NCBI GenBank assembly: GCA_958295985.1 | Contig: OY282432.1 | Span: 2,451,001-2,515,000 of the forward strand | Source: an uncultured Candidatus Binatia bacterium | Lineage (GTDB): Bacteria; Desulfobacterota; Binatia; UBA9968; JAJDTQ01 | Direction: 5' to 3' | DNA: 64,000 bases | Part shown: piece by piece, positions 1 to 64,000 of the stretch | How positions within the stretch are numbered: position 1 is the stretch's first letter | Layout of the letters: every line of letters starts with the position of its first letter | Program-made: the position numbers and the translations under genes | Notes under the pieces: generated by a model | Told to the model about the DNA's origin: nothing | Seen by the model: the letters and a program-made list of their open reading frames with translations, nothing else | Database searches by the model: none

Positions 1-183
1 CATGTGGGGCGCTCCCATGCCCCCGTCGACGTCGCGTGCTTTCGCCAGACCATCGAGATCGACGGCCGGGTCGTCTACGACGAGGGGGAACTGACCATCT
101 GGGATGATCCCGAGGTTCACCGCGCCATGGATATCTCCCGAATGGCCGGCTCGATGACGGTCAACACGCCGATTGCGCTGTAG
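1..183 (+). CDS. C-terminal fragment of an unidentified protein (cut by window edge)
   Basis: Reading frame 1 is open from the first base to a TAG at 181-183 and encodes 60 residues with normal composition, including the segment IDGRVVYDEGEL and an ending TVNTPIAL. The start lies outside the window. An IDG-x-VV-x-DGEL-like turn near the end is seen at the C-termini of several metal-dependent hydrolase and aminopeptidase-like families, but this is too short to name the family. It reads toward the accessory island and is not obviously linked to it. Confidence 0.5.
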   Translation, partial: HVGRSHAPVDVACFRQTIEIDGRVVYDEGELTIWDDPEVHRAMDISRMAGSMTVNTPIAL

Positions 184-370
184 CCATGTGAGACCCTATG
201 GCACCCAGGATACGACTCTTGACGGGGGTGCCCTCATGGTTCAACTTTCGAGTAAGACCCGGTAACAGGCGGTAACCATGCCCAGGGGTCCAGTACGGGG
301 TCCAATAGGGCTGACGTAATGGACTATTCTGTGGGCATAAAGCACACCTCACCAAGAAAGGGGGTGTACC

Positions 371-614
371 GTGGTGGAAATCCTGCAAACTGTGTTTACC
401 CCCTGTCGCCATCCTGATCGTGGGATTCTTCAACTACCGCCTTGTCAGCCGAGGCATTGAGCAAATGAGGGAAGCCACAGAGGCCCGCACCAAGCGGGAT
501 GACAAGCGCCACGAGGAGACCATGACGGCGCTGGCCGGACGGCATGAGGAAACTATGGCGGTGCTCACCCAACAAGGGACCGCACTGAGTGAATTGATTG
601 CACGAACAGGGTGA
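371..614 (+). pseudogene. Small membrane-anchored coiled-coil protein, frameshifted near codon 10
   Basis: A GTG at 371 sits 6 bases after a purine-rich AAAGGGGG ribosome-binding site and begins VVEILQTVFTP. The frame then shifts near base 400, in a run of Cs, into the frame ending at 614, which continues VAILIVGFFNYRLVSRGIEQM and a charged, heptad-like tail with the repeat RHEETM at two places. Joined, the product would be about 81 residues: one membrane helix followed by a coiled coil. Either one C has been lost (pseudogene or assembly error) or translation starts at the GTG at 420, giving 64 residues without most of the helix. Function is unknown. Confidence 0.45.
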
Positions 615-683
615 CATCTCGCCCCGTTTAGTCCGAAGTTCTTGGACTCCAGAGGGGTCAAATCTACTCTAACCCATTGATAA

Positions 684-1442
684 CATGGGGGCATCTCCCA
701 TCTGCCTCCACCCCTCATCGAGATCATCCGCCGCACTCTGCGGGGCGAAACCTTCGTCTCGGCCAATGACAGCCTCGCCATCCTGCGCTCCCGTGCCCAC
801 GGCCACGTGGCGGTGGTGCTCGGGGCCATGGAGAAGCTCGGTCTCCCTCGCTTGATAAGCGCACGCCGCAGCCCGGAACGAGACCGTTGCATGGCTCTGA
901 TCGTGTCTCGCCTGCTCGCTGCCGGCTCCAAGCTGGCCACTGCTCGTACTCTCCATCCCGAAACCGCTACCTCTACCCTGGGCGAGAGATTGGCTCTGGA
1001 AGACGTGAGCGCAGAGGATTTCTACTCCGCCATGGACTGGCTGCTCCAACGCCAGGAACTCATCGAGAAGGCCCTGGCACAACGCCACCTGCACGACGGC
1101 ACCCTGGTGCTGTACGACGTGAGTTCGAGCTATCTCGAAGGACGGCCCTGTGAACTGGCGCGCCTGGGCTACTCCCGAGACGGCAGGAAGGGAACCTTGC
1201 AGATCGTCTACGGCCTGTTGTGCAACGCCGAGGGATGTCCGGTGGCCGTGGAAGTCTATGCGGGCAACACCGCAGACCCCACGACCTTGTCCGATCAGAT
1301 TGCCAAGCTGCGCACCCGCTTCGCTCTCAAGCGAGTGGTGTTCGTGGCTGATCGGGAACTGGTCGGCGATCACTACGACTTCGTCACGCAAGAGTTTTGC
1401 GAGCATGCGAAGTTTTCGGTAAGTTCGTGGAAGCGGTGTTGA
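684..1442 (+). pseudogene. Truncated IS1634-family (IS4-like) transposase
   Basis: The open frame (no stop from 684) contains EIIRRTLRGETFVSAND, then HVAVVLGAMEKLGL, SRLLAAGSKLATAR, VLYDVSSSYLEG and the segment VVFVADRELV, all typical of the N-terminal half of IS1634-type DDE transposases. The first catalytic Asp is expected in LYDVSSSYLEG and the second in FVADREL. No start codon fits the true N-terminus, since TAA at 681-683 precedes it, and homology ends around base 1390, so roughly the last half including the third acidic residue is missing. This is a dead remnant at the left border of the restriction-modification genes and is consistent with insertion-driven assembly of the island. Terminal inverted repeats were not identified. 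Confidence 0.75.
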
Positions 1443-1670
1443 CGGGTGTCGAGTCGTCGACAACAATGAACCTAGCAGTAGGCCAAGGAGAGAGTATGCG
1501 GATGGTGGCGCGAGGCCCGAAGCAGGTTGTCGGGATCAGGCTGCCGAAGCAGACGGCGGTCGCGTTCGAAAGGAGGCGGCAACCGGTATGTGCGCCCGAA
1601 CAAGCTTTTTCAGAAAATTTGGGAGCTTTGCTGGCAGGCAAATTGGGACGATCAGGAAAGAAAACAAGTG

Positions 1671-2633
1671 ATGGCAGTCAACAGGGACAAGCCGGACCGG
1701 TGGAAACAGGACATTGCGGAGTCGGTGGACATGTACAACGACTGGTTCATGCGCTTTGCGCCGGAGGCCTACCGGACGACGCGGGTGCAGACCACAAAGA
1801 ATGTCGAGGCGATGCTTAAAGCGACGAAGAACCTGAAAGATGTGTCAGTGGAGCTTTTGAAGGCAAAGCCTTCGGTGTTGCCGTCACTGCGGATGTCTAC
1901 TTGTCCGCCTCTGGCCGTGGATCGGCTGATCGGTCTTGCTGGCGTCTCCGGGAACCTGGTCAAGGCGATGGATAAGGGAAACAGGCTCCCGCCGCGAATG
2001 TCTCAGCGGGAGCGGGACAGCGACCTCAAGAAGATCGGAGAGATCATTGTGAAAATGGCCGACCCGGATGTTTTCGTCTGGTTGGGGCGCGGGGACGATC
2101 CGTCCAAACGGGAGGTGTACCGGGCCGCGACGATCGTGGCGGATCGCCTTTGTGGAGCCGTCGCCAATCCGATCATCCGTAACGCACAGGAAAAGCGTCA
2201 GCTCACCGCGATCGGCGAATGGTTGACAGGTCTGGAGTACGAAAACTTACCGGCAGGCGAGGGTACGAAATATGACGAGTTGGAGCCGGGGACGTATGCG
2301 TTACGTCTCGACGTGCCGGTCGAGCAGGAAGGGACTGCCAGGACGGTCAATATCCCTGTGGATGCGGTAGTGATGCCCAAAACGGCGAAGGCAGGTGAGT
2401 TGCCGCTGCTGATCGAGGCAAAGTCGGCAGGGGATTTTACCAACGTCAACAAGCGACGCAAGGAAGAAGCCACGAAGGTGAACCAGTTGCGCCGGACCTA
2501 CGGTCACAACGTGCGTTACATTCTGTTCCTGTGTGGATATTTCGACAGCGGCTATCTCGGTTACGAGGCCGCGGAAGGCATCGACTGGGTCTGGGAGCAC
2601 CGTATCGGCGATCTGGGGGAGTTTGGGTTGTAG
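1671..2633 (+). CDS. XamI-family type II restriction endonuclease
   Basis: This 320-residue protein opens with MAVNRDKPDRWKQDIAESVD and the segment YNDWFMRFAPEAYR, which I recognise as the RE_XamI family; the founder, XamI, cuts GTCGAC. A PD-(D/E)xK-like site is visible as IPVDAVV followed by LPLLIEAKSAGDF (Asp, then Glu-x-Lys) around residues 225-250. It would cut unmodified foreign DNA. The ATG at 1671 is chosen because AGGAAAG lies about 12 bases upstream and family similarity starts at this Met, although the frame is open back to 1527. The stop TAG is immediately followed by the methyltransferase ATG, so the two are co-translated. Bases 1443-1670 hold no convincing gene. Same specificity as XamI is inference. 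Confidence 0.85.
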   Translation: MAVNRDKPDRWKQDIAESVDMYNDWFMRFAPEAYRTTRVQTTKNVEAMLKATKNLKDVSVELLKAKPSVLPSLRMSTCPPLAVDRLIGLAGVSGNLVKAMDKGNRLPPRMSQRERDSDLKKIGEIIVKMADPDVFVWLGRGDDPSKREVYRAATIVADRLCGAVANPIIRNAQEKRQLTAIGEWLTGLEYENLPAGEGTKYDELEPGTYALRLDVPVEQEGTARTVNIPVDAVVMPKTAKAGELPLLIEAKSAGDFTNVNKRRKEEATKVNQLRRTYGHNVRYILFLCGYFDSGYLGYEAAEGIDWVWEHRIGDLGEFGL

Positions 2634-4226
2634 ATGATGAAGAAAGCAGTTGCAGAGCTAGAGGAGCGACGGCTGGCCCTGCAGGAAGAGTTGGACGCGA
2701 AGAGGGACTCGGCCGTGCGGAACCGGATGGGGCAGTTCGCGACGCCGACCGGCTTGGCGGTCGATATACAGCGCTATGCCAAGGCGCATCTCGGTAAGAA
2801 CACGAGAGTGCGGTTCATGGACCCGGCGATCGGGACGGGCTCTTTCTATTCGGCGTTGCTGGCCGTGTTCCCGCAAACCCGTATCGGTGCTGCTGTGGGG
2901 TATGAGATCGACCCGCATTACGGCGGACCGGCGGCGAAACTGTGGGGCGCGACTGGGCTGGATATTCGCCTGGAGGACTTCACACGAGCCGAAGCGCCGG
3001 AAGCTGCAACAAAGTTCAACCTGTTGATCTGTAACCCGCCCTATGTGCGGCATCACCATATTGTCAACGGCGAGAAACAGTGGTTGAAGCGGCGCACGCA
3101 GGACGCCTGCGGCGTGGAGATCAACGGACTGGCCGGGCTGTATTGTTATTTCTTGGGTTTAAGCCATGTGTGGATGGCCGATGGCGGTTTATCGGGGTGG
3201 TTGATCCCGAGCGAGTTCATGGACGTGAATTATGGTGTCTCGGTGAAGCGCTACTTACTCGACAAGGTGACGCTTCTGCACGTTCATCGCTTCGATCCCA
3301 ACGATGTGCAGTTCGGTGACGCGCTGGTGTCGTCGGCCGTGGTGTGGTTCCGCAACGAACCACCTCCGGTTGGGCATGAAGTGCGATTCACGTATGGCGG
3401 AACGCTGGAACGACCGAAGCTGGAACGGTTGGTGCCGATGGAGACGTTGCGCCGTGAACCAAAATGGACGCGCTATCCGATTAAGGAAAGCCATGAAGCG
3501 GCCGAGGGGCCAGTGCTGCGCGATTTCTTCAAGATCAAACGGGGTTTGGCTACGGGCAACAACAGCTACTTCATCCTGTCGGTGGAGGAGATCGAGCGCC
3601 GCGGGTTGCCGATAGAAGCATTCAAGCCGATCCTGCCGAGCCCTCGCTATGTGCCGGACGACGAGATCAAGGGCGATCAGAAGGGCAACCCTGTGCTGGA
3701 ACGGCGCTTGTTTCTGCTCGATCCTCCGTGGACGGAAAACGAGATCAGGGAACGCTATCCGAAGCTATGGGCATATCTGGAAGAAGGCAAGGCGGAAGGC
3801 ATCGCTGATCGCTACCTCTGCCGGCATCGGACGCTGTGGTACACGCAGGAATACCGGCCTCCAGCGCCGTTCGTCTGCACCTATCTCGGCCGAAGCGACA
3901 AGAAGAACGGCAGGCCATTTCGCTTCATTCTGAACAATTCGAAGGCGACGGCCGCGAATGTGTATTTGATGTTGTACCCGAAGGGGCCTATCGAGCGCGC
4001 CTTGCACGATAAGCCGCAGTTGAAACGGCAGGTTTGGGAGTTCCTGAACGAGATTTGCCCGCAGGCGATGCTTGGGGAAGGTCGCGTCTACGGCGGCGGA
4101 CTGTACAAGCTGGAGCCGAAGGAGTTGGGGAACGTCCCGGCGGAAGCGATCGCCGAGTTGTTACCCCGGTCGGCGCAGCCGGGACGGGAAAAGCAAGTTG
4201 ATCTGTTTGAGGAATCGGTCGCGTAG
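2634..4226 (+). CDS. Type II adenine-specific DNA methyltransferase partner of the XamI-like nuclease
   Basis: 530 residues. SAM-binding motif I is FMDPAIGTGSF at about residues 61-71, and the catalytic motif IV is NPPY at 134-137 in LLICNPPYVRHHH; motif order with a long C-terminal half is that of Eco57I-like gamma-class N6-adenine methyltransferases, where the C-terminal part recognises the target. It should methylate the site cut by the upstream nuclease and so protect the host. The gene starts directly at the nuclease stop codon (TAG-ATG), in the same frame, indicating one operon. The protein appears full length with no internal disruption. Methylated base and sequence are not deducible here. 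Confidence 0.88.
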   Translation: MMKKAVAELEERRLALQEELDAKRDSAVRNRMGQFATPTGLAVDIQRYAKAHLGKNTRVRFMDPAIGTGSFYSALLAVFPQTRIGAAVGYEIDPHYGGPAAKLWGATGLDIRLEDFTRAEAPEAATKFNLLICNPPYVRHHHIVNGEKQWLKRRTQDACGVEINGLAGLYCYFLGLSHVWMADGGLSGWLIPSEFMDVNYGVSVKRYLLDKVTLLHVHRFDPNDVQFGDALVSSAVVWFRNEPPPVGHEVRFTYGGTLERPKLERLVPMETLRREPKWTRYPIKESHEAAEGPVLRDFFKIKRGLATGNNSYFILSVEEIERRGLPIEAFKPILPSPRYVPDDEIKGDQKGNPVLERRLFLLDPPWTENEIRERYPKLWAYLEEGKAEGIADRYLCRHRTLWYTQEYRPPAPFVCTYLGRSDKKNGRPFRFILNNSKATAANVYLMLYPKGPIERALHDKPQLKRQVWEFLNEICPQAMLGEGRVYGGGLYKLEPKELGNVPAEAIAELLPRSAQPGREKQVDLFEESVA

Positions 4227-4263
4227 GCTGTGATGGGCAACAGAAACAGGTGATAGGTGCTGC

Positions 4264-4482
4264 ATGAAGCTTACGGCTAAGCGATTCCGAGTTTTTAACT
4301 ACCGGAACATCGACGATAGCGGGTGGATTCCGCTTGAGCGAGTGACGGCATTCGTCGGTCGTAACGAGGCCGGGAAAACCGCCTTGCTGAAGGCGCTGCA
4401 CAAGTTTCATCCGGCAATTGAGGCTTCGAGATCAGCCGGACTGCGTTCGTTAGTTGGTTCGAGCCAGACCGTCGGCGCCTGA
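4264..4482 (+). pseudogene. N-terminal stub of an OLD-family / AAA15-type ATPase
   Basis: The first ~50 residues, including FRVFNYRNIDDSGWI and the P-loop segment FVGRNEAGKTALLKALHKF, match the ATPase N-terminus of OLD-type overcoming-lysogenization nucleases and related AAA15 proteins. Walker A is GRNEAGKTA. The family is normally over 500 residues; here homology stops at HKFHPA (about base 4415) and the frame closes at 4482, so Walker B, the signature motif and the Toprim nuclease are absent. It lies 37 bases after the methyltransferase, as in many defence operons. The sharp end of homology suggests recombination replaced the rest with the sequence now upstream of the PNP-STAND gene. Confidence 0.7.
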
Positions 4483-4487
4483 CGGCG

Positions 4488-4766
4488 ATGCAACGCTCTG
4501 CCCTAAGCCATGCGCTTCGCTCCGCCGGACGGCCCGCCGCGCTGTCGATCCTGACAACCGTCTGGATGGAAGCGTTCGCGCGAGACGCCCATCTGCCCAC
4601 GCCGGCTACCCAGGCCGCCAATCTCGACACCGCAAAGACGCATTTCGATACCAACCATTGTACCACCGTCTTGTGGTCGACCGGCACTCCCGAGCGGTTT
4701 GTTGAGCTCTTGGTCGCGACCCTTCGGCGTTCGCTCGGCATCTTCCCGAACGAGGTCTCTCCATGA
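4488..4766 (+). CDS. Small ORF translationally coupled to the PNP-STAND gene, unknown function
   Basis: 92 residues from the ATG at 4488; the frame is open back to 4422. I do not recognise the sequence. It contains a segment with TTVLWSTGTPERFVELLV and a helical C-terminus. Its TGA (4764-4766) overlaps the ATG of the 1681-residue gene as ATGA, a typical translational-coupling arrangement, which is the main reason for believing it. It could be the C-terminal remnant of a larger protein whose 5' part was lost at the junction near 4415, or a genuine small partner of the STAND protein. Confidence 0.45.
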   Translation: MQRSALSHALRSAGRPAALSILTTVWMEAFARDAHLPTPATQAANLDTAKTHFDTNHCTTVLWSTGTPERFVELLVATLRRSLGIFPNEVSP

Positions 4767-7700
4767 CCTATCGAAGTGCGGAAGACATTCTGCAGGAGGC
4801 GCATACAGGTGGCATGCGTCGGGCCTTCATCGTTACCGCATTGTTACTCGAAATGGAGGCGGTCCGCGGCCACCTGAGACCGCTCGGTTCGGTCATGGGC
4901 CGCGCCGGGGAGGTATACGAGTGCGGCGTCTTCTCGGACCCGGGCAATGACTGGCTGGTGGTCGTGATCGAGACGGGTCCGGGGACCCATGCCGCGCAGA
5001 GCGCGGTGACCTATGCCAATATTCTTTTCCCCAACTTTGAGGTTCAGATTGTTGTTGGCATCGGAGGGTCCCGAAAGAGCGATGCGCCACTTGGCAGCGT
5101 GGTCGCGTCCAACCATGTCTACATGCCCTACAGCGCGAAATATTCCGACGGAAGGCGGTCTGGCCGCCCGCGAACTTTCCAGGTCGACCGGCGGTTGATC
5201 GGCATCGCCAGGAAGGTACGCCGAGACAATATCTGGCCGAACCGCATTCGCGATCCAGACAACGGGAGACTGCCGCCGATCGACGCGTATCCGATGGCCC
5301 TGCCGCCGGTCGGGCTGATCGCACCGATCGCATCGGTGGAAGCGGTACAGGCTGATCCCGAGAGCGAACTCGAGGCGCTGATTGCCGACGGCTATGACGA
5401 CACCTGCGTAGTGGAGATGGAAGGTTATGGGGCGGTCTACGCCTCCTTCCAAGAGAGTGTCCCATGCATTGTTGTGCGAGGCGTCTCCGACATGACACAG
5501 GACAAGTCGCCGGAGAGGGATGCGGAGCGCCAACCGGTCGCTGCGTGCCATGCCGCCGCATTCGCTTTCGAGATGCTAAGTCACTGGGCGCAGGCGTATC
5601 CCTTGAACGTGCTGGTCGCACCCGGCGTCACGCCAACGCCTGAAGTTGCCGAAATTGGACAAGGCGCTGTCCCGGCGGCGGCCGCTGACCGCGCAGTTGT
5701 CCGGGTGACCGAGGCGCTCACCAAACCGACGCCGACTGAGGCCGCAAGGGTCGAAACGCCGATCCTTGGTATGGTCGACATGACCGAATATGAGAGCCTC
5801 GACGCAATGCGGGCTCAGCTTGCATCGGCCTCCGCGGAACTCATGGCTTGGCCGAACGCCTTGCCCGATGGTGAGACGATCGACCGTCCTGAACTTGGAC
5901 AATTGATCGAACGCCTCGACGCTTCGACCGCCTCGACGACCGCGGTGCTTGGGCCCCCTGGGGCGGGGAAATCTGCGTTGCTTGCCACCCTCGCCCACCG
6001 ATATGTTGAGAGTGGCTGGCCGGTATTGGGGATCAAGGGCGATCTGCTTTACGCCGGCATCTCCACCGAGGAAGACCTCCAGAAGCATTTGGCCCTTGAC
6101 GCACTGCCCAGTGTCCTTCTACAGCGCTTGGCAAAATTCCAGCCTGTCCTGCTCATTCTCGATCAACTGGACGCGCTTGCTGGATGTCTCGATCTCCGGA
6201 CGGCGCGCCTCAGCGTCCTGCTGAGCCTCGTCCGTCGACTCGGCCGGATCGACAATGTCCACATCGTGCTGTCCTCGCGCGACTTCGAGTTCGAGCATGA
6301 CGTGCGCCTGAAGGCCGTTTCCACCAAGTCCCTCTCGCTCCAATTGCCCGCGTGGAGCCAGATACTGGCGCTGTTGGAGGCGCGCGGGGTCCGGGCGGCC
6401 GGCTGGCCCGAGGATGCCCAAGAGGTCATGAGGTCGCCGCAAGCGCTCGCGACCTACCTGAAGCTTGAGGGGAGGCAAGACTCCGAGGCGTTTACAAGCT
6501 ACCAAGCCATGCTTGACGAGCTCTGGCAAGAGCGGGTTCTGAGCGGCAATGACGGCGACCGCCGAGGACAACTCGCTAGCGAAATCGCCGATCAGATGGC
6601 CAGTGACGAGAGCCTTTGGCTGGCGCGCGCGCGGTTCGACGACCGTGGCGATGACATCGCCGCGCTGGAAGCTGCGGGTGTGCTCGTCACGTCGAAGGGA
6701 AGCCTCGGGTTCAAACACCAAACACTGTTCGAATATGCGCTGGCCCGTAGCTTCGCGCGCCAGAAGGGACGCCTGGCCGGCTACGTTCTGGAACGTCAAA
6801 CTTCACTATTTTTCCGCTCGAAGCTCTGGGCCGGCCTTAGCTATCTGCGGGCCGTTGACATCAATACTTACCACGCTGAGCTCGAAGCAATCTGGACCGC
6901 GCCGGATTTACGCAAACACCTGCGGTTTTTACTGATCGATTTCCTCGGCCACCAGAAACAGCCGACCGACCGCGAAGCCTTGCTTATGGAGCAAGCCCTG
7001 CGGTTGCCGGAGCAACGCTGGCCGGCGTATCGAGCACTCCGGGGCAGCCCTGGTTGGTTTGAGCGTTTCCGCCGCACTTTCATCGACAACAGCATGTGCG
7101 AGAGCGATGAGGCTGCGAACGCTATGGTCGACGTGCTCGCATCGGCTTGGCCTTTTGCTGAAGACAATGTTGTCGAGTTCTTGCGGGACCGTTGGGCATC
7201 AGATCCCAACTACGATTTGCGAAGCTGGATGGTTCTGCATAGGGCTCCACGCTGGACCGACGCGGTTCTGGAGGTTGCCTGCAACATCGTCGGCCGCACG
7301 GGAATCGCGCTACACCTCATCGATTACGTGGTTGGAACCATCGGCGTCGAGCAGCCGGAAACCGCGTTGTATCTGGTACGCGCGCGCTTGGATCACGACC
7401 TTGCTGTCGCGCGGGCAAAAGCAGAGGAGCTTTCTGAAGAGGCGATTCCAGAGCGCGCCAATATGAAGGCGCTGTTACATTGGCAACTTGAGAAAGATCA
7501 TCGAGATCCGCTGAGAAGGCTAGTCGATCACGGACAGGGCTGGGAGTCTCTTTCGGCTCTGGCCGAGCAGGCGCCTCGCGCCTTCTTGGAAATCCTTTGG
7601 CCCTGGTTTGAGCAATACTTCACCGCCCTCAAGGCGCGAACCAAAGAACGCCAAGGAAGACTTGGCTATACGGCCGGCCTCAATGCCGATTTCCGATTCG

Positions 7701-9808
7701 AAGAAGAAAACGACAATCTCCCAGAACCTGCACTGCTGTCCGGCCTGCGAACAGCGGCCGAAAGTCTCGCCCAGACAGACCCCGACGCGTGGATGGTCTG
7801 GGTAGGTAAATTCGGAGCATCGGACATTGAACCTCTCCAGCGCCTGATTGCGCACTGCTTTGCCAGCTCCCCTGAGCAGTTCGCGACGGAGGCGCTGATG
7901 TTTCTGCTGGAGGACCCGCGACGATACATTCTTGGCTCCCTCAGCAACATGACGAGCACAAGTTCGAGGCTCGTGGAGAAGGCTGGCAATCACTGGACGG
8001 AACAGGAGACCGCCAGCTTCGAGATCGCAGTACGAAGTTACGGACCGCCCGCACCACCTGACCTGACCGAAGCTATTGGTCGTCGCCATTGGAACTGGAG
8101 CGTCCGCAGGATTAGGCTCTCCCTGCTCCGCGCCTTGCCGAAGAACCGCTTGACCGCAAAGATGCGCCGCCACGTCGAGAAAGAAGAAAGGGGCTTCCCC
8201 GACCCCAGGCTCGGCACCAGCTCGACTGGCGTACAGTTCATCGGCTCGATGATGGATGCCGCAGCGATTGCGCATGCCTCAGACAAGGACGTGATCAACG
8301 CTTTTCACACCGTGCCGGACGCATCGGGTTGGAACCATCCCCACAGATTGATGGTCGGCGGTAATATCCAACTTTCGCGAGAATTCGCCACCTTCTCCAA
8401 GGAAAACCCGACCCGCGCCATCCGACTGCTCGGGTCGCTTGATCACGAGAACGGCACGCGGGCGGCTGGCTACGCGCTTGACGCCATGTCCGAGGGTGCG
8501 GCGTCTGATCAAGTGCTTCTGTTTTTCCGGGACGTTGTCAGTCGCGGCTTCGACAGCGAGGGATTCCGCAGGTCAGCGTCCCGTGCCATCGTGAGGCTTG
8601 TTGACCGAAAGGCTGTGATCCGCGACGACATAGTCGCCATCCTGGAGGGCTGGCTCGCCGCCCCGCAAACGGGCGACGTGGCCACCGACAAGGTCGATCC
8701 GGACACCGATGTCGACACGGGGCTAGAAGCGGCCAATGCCGAGTCAGAAGAGCAGGAGGACTGCATCCAACGCAGTGCCCTCTGGGGCTATGGAGGAATT
8801 TCCAGGGTTCCCGGCGGAGAGTATCCCGTCCTGGAAGCACTGATCCGCATCCGCTTGGAGCGCGAAGAATTTGATCGGATTGACGAGATGCTGCGCGTCC
8901 ATCTCGACTACTGCAAGGATCTGAGTGTGTGGGCTTACCTGCTGCGCTTCGTGCCCTATCTGCATCCTACCGAGCCGGCACGTAGGGCAGCCCTTCTGGA
9001 TCGGCTGTTCACAGAGATTCCAACTCTCGTAGAGACACAAGAAGCGACACGTCTTCTCGCAAATGCGCACTGGTGGAACCCGGACTTCGCCAACATTCAA
9101 CTCGATCGCTGGCGGGATTCGGAAAGCCGCTTTGCGCGACAGGCCTATGGCGAGATTGTTGCCGTCGCGGCTCTCATGCAACCCACACTCTCCTGGGCTC
9201 AGACGAGGCTCGAGTCTCTGGTCGAAGATCAAGCGCTAGAAGATGCCCGTGTCGGGGCAGCTCTCACGGCTGCGAACGCGTGGTCCGATGCCAACCGTCG
9301 CCCCAGCGCAGGCGATCTCTTGACGCGTCTCTTGGCTGCCGGTGGAGAGGACGTCTGGAGGGCCGCGTTCGATTTATTTCGCCTAGTCGACGAGTTGACG
9401 CCAGACCCTCCCACAGTTTCGTTACTCACAATGATTGCGGACCAAATAGACACCGTGCCGCCCTTGTACGCTAACTTCATGGTGGAACGCCTGGGGACGC
9501 TACTACCGCACCAAGCCGTGCTCGTTGGCCGTATGGCGGAAGGTCTTATCGCGGCTTGGCGGGAAGAGCTTGGAGACGTCCGGACCGGTACTGCGGCTGC
9601 CGCACCACAACTCGTGGACCTCGCCGTCACTCTTCACCGCTTGGGTCCGGAGACGCGGGAAATCGGCACAGCCTTGTTCGAGCAGCTGATCGAGATTGAC
9701 GCATGGGAGGCGCGCAAGACATTGGACGAGATTGACAGCAGGTTCCTGGAGCAAGCACCACCGCGGCGGCCGCGGCTTGCGCGCCGAAGTAACGCTCGAA
9801 ACCGATGA
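4763..9808 (+). CDS. PNP-STAND NTPase: predicted nucleosidase effector fused to a P-loop sensor ATPase
   Basis: 1681 residues. Residues ~18-285 are a purine nucleoside phosphorylase/MTAN-like domain: VVGIGGSRKSDAPLGSVVAS, the nucleoside-binding VEMEGYG at 217-223 and VRGVSDM with the expected catalytic Asp243. A linker leads to a P-loop module with Walker A GPPGAGKS at 397-404 and Walker B LLILDQLD at 463-470, followed by LSSRDFEFEH. The remaining ~1000 residues are helical with no motif I can name and would serve as the sensor. PNP-domain effectors of this type in anti-phage systems are established ATP nucleosidases; I infer that phage recognition by the C-terminus triggers nucleotide depletion. 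Context (restriction-modification, OLD stub, dead transposase) supports a defence role. The gene is intact. Confidence 0.8.
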   Translation: MTYRSAEDILQEAHTGGMRRAFIVTALLLEMEAVRGHLRPLGSVMGRAGEVYECGVFSDPGNDWLVVVIETGPGTHAAQSAVTYANILFPNFEVQIVVGIGGSRKSDAPLGSVVASNHVYMPYSAKYSDGRRSGRPRTFQVDRRLIGIARKVRRDNIWPNRIRDPDNGRLPPIDAYPMALPPVGLIAPIASVEAVQADPESELEALIADGYDDTCVVEMEGYGAVYASFQESVPCIVVRGVSDMTQDKSPERDAERQPVAACHAAAFAFEMLSHWAQAYPLNVLVAPGVTPTPEVAEIGQGAVPAAAADRAVVRVTEALTKPTPTEAARVETPILGMVDMTEYESLDAMRAQLASASAELMAWPNALPDGETIDRPELGQLIERLDASTASTTAVLGPPGAGKSALLATLAHRYVESGWPVLGIKGDLLYAGISTEEDLQKHLALDALPSVLLQRLAKFQPVLLILDQLDALAGCLDLRTARLSVLLSLVRRLGRIDNVHIVLSSRDFEFEHDVRLKAVSTKSLSLQLPAWSQILALLEARGVRAAGWPEDAQEVMRSPQALATYLKLEGRQDSEAFTSYQAMLDELWQERVLSGNDGDRRGQLASEIADQMASDESLWLARARFDDRGDDIAALEAAGVLVTSKGSLGFKHQTLFEYALARSFARQKGRLAGYVLERQTSLFFRSKLWAGLSYLRAVDINTYHAELEAIWTAPDLRKHLRFLLIDFLGHQKQPTDREALLMEQALRLPEQRWPAYRALRGSPGWFERFRRTFIDNSMCESDEAANAMVDVLASAWPFAEDNVVEFLRDRWASDPNYDLRSWMVLHRAPRWTDAVLEVACNIVGRTGIALHLIDYVVGTIGVEQPETALYLVRARLDHDLAVARAKAEELSEEAIPERANMKALLHWQLEKDHRDPLRRLVDHGQGWESLSALAEQAPRAFLEILWPWFEQYFTALKARTKERQGRLGYTAGLNADFRFEEENDNLPEPALLSGLRTAAESLAQTDPDAWMVWVGKFGASDIEPLQRLIAHCFASSPEQFATEALMFLLEDPRRYILGSLSNMTSTSSRLVEKAGNHWTEQETASFEIAVRSYGPPAPPDLTEAIGRRHWNWSVRRIRLSLLRALPKNRLTAKMRRHVEKEERGFPDPRLGTSSTGVQFIGSMMDAAAIAHASDKDVINAFHTVPDASGWNHPHRLMVGGNIQLSREFATFSKENPTRAIRLLGSLDHENGTRAAGYALDAMSEGAASDQVLLFFRDVVSRGFDSEGFRRSASRAIVRLVDRKAVIRDDIVAILEGWLAAPQTGDVATDKVDPDTDVDTGLEAANAESEEQEDCIQRSALWGYGGISRVPGGEYPVLEALIRIRLEREEFDRIDEMLRVHLDYCKDLSVWAYLLRFVPYLHPTEPARRAALLDRLFTEIPTLVETQEATRLLANAHWWNPDFANIQLDRWRDSESRFARQAYGEIVAVAALMQPTLSWAQTRLESLVEDQALEDARVGAALTAANAWSDANRRPSAGDLLTRLLAAGGEDVWRAAFDLFRLVDELTPDPPTVSLLTMIADQIDTVPPLYANFMVERLGTLLPHQAVLVGRMAEGLIAAWREELGDVRTGTAAAAPQLVDLAVTLHRLGPETREIGTALFEQLIEIDAWEARKTLDEIDSRFLEQAPPRRPRLARRSNARNR

Positions 9809-9810
9809 AT

Positions 9811-9857
9811 GCGTCAGCGCCGAGCGGAGAAGACTACGCTTCGCTGACGCTCCGCTC
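9811..9857. terminator. Hairpin between convergent genes
   Basis: GCGTCAGCG (9811-9819) pairs with CGCTGACGC (9842-9850); an alternative pairing uses GAGCGGAG (9822-9829) and CTCCGCTC (9850-9857). It lies between the convergent PNP-STAND and MFS genes, so it may terminate either transcript. There is no T-run. Confidence 0.4.
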
Positions 9858-9881
9858 AGGATGAACGGGTAAGGGTCTACC

Positions 9882-11126
9882 TCAGGGGCGCGCGGGCTCG
9901 GGGAGCGGGGCGTCGTCGGAACGGATGGCGATGTAGATCATCACGGCCGACGAGAGCAGGATCAGGCTCATGATCTGCATGAAGCCGTCGTAGCTGCCGG
10001 TCATGTCGAAGGCGACGCTCGCCAGTATGGGTCCGCTGGCGGAGCCGACTTGGTGCACGATGAAGCTCAGGCCCAACATGAGCCCGGCAAGTCGCGGTCC
10101 GACCATCTCGAAGAACATGACGTTCTGTATCGCAATGGTGCCGAAGGTCGGCCCCATTGCCAGCGCCACCACGATGAAGAAGACCATCGGGTTCGGCATG
10201 TCGAAGGACATGGCCAGAGTGCCGAGACCGCGGAAGAGGTAGGTGAGGGCCAGCATCGGGGCGCGGCCGTAGCGGTCGGACAGCCAGCCGAAAGTCACTG
10301 CGGAGACGGCGGCGGCGATCCCGAAGACGGACACGGCAATGGCCCCGATCGCGTGGTCGAAGTCCTTGCTCAACGCGATCCCCACCAGGTGCACGCTCTG
10401 GAACAGGGCCACGCCGCAGGAGAACCGCGCCGCGAACAGCAGCAGCATCGAACGGTCCCGCAGGTAGGGGAGGCAGCTTCCCCAACTGGCGGGCTCACGC
10501 CGGCGAGCGGAAGAGGGGTCCGGATCGCGCGCGCCGATCCATCCGAACGGGAACGCCACCGCAAGGAGCAGCACCCCGCACGCCATGGCCGCCACGCGCC
10601 AGTCGTAGCTCCCGATGAGGAAATACAGCAGGGGCGCCAGGAAGAACGGGCTCAGGGGTGACGCCGTCTGGACGATGCTCACCGCCAGACCGCGGCTGTT
10701 GGCGTCGTAGTGCTTCGCCACCAGAAGCGAGATGATGACCAGCCCGCAGGCTCCCTTGGCCATGCCGGTCATGATCCCGAAGGTGAGGGATAGCTGCCAC
10801 AGGTTCTGCGACAGGCCCATGCCGAAAAAGCCGGCGGCCATGAGAAGGATGCCGCCCAGGATGACCGGGCGGGTTCCGAGGTCGTCCGCCTTCTTGCCGA
10901 ACAGCACCCCGCCGATGCCCCAACCCAGCATGGCGAAAACGTAGGGAACCGTCGCGGTGGTGCGCGACCAGCCGAAGCTCGCCTCAATGGGCGTCAGGAA
11001 CAGGCTGAACGCGTTCATGCTGATGGACGTGATGACCACGACGGCGGCGGAGAGGACGACGATGACGATTCGGGGGGGCCGCATCTCTATCTCGGGAAGT
11101 GACGCCCGCCGCGGGGCGCGGTGCAA
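9882..11126 (-). CDS. Major facilitator superfamily transporter
   Basis: About 400 residues with twelve hydrophobic segments in two sets of six separated by a charged loop (IGARDPDPSSARRREP). The loop LFGKKADDLGTRPVI between helices 2 and 3 and the matching FGWLSDRYGRAPML in the second half are the usual MFS signatures. The pattern resembles monocarboxylate/oxalate-type permeases, but the substrate is unknown. The coding start is uncertain: the Met at 11084 directly precedes the first helix (RIVIVVLSAAVVV), while 11126 adds 14 charged residues. It stands alone, convergent with the STAND gene and downstream of the amidohydrolase on the same strand, so an uptake role for that enzyme's substrate is possible but unproven. 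Confidence 0.85.
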   Translation of the reverse strand: MHRAPRRASLPEIEMRPPRIVIVVLSAAVVVITSISMNAFSLFLTPIEASFGWSRTTATVPYVFAMLGWGIGGVLFGKKADDLGTRPVILGGILLMAAGFFGMGLSQNLWQLSLTFGIMTGMAKGACGLVIISLLVAKHYDANSRGLAVSIVQTASPLSPFFLAPLLYFLIGSYDWRVAAMACGVLLLAVAFPFGWIGARDPDPSSARRREPASWGSCLPYLRDRSMLLLFAARFSCGVALFQSVHLVGIALSKDFDHAIGAIAVSVFGIAAAVSAVTFGWLSDRYGRAPMLALTYLFRGLGTLAMSFDMPNPMVFFIVVALAMGPTFGTIAIQNVMFFEMVGPRLAGLMLGLSFIVHQVGSASGPILASVAFDMTGSYDGFMQIMSLILLSSAVMIYIAIRSDDAPLPEPARP

Positions 11127-11172
11127 GGGCGCGCGGCTTCCAGCGGCACGAGCACGGGGATCCGCCCGTCAC

Positions 11173-11433
11173 TCATGCGAGGTAGCCGCGCTTCCGGTAG
11201 AAGGCGCCGGGATGGAGGGACACGTCGCAGGGCGTCTGACTGCTCCGCGGCAGCAGGGACAACCGGAGGCGGTACCCGAGCCGGGCGTCCGTCTGGAGCG
11301 CGCCTTCCGCCGCCCCGCGGGTCCGGTGGGAAAGGGAGGTCTCGTACAGGCCCGAGGCCGGTTCGAGCACGCCCTTTCCCCGTTGTATTGCCTCGTTGTA
11401 TCGACGCCGGGTGGCCATGAGCGCCGAACTCAA
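11173..11433 (-). pseudogene. Possible C-terminal remnant of a solute-binding protein
   Basis: An 86-codon frame overlapping the stop of the upstream amidohydrolase by four bases. The ending VSLHPGAFYRKRGYLA resembles the C-terminus of TAXI-family TRAP solute receptors (PLHPGA-x-x-YY-x-x-G), which would suit a neighbouring transporter. The rest has no recognisable similarity and biased composition. It may be a degraded gene or a chance frame. Confidence 0.3.
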
Positions 11434-12518
11434 AGGCCGTAGAGGGCCTTGGGGTTGTGGTACAGGATGTTGTCCTTTCTCTCCTGGCTCATGTCATCCA
11501 TCTGCTTCAGGTCCCGGATGGCGTCCATTTCGCTGGACGGGTCCGTGTGGCCGTAGTCGGTGCCGATGACCAGGTTGCCCTCGCCCGAGTACTTGAGGAC
11601 GTAGGGGATGTCGTCGTTGGTCTGGCAGGTGACGTAGATGCCGTACTCGGCGAAGAGGTCTTTGGGGAACTCGCGGCCGGCCGCCTGGTAGCGGTTCTCG
11701 CTCTCCAGATAGATCCACGGGACCCACTGGGAGGAGGCTTCGATGAAGCCCCACCGGAGGTTCGGGAAGACTTGGGGAATCTCGCTCATGATGAGGCCCA
11801 GGCACGAGGTGACCGTGGGCGCGCGGAACATGGCGAAACGGCCCGCTGCCGTCGGGCGGTACGTGTCGCAGTTGACGGGGTTGCCGTTGGCGATATGAAC
11901 GGCGATGGAAAGATCCAGATCGCTGGCCGCCTGGTAGATGGGGTAGAAATACGGGTCGGTCATGTCCCGCTCCCCCTCCAGTGGCCGCATGCACACCGCC
12001 ACCGCGCCGTCCTCCTTCGCCTGCTTGATCTGCGCCGCGGCCTCGTCCAGCGCCAGCACCGGCACGACGCAGGACCAGCGCAAACGGCCCTCGCTCTGCC
12101 GGTAGATGTCTCCGAGCCACCGGTTCCAGCTCCGGCACAGCGCGGCTTCCGTCTCCGGCCTGGTGGTGATCTGCTCGATCCAGAAGGTGTTGTGGAGCAC
12201 CTGAACGTCGATACCCAGCTTGTCCATGTGATCGAGCCTGAGCCGGACGTCGTCCAACTCCCGTGCGGCCTGGGGACTCTCGACGTTCCTTCCGAACTGG
12301 TCCGACAGGTCCCGGAGTTGCTGCTCGCTGTAGGTGGGGAACCGGAACCCGCGAATCTTCTCGTCGATGACCCAGTACTGCTTGGTGGGCGATTGGGGCG
12401 ACGCGAAGAGCGTGGGGCGGAACTTCTCCTCCGACGGCTCGAGAAAGTCCCACGTGCGTTCCGTTTCGATCACGTGGGCATCCGCATCGATGACCTCGAC
12501 GTTCTCATGACTGGCCAT
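11430..12518 (-). CDS. Amidohydrolase family protein (Amidohydro_2, ACMSD-like)
   Basis: 362 residues. The N-terminus carries the metal motif DADAHVIE (11-18, with His15); a histidine follows in IAVHIANGN and the catalytic Asp lies in VIGTDYGHTDPSSEMDAI, as in TIM-barrel amidohydrolases of the aminocarboxymuconate-semialdehyde decarboxylase group. Such enzymes hydrolyse or decarboxylate ring-cleavage-type acids using one metal; the actual substrate cannot be read from sequence. The start has a clear AAGGAGT ribosome-binding site. It is a paralogue of the genes at 16580 and 28033. The C-terminus NILYHNPKALYGL is the family's usual end, so it is full length. Confidence 0.87.
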   Translation of the reverse strand: MASHENVEVIDADAHVIETERTWDFLEPSEEKFRPTLFASPQSPTKQYWVIDEKIRGFRFPTYSEQQLRDLSDQFGRNVESPQAARELDDVRLRLDHMDKLGIDVQVLHNTFWIEQITTRPETEAALCRSWNRWLGDIYRQSEGRLRWSCVVPVLALDEAAAQIKQAKEDGAVAVCMRPLEGERDMTDPYFYPIYQAASDLDLSIAVHIANGNPVNCDTYRPTAAGRFAMFRAPTVTSCLGLIMSEIPQVFPNLRWGFIEASSQWVPWIYLESENRYQAAGREFPKDLFAEYGIYVTCQTNDDIPYVLKYSGEGNLVIGTDYGHTDPSSEMDAIRDLKQMDDMSQERKDNILYHNPKALYGL

Positions 12519-12671
12519 GGCGTGACTCCTTCATACGGGGCCCGGAGGATCCGGGGCCGTTACGGTTTTTCTCGTCGCTGTCTCCATCGGCGGCGCGTAC
12601 TCAAGGGTTTAATTCGACCAACGGGACTCTTTTGTCAACCGATTCCGGTTTGTGGGACGCAGCACCGGATG

Positions 12672-13436
12672 TCAATGCAGGTTGGCGCCGCCGTTCACGA
12701 GGATGGACTGCCCGGTGACGAACGCGCTCAACTCCGACAGGAGGTAGAGCGCGGTTCCCACCACGTCGTCCGGCTGTTCGATGCGTTGCAGGATGCGCTT
12801 GGCCGCGGACCGCTCGTAGTCCTCGAGGGCGGCCTCCGTGGGTTCGGGCTCGCTGGCGGTGGAGCCCGGCGCCAGCGTGTTCACGCGGATGTTGTCGGGG
12901 CCCAGCTCACGGGCGAGCACCCGGGTGAAGCCCACCACGGCCGCCTTGGAAACCACGTAGTGCATCATGCCGGCGCCGCCGTTGTAGGCCATGTTGGAAG
13001 CGACGTTGACGATGCTGCCCTGCCGGCGTTCCTGCATGGCGGGCGCCACCGCGCGGCTGCACAGCCACAGCCCCTTGACGTTCACGGCCATCACCCGGTC
13101 CCATTCCTCTTCGCGGATGTCCTGGAAGCCCGACCGGGTCACGGGCACGCTCATGAAGACCGCGGCGTTGTTGATGAGCCCGTCGATCCTTCCGAAGGAT
13201 TGCAGGGCGGCCTGGGCCATGGCCTGGCAGCTCGACAAGTCCGCGACGTCGGCGTTGACGCCGAGAGCCCGGCCGCCGCTTCCGGCAATCTCCGCGGCTA
13301 CGGACTCGGCCGCCGGCCCGTCGATATCCGCGGCCACGGGGATGCCGCCCTCACGGGCGATGCCGAGGCAATAGGCCCGGCCGATGCCGTTTCCCCCTCC
13401 GGTCACGATGACTACCTTCCGGTCCAGCAGACCCAT
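12672..13436 (-). CDS. Short-chain dehydrogenase/reductase
   Basis: 254 residues with a complete classical SDR set: cofactor loop TGGGNGIG at 12-19, NNAA at 89-92, catalytic Ser147 in NVASNMAYNGG, and Tyr160/Lys164 in HYVVSKAAV. ADIDG after the second strand suggests NAD(H) preference, since an acidic residue usually excludes NADP. The C-terminal SILVNGGANLH is the standard ending. The ATG at 13436 follows GGAAGGAAC; the frame is open further upstream but that part has no family similarity. It lies on the same strand upstream of the amidohydrolase, 153 bases away, so the two may act on the same compound. Substrate unknown. Confidence 0.9.
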   Translation of the reverse strand: MGLLDRKVVIVTGGGNGIGRAYCLGIAREGGIPVAADIDGPAAESVAAEIAGSGGRALGVNADVADLSSCQAMAQAALQSFGRIDGLINNAAVFMSVPVTRSGFQDIREEEWDRVMAVNVKGLWLCSRAVAPAMQERRQGSIVNVASNMAYNGGAGMMHYVVSKAAVVGFTRVLARELGPDNIRVNTLAPGSTASEPEPTEAALEDYERSAAKRILQRIEQPDDVVGTALYLLSELSAFVTGQSILVNGGANLH

Positions 13437-13653
13437 GTTCCTTCCTTTCTTCCGTGGACACGCGTCAGTATCAGCAGTGCCGCGATACAAACGGCCATGG
13501 AGCGCAAGTTCTTCATCGGAGTCCCTCCCGTGGATGGAGCAGTTAGCCCTCTGAAGCACGGATAGCCCTCTGAAGCACGAATCCGCGGCCAGCCTTATCA
13601 AGCCGCGGGTTTGCCGTCAACGGAACTCGTGGTGGAACACCGGTCGCGGTCAC

Positions 13654-14532
13654 TCAAGCCAGCGCCGCCACCCAGCACAGCACCACCGCGGCCGCGGCCA
13701 CCACGCCGATCCTGAGCTGGACGCCGGCGGTTTCGGGCCGCTCCACGAACAGAGCCACGCACATCCCCGCGCCGCCGCCCGCAACGAACCCCCAGAGGTG
13801 CGCCCACAGGTCCACCCGCGGCCCGCCGGTGCCGATCATGGCGAGGATCGCCACCCCGGCGGCCAGCGGTATCCAGGCGCGCCGTCCCTGTACTCCGAGA
13901 CGGCGGCGCTCGACCACTCCCATGCCGCCCAGCACGCCCAGGGCGCCGAAGACCGCGGTGGAGGCGCCCACCGAGACGTGGTCGAAGCCGTAAAACCAGG
14001 CATTGAGCAGGTTGCCGAGCGCTCCGACCCCCAGCACGGTGGCCGCCCCGAGCCCCGGTCCCAGGTTCCGGCACACCGCGGTCAGGAAGAACACCATGGC
14101 GACCGCGTTGGTCGCCACGTGGGGAAAATCGCCGTGCAGGGTCAGGGCGGTGACCGTGCGCCACAGATCGCCGCGAAGGATCAACTCCGCGGATGCACTG
14201 CCGTGCTCGACCCAGCGCACCGTCCCGTGGGTCCAGGCGGCGAAGAAGAAGAACGCCAAGAGCCCCGCGGCCACGCCCACGCTCGTGTAGAAAGGGCTGG
14301 GCCCGGGCCACGGATGCTCCTCCTGAACCGGCTCCCGGTTCTCGCTCTCGTAGGCCCAGAGTTCCGTCGCCGCCTGCTCCAGATGCTGGGACGGAACCAG
14401 GACGACCCAGTCGCCGGAGGTGTGCAGCAGCCGGGGCGCCAGCCCTTCCGCTTCCAGCACGAGCGCCCACTCCTCGGCCCGTCGGAGGTCCCGCGTCCTG
14501 CGTACGATGATTTCCCTTCCTGTCTGCGTCAT
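13654..14532 (-). CDS. Rhomboid-family intramembrane serine protease
   Basis: 292 residues: a soluble N-terminal domain of ~75 residues (DUF2007-like, REIIVRRTRDLRRAEEW) followed by a rhomboid membrane domain. The first helix is near 81-100; DFPHVATNAVAM gives the oxyanion-hole His138 and Asn142; GASTAVFGALG has the nucleophile Ser191; and DLWAHLWGF has the catalytic His245. It should cleave transmembrane substrates within the membrane. The start at Met 14532 is preferred because it begins the conserved N-domain. It is monocistronic as far as seen, in the same orientation as the EamA gene upstream. Confidence 0.88.
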   Translation of the reverse strand: MTQTGREIIVRRTRDLRRAEEWALVLEAEGLAPRLLHTSGDWVVLVPSQHLEQAATELWAYESENREPVQEEHPWPGPSPFYTSVGVAAGLLAFFFFAAWTHGTVRWVEHGSASAELILRGDLWRTVTALTLHGDFPHVATNAVAMVFFLTAVCRNLGPGLGAATVLGVGALGNLLNAWFYGFDHVSVGASTAVFGALGVLGGMGVVERRRLGVQGRRAWIPLAAGVAILAMIGTGGPRVDLWAHLWGFVAGGGAGMCVALFVERPETAGVQLRIGVVAAAAVVLCWVAALA

Positions 14533-14626
14533 GGACGGCGGTTCAACCCGGAGAGCAACGAAATTCCACAAACGGAACGTACATACAGGACAGGGGTTGC
14601 GGCTTCAACTACCGGCGCCCGCGTCC

Positions 14627-15487
14627 TCAACGATAGGTAATGAGCGCGATGCCGGTAACGATCAGCGCCGCACCGGCCGCCACCCGAAGGTTGATGGTTT
14701 CGAGGTCCCGCAGGAAGATCGCGCTGAAGATGACGATGAAGAGCGGGTTGGTGTTGATCAGGGGAACCACCACGGACACGTCTCCCTTGCTGAGGGCGAT
14801 GTAGCCCAACAACTGGGCGGTGGCGGACACCACCGCGGCGGCGCCGTAGAACGGCAGGCATTGGCGGTCGCCCTTGAGCGTCCGTAGCTGACCCGTGGCC
14901 ACCAGGCTGAGGGAGAAGACCACCAGGGAGGTGGTGATGGTGACGGCGCTGGCGACGAATGGGTTCGGCATGATCCGAAGACCCGACTTCCGGAAGTTCT
15001 GCGAGATGGCGGTGAGGAAGGCCGCGCCAAGCGGGTACGTGAGGTGAATGGCCTTCCACGCGCTCTCTCCCTCCCGCCGGCTGGAGGTGAACCAGACCCC
15101 GACAACGCTCAGGAGCGATCCCAGATAGACCCACGTGTCGGGGCGCTCGCCGAGGAACGTGTAGGCGAGGAAGATGGCGAACAGCGGGGTCACGCTGCGG
15201 ACCGGACCGGCGCGGGACGCCCCCAGGCGGACGATGCCGGTATAGTGGAGAAAGCGGACGATGGCGGGCTGGATCAGCCCGCTGATGATGAAGTACCAGG
15301 TGGCGTCGGTGTAGAGCAGGCTCAGCGGGAAGAAGAGCCAGATGGCGATCCAGAGCGCCACCGTGCTCAGCACGAAACCCATGAGCGCGGCCAGCGCGAC
15401 GCCGGCGTAGCGCGAGCCTCGCCGCACCAGGATCGCTTCGGAGCCCCAGGCCACCGACGATGTCAGGGCAAGAAACTCGGGCCCCAT
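14627..15487 (-). CDS. EamA-family (DMT superfamily) permease
   Basis: 286 residues with ten predicted hydrophobic helices in two EamA repeats; each repeat ends in the typical pattern (SVTPLFAIFLAYTFLGERPD and NTNPLFIVIFSAIFLRDLE). These permeases export or import small metabolites; the substrate is unknown. The ATG at 15487 shares its A with the TGA stop of the rhodanese gene (TGATG), indicating translational coupling. That coupling matters because it only makes sense if the rhodanese is read past its internal TGA. Confidence 0.87.
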   Translation of the reverse strand: MGPEFLALTSSVAWGSEAILVRRGSRYAGVALAALMGFVLSTVALWIAIWLFFPLSLLYTDATWYFIISGLIQPAIVRFLHYTGIVRLGASRAGPVRSVTPLFAIFLAYTFLGERPDTWVYLGSLLSVVGVWFTSSRREGESAWKAIHLTYPLGAAFLTAISQNFRKSGLRIMPNPFVASAVTITTSLVVFSLSLVATGQLRTLKGDRQCLPFYGAAAVVSATAQLLGYIALSKGDVSVVVPLINTNPLFIVIFSAIFLRDLETINLRVAAGAALIVTGIALITYR

Positions 15488-16335
15488 CACTCCAGCACGA
15501 GCGGCGTGTCGTCGCGGTTGGCCCACTCGCCCATGGAGCCGTCGTAGTTGCGCGCCCGATCGTAGCCCAGCAGTGTCAGGACGAAGACTCCGTGCGCCGC
15601 ACGGATGCCGCCCTGTCAATAGGTAACCACTTCGCGGTCGGGTGGAACCCCCGCCCGTTCCAGCAGGCGCCGCAGCTCCCCGGCGTCCTTGAAGGTCTTG
15701 TGCGGGTCGTCCCGAACGAAGTTGAGCCACTCCAGGTGCACCGCGTCCGGTATGCGGCCGGCCCGCTTGTTGCCGCGGTCGTTGGCGCCCGTCCACTCAC
15801 CGTCCGAGCGCACGTCCAGATACACCACGTCCGGATTGCCGACGTTGGCGGTCCCGTACTCCAGGGTGCAGGCGAGATCCGGGTTTGCCCTGGGGTTGAA
15901 AACCGCGCCCTGCGGCTTCGGCACCTCCAGCGTCATGGGCCGGCCTTCGTCGAACCACTTCTTCCAGCCGCCGTTGAGCACGGCGACCCGGGTATGGCCG
16001 TAGTAGTTCAGTACCCACCACAGGCGCGCGGCCCACAGGGAGCCGTTGCTGTCATAGGCCACCACCCGCGTGCCCTCGCCGATACCCAGGCCCTCCATCA
16101 CTCCCTTCGCCGTGTCCGGGGGCGCCACCAGGGGATACTTCCGGTTGTCCGTGGGGTACTCGGGCTGCTTGATATAGTGGTGCACGCGTATGCCGACGGC
16201 GCCTTCGACGTGGGCGCGGCGGTACACGTCGAAGGGATCGCAGTCCACGATGCGGAGGTCCGGGTCATGGAGGTGCTGCTCCAGCCATTCCGTCTCCACC
16301 AAGAGCTCCGGGCGAGCGTAACCTGTCTGCGTCAT
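15487..16335 (-). CDS. Thiosulfate sulfurtransferase (tandem rhodanese) with in-frame TGA at the catalytic Cys, probable selenoprotein
   Basis: Two rhodanese domains, 282 residues if TGA is decoded. The N-terminal domain (VVAYDSNGSLWAARLWW) is the usual inactive repeat. In the C-terminal domain the active loop reads VVTY-TGA-QGGIRAAHGVF, so codon 240 (15618-15616) is TGA exactly where CQGGIR-type loops have the persulfide-forming cysteine. After it the frame keeps full family similarity (LTLLGYD, YDGSMGEW) for 42 codons to a real TGA at 15489-15487 that overlaps the EamA start. A hairpin at SECIS distance follows. The start at 16335 has GGGAGGT. Selenocysteine rhodaneses have been described in metagenomic surveys. 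Alternatives are a nonsense mutation or a sequencing error. Confidence 0.82.
15589..15605 (-). promoter_or_regulatory. Candidate bacterial SECIS hairpin of the rhodanese gene
   Basis: Reading the minus strand, 10 bases after the TGA a perfect 7-bp stem UCCGUGC/GCACGGA closes a GGC loop; the loop is 18-20 bases past the TGA. Bacterial SECIS elements place an apical loop with G residues roughly 16-37 bases after the UGA. The stem lies inside coding sequence, as expected. SelB binding is inferred. Confidence 0.55.
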
Positions 16336-16579
16336 GAGTCTACCTCCCAGTGTTGCCCGGTCCGGCGCACGGGGTTCCCTCGGCGGAAGCGGTTCCCAAG
16401 CAAGCCGGGCCAGCGTGTCGAATCTGTAACAGATCGGCGCACAAGGTGCGAGGCACGGCCGGGTTGAACTGTCGCCGCTTCTTGGGCGAGAATGGGCGCG
16501 GATACGGGCCGGGTTTTCGGGCACACGAACAAGGGGGGCCGGCAGCGCGCCGGGTGAACCGAGGCGCGGGGAGAGGGAT

Positions 16580-17650
16580 ATGTCGTTGTTCATCGATGCG
16601 GATGCTCACGTCATCGAGACGGAGCAGACCTGGGAGTTCATGGAAGAGGAGGAAAAACGTTTCGCGCCGGACCTCCTGGTCTCGCAGCAAAGCGGGTTGC
16701 GGTACTGGCGCATCGACGAACGCGTGGTGCCCAACACCAACATCGGCCTCAACACCACCGCGGAGTCCCGCGAGCTGGCCAACGTGTCAGCGCGGATCGC
16801 GCACATGGACCAACTGTCGGTGGACGTCCAGGTCATCTATCCCACGTTGTTCCTGCGGCCCTTGACCGCCCGCGCCGACGTAGAGCGGGCGCTCTGCCGG
16901 GGTTACAATCGTTGGCTCGCGGAAATCTGGAAGCAGGGAGGCGGCCGTATCCGATGGGTGGTGCTGGCCCCGGCGAGGTCCATGGACCGGGCCATCGAGG
17001 AGGTCCACTTCGGCAAGGCCAACGGCGCCTGCGGGGTGTTCATGCACGGCTTCGAGGGGGAGCGGCTGCTCTCGGACGATACTTTCTTCCCCATCTACCG
17101 GGAGGCCGGCGATCTCGACATGCCCATCTGCGTCCACGCCGGCGGCGGCAACCTCGGCCACTACGACCTGTTCGCCCAGGACGTATTCTCGCGTTTCAAG
17201 CTCCCGGCCGTGGGGGCTTTCAACAACCTGATCTACAAGGGCGTGCCCGACAAATTCCCGGAGTTGCGCTGGTGCTTCGTGGAGACCACCTCCCAGTGGG
17301 TGCCTTACGCCCTCAACGACCTCCTCATCCGCACCCGGGCGGAGCTGGCCTTTCGCCGGAAACACGCGGACAGCCGGCTCGCGGGGGTGCGCGGCGCGCC
17401 GCGGGAACTGGCGGAACGCAACCTGCTCAAGGACAACCGCATCTACGTGGCTTGCCAGACCACCGACGATCTGCCCTACGTCCTCGAGCACGCGGGTGAG
17501 GACAACATCATCGTCGGCACCGACTACGGGCACGCGGACTACTCCAACGACATGGAGGCCATCGCCAGGCTGTCACAGGACGGCGTGCTCGCCGCGGGCG
17601 CGGCCGACAAGATCCTGAGTGACAATCCGAGGCGTCTGTACGGACTTTGA
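16580..17650 (+). CDS. Amidohydrolase family protein (Amidohydro_2)
   Basis: 356 residues, paralogous to the 11430 and 28033 genes. The metal motif is FIDADAHVIE (His10), with a second histidine in PICVHAGGG and the catalytic Asp in IVGTDYGHADYSNDMEAI. The C-terminus LSDNPRRLYGL completes the family. The start follows GGGGAGAGGG. It lies 60 bases before an LLM-class oxidoreductase and then a dienelactone hydrolase, all on the plus strand, suggesting a small catabolic operon in which a ring- or lactone-derived intermediate is oxidised and hydrolysed. Substrate not determinable. Confidence 0.87.
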   Translation: MSLFIDADAHVIETEQTWEFMEEEEKRFAPDLLVSQQSGLRYWRIDERVVPNTNIGLNTTAESRELANVSARIAHMDQLSVDVQVIYPTLFLRPLTARADVERALCRGYNRWLAEIWKQGGGRIRWVVLAPARSMDRAIEEVHFGKANGACGVFMHGFEGERLLSDDTFFPIYREAGDLDMPICVHAGGGNLGHYDLFAQDVFSRFKLPAVGAFNNLIYKGVPDKFPELRWCFVETTSQWVPYALNDLLIRTRAELAFRRKHADSRLAGVRGAPRELAERNLLKDNRIYVACQTTDDLPYVLEHAGEDNIIVGTDYGHADYSNDMEAIARLSQDGVLAAGAADKILSDNPRRLYGL

Positions 17651-17710
17651 GCCGCTCATGCGCCGGCCGGTGGTGAATCCCGACCGGTAACCCTTCGAAC
17701 GAGGCGACAC

Positions 17711-18721
17711 ATGGCGAAATGTTCCTTCGGCGTCGAGATCCACCCCTACTATGATGTTTCGACCCTGATGCACGAGATCACGCTGGCGGAGGAACTCGGC
17801 TACGATCAGGTCTGGATCGGCGATTCCCAGCTCATCTGGCGGGAGATGTACGTGCTCCTGGGCGCCGCGGCCCAGGCCACCTCCAGGGTCCTCCTCGGAA
17901 GCGGCGTCACCAATCCCGTCACTCGGGTTTCCGCGGTCACCGCCAGCGCCGCGGCGACGATCCAGGAGTTGTCCGGCGGCCGTCTGACGCTGGGCATCGG
18001 CAACGGGTTCACCTCCGTCAACACCATGGGCAGGCGGCCCGCCACCCTCGCGCGGCTGGAGCAGACCGTGGACGAGATCCGAGCCCTCTGCGGGGGGCAG
18101 CGCGTGCCGCTGGAGTCCGGAGACATGAGGCTGACGTTCGCGGCGCCGGACCGGCGCCCGCCCATCGTGGTGGCGGCCAGCGGACCGAAGATGCTGCGCC
18201 TGGCGGGCCGCATCGGCGACGGGGTGATCCTGGCCCGGGTCGCCATGGAAGGGGACATGCTGGCCCGCATGCTCGCGTGTGTCCACGACGGCCGGCGGGA
18301 AGGCGGGCGAGACGCCGAGCCTTTCCAGAGGTTTCTTTCGGTGTCCGCCAGCGTGGCCGAGGACGCGACCAAGGCGGTGTCCGCGGTGCGCCCCCACGTG
18401 GCCCAGAGCATCCTCAAGCCGTTCTGGGGGTTGAGCCCGGCCGCGGCCAAAGCCAAGGCCGGTATGGCCGAGCGCTACGACAACTACCGGCACCTCAACC
18501 CCGACGCTCCCCACGCCGGCGCCGTGCCGGACGAGGTGGTGCCCGAGTTCGCCCTGGCGGGTACGCCCGCCCGGTGCATCGAAACGGCCCGCCGCATGTT
18601 CGACGGCGGCATCGACCAGATCACCATCCGTCCCTACGCAGTGGACGGGCTGCCCCGCGCCAGCATGATCCGCGCCTTCGCCGAACAGGTCATGCAGCCC
18701 ATGCAGCGCGGCGCCTGCTGA
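17711..18721 (+). CDS. LLM-class (luciferase-like) flavin-dependent oxidoreductase
   Basis: 336 residues of a single TIM-barrel of the bacterial luciferase/F420-dependent family. Signatures are the LAEELGYDQVWIGDSQ segment near residue 30, SGGRLTLGIGNGF near 95 and PIVVAASGPKMLRLAGRIGDGVI near 150-170. The last segment is typical of F420-dependent methylenetetrahydromethanopterin-reductase-like members, so F420 or FMN could be the cofactor. GAGGCG precedes the ATG. It is located between an amidohydrolase and a dienelactone hydrolase on the same strand, consistent with shared catabolism. It appears full length. Confidence 0.85.
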   Translation: MAKCSFGVEIHPYYDVSTLMHEITLAEELGYDQVWIGDSQLIWREMYVLLGAAAQATSRVLLGSGVTNPVTRVSAVTASAAATIQELSGGRLTLGIGNGFTSVNTMGRRPATLARLEQTVDEIRALCGGQRVPLESGDMRLTFAAPDRRPPIVVAASGPKMLRLAGRIGDGVILARVAMEGDMLARMLACVHDGRREGGRDAEPFQRFLSVSASVAEDATKAVSAVRPHVAQSILKPFWGLSPAAAKAKAGMAERYDNYRHLNPDAPHAGAVPDEVVPEFALAGTPARCIETARRMFDGGIDQITIRPYAVDGLPRASMIRAFAEQVMQPMQRGAC

Positions 18722-18814
18722 CCGGATCGGTGGTGGACCCGGAGACGGGCACAGCGGATATGGGCGCATCCGGCGGCTGCGGGAAGCACGCCGCCCGGAG
18801 GCAGCGGCCTCGGC

Positions 18815-18848
18815 CGTTGATCACTGAACAGCGTTGATCACTGAACAG
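18815..18848 (+). repeat. 17-bp tandem direct repeat before the dienelactone hydrolase
   Basis: CGTTGATCACTGAACAG occurs twice without a spacer (18815-18831 and 18832-18848), ending at the ribosome-binding site AGGAGGAG of the next gene. TGATCA inside each unit is palindromic. It could be a slippage duplication or a paired operator. Confidence 0.6.
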
Positions 18849-18857
18849 GAGGAGACC

Positions 18858-19565
18858 GTGTCGAAGATCATCACACGCGCGCTTACGCAGGAACAGGACG
18901 GCGTGCCGGGCTTTATCGCTTCCCCGGAACGGCAGGCGCCGGGCCCGGCGCTGCTCATCGTCCATCACCACTACGGGGTCACGGGCCACATCAAGCACAT
19001 GGCCTGCGAGTTCGCGGAACAGGGTTACGCCACCCTGGTGCCCGCCCTCTACGATATCCTGGGCTTCCCCGACTACCACGGCGTCCAGAAGAAGACCACG
19101 GACGGGCGGTTCGTGGAGGTCATCGGCCGGGGTTGGCAATACCTCCTGGGGCGGGACGACGTGGACGAGAGGCGCGTTGCGGTCATGGGCCTGTGCATGG
19201 GCGGGCGCATCGGCATCCATTTCGTCGCGGCGACGCCCCGGGCCGCGGCGTTCGTGGGCTACTATCCCTCGGTGCGGGACGAGGGTCCCAGCGAACTGCG
19301 GCCGCGCCATCCCAACGAGTCCGCGCGGGAGATTCGCTGTCCGTCCCTGATCCTGTTCGGGGGCAACGACCGGGTGGCGCCGGTGCCGGTGCAGGAGCAG
19401 CTCCGGGCCAGTTTCCTGGAAGGCACCCCCGACGTCGAGTGGCATTTCTTCCCCCACGCCGGCCACGGCTTCGCCCTGGCCGACGGCGATGCCTACGACC
19501 CCGCGCTGACCAGGCTCACCTGGCCTCTGGCTACGAACTTTCTCCACCGGGTGCTGGGAGACTGA
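18858..19565 (+). CDS. Dienelactone hydrolase family protein
   Basis: 235 residues of alpha/beta-hydrolase fold. The triad is Cys113 in GLCMGGR, Asp171 in FGGNDRVAP and His203 in PHAGHGFAL, the arrangement of dienelactone hydrolases, which use Cys rather than Ser and open lactones such as those from chlorocatechol breakdown. The GTG at 18858 is preferred because AGGAGGAG lies 7 bases upstream; the TTG at 18834 falls within a tandem repeat. It is the last gene of the amidohydrolase-LLM-hydrolase run and convergent with the amidase. The actual lactone or ester substrate is unknown. Confidence 0.87.
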   Translation: MSKIITRALTQEQDGVPGFIASPERQAPGPALLIVHHHYGVTGHIKHMACEFAEQGYATLVPALYDILGFPDYHGVQKKTTDGRFVEVIGRGWQYLLGRDDVDERRVAVMGLCMGGRIGIHFVAATPRAAAFVGYYPSVRDEGPSELRPRHPNESAREIRCPSLILFGGNDRVAPVPVQEQLRASFLEGTPDVEWHFFPHAGHGFALADGDAYDPALTRLTWPLATNFLHRVLGD

Positions 19566-19610
19566 GGAACTTCCCGTCCGGACGCGGCTGTCGTAGGGCG
19601 GGTTTCAAAC

Positions 19611-19633
19611 GGGGCGGGTGTCAAACCCGCCCC
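19611..19633. terminator. GC-rich hairpin between convergent genes
   Basis: GGGGCGGGT (19611-19619) pairs perfectly with ACCCGCCCC (19625-19633) around a five-base loop. It lies between the convergent dienelactone hydrolase and amidase, and the related palindrome at 45606-45626 also separates convergent genes, so both look like a dispersed terminator-like repeat. Confidence 0.5.
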
Positions 19634-19666
19634 GGGTAGCGCGGAATCAGCGAGCGTGGGCGCCGG

Positions 19667-21124
19667 TCAGCCTCCAACCGGCGGCTTGCGCCGGTACCAC
19701 CCGGCCGCCTGCTCGTAGGCGTGGGCGGCCCGAAGCACGCGTTCCTCCCGGAAACGAGCGCCCACGAGTTGGAGCCCGATGGGCAGGCCGTCGGCAGAGA
19801 AGCCGCAGCAGACGCTCAGGGCAGGGAGCCCGGTGAGGTTGAAAGGGGTGGTGAAGAGCGAGCGGAAGTTCACGCCCGGGCTTTCCAGCCTGATTTCCTG
19901 TCCGTCTACCTCCATCACCGCCTGCTTCGATTCCTCGATGGTGGGTGCAGGCACGGGCGCGGTGGGCGCGGCGATGACGTCCACGTCCTCGAAAGCCTCG
20001 TCGAACTCCCGGCACAGGAGGCGCCGGATGCGCTGTGCGGCGACGTAGGCGTCCGCGGGGATCAGCATCGCGCCGATGTTCTGATGCAGCAGGCGCGGGC
20101 TGTAGTCCCTCGGTCGGGCCTTCAGGTAGGGCAGGTTCTCTATCACGTTCTCCGGCCGCGTGATGCAGGCCCAAGCCACCCGCGTGGCATCCAGGTGCGG
20201 CACCTCCACTTCCACCAGCCGCGCCCCGAGGGATTCCAGCCGGCGCTGCGCGTCTGCGAACGCCTCCCTGACCGTCCTCGTCATGTGTCGATCGAAGTAG
20301 TCCTTCACAATGCCGACCCGGAGACCCTCGATGCCCGCCTCGAGACCGCTCTCGTAGTCCGGCACCGGCTCGTCCGCGCTGTTGGGGTCCTTCCGGTCCC
20401 TGCCCGCGATGGCCCCCAGGATCAGCGCGCAGTCCCGCACCGTCTTGCTGAACACCCCCAGATGGTTGGTGGTGAAGCCGCCGTCACCGGGCACGTGCCC
20501 GAAGCGGCTGATGCGCCGGTAGGTGGGTTTGAACCCCACGATCCCGCAAAGCGAAGCCGGATTCCTCACCGAACCGCCGTTGTCGGTGCCCAGGGAGCCC
20601 AGGCACAGGCTCGCGGCCACGCCCGCGGCCGACCCGCCGCTGGATCCTCCCGCGATCCTCGCGGTGTCCCAGGGGTTGCGAGTGGTGCCGTAGAACGGGT
20701 TGATGGTGGTGCCGCCGTTGGCCCACTCGTGCATGTTGGTCTTGCCCAGGATCACCGCGCCCGCCTCCCTCAACCGCGCCACCACCGTGGCGTCGAAGTC
20801 GGGGACCCAGTCCTCCAGAACCTTGGAGCCCGCGGTCGTGCGTATCCCCCGCGTCGCGAGGTTGTCCTTGATGGACAGCGGAATGCCGTGAAGCGGCCCG
20901 CGATACCGTCCGTCTCGAATCTCCGCCTCCGCCGCCCGCGCGTCCGCAAGCGCCTCCTCCCCGGCCACCGTGACGTACGCCACCAACTCCGGATTCAGCC
21001 TCTCGACCCGTGCCAGCATCAGCTCCGTGAGATCGACCGGGGAAAGGTCCCCGCGCTTGAGTCGGGCAGCTGCATCCTTCAACGTCAAATCGGTCAAATC
21101 ACGGTCAGTCATCACGGTACTCAC
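19667..21124 (-). CDS. Amidase (GatA-like amidase signature family)
   Basis: 485 residues with the Ser-cisSer-Lys triad: Lys86 in SIKDN, cis-Ser161 in AGGSSGGSAAG, and nucleophile Ser185 in GTDNGGSVRNPAS. The spacings of 75 and 24 residues equal those of GatA. It hydrolyses carboxamides; no GatB or GatC lies nearby, so a catabolic amidase is more likely than the tRNA amidotransferase. The C-terminal GLPIGLQLVGARF is the family's closing motif. The start is at Met 21124, although MTDRDL four codons later is also possible. It converges on the dienelactone hydrolase operon and is not part of it. Confidence 0.88.
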   Translation of the reverse strand: MSTVMTDRDLTDLTLKDAAARLKRGDLSPVDLTELMLARVERLNPELVAYVTVAGEEALADARAAEAEIRDGRYRGPLHGIPLSIKDNLATRGIRTTAGSKVLEDWVPDFDATVVARLREAGAVILGKTNMHEWANGGTTINPFYGTTRNPWDTARIAGGSSGGSAAGVAASLCLGSLGTDNGGSVRNPASLCGIVGFKPTYRRISRFGHVPGDGGFTTNHLGVFSKTVRDCALILGAIAGRDRKDPNSADEPVPDYESGLEAGIEGLRVGIVKDYFDRHMTRTVREAFADAQRRLESLGARLVEVEVPHLDATRVAWACITRPENVIENLPYLKARPRDYSPRLLHQNIGAMLIPADAYVAAQRIRRLLCREFDEAFEDVDVIAAPTAPVPAPTIEESKQAVMEVDGQEIRLESPGVNFRSLFTTPFNLTGLPALSVCCGFSADGLPIGLQLVGARFREERVLRAAHAYEQAAGWYRRKPPVGG

Positions 21125-21462
21125 GGTTGGTCGTCACGGACCTTCCTGCTTCTTCCCACAGAGATTTGTCTCCATAAGACATGCCTTGGCAATTTTCAAG
21201 GCGCGGGCGGCAATTCGAGTTCATGGATTTTCTTCAGTAGCGGGGCGGTGACGGCGCCGGTGAGCGGATACTCCCGGTGGCCGGGACAAAGGACCCACGG
21301 GTGACCCACGCTGCTTCCGGCGCACGGTTCTTTTCCCGGCCGTGTTTCGGTTGTAGAATGATCCGGCCGTTGACGAAGGAAGTCATTTCTCGACACTGGG
21401 CCACCGATCCACCGAGAGAACCGGCGCCGGCCTGTTGCGGCTTTGGCGCCGGCATCATCAGC

Positions 21463-24144
<2,682 letters not shown>

Positions 24145-24340
24145 TGGGGGTGTCCTGTGCTCGGAAGGAATCGGAGCGCTGGATACATCATGGCTGGATA
24201 CACCATGGATAGTGTGTTAGGGTGCCTTCCGGCACGCTATATTGTATACGCTGTATACGCCGTTGTCTGCGGTGCAGGCTCCCGACGGTCGTGTTCATGC
24301 CGTAGGGAGACGCCCGTCCGGAGATTGGAGGAGCCGCCTC

Positions 24341-25468
24341 ATGGATTGGATGCCGTATGTTCCGGTGGGCGTACGCCGCGCCACGGCTTTCCTGGAGATG
24401 AACGAGCTCCGCAAGAAAGGCCGGGACATCCAGCCGGTGGAGATCAAGGGGCGCACCATCGCTCGAAGCTTCTGGGGCAAGCGCTGGTGCGAGCACCTGG
24501 AATCGTTTTCCGACTACGCCAACCGTCTGCCGCGCGGCCGCACCTATGTGCGCCACGGTGCCGTCTGCCACCTGGAAATCCATCCCGGCCGCATCGACGC
24601 CATCGTCAGCGGATCGGAGCTCTATGAGGTTGCCATCGGGATCGAAACGCTGAAGACCGCCCTCTGGAAGTCCATCAAGATCCGGTGTTCCGGACAGATA
24701 GGCTCGATGCTCGAGCTGCTCCAGGGCAAGCTGTCCCAACAGGTGATGGGCGTCGTGACCGACCGTAACCACGGTCTGTTCCCGAAACCGGGCGAGATCC
24801 GGTTCGATTGCACTTGCCCCGACTGGGCGACGATGTGCAAGCACGTGGCGTCGGTGCTCTACGGCGTGGGCAGCCGGCTCGACGGCCACCCCGAAGCGCT
24901 CTTCTTTCTGCGCGGCGTCGATACTGCGGAGTTGATTGCCGCCGAGATGACCCTGCCCGGCGGTGTGACCGCGGACGGTGCCCTGGCCGATGATGCACTT
25001 GCCGGCATCTTCGGCATTGACCTGGACACCGGGGATGCGCCGCCTGCTCCGAGAGCGCCGGCAAAGCCGCGGAAGCCGGCCCGCGGGCGCGCCGCCACCG
25101 GACGGCAGGCGCCGGCCGCGGCGAAGGCTCGGGGCGTCCCTGCTCTCAAGGCATCTGCCGGGCGCACCCGCAAGGCAGCGTCGAACGCCGCCCGCGGAAA
25201 GCGGACCGCTTCAACCGCTGCGCCACCGACACGCGCCGTGGCGAAGACTGCCGGCGCCCCACCCCCCGAGGTTCGCCCTACCGGGAAGTGGGTAGTCCGG
25301 CTGCGCCGCCGGCGCGGCCTTTCCGTTGCCCGATTCGCCGCGCAGCTCGGGGTGACGGCGACGACGGTGTACCGCTGGGAAGCCACGCCCGGGCCGCTCC
25401 ATCTGCATACGCGACCGCTGAACGCCTTGGCGGCCTTGCATCGGCAGTCCGGGAAGCCGAGGGAGTGA
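24341..25468 (+). CDS. SWIM zinc-finger protein with C-terminal HTH domain
   Basis: 375 residues. Residues ~20-150 form the domain typical of SNF2-linked SWIM proteins (KGRTIARSFWGKRWCEHLES). The SWIM motif is CTCPDWATMCKH near residue 155 (CxC...CxH), which binds zinc and nucleic acid or protein. A long Ala/Pro/Lys/Arg linker follows, and the end, VVRLRRRRGLSVARFAAQLG then VTATTVYRWE, is an XRE-like helix-turn-helix. The start follows TTGGAGGAG. It lies 196 bases after the SNF2 gene on the same strand. The HTH tail suggests sequence-specific DNA contact and is less common in this family. The basic linker may simply bind DNA. Confidence 0.87.
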   Translation: MDWMPYVPVGVRRATAFLEMNELRKKGRDIQPVEIKGRTIARSFWGKRWCEHLESFSDYANRLPRGRTYVRHGAVCHLEIHPGRIDAIVSGSELYEVAIGIETLKTALWKSIKIRCSGQIGSMLELLQGKLSQQVMGVVTDRNHGLFPKPGEIRFDCTCPDWATMCKHVASVLYGVGSRLDGHPEALFFLRGVDTAELIAAEMTLPGGVTADGALADDALAGIFGIDLDTGDAPPAPRAPAKPRKPARGRAATGRQAPAAAKARGVPALKASAGRTRKAASNAARGKRTASTAAPPTRAVAKTAGAPPPEVRPTGKWVVRLRRRRGLSVARFAAQLGVTATTVYRWEATPGPLHLHTRPLNALAALHRQSGKPRE

Positions 25469-25501
25469 CGCCAAGGCGGAAACATCGGAGGTATCACCGA
25501 G

Positions 25502-26422
25502 ATGCGTATCGCAGCCGTCGACCTTGTCAGCAACACCTGTTTTCCCGCCCTCGCCGCCCAGGAGTTGGGTTGCTTCCGGGACGAGGGGTTGGCGGTGGAG
25601 ATCGAGCTGGTGTCGCAGATCGGCGCCACCCGGGCGCTCCGGGACGGCAGCGCGGATGCCATGATCGCGGGCTCGGTGCACGACCTGCTGCGGGAGTTCC
25701 CCGGCTGGAGCGGCGCCAGGTTGTTGTTGGCGTTGTCCCAAGGGACGCCGTGGCTTCTGACGGTGCGGGCCGACCTGCCCGCGGAAAGAGGGGATTTCAG
25801 CGCGCTGAAGGGCTTGCGCCTGACCGCGGCCGAGGGACCGGACCTGGTGTTCAAGACGCTCCTGGCCGCCGGGGGGCTGGATCCCGAGCGTGACGTGAGC
25901 ATGGTGCACCTGCCGGGCTCCGAGGCCCGCGATGTGTCGTTCGGCGTCTATGCCGCCCGGGGTCTGGCAGCGGGTCAGATCGACGGCTTCTGGTCCAACG
26001 CCATGGGGAGCGCCACCGCGGTGTCGCTGGGGGTGGGCAAGCTCCACGTGGACGTGCGCCGTGGTGACGACCCTGCGGAGGTCCGTTACTGCACCTTCGC
26101 GGGTCTCGGGACCACGGACGCCTTCATCGAGCGGGAGCCGGAGCAGGCCGCGGCCGCGGTGCGGGCCATCGTCAAGGCGCAGAAGGCGCTGCGCGCGGAC
26201 CCCTCCAGGGCGGCCCGGGTGGGGGAGAGGCTCTTTCCGAAGGACGCTGCCGTGCTCATCACCGGCATCGTGGAGCGGGACGTGCCGTTCTACCAGCCGG
26301 CCATCTCCGAGGCGGCGGTCACGAAGCTGAACGCGTTCGCGCAGTCCGTCGGCCATCTGCCGGGGCCGGTGCCCTACGAGCAGGTGGCCGCGGTGCGGTT
26401 CCGCGAGCTGTGGGAGGGTTGA
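25502..26422 (+). CDS. SsuA/THI5-like substrate-binding protein lacking a signal peptide
   Basis: 306 residues in the NMT1/THI5 periplasmic-binding fold: the start MRIAAVDLVSNTCFPALAAQ, then ELGCFRDEGLAVEIELV and GSADAMIAGSVHDLL are characteristic of ABC-type riboflavin/aromatic-sulfonate-like binding proteins. The protein begins directly with the first beta strand and has no signal peptide or lipobox, and no permease or ATPase gene is adjacent. It could be a cytoplasmic enzyme or sensor of this fold, or have lost its export signal. It is 33 bases after the SWIM gene and convergent with the bicupin. Ligand unknown. Confidence 0.78.
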   Translation: MRIAAVDLVSNTCFPALAAQELGCFRDEGLAVEIELVSQIGATRALRDGSADAMIAGSVHDLLREFPGWSGARLLLALSQGTPWLLTVRADLPAERGDFSALKGLRLTAAEGPDLVFKTLLAAGGLDPERDVSMVHLPGSEARDVSFGVYAARGLAAGQIDGFWSNAMGSATAVSLGVGKLHVDVRRGDDPAEVRYCTFAGLGTTDAFIEREPEQAAAAVRAIVKAQKALRADPSRAARVGERLFPKDAAVLITGIVERDVPFYQPAISEAAVTKLNAFAQSVGHLPGPVPYEQVAAVRFRELWEG

Positions 26423-26473
26423 GACGGCCGAACCCGCCGTTCGTACCCGAAGTTGGCGTTTCGACACGCGCTG

Positions 26474-26489
26474 TTTCGCGGGAATGACG
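26474..26489 (-). repeat. Half copy of the dispersed CATTCCCGCGAAAGCGGG repeat
   Basis: The minus strand reads CGTCATTCCCGCGAAA, identical to the left half of the repeats at 30216 and 63937. It lies between the convergent binding-protein and bicupin genes. Confidence 0.5.
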
Positions 26490-26530
26490 TTTTCGGGCCG
26501 CGGGGCTCCGGGCTGAGCCGCCCCGGCGCT

Positions 26531-27769
26531 TCAGAAGCCTCCCGGCTCCAACGCCCCTTCCGGCGGGGTCCGGGTCTCGTAGGCCCATTGCGGCATGCGG
26601 CTCTGCATTCCGTGGGACGCCAGCTCGCTCTCATAGGTCTTCCGTATCTGCGGGTCCTCGTCCATGTAGGAGATGGCGTTGCCGCCGTCGCGGGTGTCCA
26701 CCGCGCCCACGTCCCTGGCCTGGGCTCCGGGGGCGCCGCCCCGCCGGAAGCCCGGTCCGTAGGGGCCGTCGAAGATCAGCAGGCGCAGGCCCGCCGGGTC
26801 CGTGCCGAAGTGCTGGTGGAACCAGTCGCCCCGCATGGGCGCGGCGCTGATCATGCCCACCGGCTCGTAGGTCTGCTGCTTGACGTCGTCGCCGCGGCCC
26901 TCCTGCCACGGCCTCATGCCCAGGGTGTCCGGCCAGGTGCAGCTGAAACCCTTGCCCTTGATGCAGACGAGGATGGCGCCGGAGGAGTGCTTGTGAGCCT
27001 TGGAGTACTGGCCGGTCTCGTACTGGGCGATCTTCATGTAGAAGTTGGCGCCGGCCATGTGCGGCTCCACCCGGCGGTAGCTGAAGGAGCGCCGGTTGTC
27101 CCGCGGCAGCTCGCAGGTGACGATGTCCGGGATCACGTTGGTGAGCCTCATGGCCAGGCCGCGCACCGGGTCGGCGTGGATGTCTTCCACCGGCCTGAAG
27201 TAGTCGTCCTCGCCGGAGAACCGCCGGTTAAACTCGTAAGGGCAGTTCATCACGAACCCGGCGTCGCGGACGAGGTTCAGGATGTTGGGAGCGGTGGTGG
27301 CGGCCAGCAGCATGGCCGGTGACGAGGTGGCGTTGACCACCCGGTGCCACGCATTCAGCGGGATGCCGAAGAGCGAGCCGGGACCCCACTCGAAGGTCTG
27401 CCTGCTGCCCTCGCTCTCGTGCCAGACCTCGGTGGTGCCTCGCCCCTCCACCACGTAGTAGGTCTCTTCGTAGAGATGGCGCTCCGGGTTGAGCGCGCCC
27501 GCTCCGGGGACCTCCACCACGTACATGCCCCAGAGGTGCTCGGTACCCAGGAGCTGGATGGCGGTGCCGCGTCCGCCCAGGCGTTTCCAGGGCGCCAGCG
27601 GCAGGTCCTGGACCTTGTGCACCCCGATGTCCCGATAGATGGGGATTCCCTGATCCTCCATGAAACGGTCGTAGGGCGACTTGGGGTTCTCCCACTTGCC
27701 GAAGCCGGCCTTGCCGGCAGGCGAGGGCTCGTTGAAATCGAACAGTTCCGCACCGGGCTCCACTCCCAT
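26531..27769 (-). CDS. Double-cupin protein
   Basis: 412 residues with two cupin barrels. The first has HLYEETYYVVEGRGTTEVW with the metal ligands of motif 1 and PLNAWHRVVN as motif 2; the second has KAHKHSSGAILVCIKGKGFS and a later DWFHQHFGTDPAGLRL. This layout resembles gentisate dioxygenase-like and other ring-acting bicupins, and the neighbouring hydrolases are compatible with aromatic catabolism, but the ligand set is not sufficient to name a reaction. AGGAGGA precedes the ATG. It is divergent from the amidohydrolase at 28033, sharing a 263-base intergenic region. Confidence 0.83.
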   Translation of the reverse strand: MGVEPGAELFDFNEPSPAGKAGFGKWENPKSPYDRFMEDQGIPIYRDIGVHKVQDLPLAPWKRLGGRGTAIQLLGTEHLWGMYVVEVPGAGALNPERHLYEETYYVVEGRGTTEVWHESEGSRQTFEWGPGSLFGIPLNAWHRVVNATSSPAMLLAATTAPNILNLVRDAGFVMNCPYEFNRRFSGEDDYFRPVEDIHADPVRGLAMRLTNVIPDIVTCELPRDNRRSFSYRRVEPHMAGANFYMKIAQYETGQYSKAHKHSSGAILVCIKGKGFSCTWPDTLGMRPWQEGRGDDVKQQTYEPVGMISAAPMRGDWFHQHFGTDPAGLRLLIFDGPYGPGFRRGGAPGAQARDVGAVDTRDGGNAISYMDEDPQIRKTYESELASHGMQSRMPQWAYETRTPPEGALEPGGF

Positions 27770-27903
27770 GAGTTCCTCCTCGATCTCCTCAATCTCCTTG
27801 GTCGGTGTGGATGTTAGCTTCGGCCTCCGGTCCGGTCAAGCGCGTACCCGCCCGGCTGGCTCCGGGGCGCCTTCCGGACGTGGATTCGAGGGGGTTCCGG
27901 CAT

Positions 27904-27932
27904 TTGATAGGGTAGGGGCTTTGATCTATAGT
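27904..27932 (+). promoter_or_regulatory. Predicted sigma-70-type promoter of the amidohydrolase-PGDH operon
   Basis: TTGATA (27904-27909) and TATAGT (27927-27932) are separated by 17 bp, about 100 bases before the amidohydrolase ATG at 28033. Both hexamers match the consensus in five of six positions. It lies in the divergent interval with the bicupin gene. Confidence 0.55.
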
Positions 27933-28032
27933 GGCAGTGCTTCCGCGGTCCGTCGCCGAAGCGCTTTCCGCAGGTACGCAAGGTAACGTTGACGAGGCGG
28001 CGTCCCCGCCTGTCCGAAGAAGGAGTGGAGCC

Positions 28033-29166
28033 ATGAAGGACGGATATCGTGTCATCGATTCGGATCGGCATATCATGGAGCCTTCGGACGTGTACGACCG
28101 GTACATGCCGGAGAAGTTTCGCGGGCGGGTGAAGATCACGGGGCCGAACCAGTCAGGCCGCTACGTGGACGGCAAGCCGGTCTCGGACTCCGACAGGCGG
28201 CCCGACCGGGAGGTGACCGACTACGGGTTCATCTTCGCCAGCAACAAGGCGTGGCGCGAAACGTTCGCCGAGGCCATCGCCACGGGTTTCGATCCGGCGT
28301 CGAACCTCCGCGACATGGACCGGGAGGGCATCGACCTCAGCGTCCTGTTCCCGACCATGGGCCTCTACGTCATGTGGCGCTCGGACATCGACCCCGAGCT
28401 GAGCGCGGCCATCTGCCGCGCCTACAATACCTGGCTCGCGGAATACTGCGGCCACGATACGTCGCGGTTGCGGGGCGTGATGCTGCTGCCCTTGCAGGAC
28501 CCGGCCCGGGCGGTCGAGGAGCTGCGCTACGCCCGGGAGAAGCTCGGGCTGGTGGGAATCTTCTGGCGGCCCAACAAGCTCTGCGGCAGGACATTGGCCA
28601 GCCCCGACTACTTTCCAATCTACGAAGCGGCCCAGGACCTGGGCGTGACGGTCTGCGTGCACGAGGGCGCGCGCACGGTGCTGGAGCAGGCGGGCGGAGA
28701 CCGCTACAGCGAGTTCGGCCGCCACGTGGCCTGCCATCCGATGGAGCAGATGCTCGCGTGCCTGAGCTTCTGCGCCGACGGCGTGCTGGAGCGGTTCCCC
28801 TCGCTCAAGGTGGCCTACCTGGAGTCCGGCTGCGGCTGGGTGCCGTTCTGGCTGGAGCGGATGGACGAGCACTGGGAGCACGAGTCCCACGGCTCGGCGA
28901 AGACCACTCCGGAAAAGCCCAGCTTCTACTTCAACCGCCAGTGCTGGGTGAGCTGCGAGGCCGGGGAGGAGCTGGTGCCGGGCTTCGTCGAACACCTGGG
29001 CAACGATCGCCTGACCATGGCCACGGACTATCCCCACAGCGACTGCATCGACAAGTTCCCGGATCTCACCGTGGGCGCCCTGAGCGCCAACGAGAAGCTC
29101 TCGGAGGAAACCCGCCGCAAGATCCTGTGGGACAACCCGGTGCAGATGTACGGACTGGGAGCCTGA
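28033..29166 (+). CDS. Amidohydrolase family protein (Amidohydro_2)
   Basis: 377 residues, the third and most diverged paralogue. It starts MKDGYRVIDSDRHIMEP with metal-binding Asp and His, has VTVCVHEGAR for the barrel histidine and TMATDYPHSDCIDKFPD for the catalytic Asp, ending ILWDNPVQMYGL. The start has AAGGAGTGGAG upstream. Its stop is separated by only two bases from the GTG of a dehydrogenase, so the pair is an operon. The reaction is likely hydrolysis or decarboxylation of a carboxylated substrate that feeds or follows the dehydrogenase. Confidence 0.87.
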   Translation: MKDGYRVIDSDRHIMEPSDVYDRYMPEKFRGRVKITGPNQSGRYVDGKPVSDSDRRPDREVTDYGFIFASNKAWRETFAEAIATGFDPASNLRDMDREGIDLSVLFPTMGLYVMWRSDIDPELSAAICRAYNTWLAEYCGHDTSRLRGVMLLPLQDPARAVEELRYAREKLGLVGIFWRPNKLCGRTLASPDYFPIYEAAQDLGVTVCVHEGARTVLEQAGGDRYSEFGRHVACHPMEQMLACLSFCADGVLERFPSLKVAYLESGCGWVPFWLERMDEHWEHESHGSAKTTPEKPSFYFNRQCWVSCEAGEELVPGFVEHLGNDRLTMATDYPHSDCIDKFPDLTVGALSANEKLSEETRRKILWDNPVQMYGLGA

Positions 29167-29168
29167 CG

Positions 29169-30194
29169 GTGGCCAGGTTCCGCGTCGTCTACTGCGGCAG
29201 CAACGACGTCCCCGTTCATCTCGTCGAGCCCATCCTCCGGGAGGCGGACGCGGAGCTGGTGCTGGCCAGGCCGTCCAACGACGAGGAGGTGGCGGCCGCG
29301 GGGCGCGACGCCGACGGCATGATCTTCCATGGCGCCATCCCGTTCACCCGCGAGATCATCTCCAGGTTGAACCGCTGCAAGGTGGTGTGCCGCACCGGGG
29401 TGGGCGTGGACCGGCTGGACCTGGCGGCCGCGGCCGAGCGCGGCATCGTGGTATGCAACGCGGCCGGCTGCAACTCCATCGAGGTGGCCGAGCAGATGAT
29501 CGGCCTCCTCATCGCGACGTCCCGCAAGCTCGTGCGCATGAACCAGTACGTGCGAGAGGGGCGCTGGCGCCGCCACAGCGCGGAGCTCCACGCCTACCGC
29601 GGCCCGGTATCGCGCATCGCCGGACAGACCCTGGGCATCGTCGGTTTGGGCCACGTGGGGCGGCAGGTGGCGCCCCGGGCCCAGGGCATGAAGATGAACG
29701 TTCAGGCCGTGGACCCGTACGTGGCTCCGGTCATCGCCGAGGCCATGGGGGTCACGCTGGTTTCCTTCGATGAGCTGGTGCGTACCTCGGACGTCGTCAG
29801 CCTGCACGCGCCGCTGGTGCCCGCCACCCGCAAGATGTTCGGCAAAGACCAGTTCGCCGCCATGAAGAACACCGCCTATCTCATCAACTGCGCCCGGGGC
29901 GGGCTGGTTGACACCGACGCCCTCTACGAGGCGCTCACCACCCATCGGATCGCCGGCGCCGCGCTCGACGTCACCGACCCCGAGCCCATGCCTGCCGACC
30001 ACCCGATCCTGACGCTCTCCAACGTCATCGTCACCTGCCACACCGCCGCCAACTCCGACGAGTCCTACGTGGATTGTCAGACTCACGCTGCCAGGGAAGT
30101 GGCGCGCGTGCTCCAGGGAGAGCCCCCCACCACCGAGATCAACGACCCGTGGCTGGTGGGCGAAGCCCAGGACCAGGGTTTCGGCGGCGTGTGA
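29169..30194 (+). CDS. D-2-hydroxyacid dehydrogenase (phosphoglycerate dehydrogenase-like)
   Basis: 341 residues. The NAD-binding loop is GIVGLGHVGRQVA; the catalytic Arg lies in NCARGGLVDTDAL, the acidic partner in ALDVTDPEPMPADHP, and the His in VIVTCHTAANSDES. The family normally has LDVFEPEP and TPHIAA, so the active-site surroundings are slightly divergent. It lacks the C-terminal ACT domain of SerA, so a role in catabolic hydroxyacid oxidation or reduction is more likely than serine biosynthesis. GTG at 29169 is two bases after the amidohydrolase stop and gives the expected N-terminus VARFRVVYCG. Confidence 0.87.
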   Translation: MARFRVVYCGSNDVPVHLVEPILREADAELVLARPSNDEEVAAAGRDADGMIFHGAIPFTREIISRLNRCKVVCRTGVGVDRLDLAAAAERGIVVCNAAGCNSIEVAEQMIGLLIATSRKLVRMNQYVREGRWRRHSAELHAYRGPVSRIAGQTLGIVGLGHVGRQVAPRAQGMKMNVQAVDPYVAPVIAEAMGVTLVSFDELVRTSDVVSLHAPLVPATRKMFGKDQFAAMKNTAYLINCARGGLVDTDALYEALTTHRIAGAALDVTDPEPMPADHPILTLSNVIVTCHTAANSDESYVDCQTHAAREVARVLQGEPPTTEINDPWLVGEAQDQGFGGV

Positions 30195-30215
30195 CCGGCG
30201 CTGCTCCCCTCCGCC

Positions 30216-30235
30216 ATTCCCGCGAAAGCGGGAAT
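30216..30235. repeat. Dispersed hairpin repeat ATTCCCGC-GAAA-GCGGGAAT
   Basis: An 8-bp perfect stem with a GAAA tetraloop, 20 bases after the dehydrogenase gene. The same element occurs at 63937 and as a half copy at 26474, so it is a genome-dispersed REP-like palindrome. It may terminate the operon. Confidence 0.65.
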
Positions 30236-30358
30236 CCAGGGGTGGGAGGATGGGTACATGCTTCCCCACCTGACTTGGCGATATCTGTACATCGGCTGTA
30301 CCTTCAGGAGGATTCTTGATAGAGTCCACCTTGAAGTTGTCCCGATGGAGCAACGATC

Positions 30359-30679
30359 ATGGATGGCGCCCGATCACGCGGTGAAGCACGACGGACTGAC
30401 GAAACCGTTACGGTAAGCGAATTTCGTGCGCGGCTGGCGGAAATGATCGGTCGCGTCGAACAAGGCGAGGAAGTCGTTATCGCACGGGGGCGGGAGCCGG
30501 TGGCGAAACTCGTTGGGCTGCAGCGAAAAAGTCGGCGCAGACTGGGAGTGCTCAAGGAACTGATGGGCGAAGAGGCCTTGAACGCGCTCACAGAGGCCGT
30601 CGAAGAGCCGCTGTCGCCAGCCGATCAGGCGGCCCTAGAGGGTGCGCTCACGGACGCTCTCGGCATCGCCAAGCAGTAG
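30359..30679 (+). CDS. Phd/YefM-type antitoxin
   Basis: 106 residues. The N-terminal part TVTVSEFRARLAEMIGRVEQ then GEEVVIARGREPVAKLV is the Phd-type DNA-binding dimer domain; the C-terminal helical part would neutralise the toxin. It is followed 17 bases later by a VapC-like PIN toxin on the same strand, the standard antitoxin-toxin order. Autoregulation by the complex is usual for the family. The start is uncertain because the first ~15 residues are not conserved. Confidence 0.82.
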   Translation: MDGARSRGEARRTDETVTVSEFRARLAEMIGRVEQGEEVVIARGREPVAKLVGLQRKSRRRLGVLKELMGEEALNALTEAVEEPLSPADQAALEGALTDALGIAKQ

Positions 30680-30696
30680 GTTAAGAGGAAGTTGCT

Positions 30697-31074
30697 GTGC
30701 GGCTGCTCCTCGACAGTCATGTCTTGTGGTGGGCTATTCGCGGGTTGCCGAGATTGTCCGGCAAGGCTCAAGCGCGCATACTCGACGACGACAACGACGT
30801 GTTCTACAGTCCAGTGAGCCTGTATGAGATAGCGTTCAAGGCGAGTCGCGGCCGCATGCCCACAGCGGCCATGTACCTGCCTGAAGCCGTGCAGTTCTCC
30901 GGCTTTCTCGAACTCGCCCTTACCTCACTGCATCTCGTCCATGCAGCGCGACTTGACTGGGATCACGGCGACCCCTGGGACAGAATCCTGCTGGCTCAGG
31001 CACACCTCGAAGGCATGGATTTGATCTCGGCCGACAGGGTGTTCGACAGTCAAACCGAGCGGCGTCTTTGGTAA
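30697..31074 (+). CDS. VapC-like PIN-domain toxin
   Basis: 125 residues with the four acidic PIN residues: Asp6 in LLLDSHVLWW, Glu44 in SLYEIAFK, Asp95 in DPWDRILLAQA and Asp113 in LISADRVFD. The DPWDR pattern is typical of the PIN subgroup paired with Phd antitoxins. It is predicted to be a magnesium-dependent RNase. Starts at GTG 30697 with AGAGGAAG upstream. It appears intact, so the pair is probably functional. Confidence 0.87.
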   Translation: MRLLLDSHVLWWAIRGLPRLSGKAQARILDDDNDVFYSPVSLYEIAFKASRGRMPTAAMYLPEAVQFSGFLELALTSLHLVHAARLDWDHGDPWDRILLAQAHLEGMDLISADRVFDSQTERRLW

Positions 31075-31153
31075 GGTTACACAGGACCCCGGCTAGCCGT
31101 TAGCCGTGCGGCGCGTGACCCACTTTCCGTCAAAACCGACTCAAGCCCGGCCT

Positions 31154-33457
31154 TTACTCCTTCCGCGCTTCCCGAATGGCGCGCCACAGTTTGGGGGCGG
31201 TGTAGGGCATGTCGATGTGGTCGATGCCCAGGGGGGCGAGGGCGTCCATGACGGCGTTGGCCACGGCCGGCGGCGCACCGTTGGTGCCGGCTTCGCCCAC
31301 GCCCTTGACGCCCAGGGGATTGAACGGGTTCGGCGTCTCGGTCTCACCGATGACCAGCGGCGGCATGTCGCCGGCGCGCGGCACCGCGTAGTCCATGAGG
31401 GTCCCGGTGCGGGGCTGCCCGTTCTCGTCGAAGACCATGTGCTCGCACAATGCCTCGCCCAGGCCCTGGGCCAAGCCGCCGTGGACCTGGGCCTCGACGA
31501 TCATCGGGTTCAGCACGACGCCGATGTCGTCCACCAGCACCAGCTTCTCCAGCGTCAGCGCGCCGGTCTCGGCATCGATGCGCACCAGCGCCACGTGGGC
31601 GCCGAAGCCCCAGGCCTCGCGGTTGGGATCGAAGAAGGCGGTTTCCTGAAGACCGGGGTCCATCCCCGCGGGGGTTCCCTTGCCGTAGGCAGCCGCGGCC
31701 ACCCGGCGCCAGTCCACGCTTCGTTCCGGCACGCCGGCCACGGCGAAGCCGCCGTCGGTCTGAACCACGTCGTCCGGGGAGGCTTCCAGCAGGTGGGCGG
31801 CGATGGCCTGGGCCTTGCGCACCAGGCGCTCCGCGGCCACGCCCAGGGCGCCGCCGCCCATGACGGCGCTACGGCTCCCGAAGGTGCCGGTGCCCTGCTG
31901 GATGGCGGTGGTATCGCCGTGCCGCACCACCACGCGGTCCATGGGCGTCCGGAGCTTCTCCGCCGCCACCTGGGCGAACACGGTTTCATGCCCCTGCCCG
32001 TGGGAGCTGGACCCCGTCAGCACGGTGATCTCGCCGGTGCGTTCCACCCGTACGGCGGCGCTCTCGAAGCCGGCGCCGCCGCTGGGCTCCACGAAGGTGG
32101 AGACGCCCACTCCCACCAGTTCGCCGCGGCCGCGGGCCTCGTCGCGGGCGCGAACGAGCTGGTCGTAGTCCGACAGTCGCAGGGCTTCGGAAAGGGATTT
32201 CTCGTAATCCCCGGAGTCGTATTCCACGCCCACGCCGGTGCGATAGGGGAACTGGTGGGGCTGGATGAAGTTCTTGCGGCGAAGCTCCAGGGGGTCCATG
32301 CCCAGGTCCCGGGCGGCCTTGTCCGCCAGCCGCTCGATATTGAGCACCGATTCCGGCCGGCCGGCGCCGCGGTACGGTCCGGTGGGCACGGTGTTGGTAA
32401 AGGCCGAGACGATCTCCACCCGGACGTCCTGTATCCGGTAGCAGCCGGGGGCCATCACCAGCATGCGCTGGGGCGGTCCGGCGGTGGCGGAGTGCAGGTA
32501 GGCGCCGAGGTTCGCCACCACCCGCACCTTCAGGCCGAGCATCCTGCCGTCCTTGCTCAAGGCCAGCTCGGAGGTCATGGCCTGGTCGCGTCCCTGGCAG
32601 GTGGTGAGGAAGTCCTCGCTGCGGGTGGCCATCCATTTGACCGGGCGGCTCAGCTTTTGGGCCACATGGCAGACCAGGACGTCCTCGCGGTAGACGCAGC
32701 CCTTGCTGCCGAAGCCTCCGCCCACGTCCGGCGCGATGACCCGGATGCGGTTCTCGGGGAAGCCCAGAGAGTTGGCCAACTCGGCCCGTGCCCGGTGCGG
32801 TCCCTGGGTCGAGAGCCATACGGTCAACTCGTCCCGGATCGGGTCGGGGTTCGCCAGCACGCCCCGGGCCTCCATCGACATGGCCACCAGCCGCGGGCTC
32901 TTCATGTGCAGGCGGCAGACGTGGTCCGCCTCGGCGAACGCCTTGTCGACGTCGCCGTTCTCCCGCGTCATGGTGTAGCAGTGGTTGGTGCCCAGCCCTT
33001 CGTGGGCCAGGGGCGCGCCGTCCTCCAGCGCGGCCTCGGCGTCGGTGACCACGGGGAGGGGGTCGTAGGCGACCCCGACGGCGGCGGCGGCGTCTTCCGC
33101 GAGAGCGCGGCTCTCGGCGACGACGGCCGCTATCGGCGCGCCCACCGCGTGGACGGCGCCGCGGGCCAGCACCGGATGATCCGGCATGTTCATGCCCGCG
33201 GTCAGCCTGGGCGCCTGCAGGGCCAGATCGCCGGTGTCGTCGCCGGTGAGCACGCACACCACTCCCGGCATGGCGGCGGCCTCGGCGGTGTCGATGGACA
33301 GGAGCCGGGCGTGGGGGTGCGTGCTCCGGTGGATCGCCACGTGCAGGATACCCGGCAACTTCACGTCGTCCACGTAGCATCCCTTGCCAGTGAGCAGGGG
33401 AGGGTCCTCGACCCGGCGAACGGAAGCGCCGATCAGGCTGTTGGGGCGTGTGCTCAT
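31154..33457 (-). CDS. Molybdenum hydroxylase large subunit (CoxL/xanthine dehydrogenase family)
   Basis: 767 residues. It begins with the ald_Xan_dh_C-like domain (GKGCYVDDVKLPGILHVAI) and continues with the molybdopterin-cytosine-dinucleotide domain. The active-site loop reads PTGPYRGAGRPES, close to the AYRGAGR of form II CoxL rather than the AYRCSFR of true CO dehydrogenase, so another aldehyde, purine or aromatic heterocycle is the likelier substrate. Conserved VAPDVGGGFGSKG and GSSSHGQGHET segments are present. It is the last gene of a CoxS-CoxM-CoxL operon, 60 bases after the FAD subunit. Confidence 0.9.
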   Translation of the reverse strand: MSTRPNSLIGASVRRVEDPPLLTGKGCYVDDVKLPGILHVAIHRSTHPHARLLSIDTAEAAAMPGVVCVLTGDDTGDLALQAPRLTAGMNMPDHPVLARGAVHAVGAPIAAVVAESRALAEDAAAAVGVAYDPLPVVTDAEAALEDGAPLAHEGLGTNHCYTMTRENGDVDKAFAEADHVCRLHMKSPRLVAMSMEARGVLANPDPIRDELTVWLSTQGPHRARAELANSLGFPENRIRVIAPDVGGGFGSKGCVYREDVLVCHVAQKLSRPVKWMATRSEDFLTTCQGRDQAMTSELALSKDGRMLGLKVRVVANLGAYLHSATAGPPQRMLVMAPGCYRIQDVRVEIVSAFTNTVPTGPYRGAGRPESVLNIERLADKAARDLGMDPLELRRKNFIQPHQFPYRTGVGVEYDSGDYEKSLSEALRLSDYDQLVRARDEARGRGELVGVGVSTFVEPSGGAGFESAAVRVERTGEITVLTGSSSHGQGHETVFAQVAAEKLRTPMDRVVVRHGDTTAIQQGTGTFGSRSAVMGGGALGVAAERLVRKAQAIAAHLLEASPDDVVQTDGGFAVAGVPERSVDWRRVAAAAYGKGTPAGMDPGLQETAFFDPNREAWGFGAHVALVRIDAETGALTLEKLVLVDDIGVVLNPMIVEAQVHGGLAQGLGEALCEHMVFDENGQPRTGTLMDYAVPRAGDMPPLVIGETETPNPFNPLGVKGVGEAGTNGAPPAVANAVMDALAPLGIDHIDMPYTAPKLWRAIREARKE

Positions 33458-33517
33458 GGATGGTCCTCGAAGGTTGGGGCGCGCCTCACGCCGACCCGGA
33501 AGCCGGGTGCGGAAGGT

Positions 33518-34381
33518 CTATCCCCGTGCCGCCGCGGCTTCGATGGCGCGCCGGGCGTAGATCGCCGCCATGTGGCGTTTGTATTCCTCGTCGGCATAGG
33601 AATCCGCGTGCGGGTCGATGCCTTCCACGGCCTGTCGGGCCGCTGCCGCCATCACGTCCGGTGTCAGTTCCTGCCCTTCCAGGGCGGCTTCCGCGGCCGC
33701 GGCCCGGTGGGGCGTGCCGGCCACGCCGCCCAGAACCACCCGCGCCCCGGTGCAGGCGCCCGACTCGCCGGCCGACAGCGCCGCCGCGGCGCTTACCACC
33801 ACGTACCCGGAAGCCGGGTGCGGCAGCTTGGCGTAGCCCGTCCTGGCAGGGGAGGGGAGCAACGGGATCCGTATGGCGGTGAGGATCTCGTGGGATTCCA
33901 GGGCGGTGGTGAAGAAATCCACGAAGAAGTCGTCGGCCGGCGCCGTGCGTTCGCCCGCGGATGAGGCGAGGACGAACGACGCGTTCAGAGCCGTCAGGGT
34001 CACCGGCAGGTCCGCGGCGGGGTCCGCGTGGGCGACGCTGCCCCCGATGGTGCCCCGGTTCCTCACCTGCCAGTCGCCGATGACCGCGGCCGTGTCCGCC
34101 AGCCCCGGCGCCAGACGCCGCACGGTCTCCGACGTGGACACCTCGGTGTGAGTGGCGAGGGCGCCGATGATCAGGGTCTCGCCGTCCGCCCGGATGCCGC
34201 TCAGCCCGGGGACGCGGCGCAGATCGATCAGAAGCTCGGGTTGGGTCAGCCGCAGTTTCATGGCCGGGATGAGGCTGTGCCCTCCGGCCAGGAGCCTGGC
34301 ATCCTCGCCGTGTTCCTGCAGCAGGCCGAACGCTTCCTCCAGGGAGCCCGGCGCCCGGTATCCGAAGCTAGCCGGATGCAT
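33518..34381 (-). CDS. Molybdenum hydroxylase FAD-binding subunit (CoxM-like)
   Basis: 287 residues. The FAD-contacting segments are [15 protein letters not shown] near residue 32 and [20 protein letters not shown] near residue 107, the two signatures of the CO dehydrogenase medium-subunit family. It passes electrons from the 2Fe-2S subunit to an acceptor through FAD. Its ATG lies inside the end of the preceding CoxS-like gene (14-base overlap), indicating tight co-translation. It is full length and no changes in key positions were seen. Confidence 0.9.
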
Positions 34382-34862
34382 GCCGTTCCCTCATTTGCCG
34401 CGCCGCCCACCGGATGGCCTTGACGATGTTCACGTAACCGGTGCAGCGGCACAGGTTGCCTTCCAGTGCGTGCTTGATGACGTCGTCGTCGGGCTCGGGA
34501 TGGGTCTCCAGCAGGTGGACCGCGGTCATGACCATGCCGGGCGTGCAGTAGCCGCACTGGAGCCCGTGCTGTTCCTGAAAGCCGGCCTGTACCGGGTGCA
34601 GGGACGGGCCGTCCGCCAGCCCCTCGATGGTGGTGACCGCCGCGCCGTCGGCCTGCACGGCAAGGACGGTACAGGACTTCACGGCGACGCCGTTCAGGTG
34701 CACCGTGCACGCGCCGCACTGGCTGGTGTCGCATCCCACGTGGGTGCCGGTGAGTCCGAGGTCCTCGCGAAGGAAGTGGACCAGCAGCCGCCGCGGCTCG
34801 ACCTGAGCGTCGTGGGCCTTTCCGTTCACGGTGACGTTGATGGGCAACGGGGCGTGTTCCAT
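34368..34862 (-). CDS. Molybdenum hydroxylase 2Fe-2S subunit (CoxS-like)
   Basis: 164 residues. The plant-type ferredoxin cluster is [16 protein letters not shown] with a fourth Cys in VKSCTVLA; the second cluster is CGYCTPGMV and [15 protein letters not shown]. These two clusters carry electrons from the molybdenum site to FAD. It is the first gene of the operon with the CoxM and CoxL homologues. The 53-base gap to the upstream DEAD-box gene, on the same strand, probably holds its own promoter, but none stands out. Confidence 0.92.
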
Positions 34863-34915
34863 GGGTGTCCTCGTCAGGGTCCCGTCTCACTGCGCCGTGT
34901 CACCAGGACGCGGCG

Positions 34916-36217
<1,302 letters not shown>

Positions 36218-36462
36218 AAAGGATTTCTTCTTGTTCTTCGAGACCGAAGCCTCGCGGCTGAGTGGTAAATTTGTTTGTCCGGGATGACCCTTGCGGACTG
36301 TGTCGTGCCCGGCGAATATCTCCTCGAGTTGTGTGTCGGTCACCGAATGCGGCAATTCGCCCGCCGTCTCAGGTCGCAACGACTCGTCACGCCGCTACCG
36401 GCGATGACGCGATAGTGGACCGGAGACGAGACGGGCCGGAGGTCACATGGCTGGCGCAGGGC

Positions 36463-36651
36463 TTACAGGTCTTCGATAGGGGGTTGCGGACCGGGGACGA
36501 TATCGGCAATGTCGGGATCGACATCGCCGCGGTCCTCCCGGTCTTGTCGGGCTTCCCGGCGTTCGGCGCGCCGTTTGGCCTTCTCCTCCTTCTTTTCCTG
36601 TTTCGCGCGTTCTCGCTGTCGTTTGGCAAACGTGGTTCGTGGTTGAGCCAT
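36463..36651 (-). CDS. Small highly basic conserved-type protein, unknown function
   Basis: 62 residues. The N-terminal half, beginning MAQPRTTFAKRQRERAKQ, continues with Lys/Glu/Arg-rich helix and the tail is acidic and Pro-rich (DPDIADIVPGPQPP). Small proteins with this FAKRQRERAKQEK pattern are found as short conserved hypotheticals in many proteobacterial genomes; I know no assigned function. RNA or ribosome association is plausible given the charge and the neighbouring RNA helicase, but this is inference. Confidence 0.65.
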   Translation of the reverse strand: MAQPRTTFAKRQRERAKQEKKEEKAKRRAERREARQDREDRGDVDPDIADIVPGPQPPIEDL

Positions 36652-36732
36652 TCCGACAGTTTACCGGTTCTTCATGCGAACGCCAAACGGTAGGGGGCTA
36701 CCGCCACGCATGAACCCGTAGCGGCACGTCCG

Positions 36733-39012
36733 TCAACCGTCGGTCTCCATCAGCCGGTAGACCCGTTCGGGGCTCATGGGGAGGTCGTGCGCCACGACGC
36801 CCACGGCTTGCCGCAAAGCCGCGGCGATGGCCGGCGCCACCGGGGCGAGGCCGCCCTCGGCCATGCCCTTGCTGCCGAAGGGGCCGGGCCCGTCCCGGTT
36901 CTCGATCAGGACCGAAGCGAACACCGCCGGCAGGTCCTTGAACCGGGGCAGCGCGTAGTCGATGGCGCTGGGGTTGAGCAGCAAGGCGCCGTCGAACACC
37001 TGCTCTTCGGTGAGGGTGTTGCCCATGCCGAACATCACCGAGCCCTGCTCCTGTCCTTCGCATCGGAGCGGATGCATGGCCTGGCCGACGTCGGCGGCGG
37101 AGACATAGCCGAGGCAACGCACCTTGCCGGATTCCGGATCCACCGCCACCACCGCGATGCCGGCGTTGATCTCCCAGGTGCGGATGTCGATGCGGTCCCG
37201 GGTGAGCGCCCGGTCCATGCCCCGGCCTACCACGGCGCCGGTGGTGCCCTCGGCCAGCTCCTCCAGGCTCAGCACCGGTTCTCCGGCGCTGGTGAACGTC
37301 CCGTCCTCCAGGGAGAGGTTCCGGATGTCCCGGTCGGACAGGGCCGCGGCCTTTTCCAGCAGCAGTTCCCGCAACTCCTCCGACGCCCGCTTCACCGCGT
37401 TGCCCATGAGTACGGTGATGCGGCTGCCGTAGACGCCGGACGCGCCGGGCGTGTTGCTGGTGTCGTAAGGCGCGATGGCGATCCTGTCGATGCCGACGCC
37501 GAGCACCTCCGCGGCCGTCTGGGCCAGTACCGTCTTGGCCCCGCCGCCGATCTCCGGAGCGTTGGCGTGCACGGCGAAGGTGGCGTCGTCGTTGAAAACC
37601 ACCCGGGCATTGTACTGGGTGGTGGACAGATCCTTGATGCTGCAGGCGATGCCGGTGCCGGTTCTCTCCCCGTCCCGGCTCTTCGATTCGGGAGACTGCT
37701 TCCGCCGGGTTTCCTCGAAGAGGCGGAGGCAGGCCTGCAGCGTTTCGTGCGGGTCGCCATCCAGCGGCGGCCCGCCGAGAACGTACTTTTCGCCGGACCG
37801 CAGCAGGTTCTTCAGGCGGAACTCGATGGGGTCGTAGCCGAGCTCGGTGCAGATATGGTCGGTATGGGCTTCGCAGGCCCACCCGAGCTGTACGCTGCCG
37901 ATGCCGCGGAAGGCGCCGGCGGGCACCTTGTTGGTGTACACCGAGTAGCAGTCGGCTCGGGCGTGAGCCACCCGGTAGGGCCCCACGGAGCGGAACGCCG
38001 CCTTGCGGGTCACCTGGATGCCGAAGTCGGCATAGGCGCCGGTGTCGAGATAGATTTTCGTTTCGCGGCAGAGCAGCGTGCCGTCGTCGCGGAGCCCGGT
38101 CCGCATCTCGATCTCCGCGGGGTGGCGCCGGGCGGTGAAAGCCGTCTCTTCCATGGACAGGCGAAGCTGCACCGGCGCCCCGGAAGCCGCCGCGGCCAGC
38201 ACCGCCAGATGCTCAACGCTGATATGGCCCTTGGAGCCGAACCCTCCGCCGACGTAAGGAACCTTCACGGTAACCTGGTCCTGGTCGAGCCCGAACATGC
38301 GGGCCAGCTCGTCCCTTACCGGAAAGGGAGCCTGCGAGGAGGTATGCACGGTGACGGACTCGTCGTCGACCAGGGCGATGGCGCAGTGGGGCTCCATGGG
38401 ATAGTGGAACAGCGACGGGAAGGAGAAGCGGTCCTCGATGACGCGGTGGCTTTCCCGGAAGGCCCGTTCGGGGTCTCCCTGGATGAAGTGGATGCCGCCA
38501 CAGCTATTGTGGCCGTAGTCGTAGTCGAAGTCGTCGGCGCCCTCCCGGTCGTAGGCGGCGTCCTCGTCGTGGACCAGGGCGCCTCCCTCCAGGGCCGATT
38601 TCATCTCCGCCACCTGTGGCAGCGGTGTATACCGGACCTGGATCCGGGCCGCGGCCTCGGTGGCCGCGGTCTCACTGTCGGCAACCACGATGACCACCGG
38701 CTCGCCCTGGAAACGCACCTTTTCATGGGCCAGTACCGGGCGGTCCTTCACCGCCTGGCCGTATGGCTTGAGGGCGCGGATGCACCCGAGGCGGCTGAGG
38801 TCGAGGTTGTCATGAGTCACGATGGTGTGGACGCCCCCGACCTTGCGGGCGTCGTCGAGCTCGAACCCGTCGATGCGCGCGTGCGCGTAGGGGCTGCAGA
38901 TCACCTTGGCGAACTTCATGCCCGGGACCGTGAGGTCCGCGGTGTAGACGGCGCTTCCGGTGACCTTTTCATCCGCGTCGAGGCTGCGTACCGATTGGCC
39001 TACGTATTTCAT
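36733..39012 (-). CDS. Molybdopterin-binding xanthine dehydrogenase-family large subunit, stand-alone
   Basis: 759 residues. The N-terminus KVTGSAVYTADLTVPGMKFA is the conserved entry to the family, VKVPYVGGGFGSKGHI and PAGAFRGIGSVQLGWACEAH form the molybdenum-site segments, and the ending GSKGMAEGGLAPVAPAIAAA contains the expected glutamate loop. The GAFRGIG loop again differs from CO dehydrogenase. No FAD or 2Fe-2S subunit is adjacent, so it may use subunits encoded elsewhere, possibly those at 33.5-34.9 kb. It is divergent from gltB. GGAG lies upstream of the ATG. Confidence 0.88.
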   Translation of the reverse strand: MKYVGQSVRSLDADEKVTGSAVYTADLTVPGMKFAKVICSPYAHARIDGFELDDARKVGGVHTIVTHDNLDLSRLGCIRALKPYGQAVKDRPVLAHEKVRFQGEPVVIVVADSETAATEAAARIQVRYTPLPQVAEMKSALEGGALVHDEDAAYDREGADDFDYDYGHNSCGGIHFIQGDPERAFRESHRVIEDRFSFPSLFHYPMEPHCAIALVDDESVTVHTSSQAPFPVRDELARMFGLDQDQVTVKVPYVGGGFGSKGHISVEHLAVLAAAASGAPVQLRLSMEETAFTARRHPAEIEMRTGLRDDGTLLCRETKIYLDTGAYADFGIQVTRKAAFRSVGPYRVAHARADCYSVYTNKVPAGAFRGIGSVQLGWACEAHTDHICTELGYDPIEFRLKNLLRSGEKYVLGGPPLDGDPHETLQACLRLFEETRRKQSPESKSRDGERTGTGIACSIKDLSTTQYNARVVFNDDATFAVHANAPEIGGGAKTVLAQTAAEVLGVGIDRIAIAPYDTSNTPGASGVYGSRITVLMGNAVKRASEELRELLLEKAAALSDRDIRNLSLEDGTFTSAGEPVLSLEELAEGTTGAVVGRGMDRALTRDRIDIRTWEINAGIAVVAVDPESGKVRCLGYVSAADVGQAMHPLRCEGQEQGSVMFGMGNTLTEEQVFDGALLLNPSAIDYALPRFKDLPAVFASVLIENRDGPGPFGSKGMAEGGLAPVAPAIAAALRQAVGVVAHDLPMSPERVYRLMETDG

Positions 39013-39402
39013 CGAGAAAGCTCCAGGGTTCGGGCATCATGCTTCCGTCACGAACTTCTATAGCGGACCCGCGGTCATTTCGGAACCGGGTCGGTACGCC
39101 GGTCAGAGACCTTTCCGAAGTCCGGCGGTCCGGCTACAGTCCGGCGCTCCGGCCGCGACGCCTCAGGCATGGCGGAAACGTCCATACGTTGATAGACTGT
39201 CGGAGATCAGCGGAAAACCAGCCGCCCGCCCGCCTCAGTGCAGCGTTCGGGGAGATTCGCGCGGTCTTCGAGCCGGAAGACGGCGGATCGTTTCCTCAAC
39301 GAAACGTGTTGGCTACTGAAAATCGGTCCATTCTGTGGTATTGCGGCTTGTTCCGAATACCGGCAAGACGGGCGCAGGTCGTTTTGCAGAGGGTTGTTCG
39401 AC
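39013..39402. other. 390-base divergent intergenic region between the molybdopterin subunit and gltB
   Basis: No believable gene. It should contain both divergent promoters. TTGATA at 39188 and several AT-rich stretches around 39300-39350 are possible promoter parts, but no well-spaced pair is convincing. No clear inverted repeat or riboswitch-like structure was seen. The frame of gltB is open through part of it, without family similarity. Confidence 0.5.
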
Positions 39403-42400
39403 ATGAAAAAGCATCAAGGACCCAAGAAGCATCGGGGACTCTATGACCCGGCCTATGAACACGACGCCTGCGGCGTGGGCGTCGTCGCGAACCTCGACGG
39501 CCGGAAATCCCACGACATCATCCGCAACGCCGTCAATGTCCTGATCAACCTCGAACATCGCGGCGCCTGCGGATGCGACCCTCACACCGGCGACGGCGCC
39601 GGCATCCTGTTCCAGATCCCCCATGCCTTCTTCCACAGGCACTGCAAGATGATGGGTATCTCCCTTCCGGACCCGGGCAAGTACGGCGTCGGCATGGTCT
39701 TCCTGCCACGGGAAGTGGAACACCATCGGTGGTGTGAACAGGTGATCGAGAAAACCGTCCGGGACGAGGGTCAGGAATTCCTGGGGTGGCGCGACGTGCC
39801 GGTGGACTTCACCCAGGCCGGAGAAGTGGCCGGCCAGGTGGCGCCGTTGATCCGGCAGTTCTTCATCGGCCGCGGCCGGGCGACGGCCACCCAGGACCGG
39901 TTCGAGCGGAAGCTGTACATCATTCGCAAGGTCATCGAGAATGCAGTGGATGCCGGACTCGCCCCCGAGGTTCGGGAGGGTTTCTACATCTCCAGCCTGT
40001 CCGGCAAGACCATCGTCTACAAGGGCCTGCTGCGGGCCGATCAACTGGATTCGTTCTACCGGGACCTCTCCGACGATTCGATCATCTCGGCCCTGGCCCT
40101 GGTTCATTCCCGGTACAGCACCAACACCCTCGGCTCGTGGCGGCTGGCGCATCCCTACCGCATGCTGTGCCACAACGGCGAGATCAACACCATCCGGGGC
40201 AACCAGAACTGGATGCGGGCCCGGGAGGCATTGTTCTCATCGCCCCTGTTCGGCCGCGACATGACCAAGCTGAGCCCGATCATCCGCGAGGGGGCCAGCG
40301 ACACCGCGGGATTCGACAACGCGCTGGAACTGTTGGTGGCCACCGGTCGCTCGTTGCCCCACGCCCTGATGATGATGATTCCCGAGGCGTGGGAGAACCA
40401 CGAGACCATGTCGGACGAGAAGAAGGCGTTCTATGCCTATCACGCCTGCCTCATGGAGCCGTGGGACGGTCCCGCCCTCATTGCCGCCTGTGACGGCGAC
40501 CGCGTGTGCACCACGCTGGACCGTAACGGGCTCCGGCCCTTCCGCTACGTGGTCACGAAGGACCAGTTCATCGTCGGCGCCTCGGAGGCGGGGGTGCTCG
40601 ACATTCCGGCCGAACGCATCCTGACCCGGGGCCGGCTGCAGCCGGGACGCCTGTTCCTCATCGATACGCTGGAAGGCCGCATCATCGCCGACGATGAGAT
40701 CAAGCACGAGATCAGCACGCGCCGGCCCTATCGCCAGTGGCTGTCGGAAGAAATGGTGACGCTGGAAGACCTGCCCGAGCCGGGGGAGGTGCCGGGGCTC
40801 GATCTGGAAACCCTCGCGGAGCGCCAGCGGGCCTTTGGGTACACCAGCGAAGAGCTGAAGATCCTCGTCGGACCCATGGCGGTCCGGGGCGAAGAACCCA
40901 TCGGCTCCATGGGCAACGACGCCCCGCTCGCGGTCCTGTCCGACCGGCCCCAGTTGCTCTTCCATTACTTCAAGCAGCTCTTCGCTCAGGTGACCAATCC
41001 CCCCCTGGACGCCATCCGCGAAGAGCTGGTGACCGCTTTGCAGACGTCCATCGGCTCGGAGCAGGACCTCTTCGCCGAAACGCCGACACATTGCCGCCAA
41101 CTCCGGCTGACGCGGCCGATACTGTCCAACCACGAACTGGCCCGCGTCAAGGCCCTGGACCGGCCCGGACTGAAGGCCGAGACGCTTCCGGCGGTGTTCC
41201 CCCGGTCTGCGTCCGTGGGCGCCCTGGCGGAGGCCGTGGACGCGCTGTGCGAGGAAGCCGGCCGGGCCATCCAGGACCGGGGCGCCACGGTGCTCGTCCT
41301 GTCCGACCGGGGCGCCGGCCCGGACCGGATTCAGATCCCCAGCCTGATGGCCGTCGCGGCCGTCCATCACTACCTCATCCGCGAGGGGCTCCGGACCAGC
41401 GCCGCCATCGTAGTGGAGTCGGGCGAGCCGAGGGAGGTCATGCACTGCTGCCTGCTCATCGGCTACGGGGCCAACGCGGTGAACCCCTACCTGACCCTCG
41501 AGACGGTGGAGTGGATGTGCCGCGACGGCCTGTTCGGCCCGGACCTGGCCGGAGAAAAGGCCCGCAGCAACCTGATCAAGGCCCTGTGCAAGGGCGTATT
41601 GAAGACCATGTCCAAGATGGGCATCTCCACCATCAAGTCCTATCACGGGGCGCAGATCTTCGAGGCCATCGGCCTGAAGCAGTCGGTCATCGACAAGTAC
41701 TTCACCTGGACCGCTTCGCGCATCGAAGGGATCGGCCTCGACGAGATCGAACGGGAGTACCGCCAGCACCACCACCACGGCTATCCGGAGCGGGCGCCGG
41801 CCAGCAACGGCACCCTGGACGTGGGCGGTTACTACCAGTGGCGCAAGGACGGGGAGCACCACCTGTTCAACCCCCACACCATCGCGCTGCTCCAGACCTC
41901 CACGCGCACCGGCGATTACGATCTCTTCAGGGAGTATTCCAGGCAGATCGACGACCAGACCCGGCTTCTCGGGACGCTTCGGGGGCTGTTCGAGTTGAAG
42001 CCGATGCAGCCGTCGGTCCCCATCGACGAGGTCGAGCCGGCGGCGGAGATCGTCAAGCGGTTCTCCACCGGGGCCATGTCCTACGGCTCCATCAGCAAGG
42101 AGGCCCACGAAACCCTGGCCATCGCCATGAACCGCATCGGCGGCAGGAGCAACTCGGGCGAGGGCGGCGAGGACCCGGACCGCTACTATCCCGACGCCAA
42201 CGGCGATTGGCGCAACAGCGCCATCAAGCAGGTGGCTTCCGGGCGGTTCGGGGTCACGAGCAACTACCTGGTCAACGCCACCGACCTGCAGATCAAGATG
42301 GCCCAGGGGGCCAAGCCCGGCGAGGGCGGACAGTTGCCCGGCCACAAGGTGTTCGAGGCCATTGCCCGGGTGCGCAAGTCCACTCCGGGCGTGGGGCTCA

Positions 42401-43977
42401 TCTCGCCGCCGCCCCATCACGACATCTACTCCATCGAGGACCTGGCCCAGCTCATCCACGATCTGAAATGCGCCAACGACCGCGCCCGCGTACACGTCAA
42501 GCTGGTGGCCGAGGTCGGGGTGGGCACCGTGGCCGCCGGCGTATCCAAGGGCAAGGCGGACGTGGTGCTCATCAGCGGCTACGACGGTGGCACGGGCGCC
42601 TCGCCCGAGTCCTCCATGAAACACGCCGGCATCCCCTGGGAGCTGGGGGTTGCCGAGACCCAGCAGGTATTGGTGCAAAACGACCTGCGGGGCCGTATCG
42701 TGGTGCAGACGGACGGACAGCTCAAGACCGGGAGGGACGTGGCCATCGCCTGCCTGCTGGGCGCCGAGGAGTTCGGGTTCGCCACCACCGCCCTGGTGGT
42801 CAGCGGTTGCATCATGCTCCGCAAGTGCCACCTCAACACCTGCTCCGTGGGCGTGGCCACGCAGGACGCGGAGCTCCGGAAGAAATTCACCGGCAGGCCG
42901 GAGCACGTCATCAACTTCATGACGTTCATCGCCGAGCAGGTGCGGGAGATCATGGCCGACCTGGGGTTCCGCACCGTCAACGAGATGGTCGGGCGCGCGG
43001 ACTGCCTCGATACCTGCGAGGCCATCGATCACTGGAAGGCCCGGGGACTGGATTTCTCCCGGATGCTCACGCTGGTCGAAGCGCCGTCCTCGGTCGCCCG
43101 ATACTGTTGTCAGCCACAGGACCACGGGTTGGACAAGAAGCTAGACCAGCGTCTCATCGAATCGGTGAAGGAAGCCCTGGAGGAGCGGCAACCCGTGGTG
43201 GTCCGCCATGAGATCAACAATATCGACCGCACGGCCGGGGCCATGCTCAGCGCCGAGGTGTCACGCCGTTACGGCGAGGAGGGATTGCCGCAAGACACCA
43301 TTCGGGTGGACCTTTTCGGTTCGGCGGGTCAGAGCTTCGGGGCCTTCCTGGCGCCGGGCGTCTCGTTTCACCTGGAAGGGGAGTCGAACGACTATACCGG
43401 CAAGGGGCTGTCAGGCGGACTCATGGCAGTGTACCCGCCGAAGAACGCCTTGTTCAATCCAACGGAGAACGTCATCATCGGCAACGTCGCGCTCTACGGC
43501 GCCACCGGCGGCCAGGCCTTCTTCCAGGGTCGGGCCGGCGAACGCTTCGCCGTCCGCAACAGCGGCGCCGAGACCGTCGTCGAGGGCGTCGGCGACCACG
43601 GGTGCGAGTACATGACCGGCGGTCGCGTGGTGGTGATCGGGCCGGTCGGGCGCAACTTCGCCGCGGGCATGAGCGGCGGGGTCGCCTATGTGCTCGACGA
43701 GCACGGTGTCTTTCCCGGACTGTGCAACCGGGAGATGGTGGACCTGGAACCCCTGGAGAGCGGAGAGGACACGGGCCACGTCCGCCGCCTGATCGAAGCC
43801 CACGTACGACACACCGGCAGCGACCGCGGTGAGTACGTGCTGGACCACTGGTCGGACCTGCAAGGAGCGTTCGTGAAGGTCATGCCGGTGGACTACCGCC
43901 GGGCCTTGCAGGAGATGGCCGCCCGTCAGGCCCGGTCGGCCGAGGCCGCCGAGACCGCGGCGTCCGCACCGGCGTGA
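39403..43977 (+). CDS. gltB: Glutamate synthase large subunit
   Basis: 1524 residues, the usual length. A short propeptide precedes Cys23 of [10 protein letters not shown], the N-terminal nucleophile of the glutaminase domain (about 23-430). The central domain follows, then the FMN-binding synthase barrel (about 830-1200) with the 3Fe-4S cysteines in [17 protein letters not shown], and the C-terminal GXGXG beta-helix (about 1260-1490). It converts 2-oxoglutarate and glutamine to two glutamates with GltD supplying electrons. The start at 39403 is chosen because [16 protein letters not shown] directly precedes the conserved region, and Cys23 needs a short propeptide. gltD follows 82 bases later. 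Confidence 0.96.
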
Positions 43978-44059
43978 GCGGGCGGGGCGCATCGAGAATC
44001 GCATACACGTTGAGGACTGAAGGGCAGGGGACGTCCACCGGCGCCGTCTCCGGACGACT

Positions 44060-45556
<1,497 letters not shown>

Positions 45557-45605
45557 CGGTTATGTCATCCTGCCAAACGCTCTGAGGCCCGGAGAAAAGA
45601 TGTAG

Positions 45606-45626
45606 GGGCGGGTTTCAAACCCGCCC
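45606..45626. terminator. Perfect 10-bp palindrome between convergent gltD and EamA genes
   Basis: GGGCGGGTTT (45606-45615), one central C, then AAACCCGCCC (45617-45626). It is a strong bidirectional hairpin and is closely related to the element at 19611-19633, so it is likely a dispersed repeat acting as a terminator. Confidence 0.6.
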
Positions 45627-45642
45627 GTGTCCGCACTGCGCT

Positions 45643-46521
45643 TCAGACCCACGCCAGCACGAAGACCCCGCCGACGATCAGAGCGGCGCCCACGCCGTCC
45701 TGAACGCGCACGACCTCGATCCCCTTCAAGGTGAAGTGCGCCAGCGCGAAGGTGACCAGGGGTTGGATGTTCCAGATGGGTCCCACGATCACCGCGGGGG
45801 CGTGGACCACGGCCAGGAACGTCAGTATGGTGCCGATGGCGTGAACGACCCCGGAAGCGGCGAAGTATACGGTGCTGTTCAGGGGTACCCCGCGATAGAC
45901 GATGCGAATCCGCAACGCCTTGCCCAGGAGGCCGATGAACATCAACCCGGTGACCTGGGTGATCACCGCGCCGACGATGGGGCCGCCGCCCTGCAGCACG
46001 CCGAGCCGCTTCAGTATCGGGCCGAGGCTGTAGAAGACGAAGGAGAGAGCGGCGTTGCCGACACCCGTCAGCGGCGCCGCGGGTTCCGCCTCGGATCCCC
46101 TGGTGTGGGTGATGAGAAGGATGCCGGCCACGATGACGGTCACCCCGCCGAAGGTTCCCGACGTGGCGCTTTCGCCGAGAAAGGTGACGCCGATCACCGC
46201 GGTAAGCAACGGCGACGCGTTCTTGATGGACTGGGCCCTGGAAGCGCCGATCTGGTCGATGGCCCGGAGCAGGAAGACACGGCCGAAAAAGGCGCCCACC
46301 GCGCCCAGGATCACGAAGGTGACCAGCGCGGGCAGGGGAACGGGCAGTCCGCCGGCGCCGTAGCCGACCACCCACACCACCAGCAGGAACGCCACCATGG
46401 CGAGCTGTTGGATGGTCACCGCGGCATCGACATCCGAGTGGACCAGCCCCCGTTTCACCAGGGGCGGCACCAGTCCCCACACGACGCCCCCGGCCAGGGC
46501 GTAGATGATTCCGAGTCCCAC
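45643..46521 (-). CDS. EamA-family (DMT superfamily) permease
   Basis: 292 residues with ten hydrophobic helices in two EamA repeats (LLTAVIGVTFLGESATSG in the first, IWNIQPLVTFALAHFTLKGIE in the second). It starts at a GTG at 46521 directly before the first helix. It transports an unknown small metabolite. It is not closely similar to the EamA gene at 14627. It lies on the minus strand with the DUF4399 gene 83 bases upstream; a shared transcript is possible but not needed. Confidence 0.85.
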   Translation of the reverse strand: MGLGIIYALAGGVVWGLVPPLVKRGLVHSDVDAAVTIQQLAMVAFLLVVWVVGYGAGGLPVPLPALVTFVILGAVGAFFGRVFLLRAIDQIGASRAQSIKNASPLLTAVIGVTFLGESATSGTFGGVTVIVAGILLITHTRGSEAEPAAPLTGVGNAALSFVFYSLGPILKRLGVLQGGGPIVGAVITQVTGLMFIGLLGKALRIRIVYRGVPLNSTVYFAASGVVHAIGTILTFLAVVHAPAVIVGPIWNIQPLVTFALAHFTLKGIEVVRVQDGVGAALIVGGVFVLAWV

Positions 46522-46604
46522 GAGGGGCAGTGTTGTCCGGCGGCCGCCTCGCGGTCAAACAGGCTGCCCGGCCGTCCGGGCCGGCGCCGTCGGGAACACC
46601 CGGA

Positions 46605-47033
46605 TCACTTGCCGGGCAACACCTTGAGCTGGATGGTGTGCGCGAGCTCCTTGCCGTAGGAGCGATGGAGGCCGTCGGCGAACTGCATGGTCAGCGTGTA
46701 TTCCCCGGGAGCGAGCTTGAGAGTGGCTTCCGTCTGCCCCTTGCCGAAATGGACGTGGACGCGGTCCGTCGGGATCACCTTTCCCCTGCGCATGGGGCCC
46801 TTGTTGATGAGGACGTGATGATGCCCGGTCCCCGCGACCACCCCGCCCGACGGCTTGATCGTCATGCCCTCCACGCCCATTACGACTTTCACGGGACTCA
46901 CGACTTCCGCCCCGTCTTTCGGCTCGACGAAAAAGACGCGCTTTGCCGGCTCGGCTCCCGCCGCATGGCCCGCAAGCGCCAGAAATCCCAGAACGACCGC
47001 GGCGGCGAGCCGCCCCGTTCCCAGTCGGTTCAT
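46605..47033 (-). CDS. Secreted DUF4399-like protein
   Basis: 142 residues. Residues 1-27 form a signal peptide (basic start, LAAAVVLGFLALAG core, AGA cleavage site). The mature part has the DUF4399 pattern: VFFVEPKDGAEVVSPVKVVMG, the GTGHHHVLIN histidine cluster, VHFGKGQTEATLKLAPGEYT and a closing Ig-like strand. The three adjacent histidines could bind a metal in the periplasm; the family's function is not established. AAGGAG lies before the ATG. Confidence 0.85.
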   Translation of the reverse strand: MNRLGTGRLAAAVVLGFLALAGHAAGAEPAKRVFFVEPKDGAEVVSPVKVVMGVEGMTIKPSGGVVAGTGHHHVLINKGPMRRGKVIPTDRVHVHFGKGQTEATLKLAPGEYTLTMQFADGLHRSYGKELAHTIQLKVLPGK

Positions 47034-47246
47034 GCTGAACTCCTTTCCGCTCTAGCTGAAGAGCCCGTGGATCATGCGTCCGCAGCGGTACCCGCAGCCG
47101 GTTCGATCAGGCCTGCAACCATGCCGGCCCCGCTCGCCGAAGTGACGCCGACCCTATCAACGGCGGGTACGCTTCGCAAGCCGAAGGGCCTGTCCGAGAT
47201 CGCCGCGGCCGGGGGTTCACGTTGACAAGCCGCCGCCTATGACCTA

Positions 47247-47410
47247 GTGTCCTGTCCCAGAATAACTGCGCTAATCTGCTGGTCCTTTTCGCCGTCGGCT
47301 GCGTTGCTCCTCCTCGCGTGGTGTTTGGCCACCGCTCGTCGTCGCGGCTTGCCGACAACAAAAGTCCTGCGTATCACTATCTTGACACAGTTATTTCCGG
47401 GACAGGATAC
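47247..47410. mobile_element. MITE-like element with imperfect terminal inverted repeats
   Basis: The left end GTGTCCTGTCCCAGAATAAC (from 47247) and the reverse complement of the right end, GTATCCTGTCCCGGAAATAA (from 47410 inward), are imperfect inverted repeats about 22 bases long, differing by one indel and a few substitutions. The ~164-base interior has no gene. A TA dinucleotide flanks the left end only. The element sits in the 418-base interval upstream of the first thiamine-diphosphate enzyme; the remainder (47034-47246) holds nothing I can identify. A TTGACA at 47382-47387 near the right end, with GATACG 18 bp downstream, could act as an outward promoter. Confidence 0.55.
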
Positions 47411-47451
47411 GAGCAGGTTCCATCCACGCCTTGGAGAAAGAAAGGTTCCAC

Positions 47452-49218
47452 ATGTCGGACATCAAGAAATCGGAACAGCGCTGGCAGTCGGACGTCATCG
47501 TCGATCTCATGAAGCTCTACGATATCCCCTACGTCGCCCTGAACCCGGGGGCCAGCTACCGGGGTCTCCACGACTCGATGGTGAACTACGGCGAGAACGA
47601 TCCCGAGATGCTCCTGTGCAACCACGAGAAGATCGCGGTGCAGATCGCCCACGGCTACGCCAAGGCTTCGGGCAAGCCCATGATCGCCATCGTGCACGAC
47701 GTGGTGGGGCTGCTGCACGCTCCCATGGGCATCTACTACGCCTACATCGACCGCTGTCCGGTCTTCGTCATTGGCGCCACCGGTCCCATGGACGAGAAGT
47801 ACCGGCGCCCGTTCATCGACTGGATCCACACGGCCTTCGCCCAGGGCGACGCGGTGCGCAACTTCACCAAGTGGGACTATCAGCCCGGCAGCATCCACGG
47901 CGTGCCGGACTCCTTCGCCCGGGCCTACTCCATCATGATGAGCGAGCCCCAGGGACCCATCTACATGTGCTACGACTCGGCGCTGCAGGAAAGCCCGCTC
48001 ACCGAGGAGGTGGCGGTCCCGCCCGCGTCCGCGGTCAAGGTGCCGTCGCGCATCGCGCCGGAGCAGGCGGCCGTGGCCCAGGCCGCGGAGATGCTGGTCG
48101 AGGCCGGCAATCCGCTGCTCCTGACCGAGTACGCCGCGCGCATGCCGGAGGGCTATGGGCCCACGGTGGAGTTGGCGGAGACGGTGGGGGCGTCGGCGTT
48201 CGACGTCTGCAAGCGGCTGGGCTTCCCCAACCGCCATCCCCTCAGCATGAGCTTCAACCCGGACGCGTTCGCGGGCGTGGACCTGGTGATGGCGCTGGAC
48301 GTGGTGGACTGGACCCGGGGCTCGCACCGGCTCAACACCCAGACCCGCGAGATCACGGTGGTGACCGCGCCCGACTGCAAATGGATCGACGCGGGCTTCG
48401 CCGACATCGAGATCAGCAAGTGGGCCACCGACTACAACAAGCACAACAACTGGGACCTCCGGGTGATGGGGGACACGTCCATCACCATCCCCGAGCTCAC
48501 CCGGGCGTGCCGCGCGCTCATCGACGCCGATCCGGCCCTGCGGGAGCGCGTCGAGGAGCGCAAGAAGGCGCTGGCGGAAAAGCATGACAGCCAGTGGCGG
48601 AAGTGGCAGCAGCAGGTCGAGGAGGAAATGGACCGGAGGCCCATGACCGAGTCCCGGCTGGCCCGCGAAGTGTGGCAGGCGATCAAGGACGAGGACTGGG
48701 TGCTGACCGCGGGGACCCTGAAGGACTGGGTCCAGAAGATATGGGATTTCGACCGGCCCTACCGGCACCCGGGCCGGGAGCTGGGCACCGGCACCCAGAT
48801 CGGCATGTCCATCGGCGTGGCGCTGGCCCACAAGGGTCAGGGAAGGCTGGTGGTGGATCTCCAGCCCGACGGCGACCTGATGTTCGACCTGGGGGCGCTG
48901 TGGACGCCCATCAAGTACGACATCCCCATGCTCGTCGTCATGTACAACAACCGGGCCTACTACAACGACTGGGCCCATCAGATCCACATGGCCCACCAGC
49001 GCGGCACCGACCCGGGCCGGGCCTACATCGGCATGGACCTGGAGGCGCCGCCGCCGGATTTCGCGCACATCGCCCGGGGCATGGGTTGGTACGCCGAAGG
49101 CCCCATCGAGGACCCCGCGGAGGTGGCGCCCGCGGTCCGCCGCGCCATCGAGCAGGTCAAGGCCGGCAAGCCCGCGCTGGTGGACCCCATCGTCTGGCGC
49201 CGGGATATCAACGCCTGA
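47452..49218 (+). CDS. Thiamine-diphosphate-dependent enzyme (acetolactate synthase/decarboxylase-like), copy 1
   Basis: 588 residues with the three-domain architecture of acetolactate-synthase-like enzymes. The catalytic Glu59 is in LLCNHEKIAVQIAHGYAKA; the C-terminal ThDP/Mg site is DLQPDGDLMFDLGALWTP followed by VVMYNNRAYYNDW (GDG...NN). The middle domain (about 190-330) lacks an obvious FAD signature. It presumably forms or cleaves a C-C bond next to a carbonyl, for example a 2-oxoacid decarboxylation; substrate unknown. The Met at 47452 is preferred (AAAGAAAGG upstream). It is followed by a paralogue of the same layout. The stop codon lies within a 13-bp triple repeat. Confidence 0.88.
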   Translation: MSDIKKSEQRWQSDVIVDLMKLYDIPYVALNPGASYRGLHDSMVNYGENDPEMLLCNHEKIAVQIAHGYAKASGKPMIAIVHDVVGLLHAPMGIYYAYIDRCPVFVIGATGPMDEKYRRPFIDWIHTAFAQGDAVRNFTKWDYQPGSIHGVPDSFARAYSIMMSEPQGPIYMCYDSALQESPLTEEVAVPPASAVKVPSRIAPEQAAVAQAAEMLVEAGNPLLLTEYAARMPEGYGPTVELAETVGASAFDVCKRLGFPNRHPLSMSFNPDAFAGVDLVMALDVVDWTRGSHRLNTQTREITVVTAPDCKWIDAGFADIEISKWATDYNKHNNWDLRVMGDTSITIPELTRACRALIDADPALRERVEERKKALAEKHDSQWRKWQQQVEEEMDRRPMTESRLAREVWQAIKDEDWVLTAGTLKDWVQKIWDFDRPYRHPGRELGTGTQIGMSIGVALAHKGQGRLVVDLQPDGDLMFDLGALWTPIKYDIPMLVVMYNNRAYYNDWAHQIHMAHQRGTDPGRAYIGMDLEAPPPDFAHIARGMGWYAEGPIEDPAEVAPAVRRAIEQVKAGKPALVDPIVWRRDINA

Positions 49219-49247
49219 GGGCAACGCCTGAGGGCAACGCCTGAGGG
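49209..49247 (+). repeat. Three tandem copies of a 13-bp repeat across a stop codon
   Basis: CAACGCCTGAGGG occurs at 49209-49221, 49222-49234 and 49235-49247. The TGA at 49216-49218 in the first unit is the stop of the upstream gene, so slippage here left the product unchanged. Confidence 0.85.
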
Positions 49248-49309
49248 CCTTTGGCCGTGGCGGCCCCTCTCCGTGGAGGCGCCCACCGGTTCGAGAGGAG
49301 GAAGCGGAC

Positions 49310-49330
49310 ATGAAGGGGAAGCGGACATGA
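49310..49330 (+). CDS. Six-codon leader ORF overlapping the second ThDP gene
   Basis: ATG at 49310, preceded by GAGAGGAGGAAGCGG, encodes MKGKRT and stops at a TGA (49328-49330) that overlaps the ATG of the next gene as ATGA. The stronger ribosome-binding site belongs to this short frame rather than to the main gene. It may be a coupling device or merely the result of a local duplication (AAGCGGACATGA appears twice). Confidence 0.35.
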   Translation: MKGKRT

Positions 49331-51111
49331 GCAAAGCGGAAAAGATCGAGACGCCCGCCATCAAGAAGTCGGACCGCAAGTGGCAGTCGGACGTCATCGT
49401 GGACATGATCAAGCGTTACGGGTTCGAGTACATCGCGCTCAATCCCGGGGCCAGCTACCGGGGTCTCCACGACTCGCTGGTGAACTACGGCGAGAACGAC
49501 CCGCCCATGATGCTGTGCAACCACGAGAAGATCGCGGTGCAGATCGCCCACGGCTACGCCCGCGCCAGCGGCGCGCCGATGATCGCCATCGTCCACGATC
49601 TGGTGGGGCTGCTGCACGCGCCCATGGGCATCTACTACGCCTATCTCGACCGGGCGCCCGTCTTCATCATCGGCGCCACCGGCCCCATGGAAGAGCCCAA
49701 GCGGCGACCGTTCATCGACTGGATCCATTCGGCCAGTGTCCAGGGCGAGGCCATCCGCCACTACGTCAAGTGGGACTCCCAGCCCACCACCATCGACGCC
49801 GTGCCCGGCGCCTTCGCCCGCGCCTATTCGGTCATGATGAGCGGCAAGCAGGGACCGGTCTACATGTGTTACGACGCCGGCCTGCAGGAGGCGGCGCTCG
49901 ACCACGACGTGACCATGCCGCCCGAGGACAACGTGCGCGTGCCCGCGCCGGCGATGGCGGACCCCGCGGCGCTGGAACGGGCGGCGGACACCCTGGCCGC
50001 GGCCCGGCGCCCGGTCATCGTGGCGGACTTCGCCGCCCGCCCACCCCACGGCTGGGACCACGTGGTGGAGCTGGCGGAGACCCTGGGCGCGGCGGTGTGG
50101 GACTGCGACTCGCGCCTCAACTTTCCCAGCGAGCATCCGCTGAACCTGAGCATGGACAGCGAAGGCTGCTACAAGGACGCGGACGTGGTGCTGACCCTGG
50201 ACATCGCGGATTTCGAGAAACCCACCCACGTGCGCGACATCGCCACCCGCACGGTGGTCAGCATGGTGCCGGAAGACGCCACCTGGATCGACATCGGCTA
50301 CACGGACACGGAGATCAGCAAGTGGGCCATGACCTACGCCCGCCCGTTCTACGCGCACCAACGCATGACTGCGGACCCGGTGACCGCGGCGCCGGCGCTG
50401 ACCAGGCTCTTGAAGGAGCGCATCGCCCGCACGCCGGGTCTGGCCGGGAAGATCGCCGGACGGACCGACGAGGTGGGCCAACGCCACGCCGAGATCCGCG
50501 CCGAGTGGCGGCGGCAGGCGGAGGAGGACCGTTGGGACGCGGTGCCCATGACCGTGCCGCGGCTGGCGTTGGAGGTATGGGACGCCATCAAGGACGAGGA
50601 CTGGGTGTTGACCTCCGGGACGCTGCACGACTGGGCGCGCCGGCTGTGGAACTTCGACCGGCCCTATCGCCACGGCGGTCGCGAGCTGGGCACGGGCACG
50701 CAGATCGGCCTGTCCCTGGGCGTGGCCCTGGCCCACAAGGGCGCCGGCCGGCTGGTGGTGGACCTCCAGCCCGACGGCGACCTGATGTTCGATGCCGGCT
50801 CCCTGTGGATCGCCGCCAAGTACCGGATCCCCCTGCTCATCGTGATGTACAACAACCGCGCCTACTACAACGACTGGAACCACCAGATCGTCATGGCGCG
50901 GAACCGCGGCACGGACCCGTCCCGGGCGCACATCGGCATGGACCTGTGCGCACCCGACCCCGACTTCGCGACCCTGGCCCGCTCCATGGGCTGGTACGGC
51001 GAGGGTCCCATCGAGAACGCCGACGATCTCAGGCCGGCCCTCGACCGCGCCATCGAGCAGGTCAAGCAGGGGAGGCCGGCCTTGGTGGACACGGTGACCC
51101 AGCGGCGCTGA
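49327..51111 (+). CDS. Thiamine-diphosphate-dependent enzyme, copy 2
   Basis: 594 residues, a clear paralogue of the preceding gene: the same IKKSDRKWQSDVIVDMIKRY opening, catalytic Glu68 in LCNHEKIAVQIAHGY, and QPDGDLMFDAGSLW with VMYNNRAYYNDWN for the ThDP/Mg site. The middle domains and substrate-facing residues are more diverged, so the two may form a heteromer or handle related substrates. The main start ATG (49327) has only AGGGGAAGC upstream and is overlapped by a six-codon leader. The pair lie on the plus strand, most likely in one operon. Confidence 0.88.
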   Translation: MSKAEKIETPAIKKSDRKWQSDVIVDMIKRYGFEYIALNPGASYRGLHDSLVNYGENDPPMMLCNHEKIAVQIAHGYARASGAPMIAIVHDLVGLLHAPMGIYYAYLDRAPVFIIGATGPMEEPKRRPFIDWIHSASVQGEAIRHYVKWDSQPTTIDAVPGAFARAYSVMMSGKQGPVYMCYDAGLQEAALDHDVTMPPEDNVRVPAPAMADPAALERAADTLAAARRPVIVADFAARPPHGWDHVVELAETLGAAVWDCDSRLNFPSEHPLNLSMDSEGCYKDADVVLTLDIADFEKPTHVRDIATRTVVSMVPEDATWIDIGYTDTEISKWAMTYARPFYAHQRMTADPVTAAPALTRLLKERIARTPGLAGKIAGRTDEVGQRHAEIRAEWRRQAEEDRWDAVPMTVPRLALEVWDAIKDEDWVLTSGTLHDWARRLWNFDRPYRHGGRELGTGTQIGLSLGVALAHKGAGRLVVDLQPDGDLMFDAGSLWIAAKYRIPLLIVMYNNRAYYNDWNHQIVMARNRGTDPSRAHIGMDLCAPDPDFATLARSMGWYGEGPIENADDLRPALDRAIEQVKQGRPALVDTVTQRR

Positions 51112-51196
51112 CCGAGTCTCGCCGCGGCCCGACTCGCGGTCCCTCGCAGGGGACCTCCGAAGCCCGCCCGGAATCATCATGGCCCTTTGACGCTTT

Positions 51197-51234
51197 GAAA
51201 CCGTCGTTCCGGTGAAAGCCGGAGCGACGGTTTC
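51197..51234. repeat. Long hairpin after the ThDP operon
   Basis: GAAACCGTCG (51197-51206) pairs with CGACGGTTTC (51225-51234), and the inner TTCCGG and CCGGAG extend the stem almost continuously around a TGAAAG loop. It lies 85 bases past the stop of the ThDP gene and could be its terminator or a REP-like element. Confidence 0.55.
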
Positions 51235-51256
51235 GGGCCATCGGCGGGCCGTATCC

Positions 51257-51643
51257 ATGGTCATGCCGCACGAATACTACGACATAAGGGGCTACGAGCG
51301 GCTCATCGTCCGCATTACCCTGGGTCTCGACCCAGCCACGGCAAAGGACGTGGAGAGCTACGGCGCCGCCTCGGTCCTGTGGAGCCTCTACAACCGCCTC
51401 CGGGAAGATGAGCGGGAGGTGTTCCTCGTCGGGCTGGGCAACGCGCTGGAGAAGAACGCCAGCCGCAAGGCGCTGTCCCAGATGGTGCTGTTCGCTTCCA
51501 ATCCGGTGCTGGACGTGGACCGCAGCATCGACATCCTGGGGGACTGGTTCGTCAAGAACAAGAAGGCCGACCCGGGCCTGTACGAGGCGCTGGACGCCTA
51601 CTGGCGTCGTCGCTTCAGCCGCGGGTTCGATGACGAGACGTGA
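51257..51643 (+). CDS. Hypothetical protein, about 128 residues
   Basis: The frame from the ATG at 51257 has consistent globular, helix-rich composition: YYDIRGYERLIVRITLGLD, VLWSLYNRLREDEREVFLVG, and the ending YEALDAYWRRRFSRGFDDET. I do not recognise a family. There is no signal peptide, membrane segment or metal motif. No strong ribosome-binding site is visible, and an in-frame start at 51212 falls inside the hairpin. It lies between the ThDP operon and the convergent CmcJ-like gene. Confidence 0.6.
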   Translation: MVMPHEYYDIRGYERLIVRITLGLDPATAKDVESYGAASVLWSLYNRLREDEREVFLVGLGNALEKNASRKALSQMVLFASNPVLDVDRSIDILGDWFVKNKKADPGLYEALDAYWRRRFSRGFDDET

Positions 51644-51683
51644 TCCCGGGCCCCATTGATCTTTCCGCGGGCCGTGCCGCGGG

Positions 51684-52517
51684 CTATTCGTCGAAGAAAG
51701 CCAGCGTCCTGATCTCGATGCTCTCCCGCGGCGGAGCGTCCGCCGGGGTGTCCGGGTGGTCGAAGGCCGAGTGGGCGGTAAAGCGCGCCCGCCCGTCCTT
51801 TTTCGAATCGTAGCACTTGAAGACCAGGGCCTCGTCCGGCTGCATGTCGGGGTAGTAGTAGAAGCGGTGGTCGGGGTTGTAGGTGAGGTGGTAGGTCTCG
51901 CCGAGCCGGTTGGGATGGGGCCGCACGGTCGGGATGAGATCCTCCGTCGCGATGCTCCGGGCGTCGCACATGGCCAGCGGCGAGCGCGCCACCGGGTTGA
52001 GCATGCCGCGCCAGACCTGAACCACCGCGAAGCGGCGCTTCAGCAGCTCCTCCACCTCGTCCGGCAGGAGGTCGCGCACCCGCTCCGGGCCGGACCACTC
52101 GGTGTAGTCGTTGTGCACGTTGCGGACGGGTCCCTTGACGCCCTTCGCCTCCTGCGTCGCGTCATCGCCGGAACGCAGGGTGTGGTCGAAGATCAGCACC
52201 CGGTACGCTCCGGTGTTTTCCTTGATCAGCGCCTCGACCTCGGGATAGTACACCGCCCGTATCTCGTCCTCGTCGAAGAAGTCGGTCATCTTCGTGGGCT
52301 GGGGCCTCAGGGCGAAGCCGTTGCGCTCGATGGAGAGTTCCGGGACCTGCCGCCCGTTGCGCACCAGCGCCTGGTGCGTTTCGTACTTCCGGTCGGCGTG
52401 GGGGTACAAGAGGCTGGGTTTATCGAACGTGGTGACGGGCCTGGGGCCGGTGTGGACCATGTAATTGAAGCTCGTTTCGACGGCGTCATCGAGAGTTTCC
52501 GCTACGGCTGTGGCCAT
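51684..52517 (-). CDS. CmcJ/NvfI-like family protein (putative Fe(II)/2OG-type oxygenase)
   Basis: 277 residues. The segment VHNDYTEWSGPERVRDLLP (His135, Asp137), the following RFAVVQVWRGMLNPVARSPL and the C-terminal PDEALVFKCYDSKK, RFTAHSAFDHP are the hallmarks of the CmcJ/AsaB/NvfI family, whose characterised members hydroxylate or desaturate natural products using iron. His135-x-Asp137 with a distal His in FTAHSAF could be the metal triad. AAAGGAGGT precedes the ATG. It is the last gene of a minus-strand run with the Dabb-isochorismatase and the UXX-star gene. Substrate unknown. Confidence 0.8.
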   Translation of the reverse strand: MATAVAETLDDAVETSFNYMVHTGPRPVTTFDKPSLLYPHADRKYETHQALVRNGRQVPELSIERNGFALRPQPTKMTDFFDEDEIRAVYYPEVEALIKENTGAYRVLIFDHTLRSGDDATQEAKGVKGPVRNVHNDYTEWSGPERVRDLLPDEVEELLKRRFAVVQVWRGMLNPVARSPLAMCDARSIATEDLIPTVRPHPNRLGETYHLTYNPDHRFYYYPDMQPDEALVFKCYDSKKDGRARFTAHSAFDHPDTPADAPPRESIEIRTLAFFDE

Positions 52518-52584
52518 GGTGACCTCCTTTGGGATGGTTATCCGATCCTGTCGCGTCTTGCATGCGCGGACGGTTGAAACCCGC

Positions 52585-53547
52585 CTAACCCGCCAAGGCT
52601 CCCTGTTCCGCCCAGGTGCGCTGCACTTCCCGGCTCGTGCTGACCCGCGCGAAGTGGGTGGCCATGTTCTTGAGCGAATAGCGCTGGAGGTCGGCGTCGT
52701 AGGCCGCCACGCAGTCCTCCAGCACCACGTTGTAGTAGCCCCGGGCAAAGGCGTCCCGGACGGTGGCCTCGACGCAGCCGTTGGTGGCGGCGCCGGTGAA
52801 CAGCAGCGTCTTGATTCCGAGGCGTCCCAGGGTGGCGTCCATCCTGGGATTGGTGAAGCCGCTGTGGTGCCACTTCTTGACGGTGACGTCGCCGGGAGCG
52901 GGCGCCACGAAATCGCAGATGTCCCATCCCCCGGTTCCCGGGACGGTGTACTTGGCGTTGGCCAGCCCCACCCGCGCACGCCGGGCGAGGATCGGCCCGT
53001 TGTCGTGCTCGGCATCGTTGGAGGTCTGGGTATAGACCACCGGCACCCCCGCGGCCCGGGCCGCTTCCACCATCAGCCGCAGAGGCTCGCGCATGGCCTC
53101 GACGAAACTCAGGTCGCCCTTCATGCGCGCGCCGCCGGGCGCGCAGAAGTCGTTCTGCACGTCCACCACCACCAGCGCCGTGTGCTCCGGCCGCACCGTG
53201 TCCGCCAGCTCGGTCCACACCTCCTGCACCTGGGGCTCCCACATCTCGGCCTCGGGGTCGAACTCGTAGTCGGCGATCTCCCGCTTCTCGAAGATCGGCC
53301 GCCCCAGATCCCGCGCCACCTGTCGGTGCGCCGGGTGGTCCACGTAACGCTGGAGGCTTTCCGCGTCCTCCAGGACCGCCACCATGGCGTAGTCGAACTC
53401 GCCGTCACGGCGCAGGTTCGGTCCCATGGACCAACTCAGCAGGTCGGGTACGGCGTCCTTCATGGAGTTGTAGCCCGCCAGCATCCTGTCGATCTGCTCC
53501 GGGGATGCGTCCGGCTTGAGCTTGACGAGAACGACGTGCTTGATCAT
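52585..53547 (-). CDS. Fusion of a Dabb (stress-response A/B-barrel) domain and a cysteine hydrolase (isochorismatase-like)
   Basis: 320 residues. Residues 1-97 are a Dabb ferredoxin-like domain (MIKHVVLVKLKPDASPEQID, conserved VDHPAHR). Residues ~120-320 are an isochorismatase-like hydrolase with the triad Asp129 in VVVDVQNDF, Lys225 in VKKWHHSGF and Cys258 in AATNGCVEATVRDAF. Isochorismatase-like enzymes hydrolyse amides such as N-carbamoyl compounds or nicotinamide. The Dabb part may dimerise or bind a small ligand. GGAGGT precedes the ATG at 53547. It lies between the CmcJ-like gene (67 bases) and the selenoprotein gene (80 bases) on the same strand. Confidence 0.88.
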   Translation of the reverse strand: MIKHVVLVKLKPDASPEQIDRMLAGYNSMKDAVPDLLSWSMGPNLRRDGEFDYAMVAVLEDAESLQRYVDHPAHRQVARDLGRPIFEKREIADYEFDPEAEMWEPQVQEVWTELADTVRPEHTALVVVDVQNDFCAPGGARMKGDLSFVEAMREPLRLMVEAARAAGVPVVYTQTSNDAEHDNGPILARRARVGLANAKYTVPGTGGWDICDFVAPAPGDVTVKKWHHSGFTNPRMDATLGRLGIKTLLFTGAATNGCVEATVRDAFARGYYNVVLEDCVAAYDADLQRYSLKNMATHFARVSTSREVQRTWAEQGALAG

Positions 53548-53599
53548 GGCAAACCTCCGAAACGATTCGTCCGACCAGTCGTCGGACAAGATGGAAGTC

Positions 53600-53618
53600 C
53601 GGCCGAGGACCTCGGCCG
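53600..53618. repeat. 19-bp palindrome in the operon gap
   Basis: CGGCCGAGG, a central A, then CCTCGGCCG. It lies between the UXX-star selenoprotein gene and the Dabb-isochorismatase gene and may attenuate or stabilise the transcript, or be a dispersed repeat. Confidence 0.55.
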
Positions 53619-53627
53619 CTACACCGC

Positions 53628-53843
53628 TCAACTCCCGCCGAAGCCCACCGAGACCCTGCCGTCTTCGACGATGACCGGGATCTCGCGGCTGCCGCGGTTC
53701 AACTCCAGCATGCGTTTCAGGCCGTCCTCGTCCTCCAGCACGTTGACGTACTCGAAGGGGACGTTGCGGTCCGAGTAGTCCGCACGGGCACTCGAAGTAT
53801 ACGTTCAGAGATCCTGGCCGAAGATCAATACCGTATCCGGCAT
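53628..53843 (-). CDS. UXX-star family glutaredoxin-like selenoprotein
   Basis: 71 residues if the TGA at codon 13 (53807-53805) is read as selenocysteine. The sequence MPDTVLIFGQDL-TGA-TYTSSARADY has TGA where glutaredoxins have the first redox cysteine, followed by normal glutaredoxin features: VPFEYVNVLEDEDGLKRML, the cis-Pro segment SREIPVIVEDGRV and the ending VGFGGS. This matches the small UXX-star (seleno)protein family, in which Sec is followed by residues without a second Cys. AAAGGA lies before the ATG. A SECIS-like hairpin follows the TGA. It would be a thiol-disulfide or peroxide-reducing protein in the cytoplasm. It heads an operon with the isochorismatase fusion. It is invisible to callers that stop at TGA. 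Confidence 0.85.
53772..53794 (-). promoter_or_regulatory. Candidate SECIS hairpin of the UXX-star gene
   Basis: On the minus strand, starting 11 bases after the TGA, CGAGU pairs with ACUCG; inside, two C-G pairs close a GUGC loop whose GU is 20-21 bases after the TGA. The position and GU-containing loop agree with bacterial SECIS rules. The internal stem is interrupted, so the fold is tentative. Confidence 0.5.
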
Positions 53844-54013
53844 GGCTGGTCCTTTCCAAGGGCTGTTGAGCAACATCTGTACCGCCAAATGCGGCTCATG
53901 GCAACGGCCGCCCTTGCCACACCCTCTTGCTGCATAGTATTCGTCCCTTCGTAGGAACCGACGGTGAGGCAGACGCCACACGGTCCACCATGAACCGGTG
54001 CGGTTCGAGATCC

Positions 54014-54051
54014 GCTCCGAGGCCGTGTGGACGCTCCGAGGCCGTGCGGAC
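54014..54051 (+). repeat. 19-bp tandem direct repeat before the RND adaptor
   Basis: GCTCCGAGGCCGTGTGGAC (54014-54032) is followed immediately by a copy with one change (54033-54051), 22 bases before the adaptor ATG. It could be a repeated operator or a slippage product. Confidence 0.6.
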
Positions 54052-54073
54052 GTAACGTACGGCAAGGTCAGCC

Positions 54074-55435
54074 ATGCTCCGACACGCCAGAAAGATCCTC
54101 ATCCTCTTGCTCATCGTCCTGGGTGCGTTGGCGGGCCTGATCCTGCTGAAGCCGCGGGAGGCTCCCAAGCGCGTCCCGCTGGAGGAACGGGTGACTCCCG
54201 TGCGCGTGGTGGAGGCGCCCGCGGTGGACGTGGCGCCGCGGGTCCTGGGCTACGGCAACGTGAAGCCGGGAAAGGTCTGGGAGGCGGTAGGGGAGGTGAG
54301 CGGCACCGTCGTGCACCGGCATCCGGAGCTCCAGAAGGGCGCCATCCTCCAGGCAGGGACGGAGCTGTTGCGGATCGACCCGGCCGATTACCGCCTGTCG
54401 GTAGCCCAGATCAAGGCCAACATTCGCTCGGTGGAAGCCCAGCTCGGGGTGTTGGACGTAAGGGCCCTCAACACCAAACAGTCGTTGGCCATCGAAGAGC
54501 GGCGCCTGAACCTTGGCCGCAAGCAACTCGGGCGGAAGCGGGAGTTGCTGCGCCGAGGCGCCATCTCCCAGTCGGAGGTGGAACAGGAAGAGCGTTCGGT
54601 GCTCGCCGGTGAACAGGCGGTGCAGAACTTGCGGAACGCCATGAAGCTGCTTCCGGCGGAGCGCTCGGTGCAGGAAGCCACGCGAGACCAACTCAAGGCC
54701 CGGCTGGAGACGGCGCGGCGGGACCTGAGCCGCACCACCATCGTCGCTCCTTTCACCTGCCGGATCGCCGCGGTCCACGTCGAGCTCTCTCAGTTCGCCG
54801 CCAAGGGCCGGGTCCTGATCGAGGCGGACGGTCTCGACGTCGCCGAGGTCATCGCCCAGACGCCCATCGGCAAGATGCTCACCCTGCTGCCGCCGGAGAT
54901 CGAGATTCCCACGGAACCGGGCGCGGTCATGCCGCGGCTGCGCGGCGTCACGGACATCGAGGCCGTCGTCCGTCTGCGCACCGGAGACGTGGAGGTGGAG
55001 TGGCCCGCCCGCTTCCTGCGGATGAGCGACATGGTGGACCCGCGCACCCGCACCATCGGAGTCATCGTGGCCGTGGACCAACCCTACCGACAGGTCGAGT
55101 CCGGCCGGAGACCGCCCCTGGTCAAGAACATGTACGTGGAAGTGGAGTTGCGGGGGCCGCCCCGGCCCAAGGCGGTGGTGATCCCGCGCGCTGCGCTCGA
55201 CGGCAAACGGGTTTACGTGGCCGGACCCGACGACCGTTTGACCCGGCGCGAGGTCGAAGTGCAGTTTGCCCAGACCAATTTCGTGGTGGTCCGGTCGGGC
55301 CTTGCGCCGTTGGAACGCGTGGTGATCTCGGATCTGCCGTTCGCCGTCGAGGGCATGCGGGTGCGTCCGGTGGTGGACCGGGACGCGACCGAGAGCCTCG
55401 TGGCCGAGGCGGTGGGGGCGACCCCCGTCCGGTGA
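54074..55435 (+). CDS. RND efflux periplasmic adaptor subunit (HlyD/membrane fusion family)
   Basis: 453 residues. An N-terminal membrane anchor (KILILLLIVLGALAGLILL, about 7-25) is followed by the biotinyl-lipoyl half GEVSGTVVHRHPELQKGAIL near 75-95, a coiled-coil hairpin of about 100 residues (QIKANIRSVEAQ through RDQLKARLETARRDL), the second lipoyl half STIVAPF-like TTIVAPFTCRIAAVH, and beta-barrel and membrane-proximal domains. It bridges an inner-membrane RND pump to an outer-membrane channel, which is not encoded here. The pump gene starts 7 bases after its stop. Confidence 0.9.
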   Translation: MLRHARKILILLLIVLGALAGLILLKPREAPKRVPLEERVTPVRVVEAPAVDVAPRVLGYGNVKPGKVWEAVGEVSGTVVHRHPELQKGAILQAGTELLRIDPADYRLSVAQIKANIRSVEAQLGVLDVRALNTKQSLAIEERRLNLGRKQLGRKRELLRRGAISQSEVEQEERSVLAGEQAVQNLRNAMKLLPAERSVQEATRDQLKARLETARRDLSRTTIVAPFTCRIAAVHVELSQFAAKGRVLIEADGLDVAEVIAQTPIGKMLTLLPPEIEIPTEPGAVMPRLRGVTDIEAVVRLRTGDVEVEWPARFLRMSDMVDPRTRTIGVIVAVDQPYRQVESGRRPPLVKNMYVEVELRGPPRPKAVVIPRAALDGKRVYVAGPDDRLTRREVEVQFAQTNFVVVRSGLAPLERVVISDLPFAVEGMRVRPVVDRDATESLVAEAVGATPVR

Positions 55436-55442
55436 ACCTCCG

Positions 55443-58400
55443 ATGATCCGTTTCTTCGCCGACCATCCGACAGCCGCAAACCTGATGATGCTGGGCTTTC
55501 TGGCGGTGGGGTTCGTGTTCGCGCCTTCCGTCAAGCGTCAGACGTTTCCCGAGATCCCCGCGAATTCGGTGGAAGTGAGCGTCCTCTTCCCGGGCGCCGC
55601 GGCGCAGGAGGTGGAGGAGGCCATCTGTCAGCGTGTCGAGGAAGCCGCGGACGGCATCGACGACCTGGAGGAAACCTACTGTGAGGCCAGTGAGGGGTTT
55701 GCCTTCGCGGCCCTGGAGATGCGCGACGGCGGCGATCTCGACCGCTTTCTCGACGACGTCAAGACGAAGGTCGCCGCCATCGACGACTTTCCCGAGGATG
55801 TCGAAACTCCGGTGGTGCGCCATGGGCGGCGTTCGGACCTCGTCGCCGCCATCGCCGTGGCCGGCCCCATGACCCCCCGGAGCTTGAAGGCCTATGCGGA
55901 GCGCGTGAAACGCGACCTGCTGACCATTCCCGGAGTCGCCTCGGTGAACGTCGAGGGCTTTTCCCAACGTCAGATCCGCATCGAGGTCCCGGCGTCCATC
56001 ATGCGCCAGTTCGGACTCAGCGTTCGGGACCTGGCCAACGACGTGGCGGCGCAGAGCCTGAAACTGCCCGTGGGCGCGGTGGAGACGCGGGACGCCACGG
56101 TGCTGATCCGGTTCGATGATGAGCGCCGGGACGCCAGGGAGTTCGAAGACCTGGTGGTGGTGGCGTCGGAGAGCGGCGCCGCGGTCCGGCTCGGCGACAT
56201 CGCCGCGGTCACCGACCGCTTCGAAAGGGACGAAGAGAAGAGCTTCTTCAACGGCCAGCGGACCGCCTACCTCATAGTGCAGAAGGGAGCGGGCGACGAC
56301 GTGCTGGAGGTCCTCGACGGCCTCACCGACTGGCTCGAGGCGGAGCGCCAACGTGCGCCGCCGGGCATGGTCCTGGAGATCACGCGCGACGTGGCCTCAC
56401 CCGTGCGCGACCGATTGACCATGCTGCTGCGCAACGGCGTCCAAGGGCTGGGCCTCGTCCTCCTGGTCATGTGGCTGTTCTTCGGCCTGCGCTACTCGTT
56501 CTGGGTCGCCGCGGGGCTGCCGGTGTCCCTCATGGGGACCATCGCCGCCATGGCGATGACCGGCTACTCCTTCGACATGGTCACCATGGTGGCCCTGATG
56601 ATCGCGGTGGGCCTGATGATGGACGACGCCATCATGATCTCGGAGAACATCGCACGCCATCACGCCGCGGGACGCACCCCCATCGACGCGGCGGTGGAAG
56701 GCACGAAGGAGGTTGCCCCGGGGGTGCTCGCTTCGTTCTTCACCACCATCGCCGTGTTCGGAGCGCTTGCGTTCCTCAGAGGGAACCTCGGGGCCGTGCT
56801 GGCGGTCCTGCCGGTGATCCTGATCCTCACGTTGTCGTTGAGCCTGGTAGAGGCTTTCCTGATCCTTCCCCACCACCTGATGGGGACCCTGCGCGCCAGC
56901 GGCGGTTCACCGGCACGAGGACTCCGGGCGCGGTTCGACGCGGGTCTGGAGCGCTTCACGGAAGCATGCGTGGGGCGGTGCGTGGACGTAGCGGTTCACT
57001 CGCGCTATCTCACTTGCGGCGTCATCGCGGCCCTGTTCTTCGTCGCCGCGTCCACGCTGGCCGGCGGCGTGCTCAAGTTCCGGGTCTTCCCCACCCTCGA
57101 GGGCAACGTGATGGAGGCTCGGTTGTTGTTGCCGCCGGGGACGCCCCTGGCGCGTACCGAGGCGGTGGTCCAGCGTGTGGTGGAGGCCGTCCGGAAGGTG
57201 GACGAAGAGCTGTCGGCGGGTCGGGCCGACGGCCGGAGACTGGTGCGGAACGTCGGAGTCCAGTTCAACCGGAACCGGGACGCGGATGAGTCCGGGGCCC
57301 ATGTGGCCACCGTCATCGTGGACCTGATCGACTCCGAGGCGCGCGGCGTATTGCTCGACGACGTGATCGGCCAGTGGCGGGCGGAGGTGGGGACCCTCCC
57401 GGACGTGGTCTCGCTGAACTTCACCCAGGGCCGGTCCGGCCCCGGCGGAAAGGCCATCAGCATTCGCCTGATGGGCGGCGAGTTGGAAAGGCTGAAGGCC
57501 GCGTCCACCGAACTCCGCGAGTGGCTCGGCAACTATCGCGGCGTGTTCGACCTGTCCGACGACCTGCGCCCGGGCAAGCCGGAGATGCGTCTGCGCCTGC
57601 GCGAGGGCGCGCTGGCTCTGGGGCTCGATGCGGCCACCGTGGCGCGGCAATTGCGGGCGGCCTTCCACGGCCGCAATGCAGGAAAGATGCAGATCGGTCC
57701 GGAAGACTACGAGGTCAACGTCCGCCTCACCGGATCGGACCGGGACAGCCTTGCCGACCTGACCCAGTTCACCGTCACCCTCCCGGGCGGCGAGCAGGCG
57801 CCCCTCCATGCGGTGGCGGTCCTCGAGCCGGGCCGCGGCTATGCGCGCATCCGCCGCATCGACGGGCTCCGGGCCGTGAGGGTCGAGGGCAATCTCGACC
57901 CGCAAGTCGCCAACGCCAGTGAGGTCGTTGCCGATACCCGGGCGCGGCTGCTACCCGAGTTGGCCGCCCGGTACCCGGAGATCACGGTCGAGTTCGGAGG
58001 CTCGGCCAGAGAGGGGTCCGTGGTCGGGGCTTCGCTGGCGCAGAATTTCCTGATCGGTCTCGTCGCCATCTACCTGTTGCTGAGCTTCCAGTTCCGCAGC
58101 TACACGGAGCCCCTGGTGGTGATGGCTTCCATCCCCGTGGGACTGGTGGGGGTGGCGGCGGGCCACCTGGCCCTGGGTCTGGAGCTTTCCCTGCCCAGCA
58201 TAGTGGGGTTCGTCGCCCTTGCCGGAGTGGTGGTCAACGACGCCATCATATTGGTGGCGTTCATCAAGCTCCACCGGCGCAACGGGGAGTCCACGGCCCG
58301 CGGCGCGTGCCGCGCGGCCCGGCAGCGCTTTCGCGCGATCCTGCTCACTTCGCTGACCACGGTGGCGGGAGTGACGCCCCTGCTCATGGAGACGAGCCTC

Positions 58401-58607
58401 CAGGCCCAGATCCTCGTGCCCCTGGTGGCCAGCGTCGCGTTCGGTCTCGCCGCCGCCACTTTCCAGATCCTGTTCCTGGTGCCGGCGCTGTACGCCATAC
58501 TCGACGACCTCGGACTGACGGAGAAAGTGACTGCGGCGCCTCCTGCCGAGAACGCGGCCCCGGCCCCGGCGGGGGGCGACTCGCTCCCGCTGCCGTCGGT
58601 GGGTTGA
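55443..58607 (+). CDS. RND-family efflux pump (AcrB/HAE1-like)
   Basis: 1054 residues, typical length. Twelve membrane helices in two sets with large periplasmic loops. Proton-relay acidic residues are in VGLMMDDAIMISENIARH (helix 4), and the second repeat has GVVVNDAIILVAFIKLH. The start MIRFFADHPTAANLMM differs slightly from AcrB but fits the CusA/AcrB superfamily's HAE subgroup found with such adaptors. It exports hydrophobic or toxic compounds using the proton gradient. The adjacent adaptor forms its partner. No TolC-like gene or regulator is within the window. A possible link to the downstream RiPP array cannot be excluded but is not supported by sequence. Confidence 0.92.
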   Translation: MIRFFADHPTAANLMMLGFLAVGFVFAPSVKRQTFPEIPANSVEVSVLFPGAAAQEVEEAICQRVEEAADGIDDLEETYCEASEGFAFAALEMRDGGDLDRFLDDVKTKVAAIDDFPEDVETPVVRHGRRSDLVAAIAVAGPMTPRSLKAYAERVKRDLLTIPGVASVNVEGFSQRQIRIEVPASIMRQFGLSVRDLANDVAAQSLKLPVGAVETRDATVLIRFDDERRDAREFEDLVVVASESGAAVRLGDIAAVTDRFERDEEKSFFNGQRTAYLIVQKGAGDDVLEVLDGLTDWLEAERQRAPPGMVLEITRDVASPVRDRLTMLLRNGVQGLGLVLLVMWLFFGLRYSFWVAAGLPVSLMGTIAAMAMTGYSFDMVTMVALMIAVGLMMDDAIMISENIARHHAAGRTPIDAAVEGTKEVAPGVLASFFTTIAVFGALAFLRGNLGAVLAVLPVILILTLSLSLVEAFLILPHHLMGTLRASGGSPARGLRARFDAGLERFTEACVGRCVDVAVHSRYLTCGVIAALFFVAASTLAGGVLKFRVFPTLEGNVMEARLLLPPGTPLARTEAVVQRVVEAVRKVDEELSAGRADGRRLVRNVGVQFNRNRDADESGAHVATVIVDLIDSEARGVLLDDVIGQWRAEVGTLPDVVSLNFTQGRSGPGGKAISIRLMGGELERLKAASTELREWLGNYRGVFDLSDDLRPGKPEMRLRLREGALALGLDAATVARQLRAAFHGRNAGKMQIGPEDYEVNVRLTGSDRDSLADLTQFTVTLPGGEQAPLHAVAVLEPGRGYARIRRIDGLRAVRVEGNLDPQVANASEVVADTRARLLPELAARYPEITVEFGGSAREGSVVGASLAQNFLIGLVAIYLLLSFQFRSYTEPLVVMASIPVGLVGVAAGHLALGLELSLPSIVGFVALAGVVVNDAIILVAFIKLHRRNGESTARGACRAARQRFRAILLTSLTTVAGVTPLLMETSLQAQILVPLVASVAFGLAAATFQILFLVPALYAILDDLGLTEKVTAAPPAENAAPAPAGGDSLPLPSVG

Positions 58608-58667
58608 TAGACCACGGCAGGCCCGCTAACCTGTGGAGGGTCAGACAGGAACACGGGAGGCGATGGA

Positions 58668-59426
58668 TTGGCAAGGATCGAAATCGACGAAGTTCTCGGA
58701 GGCTGGGAAGGCTACGAAGCAGTCGCCGTCAGACGAAACCGCGGAATGCTCGAAATCGAGCTCGACCCCCTTGCAGGGCGGCCCGGGATCTGCACCGGCT
58801 GCGGCCAGGAAGTGACGGCCGTGCACGGGTACGAGCGGCGTCGGGTGCGTGACCTGCCGGTCCTCGACGCGCCCACGAGCCTGCTGCTGCGGCGTCGGCG
58901 GCTGGCGTGTCCGCGGTGCGGGCCCAAGCTGGAACGGTTGAGCTGGCTGGCCCGCTATGCGCGGGTGACGCAACGGCTTGCCGACAACGTGGCGCAGTTG
59001 TGCACGGCGATGACCATCAAGCAAGTGGCGCAGCACTATCGCCTGGGGTGGGACGCGGTGAGGGACCTGGACCGGGGGTACCTGCAGCGCGCCGTCGGGC
59101 CGGTGGACTTGCACGGGGTGACCCGGTTGGTGATGGACGAGTTCGCGCTGCACAACGTGCAGAAGCTTGCCACGGTGATTACCGACGCGGTGACCCGGCG
59201 CGTGTTGTGGGTGGGCAAAGGGCGCAGCCGCGAAGATGTACGGCCGTTCTTCGAGTTGCTGGGCGCCGACGGTTGCAAGGCCATCGAGGCGGTGGCCATG
59301 GACATGAACAGCGCCTACGAGCCGGAGGTGCGGCGCCACTGCCCGCAGGCCAGGATCGTGTACGATCTGTTCCACTTGGTGGCCAAGTACGGCGTGCGCG
59401 GAAACCGGGCGCGTATCCGCGCATGA
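58668..59426 (+). pseudogene. Truncated ISL3-family transposase
   Basis: 252 codons corresponding to the first ~60% of an ISL3 transposase. The N-terminal zinc-binding part is CTGCGQEVTAVHGYERRRVRD followed by ACPRCGPKLERL; the helix-turn-helix segment TIKQVAQHYRLGWDAVRDL and the first catalytic block LVMDEFALH (Asp) and VAMDMNSAYEPEVRRHCPQA (Asp) are present. Similarity stops near VYDLFHLVAKYG and the frame closes in unrelated sequence, so the third acidic residue is missing. The break lies directly against the first RiPP repeat unit (about 59430), marking an insertion or deletion junction. Confidence 0.82.
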
Positions 59427-59484
59427 ATGCGCATGGCCCTTTCCACGGAAAACCCGGATGATCCACTGCTTGGAGTCGAGAGTG

Positions 59485-59513
59485 TTGACGTTGGGGCGGG
59501 TGTCCGCTATCCT
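59485..59513 (+). promoter_or_regulatory. Predicted promoter of RiPP precursor 1
   Basis: TTGACG (59485-59490) and TATCCT (59508-59513) are separated by 17 bp. It occupies the place of the four near-identical promoters downstream but has diverged, and lacks the GTTCCGGGAAC palindrome at the expected start site. Confidence 0.6.
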
Positions 59514-59574
59514 CCGGTGAGGTCGTTGGCGGTGGAGACGCGAACGGTACTGCCGCTCACGGGAGGCGACAGGT

Positions 59575-59856
59575 ATGGGGTCCCAAATGATGACCATTGC
59601 TGAATTGCGCGAGCACTTGATCGAGAGGGGGACCACGGACGCAGCGTTCCGGGCCCGGCTGCTCGCCGACCCGAAGGCCGCGATCAAGGAAGGGCTGGGC
59701 CTGGACCTTCCTGCCGGTTTCAATATCGTGGTGCACGAGGATCTCGCGGACACCGGCCATCTGGTGCTCCCGCCGTCGGCGGCGCTCGGCGAGAGCGAGC
59801 TGAGCCAGGCGGCAGGCGGCTCCCACACGCTCGACGAGATGCAGTGGAGGGGATAG
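59575..59856 (+). CDS. NHLP-leader RiPP precursor 1
   Basis: 93 residues. The leader (LREHLIERGTTDAAFRARLL, then ADPKAAIKEGLGLDLPAGFN and VVHEDLADTGHLVLPP) is the nitrile-hydratase-alpha-like leader of proteusin-type precursors, ending in QAAGG at 78-82. The predicted core is SHTLDEMQWRG (11 residues, one Trp, no Cys). The leader lies only about 75% along the A-type consensus of the other units, so this is the most diverged A copy. Its core-coding sequence is also found, non-translated in frame, after precursors 4 and 6, showing shared origin. GGGAGGCGAC serves as ribosome-binding site. Confidence 0.85.
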   Translation: MGSQMMTIAELREHLIERGTTDAAFRARLLADPKAAIKEGLGLDLPAGFNIVVHEDLADTGHLVLPPSAALGESELSQAAGGSHTLDEMQWRG

Positions 59857-59947
59857 CTCCTCGACGAGGGGCGGCTTCGGCTCGGTCCTTGCCGGATGCC
59901 ACCCCCTGTTCCCGCCCGCACTAGCGCCGCGATTCTCCGCCCCCGGA
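59857..59947 (+). pseudogene. Decayed copy of the 351-residue partner gene (unit 1)
   Basis: Bases 59857-59919 match the start of the gene at 61321 and its 5' flank, with the ATG changed to ACG; after a junction, 59924-59947 match bases 61723-61746 of the intact gene. So about 350 bases were deleted internally and everything downstream is gone. Confidence 0.75.
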
Positions 59948-60004
59948 CCGCATGGATGCTTTTCACGGAAAACCCGGATTATCCGCTTTTTTGGCGCTAC
60001 GGTG

Positions 60005-60047
60005 TTGACAACGAAGCAGGAGTTCGCTATCGTCCCGTTCCGGGAAC
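60005..60047 (+). promoter_or_regulatory. Promoter and palindromic operator of RiPP precursor 2
   Basis: TTGACA (60005-60010), 17 bp, TATCGT (60028-60033). GTTCCGGGAAC (60037-60047), a perfect 11-bp palindrome, covers the predicted transcription start. Upstream, CACGGAAAACCCGGATTATC and a T-run are also shared between units. Confidence 0.7.
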
Positions 60048-60107
60048 ATCTGCAGGCATCGTCGCCATGACGCTAAGGCCGGAGTCGACGGCGGCAAGGA
60101 GGATTTC

Positions 60108-60386
60108 ATGAGCACCAGGACCATGGGTGAACTGCGCGAGCAGGTGGTCGAGAGGGCGACCGTGGACGAGGAGTTCCGTGCGCGGTTGCTCGCCGAGCCC
60201 AAGGCCGCGATCGAGGAAGAGTTGGGCGTCAAGATTCCCGACGGTTTCACCGTCGAGGTGCACGAGGACGTCGAGGACACCAGCCATCTGGTGCTCCCGC
60301 CGCCGGCGTCCCTCGGCGAGAGCGAGCTGAGCCGGGCGGCAGGCGGCTTGTACACGATGGAGCAGTTGGAGTGGATGCACATTTGA
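60108..60386 (+). CDS. NHLP-leader RiPP precursor 2
   Basis: 92 residues. A-type leader (MSTRTMGELREQVVERATVD, FRARLLAEPKAAIEEELGVK, IPDGFTVEVHEDVEDTSHLV) with the cleavage site RAAGG at 76-80. The predicted core is LYTMEQLEWMHI (12 residues; Trp at position 9). The unit has its own promoter and palindrome and an AAGGAGG ribosome-binding site at 60096-60102. It is followed by a short remnant of the partner gene, so this unit no longer carries its own partner. Confidence 0.88.
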   Translation: MSTRTMGELREQVVERATVDEEFRARLLAEPKAAIEEELGVKIPDGFTVEVHEDVEDTSHLVLPPPASLGESELSRAAGGLYTMEQLEWMHI

Positions 60387-60395
60387 GGGGATAGC

Positions 60396-60433
60396 CTCCT
60401 CGACGAGGGGCGGCTTTGGCTCGGTCCTTGCCG
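60396..60433 (+). pseudogene. Short remnant of the partner gene (unit 2)
   Basis: About 38 bases match the 5' end of the gene at 61321, with the start changed ATG to ACG, then join directly to the next promoter unit. It marks a deletion of nearly the whole gene. Confidence 0.65.
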
Positions 60434-60501
60434 GCTGGATGGAGGCGCATGGACGCTTTTCACGGAAAACCCGGATTATCCGCTTTTTTGGCATCACGGT
60501 G

Positions 60502-60544
60502 TTGACAACGAAGCAGGAGTTCGCTATCGTCCCGTTCCGGGAAC
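60502..60544 (+). promoter_or_regulatory. Promoter and palindromic operator of RiPP unit 3
   Basis: TTGACA (60502-60507), 17 bp, TATCGT (60525-60530), then GTTCCGGGAAC (60534-60544) at the start site. Identical in the hexamers, spacer and palindrome to those of units 2 and 4. Confidence 0.7.
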
Positions 60545-60605
60545 ATCTGCAGGCATCGTCGCCACGACGCTAACGCCGGGTCGACGGCAAAACAAGGAGG
60601 ATTTC

Positions 60606-60893
60606 ATGAGCACCAAGACGATGAGTGAACTGCGCGAGCAGGTGGTCGAGAGGGCGACCGCGGACGAGGAGTTCCGGGCGCGGTTGCTCGCCGGGCCCAA
60701 GGCCGCGATCGAGGAAGAGTTGGGCGTCAAGATTCCCGACGGTTTCACCGTCGAGGTGCACGAGGATGTCGAGGACACCAGCCATCTGGTGCTTCCGCCG
60801 CCCGCGGCGCTCGGCGAGAGCGAGTTGGGCCAGGTGGCGGGTGGCAGAGGCAGCGGCAACGACGAAGCGATCACGTTCTGGGACGACTTCTAG
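60606..60893 (+). CDS. NHLP-leader RiPP precursor 3
   Basis: 95 residues. A-type leader as in precursor 2, cleavage site QVAGG at 76-80, predicted core RGSGNDEAITFWDDF (15 residues, one Trp). Its leader carries Gly30 where the other A copies have Glu. The core is identical to that of precursor 5, while the leader differs at only a few positions, showing a recent duplication. It begins the only complete unit, with precursor 4 and the partner gene following on the same strand. AAGGAGG precedes the ATG. Confidence 0.88.
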   Translation: MSTKTMSELREQVVERATADEEFRARLLAGPKAAIEEELGVKIPDGFTVEVHEDVEDTSHLVLPPPAALGESELGQVAGGRGSGNDEAITFWDDF

Positions 60894-60995
60894 GGAGCCG
60901 GTCCGGGTAGGGAACCCCGGATTCCGGGTCGAGCGCGGAATGACTATGGAGGATCGTTTCCAGTAACCATCACTCTGTTCGAGGAGGAGCGAACC

Positions 60996-61262
60996 ATGGA
61001 AACGGCAAAGGAAATGCAGGCGAGGATCGTGGGCAAGGCGGCCGAGGACTCGGACTTCCGCGCCCGGCTGCTGAGCGATCCGAAGGGGGCGATCGAGCAG
61101 GAGTTGGGCGTCACCATTCCAGCGTCCTTGTCGGTCGAGGTCCACGAAGAGAGCGGCGCGACCGCGCATCTGGTTCTTCCCCCCGACAGCAAGCTGAGCG
61201 AGGGCGAGATGCAGACGGTCGCCGGCGGGTTTCTTCCCCGTCGCGAAAAGCCTATCTGGTGA
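60996..61262 (+). CDS. NHLP-leader RiPP precursor 4 (B-type leader)
   Basis: 88 residues. A distinct B-type leader (METAKEMQARIVGKAAEDSD, FRARLLSDPKGAIEQELGVT, VEVHEESGATAHLVLPP) ends in TVAGG at 74-78; the predicted core is FLPRREKPIW (10 residues), cationic and ending in Trp. It sits about 100 bases after precursor 3 with its own ribosome-binding site (GAGGAGGAG) but no separate promoter, so it is probably co-transcribed. Downstream bases 61271-61323 still encode an out-of-place GGSHTLDEMQWRG, a vestige of another core. Confidence 0.87.
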   Translation: METAKEMQARIVGKAAEDSDFRARLLSDPKGAIEQELGVTIPASLSVEVHEESGATAHLVLPPDSKLSEGEMQTVAGGFLPRREKPIW

Positions 61263-61320
61263 CCCCGCCGGGCGGCTCCCACACGCTCGACGAGATGCAA
61301 TGGAGGGGACAGGCTCCTCG

Positions 61321-62376
61321 ATGAGGGGCGGCTTCGGCTCGGTCCTTGCCGGATGCCGCCCCCTGTTCCCCGCCCCGCTGGTCGATTCCACCGGCTGGAA
61401 ACGCCTCCTGGATCGAGCGGAGACGTTGCCCCGTTCCGTGACCGACACCCATTTCGGCTTCGAGTTTCATCTCGGAGAAGCGAGCGCGGACGCCGACCTC
61501 TGCGTGGTTGTGCCGCTGGGGTCCGCCCTGTCGCAGCACTATATCCGCGAGGGCGCGGACGCCGAGCCGGGGTCGGCGGCGGCCGCTCTCGGGGTGGTGC
61601 TTCTGGAACATGCCGGGAATCCGGAGTCCTACCTCGCCCGTTCCGTGGCCGCGGTGATGCTGGAATACGATCTGGCCGGACTCGATCCGCCTCCCCGGGT
61701 ATCCTCCCCCGGCATCTTCCTCGCGCCGCGATTCTCCGCCCCCGGATCGCGGGAGGGGGTCCTCGAGCATCGGGACCCCGAGAGCCTGCTCGCGACGCTC
61801 GCGGCCTTCGTCGGCTGGAGCGGCCACGAAGAATTTCTCCGAGGGGTCGAACGCATCCTTTCGGCCCTGCCGGAAACGGGTTGCGTGTTCCAGGCGGGAG
61901 CCCTCCCGGGGCGTTCCCCGAGGGCGTTCCGGATCCTTCTCAAGGGCATCGCCAAGGAGGAGGTCCCCGACCTGCTGGAGCGGTTGGAATGGCCCGGCCC
62001 GACGGCCGGGGCCCTGGACGTACTCACCTGCATGGACGACCTCGTGCCCTACTTCGCCGTCAGCGTGGACGTGGCCGCGCGGGGGTTGGGCCCGCGGCTC
62101 GGCCTGGAACTGTACCGCGCCCGGACCTGGTTTGCGGTCGATCGTACGGGGTGGCGCCCCCTGATCGCCCGGATCGAGGAGCAAGGCTGGTGCCTTCCCG
62201 CGAAAGCCGAAGGGCTGCGGCGCTGGCCGAGTATCGAACGGCTGCTGGGCGACGGAGAGATGTACGTCGTCCGCCAGGGTATCAACCACGTCAAGGTCGT
62301 CATCGAACGGGGCGCCCGAACGGTGGCGAAGGCCTACGTCGGCATGAGCGTGCTTCCGTACCGATCGGACCTCTAA
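61321..62376 (+). CDS. Unrecognised 351-residue protein encoded inside the RiPP array
   Basis: From the ATG at 61321 (the frame is open back to 61300) it begins MRGGFGSVLAGCRPLF. It is soluble, with a helix-rich middle (ESLLATLAAFVGWSGHEEFL) and a C-terminal part containing GWRPLIARIEEQGW and the closing block MYVVRQGINHVKVVIERG, then TVAKAYVGM. No radical-SAM cysteines, P-loop, LanC zinc site, protease triad or membrane helix is visible. I do not know its family. Similar KAY-containing endings exist in hypothetical proteins near RiPP precursors, and K-x-Y strands occur in ABBA prenyltransferases, but this is weak. GGAGGGGAC lies upstream. It is the only intact copy; three units have only fragments. 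Confidence 0.75.
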   Translation: MRGGFGSVLAGCRPLFPAPLVDSTGWKRLLDRAETLPRSVTDTHFGFEFHLGEASADADLCVVVPLGSALSQHYIREGADAEPGSAAAALGVVLLEHAGNPESYLARSVAAVMLEYDLAGLDPPPRVSSPGIFLAPRFSAPGSREGVLEHRDPESLLATLAAFVGWSGHEEFLRGVERILSALPETGCVFQAGALPGRSPRAFRILLKGIAKEEVPDLLERLEWPGPTAGALDVLTCMDDLVPYFAVSVDVAARGLGPRLGLELYRARTWFAVDRTGWRPLIARIEEQGWCLPAKAEGLRRWPSIERLLGDGEMYVVRQGINHVKVVIERGARTVAKAYVGMSVLPYRSDL

Positions 62377-62522
62377 CCGCGGCCGTTCGTGCGCGCGGCG
62401 CTGCGAATCCAACCCCCGAAACCCCCGCAGAACGGCGCGCGGCGAAATCACCCGCACGGACGGAAGCGCATGGACGCTTTTCACGGAAAACCCGGATTAT
62501 CCGCTTTTTTGGCATCACGGTG

Positions 62523-62565
62523 TTGACAACGAAGCAGGAGTTCGCTATCGTCCCGTTCCGGGAAC
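62523..62565 (+). promoter_or_regulatory. Promoter and palindromic operator of RiPP unit 4
   Basis: TTGACA (62523-62528), 17 bp, TATCGT (62546-62551), then GTTCCGGGAAC (62555-62565). The whole region from about 62468 to the ATG at 62628 is almost identical to that of unit 3. Confidence 0.7.
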
Positions 62566-62627
62566 ATCTGCAGGCATCGTCGCCACGACGCTAACGCCGG
62601 GGTCGACGGCAAAACAAGGAGGATTTC

Positions 62628-62915
62628 ATGAGCACCAAGACGATGAGTGAACTGCGCGAGCAGGTGGTCGAGAGGGCGACCATGGACGAGGAGTTCCGGG
62701 CGCGGTTGCTCGCCGAGCCCAAGGCCGCGATCGAGGAAGAGTTGGGCGTCAAGATTCCCGACGGTTTCACCGTCGAGGTGCACGAGGATGTCGAGGACAC
62801 CAGCCATCTGGTGCTCCCGCCGCCCGCGGCGCTCGGCGAGAGCGAGTTGGGCCAGGTGGCGGGTGGCAGGGGCAGCGGCAACGACGAAGCGATCACGTTC
62901 TGGGACGACTTCTAG
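62628..62915 (+). CDS. NHLP-leader RiPP precursor 5
   Basis: 95 residues. A-type leader with the QVAGG site at 76-80 and core RGSGNDEAITFWDDF, identical in core to precursor 3. Differences are limited to a few leader positions (for example Met for Ala at 19, Glu for Gly at 30). Gene dosage, rather than diversity, would be the effect of this pair. AAGGAGG precedes the ATG and the promoter copy is intact, so it should be expressed. Confidence 0.88.
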   Translation: MSTKTMSELREQVVERATMDEEFRARLLAEPKAAIEEELGVKIPDGFTVEVHEDVEDTSHLVLPPPAALGESELGQVAGGRGSGNDEAITFWDDF

Positions 62916-62966
62916 GGAGCCGGTCCGGGTACGTAACCATAACTCTATTCAAGGAGGAGCAAACCA

Positions 62967-63248
62967 ATGGAAACGGCAAAGGAAATGCAGGCGAAGATCG
63001 TGGGCAAGGCGAGCGAGGACGCGGACTTCCGCGCCCGGCTGCTGAGCGATCCGAAGGGGGCGATCGAGCAGGAGTTGGGCGTCACCATTCCGGCGTCCCT
63101 GTCGGTCGAGGTCCACGAAGAGAGCGGCGCGACCGCGCATCTGGTTCTTCCCCCCGACAGCAAGCTGAGCGAGGGCGAGATGCAGACGGTCGCCGGCGGT
63201 ATGTTTGGCTTGGTCAACGAACAGCATCGCCGGGAGCTCAATTGGTAA
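62967..63248 (+). CDS. NHLP-leader RiPP precursor 6 (B-type leader)
   Basis: 93 residues. B-type leader nearly identical to precursor 4 (METAKEMQAKIVGKASEDAD), ending in TVAGG at 74-78, but with a completely different predicted core, MFGLVNEQHRRELNW (15 residues, Trp last). The contrast of a near-constant leader with a replaced core, after a double Gly, is typical of RiPP diversification. The ribosome-binding site is AAGGAGGAG; it is probably co-transcribed with precursor 5, 51 bases upstream. Confidence 0.87.
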   Translation: METAKEMQAKIVGKASEDADFRARLLSDPKGAIEQELGVTIPASLSVEVHEESGATAHLVLPPDSKLSEGEMQTVAGGMFGLVNEQHRRELNW

Positions 63249-63306
63249 TCCCGCCGGGCGGCTCCCACACGCTCGACGAGATGCAATGGAGGGGACAGGC
63301 TCCTCG

Positions 63307-63403
63307 ATGAGGGGCGGCTTCGGCTCGGTCCTTGCCGGATGCCGCCCCCTGTTCCCCGTCCCACTGGTCGATTCCACCGGCTGGAAACGCCTCCTGGATC
63401 GAA
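63307..63403 (+). pseudogene. Truncated copy of the partner gene (unit 4)
   Basis: It keeps the ATG and about 32 codons of the gene at 61321 with few changes (SVLAGCRPLFPVPLVDSTGW), then jumps to the sequence preceding the next promoter unit. The flank at 63256-63306 carries the same vestigial GGSHTLDEMQWRG core sequence. It is non-functional as a full protein. Confidence 0.8.
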
Positions 63404-63476
63404 GAGCAAACGGACGGAAGCGCATGGATGCTTTCCACGGAAAACCCGGATGATCCACCTTTTTGGCGTCACGGTG

Positions 63477-63519
63477 TTGACATCGAAGTAGGAGTTCGCT
63501 ATCGTCCCGTTCCGGGAAC
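63477..63519 (+). promoter_or_regulatory. Promoter and palindromic operator of RiPP unit 5
   Basis: TTGACA (63477-63482), 17 bp, TATCGT (63500-63505), then GTTCCGGGAAC (63509-63519). The spacer differs at two positions from units 2-4. Confidence 0.7.
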
Positions 63520-63581
63520 ATCTGCAGGCATCGTCGCCACGACGCTAACGCCGGGGTCGACGGCAAAACAAGGAGGATTTC

Positions 63582-63866
63582 ATGAGCACCAAGACGATGA
63601 GTGAACTGCGCGAGCAGGTGGTCGAGAGGGCGACCATGGACGAGGAGTTCCGTGCGCGGTTGCTCGCCGAGCCCAAGGCCGCGATCGAGGAAGAGTTGGG
63701 CGTCAAGATTCCCGACGGTTTCACCGTCGAGGTGCACGGGGATGTCGAGGACACCAGCCATCTGGTGCTTCCGCCGCCCACGACGCTCGGCGAGGGCGAG
63801 CTGGGCCAGGTGGCGGGTGGGCACCACGACAACGAACTGACCGCGCGGGAACTGTTCTGGAGCTAG
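63582..63866 (+). CDS. NHLP-leader RiPP precursor 7
   Basis: 94 residues. A-type leader with QVAGG at 76-80; a Gly replaces the Glu at 53 of VHEDVEDTSHLVLPP. The predicted core is HHDNELTARELFWS (14 residues, Trp at 13, two leading His). It is the last gene in the window, and the bases after it (63867-63925) resemble the interval between precursors 3 and 4, so further array members may lie beyond the edge. Confidence 0.88.
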   Translation: MSTKTMSELREQVVERATMDEEFRARLLAEPKAAIEEELGVKIPDGFTVEVHGDVEDTSHLVLPPPTTLGEGELGQVAGGHHDNELTARELFWS

Positions 63867-63936
63867 GGAGCCGGTCCGGGTAAGGAACCCCGGATTCCGG
63901 GTCGAGCGCGGAACGGCGATGGAGGATCTTCTCCCG

Positions 63937-63960
63937 TCATTCCCGCGAAAGCGGGGACCG
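63937..63960. repeat. Dispersed hairpin repeat CATTCCCGCGAAAGCGGGG
   Basis: A copy of the REP-like palindrome at 30216 (stem CCCGC/GCGGG with GAAA loop), lying 70 bases after the last precursor gene. It may mark the end of the transcript. Confidence 0.55.
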
Positions 63961-64000
63961 GGGGCTCGGACAGGCTCATGGGAGCCGTCTCCGGCGGGCT

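Follow-up and report, generated by a model that had tools for sequence, protein, structure and literature searches.

The 64,000-nt stretch of Candidatus Binatia DNA analysed in this study (the window) ends within an array of NHLP-leader precursor genes. This array quite probably belongs to a RiPP locus that yields numerous short, Trp-modified peptides by means of ABBA-fold enzymes of a family termed X, that exports them through an NHLM system, and that has been transferred as a cluster with a set of its cores kept.

A TIGR03793 profile search of the genome placed 18 NHLP precursors in one array, extending from window position 59575 to C1:2523722, and an orphan nineteenth precursor outside it, at C1:1712860. 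All 18, including the seven in the window, passed the curated cut-off (50.9 bits; window precursors 52.0 to 73.6 bits), and the leader ended in GG in 17 of them and in GQ in one. The preliminary description of the window had proposed the seven open reading frames (93, 92, 95, 88, 95, 93 and 94 aa), their NHLP identity, the two leader types and the continuation of the array past the window edge, all of which were borne out (Table 1). The five promoter-precursor units that it had reported were also recovered, as a 300-nt repeat family in five copies with 69-100% identity. Five sigma-70-like sites with a 17-nt spacer were observed, versus 0.4 expected from shuffles. Two further regions (C1:3042359 and 2602897-2603295) were rejected as precursors, being below the TIGR03793 cut-off and inside longer frames; they were judged nitrile hydratase false positives and probably encode hydratase-type proteins. 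Within the window, no Rfam match at the gathering score and no tRNA were found. The assembly yielded no 16S gene, so RpoB served for taxonomic placement.

Table 1. Features of the array region, in window coordinates.
Feature	Position	Strand	Details
Truncated ISL3-family transposase, upstream border of array	58668..59426	+	PF01610, PF13542, PF14690; phrog_5749
Unit 1 promoter-like site	59485..59513	+	TTGACG-17-TATCCT
Precursor 1	59575..59856	+	93 aa, leader type A, core SHTLDEMQWRG; TIGR03793 52.0 bits
X1 5' end remnant after precursor 1	59856..59922	+	repeat D6; weak X match, E 4.8e-5
Unit 2 promoter-like site	60005..60033	+	TTGACA-17-TATCGT
Precursor 2	60108..60386	+	92 aa, leader type A, core LYTMEQLEWMHI; TIGR03793 63.0 bits
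X1 5' remnant after precursor 2	about 60385-60437	+	–
Unit 3 promoter-like site	60502..60530	+	sigma-70-like
Precursor 3	60606..60893	+	95 aa, leader type A, core RGSGNDEAITFWDDF; TIGR03793 67.2 bits
Precursor 4	60996..61262	+	88 aa, leader type B, core FLPRREKPIW; TIGR03793 73.4 bits
Ghost core directly after precursor 4 stop	61271..61309	+	leaderless DNA copy of precursor 1 core (GGSHTLDEMQWRG)
X1, predicted ABBA-fold peptide (Trp) prenyltransferase	61300..62376	+	358 aa from listed start, which may not be the true start
Unit 4 promoter-like site	62523..62551	+	sigma-70-like
Precursor 5	62628..62915	+	95 aa, leader type A, core as in precursor 3; TIGR03793 68.8 bits
Precursor 6	62967..63248	+	93 aa, leader type B, core MFGLVNEQHRRELNW; TIGR03793 73.6 bits
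Ghost core after precursor 6, with truncated X1 5' end	63257..63402	+	95% over 100 nt
Unit 5 promoter-like site	63477..63505	+	sigma-70-like
Precursor 7	63582..63866	+	94 aa, leader type A, core HHDNELTARELFWS; TIGR03793 63.5 bits; array runs on past window

The same description had stated, as part of its reading, that no maturase occurs in the 4 kb of the array. This is not the case, as the prenyltransferase-fold gene X1 lies inside that interval. X had no match to any Pfam or NCBIfam model, including any that would tie it to the cyanobactin F-family prenyltransferases. The AF2 model of X1 had a pLDDT of 87.3, and the predicted X structure is an alpha-beta-beta-alpha barrel that matched ABBA enzymes (Foldseek, VIA-align); the structure matches listed for it included none with the isoprenoid-synthase fold of the PalQ/ComQ type. 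Glu122, Arg/Lys211, Lys332 and Tyr346 were nearly invariant among 36 sequences and Lys344 was conserved too; these five presumably correspond to the active-site residues known from ABBA enzymes, a Glu plus basic and Tyr residues on barrel strands. The X3 clade adjoins YcaO in srp-like loci, and an X homologue is present in a Pseudanabaena Nif11/LanM locus. A PDB sequence search with the X profile gave two PARP14 entries alone (best E 0.018). Viral contigs held no relative of X, and plasmids only distant relatives of X and S.

Trp was present in all 71 cores of the X1/X2 loci, 18 of which are those of this array, but was the last residue in only 10 of these 18. With a rough division of the 71 precursors by leader type (A, 23; B, 48), a terminal Trp was counted in 3 of type A and 43 of type B; this is a crude pattern, in which at least one B-looking leader (L030, core MRAKEIASGLEQLIRSW) and one truncated leader (L029, core RKRWFMGRYVHNNW) were counted as A. 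The leader total was 5049 over the 71 leaders, one of which had only 9 residues. Control precursor tails were assessed by eye. Trp was absent from five of the eight precursors of the X3 clade (LCCCG, RCCC) and from three Nostoc precursors beside an X homologue, and the acceptor can therefore not always be Trp. As the X3 members adjoin YcaO in loci where CCC or CCCG, without Trp, closes most of the cores, X might keep the prenyltransferase fold without prenylating Trp, either as a leader-binding scaffold or as a modifier of other groups, with Trp serving for recognition by the exporter or another enzyme. This is considered unlikely, given the near invariance of four of the putative active-site residues, the Trp in every X1/X2 core and the terminal Trp of the precursors next to X homologues in Azospirillum and Pseudanabaena.

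For eight of the 18 array precursors, the core was found again in other classes at 70% identity or more, and for seven of these without any change (0 matches in 36,000 shuffled cores). The cores recurring across bacterial classes are 9-20 residues long and include GDWNITSDW and FERHEGFYNINW; the core of precursor 3 is identical in three Gammaproteobacteria MAGs, and that of precursor 6 in an Alphaproteobacteria MAG. In 23 pairs with this genome, amino-acid change per codon was 0.051 in cores versus 0.241 in leaders, although synonymous change was the same in both, the pairs having been chosen with a 0.70 core-identity filter that favours conserved cores in this comparison. These data suggest that part of the cores looks like a conserved repertoire, rather than the product of free diversification. 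The "hypervariable" tails of the preliminary description were thus an overstatement, precursors 3 and 5 even sharing one core. Its interpretation is supported in part, namely for the NHLP RiPP precursors, the tandem units and exchange at the leader-core junction. This exchange is supported by the ghost cores: the one after precursor 4 is 94% identical to the precursor 1 region over 105 nt, X1 5' end included, and the X1 fragment after precursor 6 is a 98% copy (repeat D7) with an X match of E 1e-14. Free core variation and swapping behind a fixed leader would also fit these leaderless copies, the restriction of 21 of the 34 core families to one locus, the 10 array precursors without an equal-length 70% core elsewhere, and 11 pairs with the alphaproteobacterium in which core amino-acid change (0.159 per codon) was close to synonymous change (0.146). 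Such an explanation has a low probability in view of the shared cores, and frequent swapping is opposed by the leaders: among 39 precursors tested, 23 had a leader closer to that of a precursor with the same core in another genome, and 16 had one closer to that of a home paralogue.

Neither of the outcomes named in the preliminary description as refuting was seen: the profile matches are strong, related arrays occur elsewhere, and the array flank encodes a JmjC enzyme as well as an NHLM exporter. The C39-ABC (TIGR03796, 892.4 bits) and ABC2 (TIGR03797, 748.4 bits) components were both above cut-off; for the HlyD partner, TIGR03794 was the best family (91.3 bits, cut-off 156.2). A squalene-cyclase-like protein gave a poor predicted model (pLDDT 44), and its Asp motif is DLDS, unlike DxDD. 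The genome had no match to YcaO (PF02624), flavin halogenase/brominase (PF04820) or LanC-like cyclase (PF05147) models; no radical SAM maturase was present among ten scanned proteins of the locus, and the surroundings of the array held no recognisable receptor or immunity gene. JmjC homologues were found in loci L028, L029, L030 and L036. Trp could be modified otherwise, for example by JmjC hydroxylation, or by bromination as described for SrpI, which brominates SrpE, an NHLP peptide, at its terminal Trp (PMC10858898). This possibility is slight, as this genome lacks a PF04820 halogenase and the 21-kb alphaproteobacterial locus L032 has no JmjC match, yet keeps X2 and the terminal Trp. That the array is mostly inert debris of IS-driven duplication is very improbable: the truncated transposase at its border (PF01610 match to positions 1-93 of 240 only) and the X1 remnants behind precursors 1, 2 and 6 would fit, but all 18 precursor frames are open, the promoter-like sites are kept, three full-length X genes and intact exporter genes are present, and the shared cores show a purifying pattern.

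In the favoured scheme of Trp modification by X, the window part of the array would be driven by the five repeated promoters, with X1 serving type-A and X2 type-B leaders. X would bind the leader, probably near its L(X)4L motif, and transfer an isoprenoid to the Trp of the core, usually the last residue in type B. The JmjC oxygenase may hydroxylate the core afterwards, and the squalene-cyclase-like protein may cyclise the attached isoprenoid. The C39-ABC transporter would cleave after the GG motif and export peptides of approximately 9-27 residues together with ABC2 and HlyD. The cluster would have passed between bacterial classes, new cores arriving at the leader-core junction and a core set staying almost constant, which is what one would expect if every peptide of this set had a separate role. 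More tentatively, co-resident bacteria from several classes or phyla, with sponges as the probable habitat, may share a vocabulary of short, terpenoid-capped Trp peptides whose leaders diverge and which split prenyltransferase-cyclase pairs produce. They would use these peptides in common for signalling or defence and pass the set on horizontally, with new cores entering at that junction. X would add a RiPP-linked ABBA prenyltransferase family missed by every Pfam and NCBIfam model, and its loci, each with many natural linear substrates, would be useful for peptide lipidation and for interpreting NHLP arrays. The cross-class recurrence of short cores makes the role of the peptides directly testable by synthesis.

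Cupin-4 is the older name of PF08007 (JmjC_2). Sponge gene-cluster families that combine cupin-4 with NHLP resemble this locus in pairing a cupin-type oxygenase with NHLP, and the main text of that report mentions no prenyl enzyme (PMC9426513). No report of NHLP arrays with ABBA prenyltransferases was found in the literature searched. A close parallel is PalX/PalQ of Paenibacillus alvei, in which the C-terminal Trp of an NHLP precursor is prenylated, as predicted here, and the leader enhances the reaction; however, PalQ is, like ComQ, a member of the isoprenoid-synthase superfamily, whereas the X model is ABBA, and the three-gene PalX/PalQ cluster has one precursor and a histidine kinase, with no array (PMC10853753). 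Likened to X by description, MppC of the mpp Nif11 lanthipeptide cluster is an ABBA-type enzyme with leader-dependent core Trp prenylation, but its system has a Nif11 leader and a LanM macrocycle (PMC12715784). NctPC, which acts on Trp, has an ABBA domain with low similarity to cyanobactin enzymes, fused to an MstE-like terpene cyclase domain, whereas in this genome one gene encodes X and another the squalene-cyclase-like protein; this likeness is also one of description (PMC13290415). The cyanobactin F-family shares the ABBA fold predicted for X and has peptide substrates (PMC12715784, PMC10853753), but is leader-independent and acts mostly on macrocycles (PMC12715784). The srp/mpr proteusin clusters have NHLP precursors (PMC10858898, PMC10286304, PMC12455567); srp uses YcaO azolines and the flavin brominase SrpI, of families absent from this genome, and a Cys-rich core, in contrast to the 71 cores of the X1/X2 loci, which contain no Cys. 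The SrpE core, LCCCW, is identical to the core beside X3 in three congeners.

The array was larger than the stretch in which it was noticed. The preliminary description had claimed seven NHLP precursors in five promoter-precursor units, continuing past the edge of the window. Seven open reading frames of 88-95 aa were confirmed, all seven passed the TIGR03793 HMM, and the promoter-precursor repeat was common to five units. In the assembly the array did continue, to a total of 18 precursors. TTGACA-17-TATCGT-like sites numbered 5, compared with 0.4 in shuffles. The leader of precursor 10 ended in GQ and not GG, which may prevent or alter its cleavage. The locations of these and other features are listed in the table.

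Features of the array and of related loci (L023, downstream part of the array; other L numbers, other loci; C1, contig of the source genome G000, on which the window spans 2451001-2515000; X, predicted peptide prenyltransferase; S, squalene-cyclase-like protein)
Feature	Location	Strand	Match or placement
Seven precursors	window 59575-63866		
Whole array	window 59575 to C1:2523722		
ISL3 transposase, truncated			upstream border of array
X paralogues (three)	window 61300-62376; L023:6016-7158; L023:11573-12715		within array
Palindrome-like intergenic repeat CCCGCGAAAGCGGG	window 63935-63965		3' of the window's last precursor
JmjC_2 protein	L023:7563-8927		within array; E 5e-25
Precursor 10	L023:10049-10339		
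ABC2		opposite	downstream of array; TIGR03797, 748.4 bits (cut-off 709.4)
C39-ABC		opposite	downstream of array; TIGR03796, 892.4 bits (cut-off 853.3)
HlyD protein			after ABC2 and C39-ABC; best model TIGR03794, under cut-off
S, 337 aa			past exporter genes; squalene-hopene cyclase, sub-threshold, E 0.0011
Orphan precursor and X2-like fragment	G000:C1:1712505-1713081 (L012, L025)		far from array
NHLP-S fusion	L069:3593-5035	+	srp-like locus of a congener
Desaturase-GlnE-like fusions	L034:17543-19957; L037:5106-7343		srp-like loci
X homologue-oxygenase fusion	L103:5461-7266		Pseudanabaena galeata
Proteins of ~600 aa	L103:7241-9049; L105:2659-4458		Pseudanabaena; Azospirillum

Tryptophan was present in every core of the loci carrying X1 or X2, two types of the predicted ABBA-fold prenyltransferase family X. 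From 76 frames, two reverse-strand NHLP-like frames (L029) and three precursors of a third type, X3 (L034, L035, L037), were set aside, leaving 71 precursors with a readable leader end (L023, L028-L033 and L036). Tryptophan occurred in 71/71 cores and was terminal in 46 (10 of the 18 in the G000 array), and cysteine occurred in none; the leaders of the same precursors had 3 Trp per 5049 residues. Two further precursors in a congener (G405, L072) were both W-terminal. As a control, four genomes of the phylum that did not match the first X profile supplied nine NHLP precursors above the cut-off, with Trp in two tails and at the terminus of none. The X3 loci, which were srp-like with YcaO (E about 1e-98, two loci scanned), ran counter to a simple tryptophan rule: 3/8 precursors ended LCCCW, but 5/8 ended LCCCG or RCCC.

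The array cores are partly a shared repertoire. Of 34 core families, 13 occurred in at least two genomes and 21 in one locus only; L028 and L033 belong to one genome. Eight of the 18 array precursors had an equal-length core match of ≥70% in another genome (seven identical) and ten had none, while shuffled cores gave 0/36,000 matches. Recurring cores included FERHEGFYNINW, GDWNITSDW and RGSGNDEAITFWDDF in three Gammaproteobacteria MAGs, and MFGLVNEQHRRELNW and ARPRGQEWDPRTW in an Alphaproteobacteria MAG. The C39-ABC proteins were 83-85% identical across the three loci holding them, whereas RpoB of G000 (longest pieces) shared 61% identity with the alphaproteobacterial protein and 59-64% with the gammaproteobacterial ones; the cluster has moved horizontally. 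In pairs chosen by core identity, and so biased towards conservation, synonymous and non-synonymous changes per codon were 0.189 and 0.051 for cores and 0.180 and 0.241 for leaders (23 pairs with G000), or 0.147 and 0.072 against 0.116 and 0.173 (all 52 pairs). Less favourable figures came from comparison with the alphaproteobacterium (11 pairs; 0.146 and 0.159 for cores) and from the 22 pairs between Gammaproteobacteria, with nearly equal conservation (non-synonymous 0.064 in leaders, 0.057 in cores). The synonymous changes nevertheless show that the identical cores are not merely recent copies.

The core DNA of precursor 1 (GGSHTLDEMQWRG) recurred without a leader directly 3' of the stop codons of precursors 4 and 6 (94-95% over 100-105 nt), each such ghost core being contiguous with the 5' end of X1. 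This would be explained most simply if an older precursor had received an insertion at its GG junction, made up of a core and a type-B precursor. X1 remnants lay 3' of precursors 1, 2 and 6, suggesting an ancestral unit of promoter, type-A precursor and X1. Core swapping was not constant: of the 39 precursors that had relatives of both kinds, the leader was closest in 23 to a same-core precursor in another genome and in 16 to a home paralogue. The orphan NHLP precursor, ending NW beside a broken X2-like fragment, is a decayed satellite copy.

The precursors, tryptophan rule, exporter genes, core sharing and ghost core are shown, and the X fold is predicted. In the proposed pathway X would prenylate tryptophan, guided by the leader. 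The C39 transporter would cut the leader after GG, as expected from its family, which cleaves there. An L(X)4L motif, present in 68/71 leaders (L(X)4[LM] in 70/71), docks other enzymes to NHLP leaders, according to PMC12455567 and PMC10858898. S may cyclise the isoprenoid; this weaker step is suggested by S homologues in L028, L029, L030, L032 and L036, by the NHLP-type domain and S-like protein in one frame at L069, and by NctPC, a known ABBA-cyclase fusion acting on Trp (PMC13290415). Trp halogenase (PF04820), YcaO (PF02624) and LanC-like (PF05147) gave no matches in the G000 genome.

Related elements were known singly. Large NHLP families were reportedly known from Haft in 2010. Published work describes Trp prenylation on an NHLP peptide (PalQ; PMC10853753), ABBA enzymes on Nif11 peptides (MppC; PMC12715784) and the prenyl-cyclase pairing (NctPC; PMC13290415). 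No account of this combination, of the unannotated X family, of the 18-substrate array or of the cross-class core recurrence was found in the literature searched.

Of 148 genomes of the class, 14 had X, a count that includes the source genome and 6 of the 8 congeners listed; with a smaller profile X was found in 3/297 genomes sampled from the phylum (own included; one marginal, E 9.5e-4). A single scan of genome contigs yielded 10 loci, distributed over 8 records that were without exception titled as MAGs; several are presumably sponge symbionts, judging by isolate names. SrpE, described from marine sponge microbiomes (PMC10286304), has the core LCCCW, as do three congeners. X3 is a prenyltransferase-fold gene within srp-like clusters. 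In congeners it lay beside YcaO (L065, L067, L068, L069, L070 and L071), mostly with a desaturase-like fusion protein and sometimes with methyltransferases, and the precursors identified there had LCCCW or RCCC cores; a search at L071 found none. Two srp-like loci encoded a fatty-acid-desaturase domain fused to a GlnE-like nucleotidyltransferase domain. Plasmids of Azospirillum B510, Pseudanabaena galeata and Nostoc UHCC 0926 carried distant X homologues that adjoined NHLP or Nif11 precursors; these precursors were W-terminal in Azospirillum (two) and Pseudanabaena (one), and the three in Nostoc lacked W. The P. galeata homologue was fused to a 2OG-Fe(II) oxygenase and adjoined LanM and the W-terminal Nif11 precursor. 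The ~600-aa proteins adjoining the Pseudanabaena and Azospirillum homologues had no Pfam match and were similar by eye.
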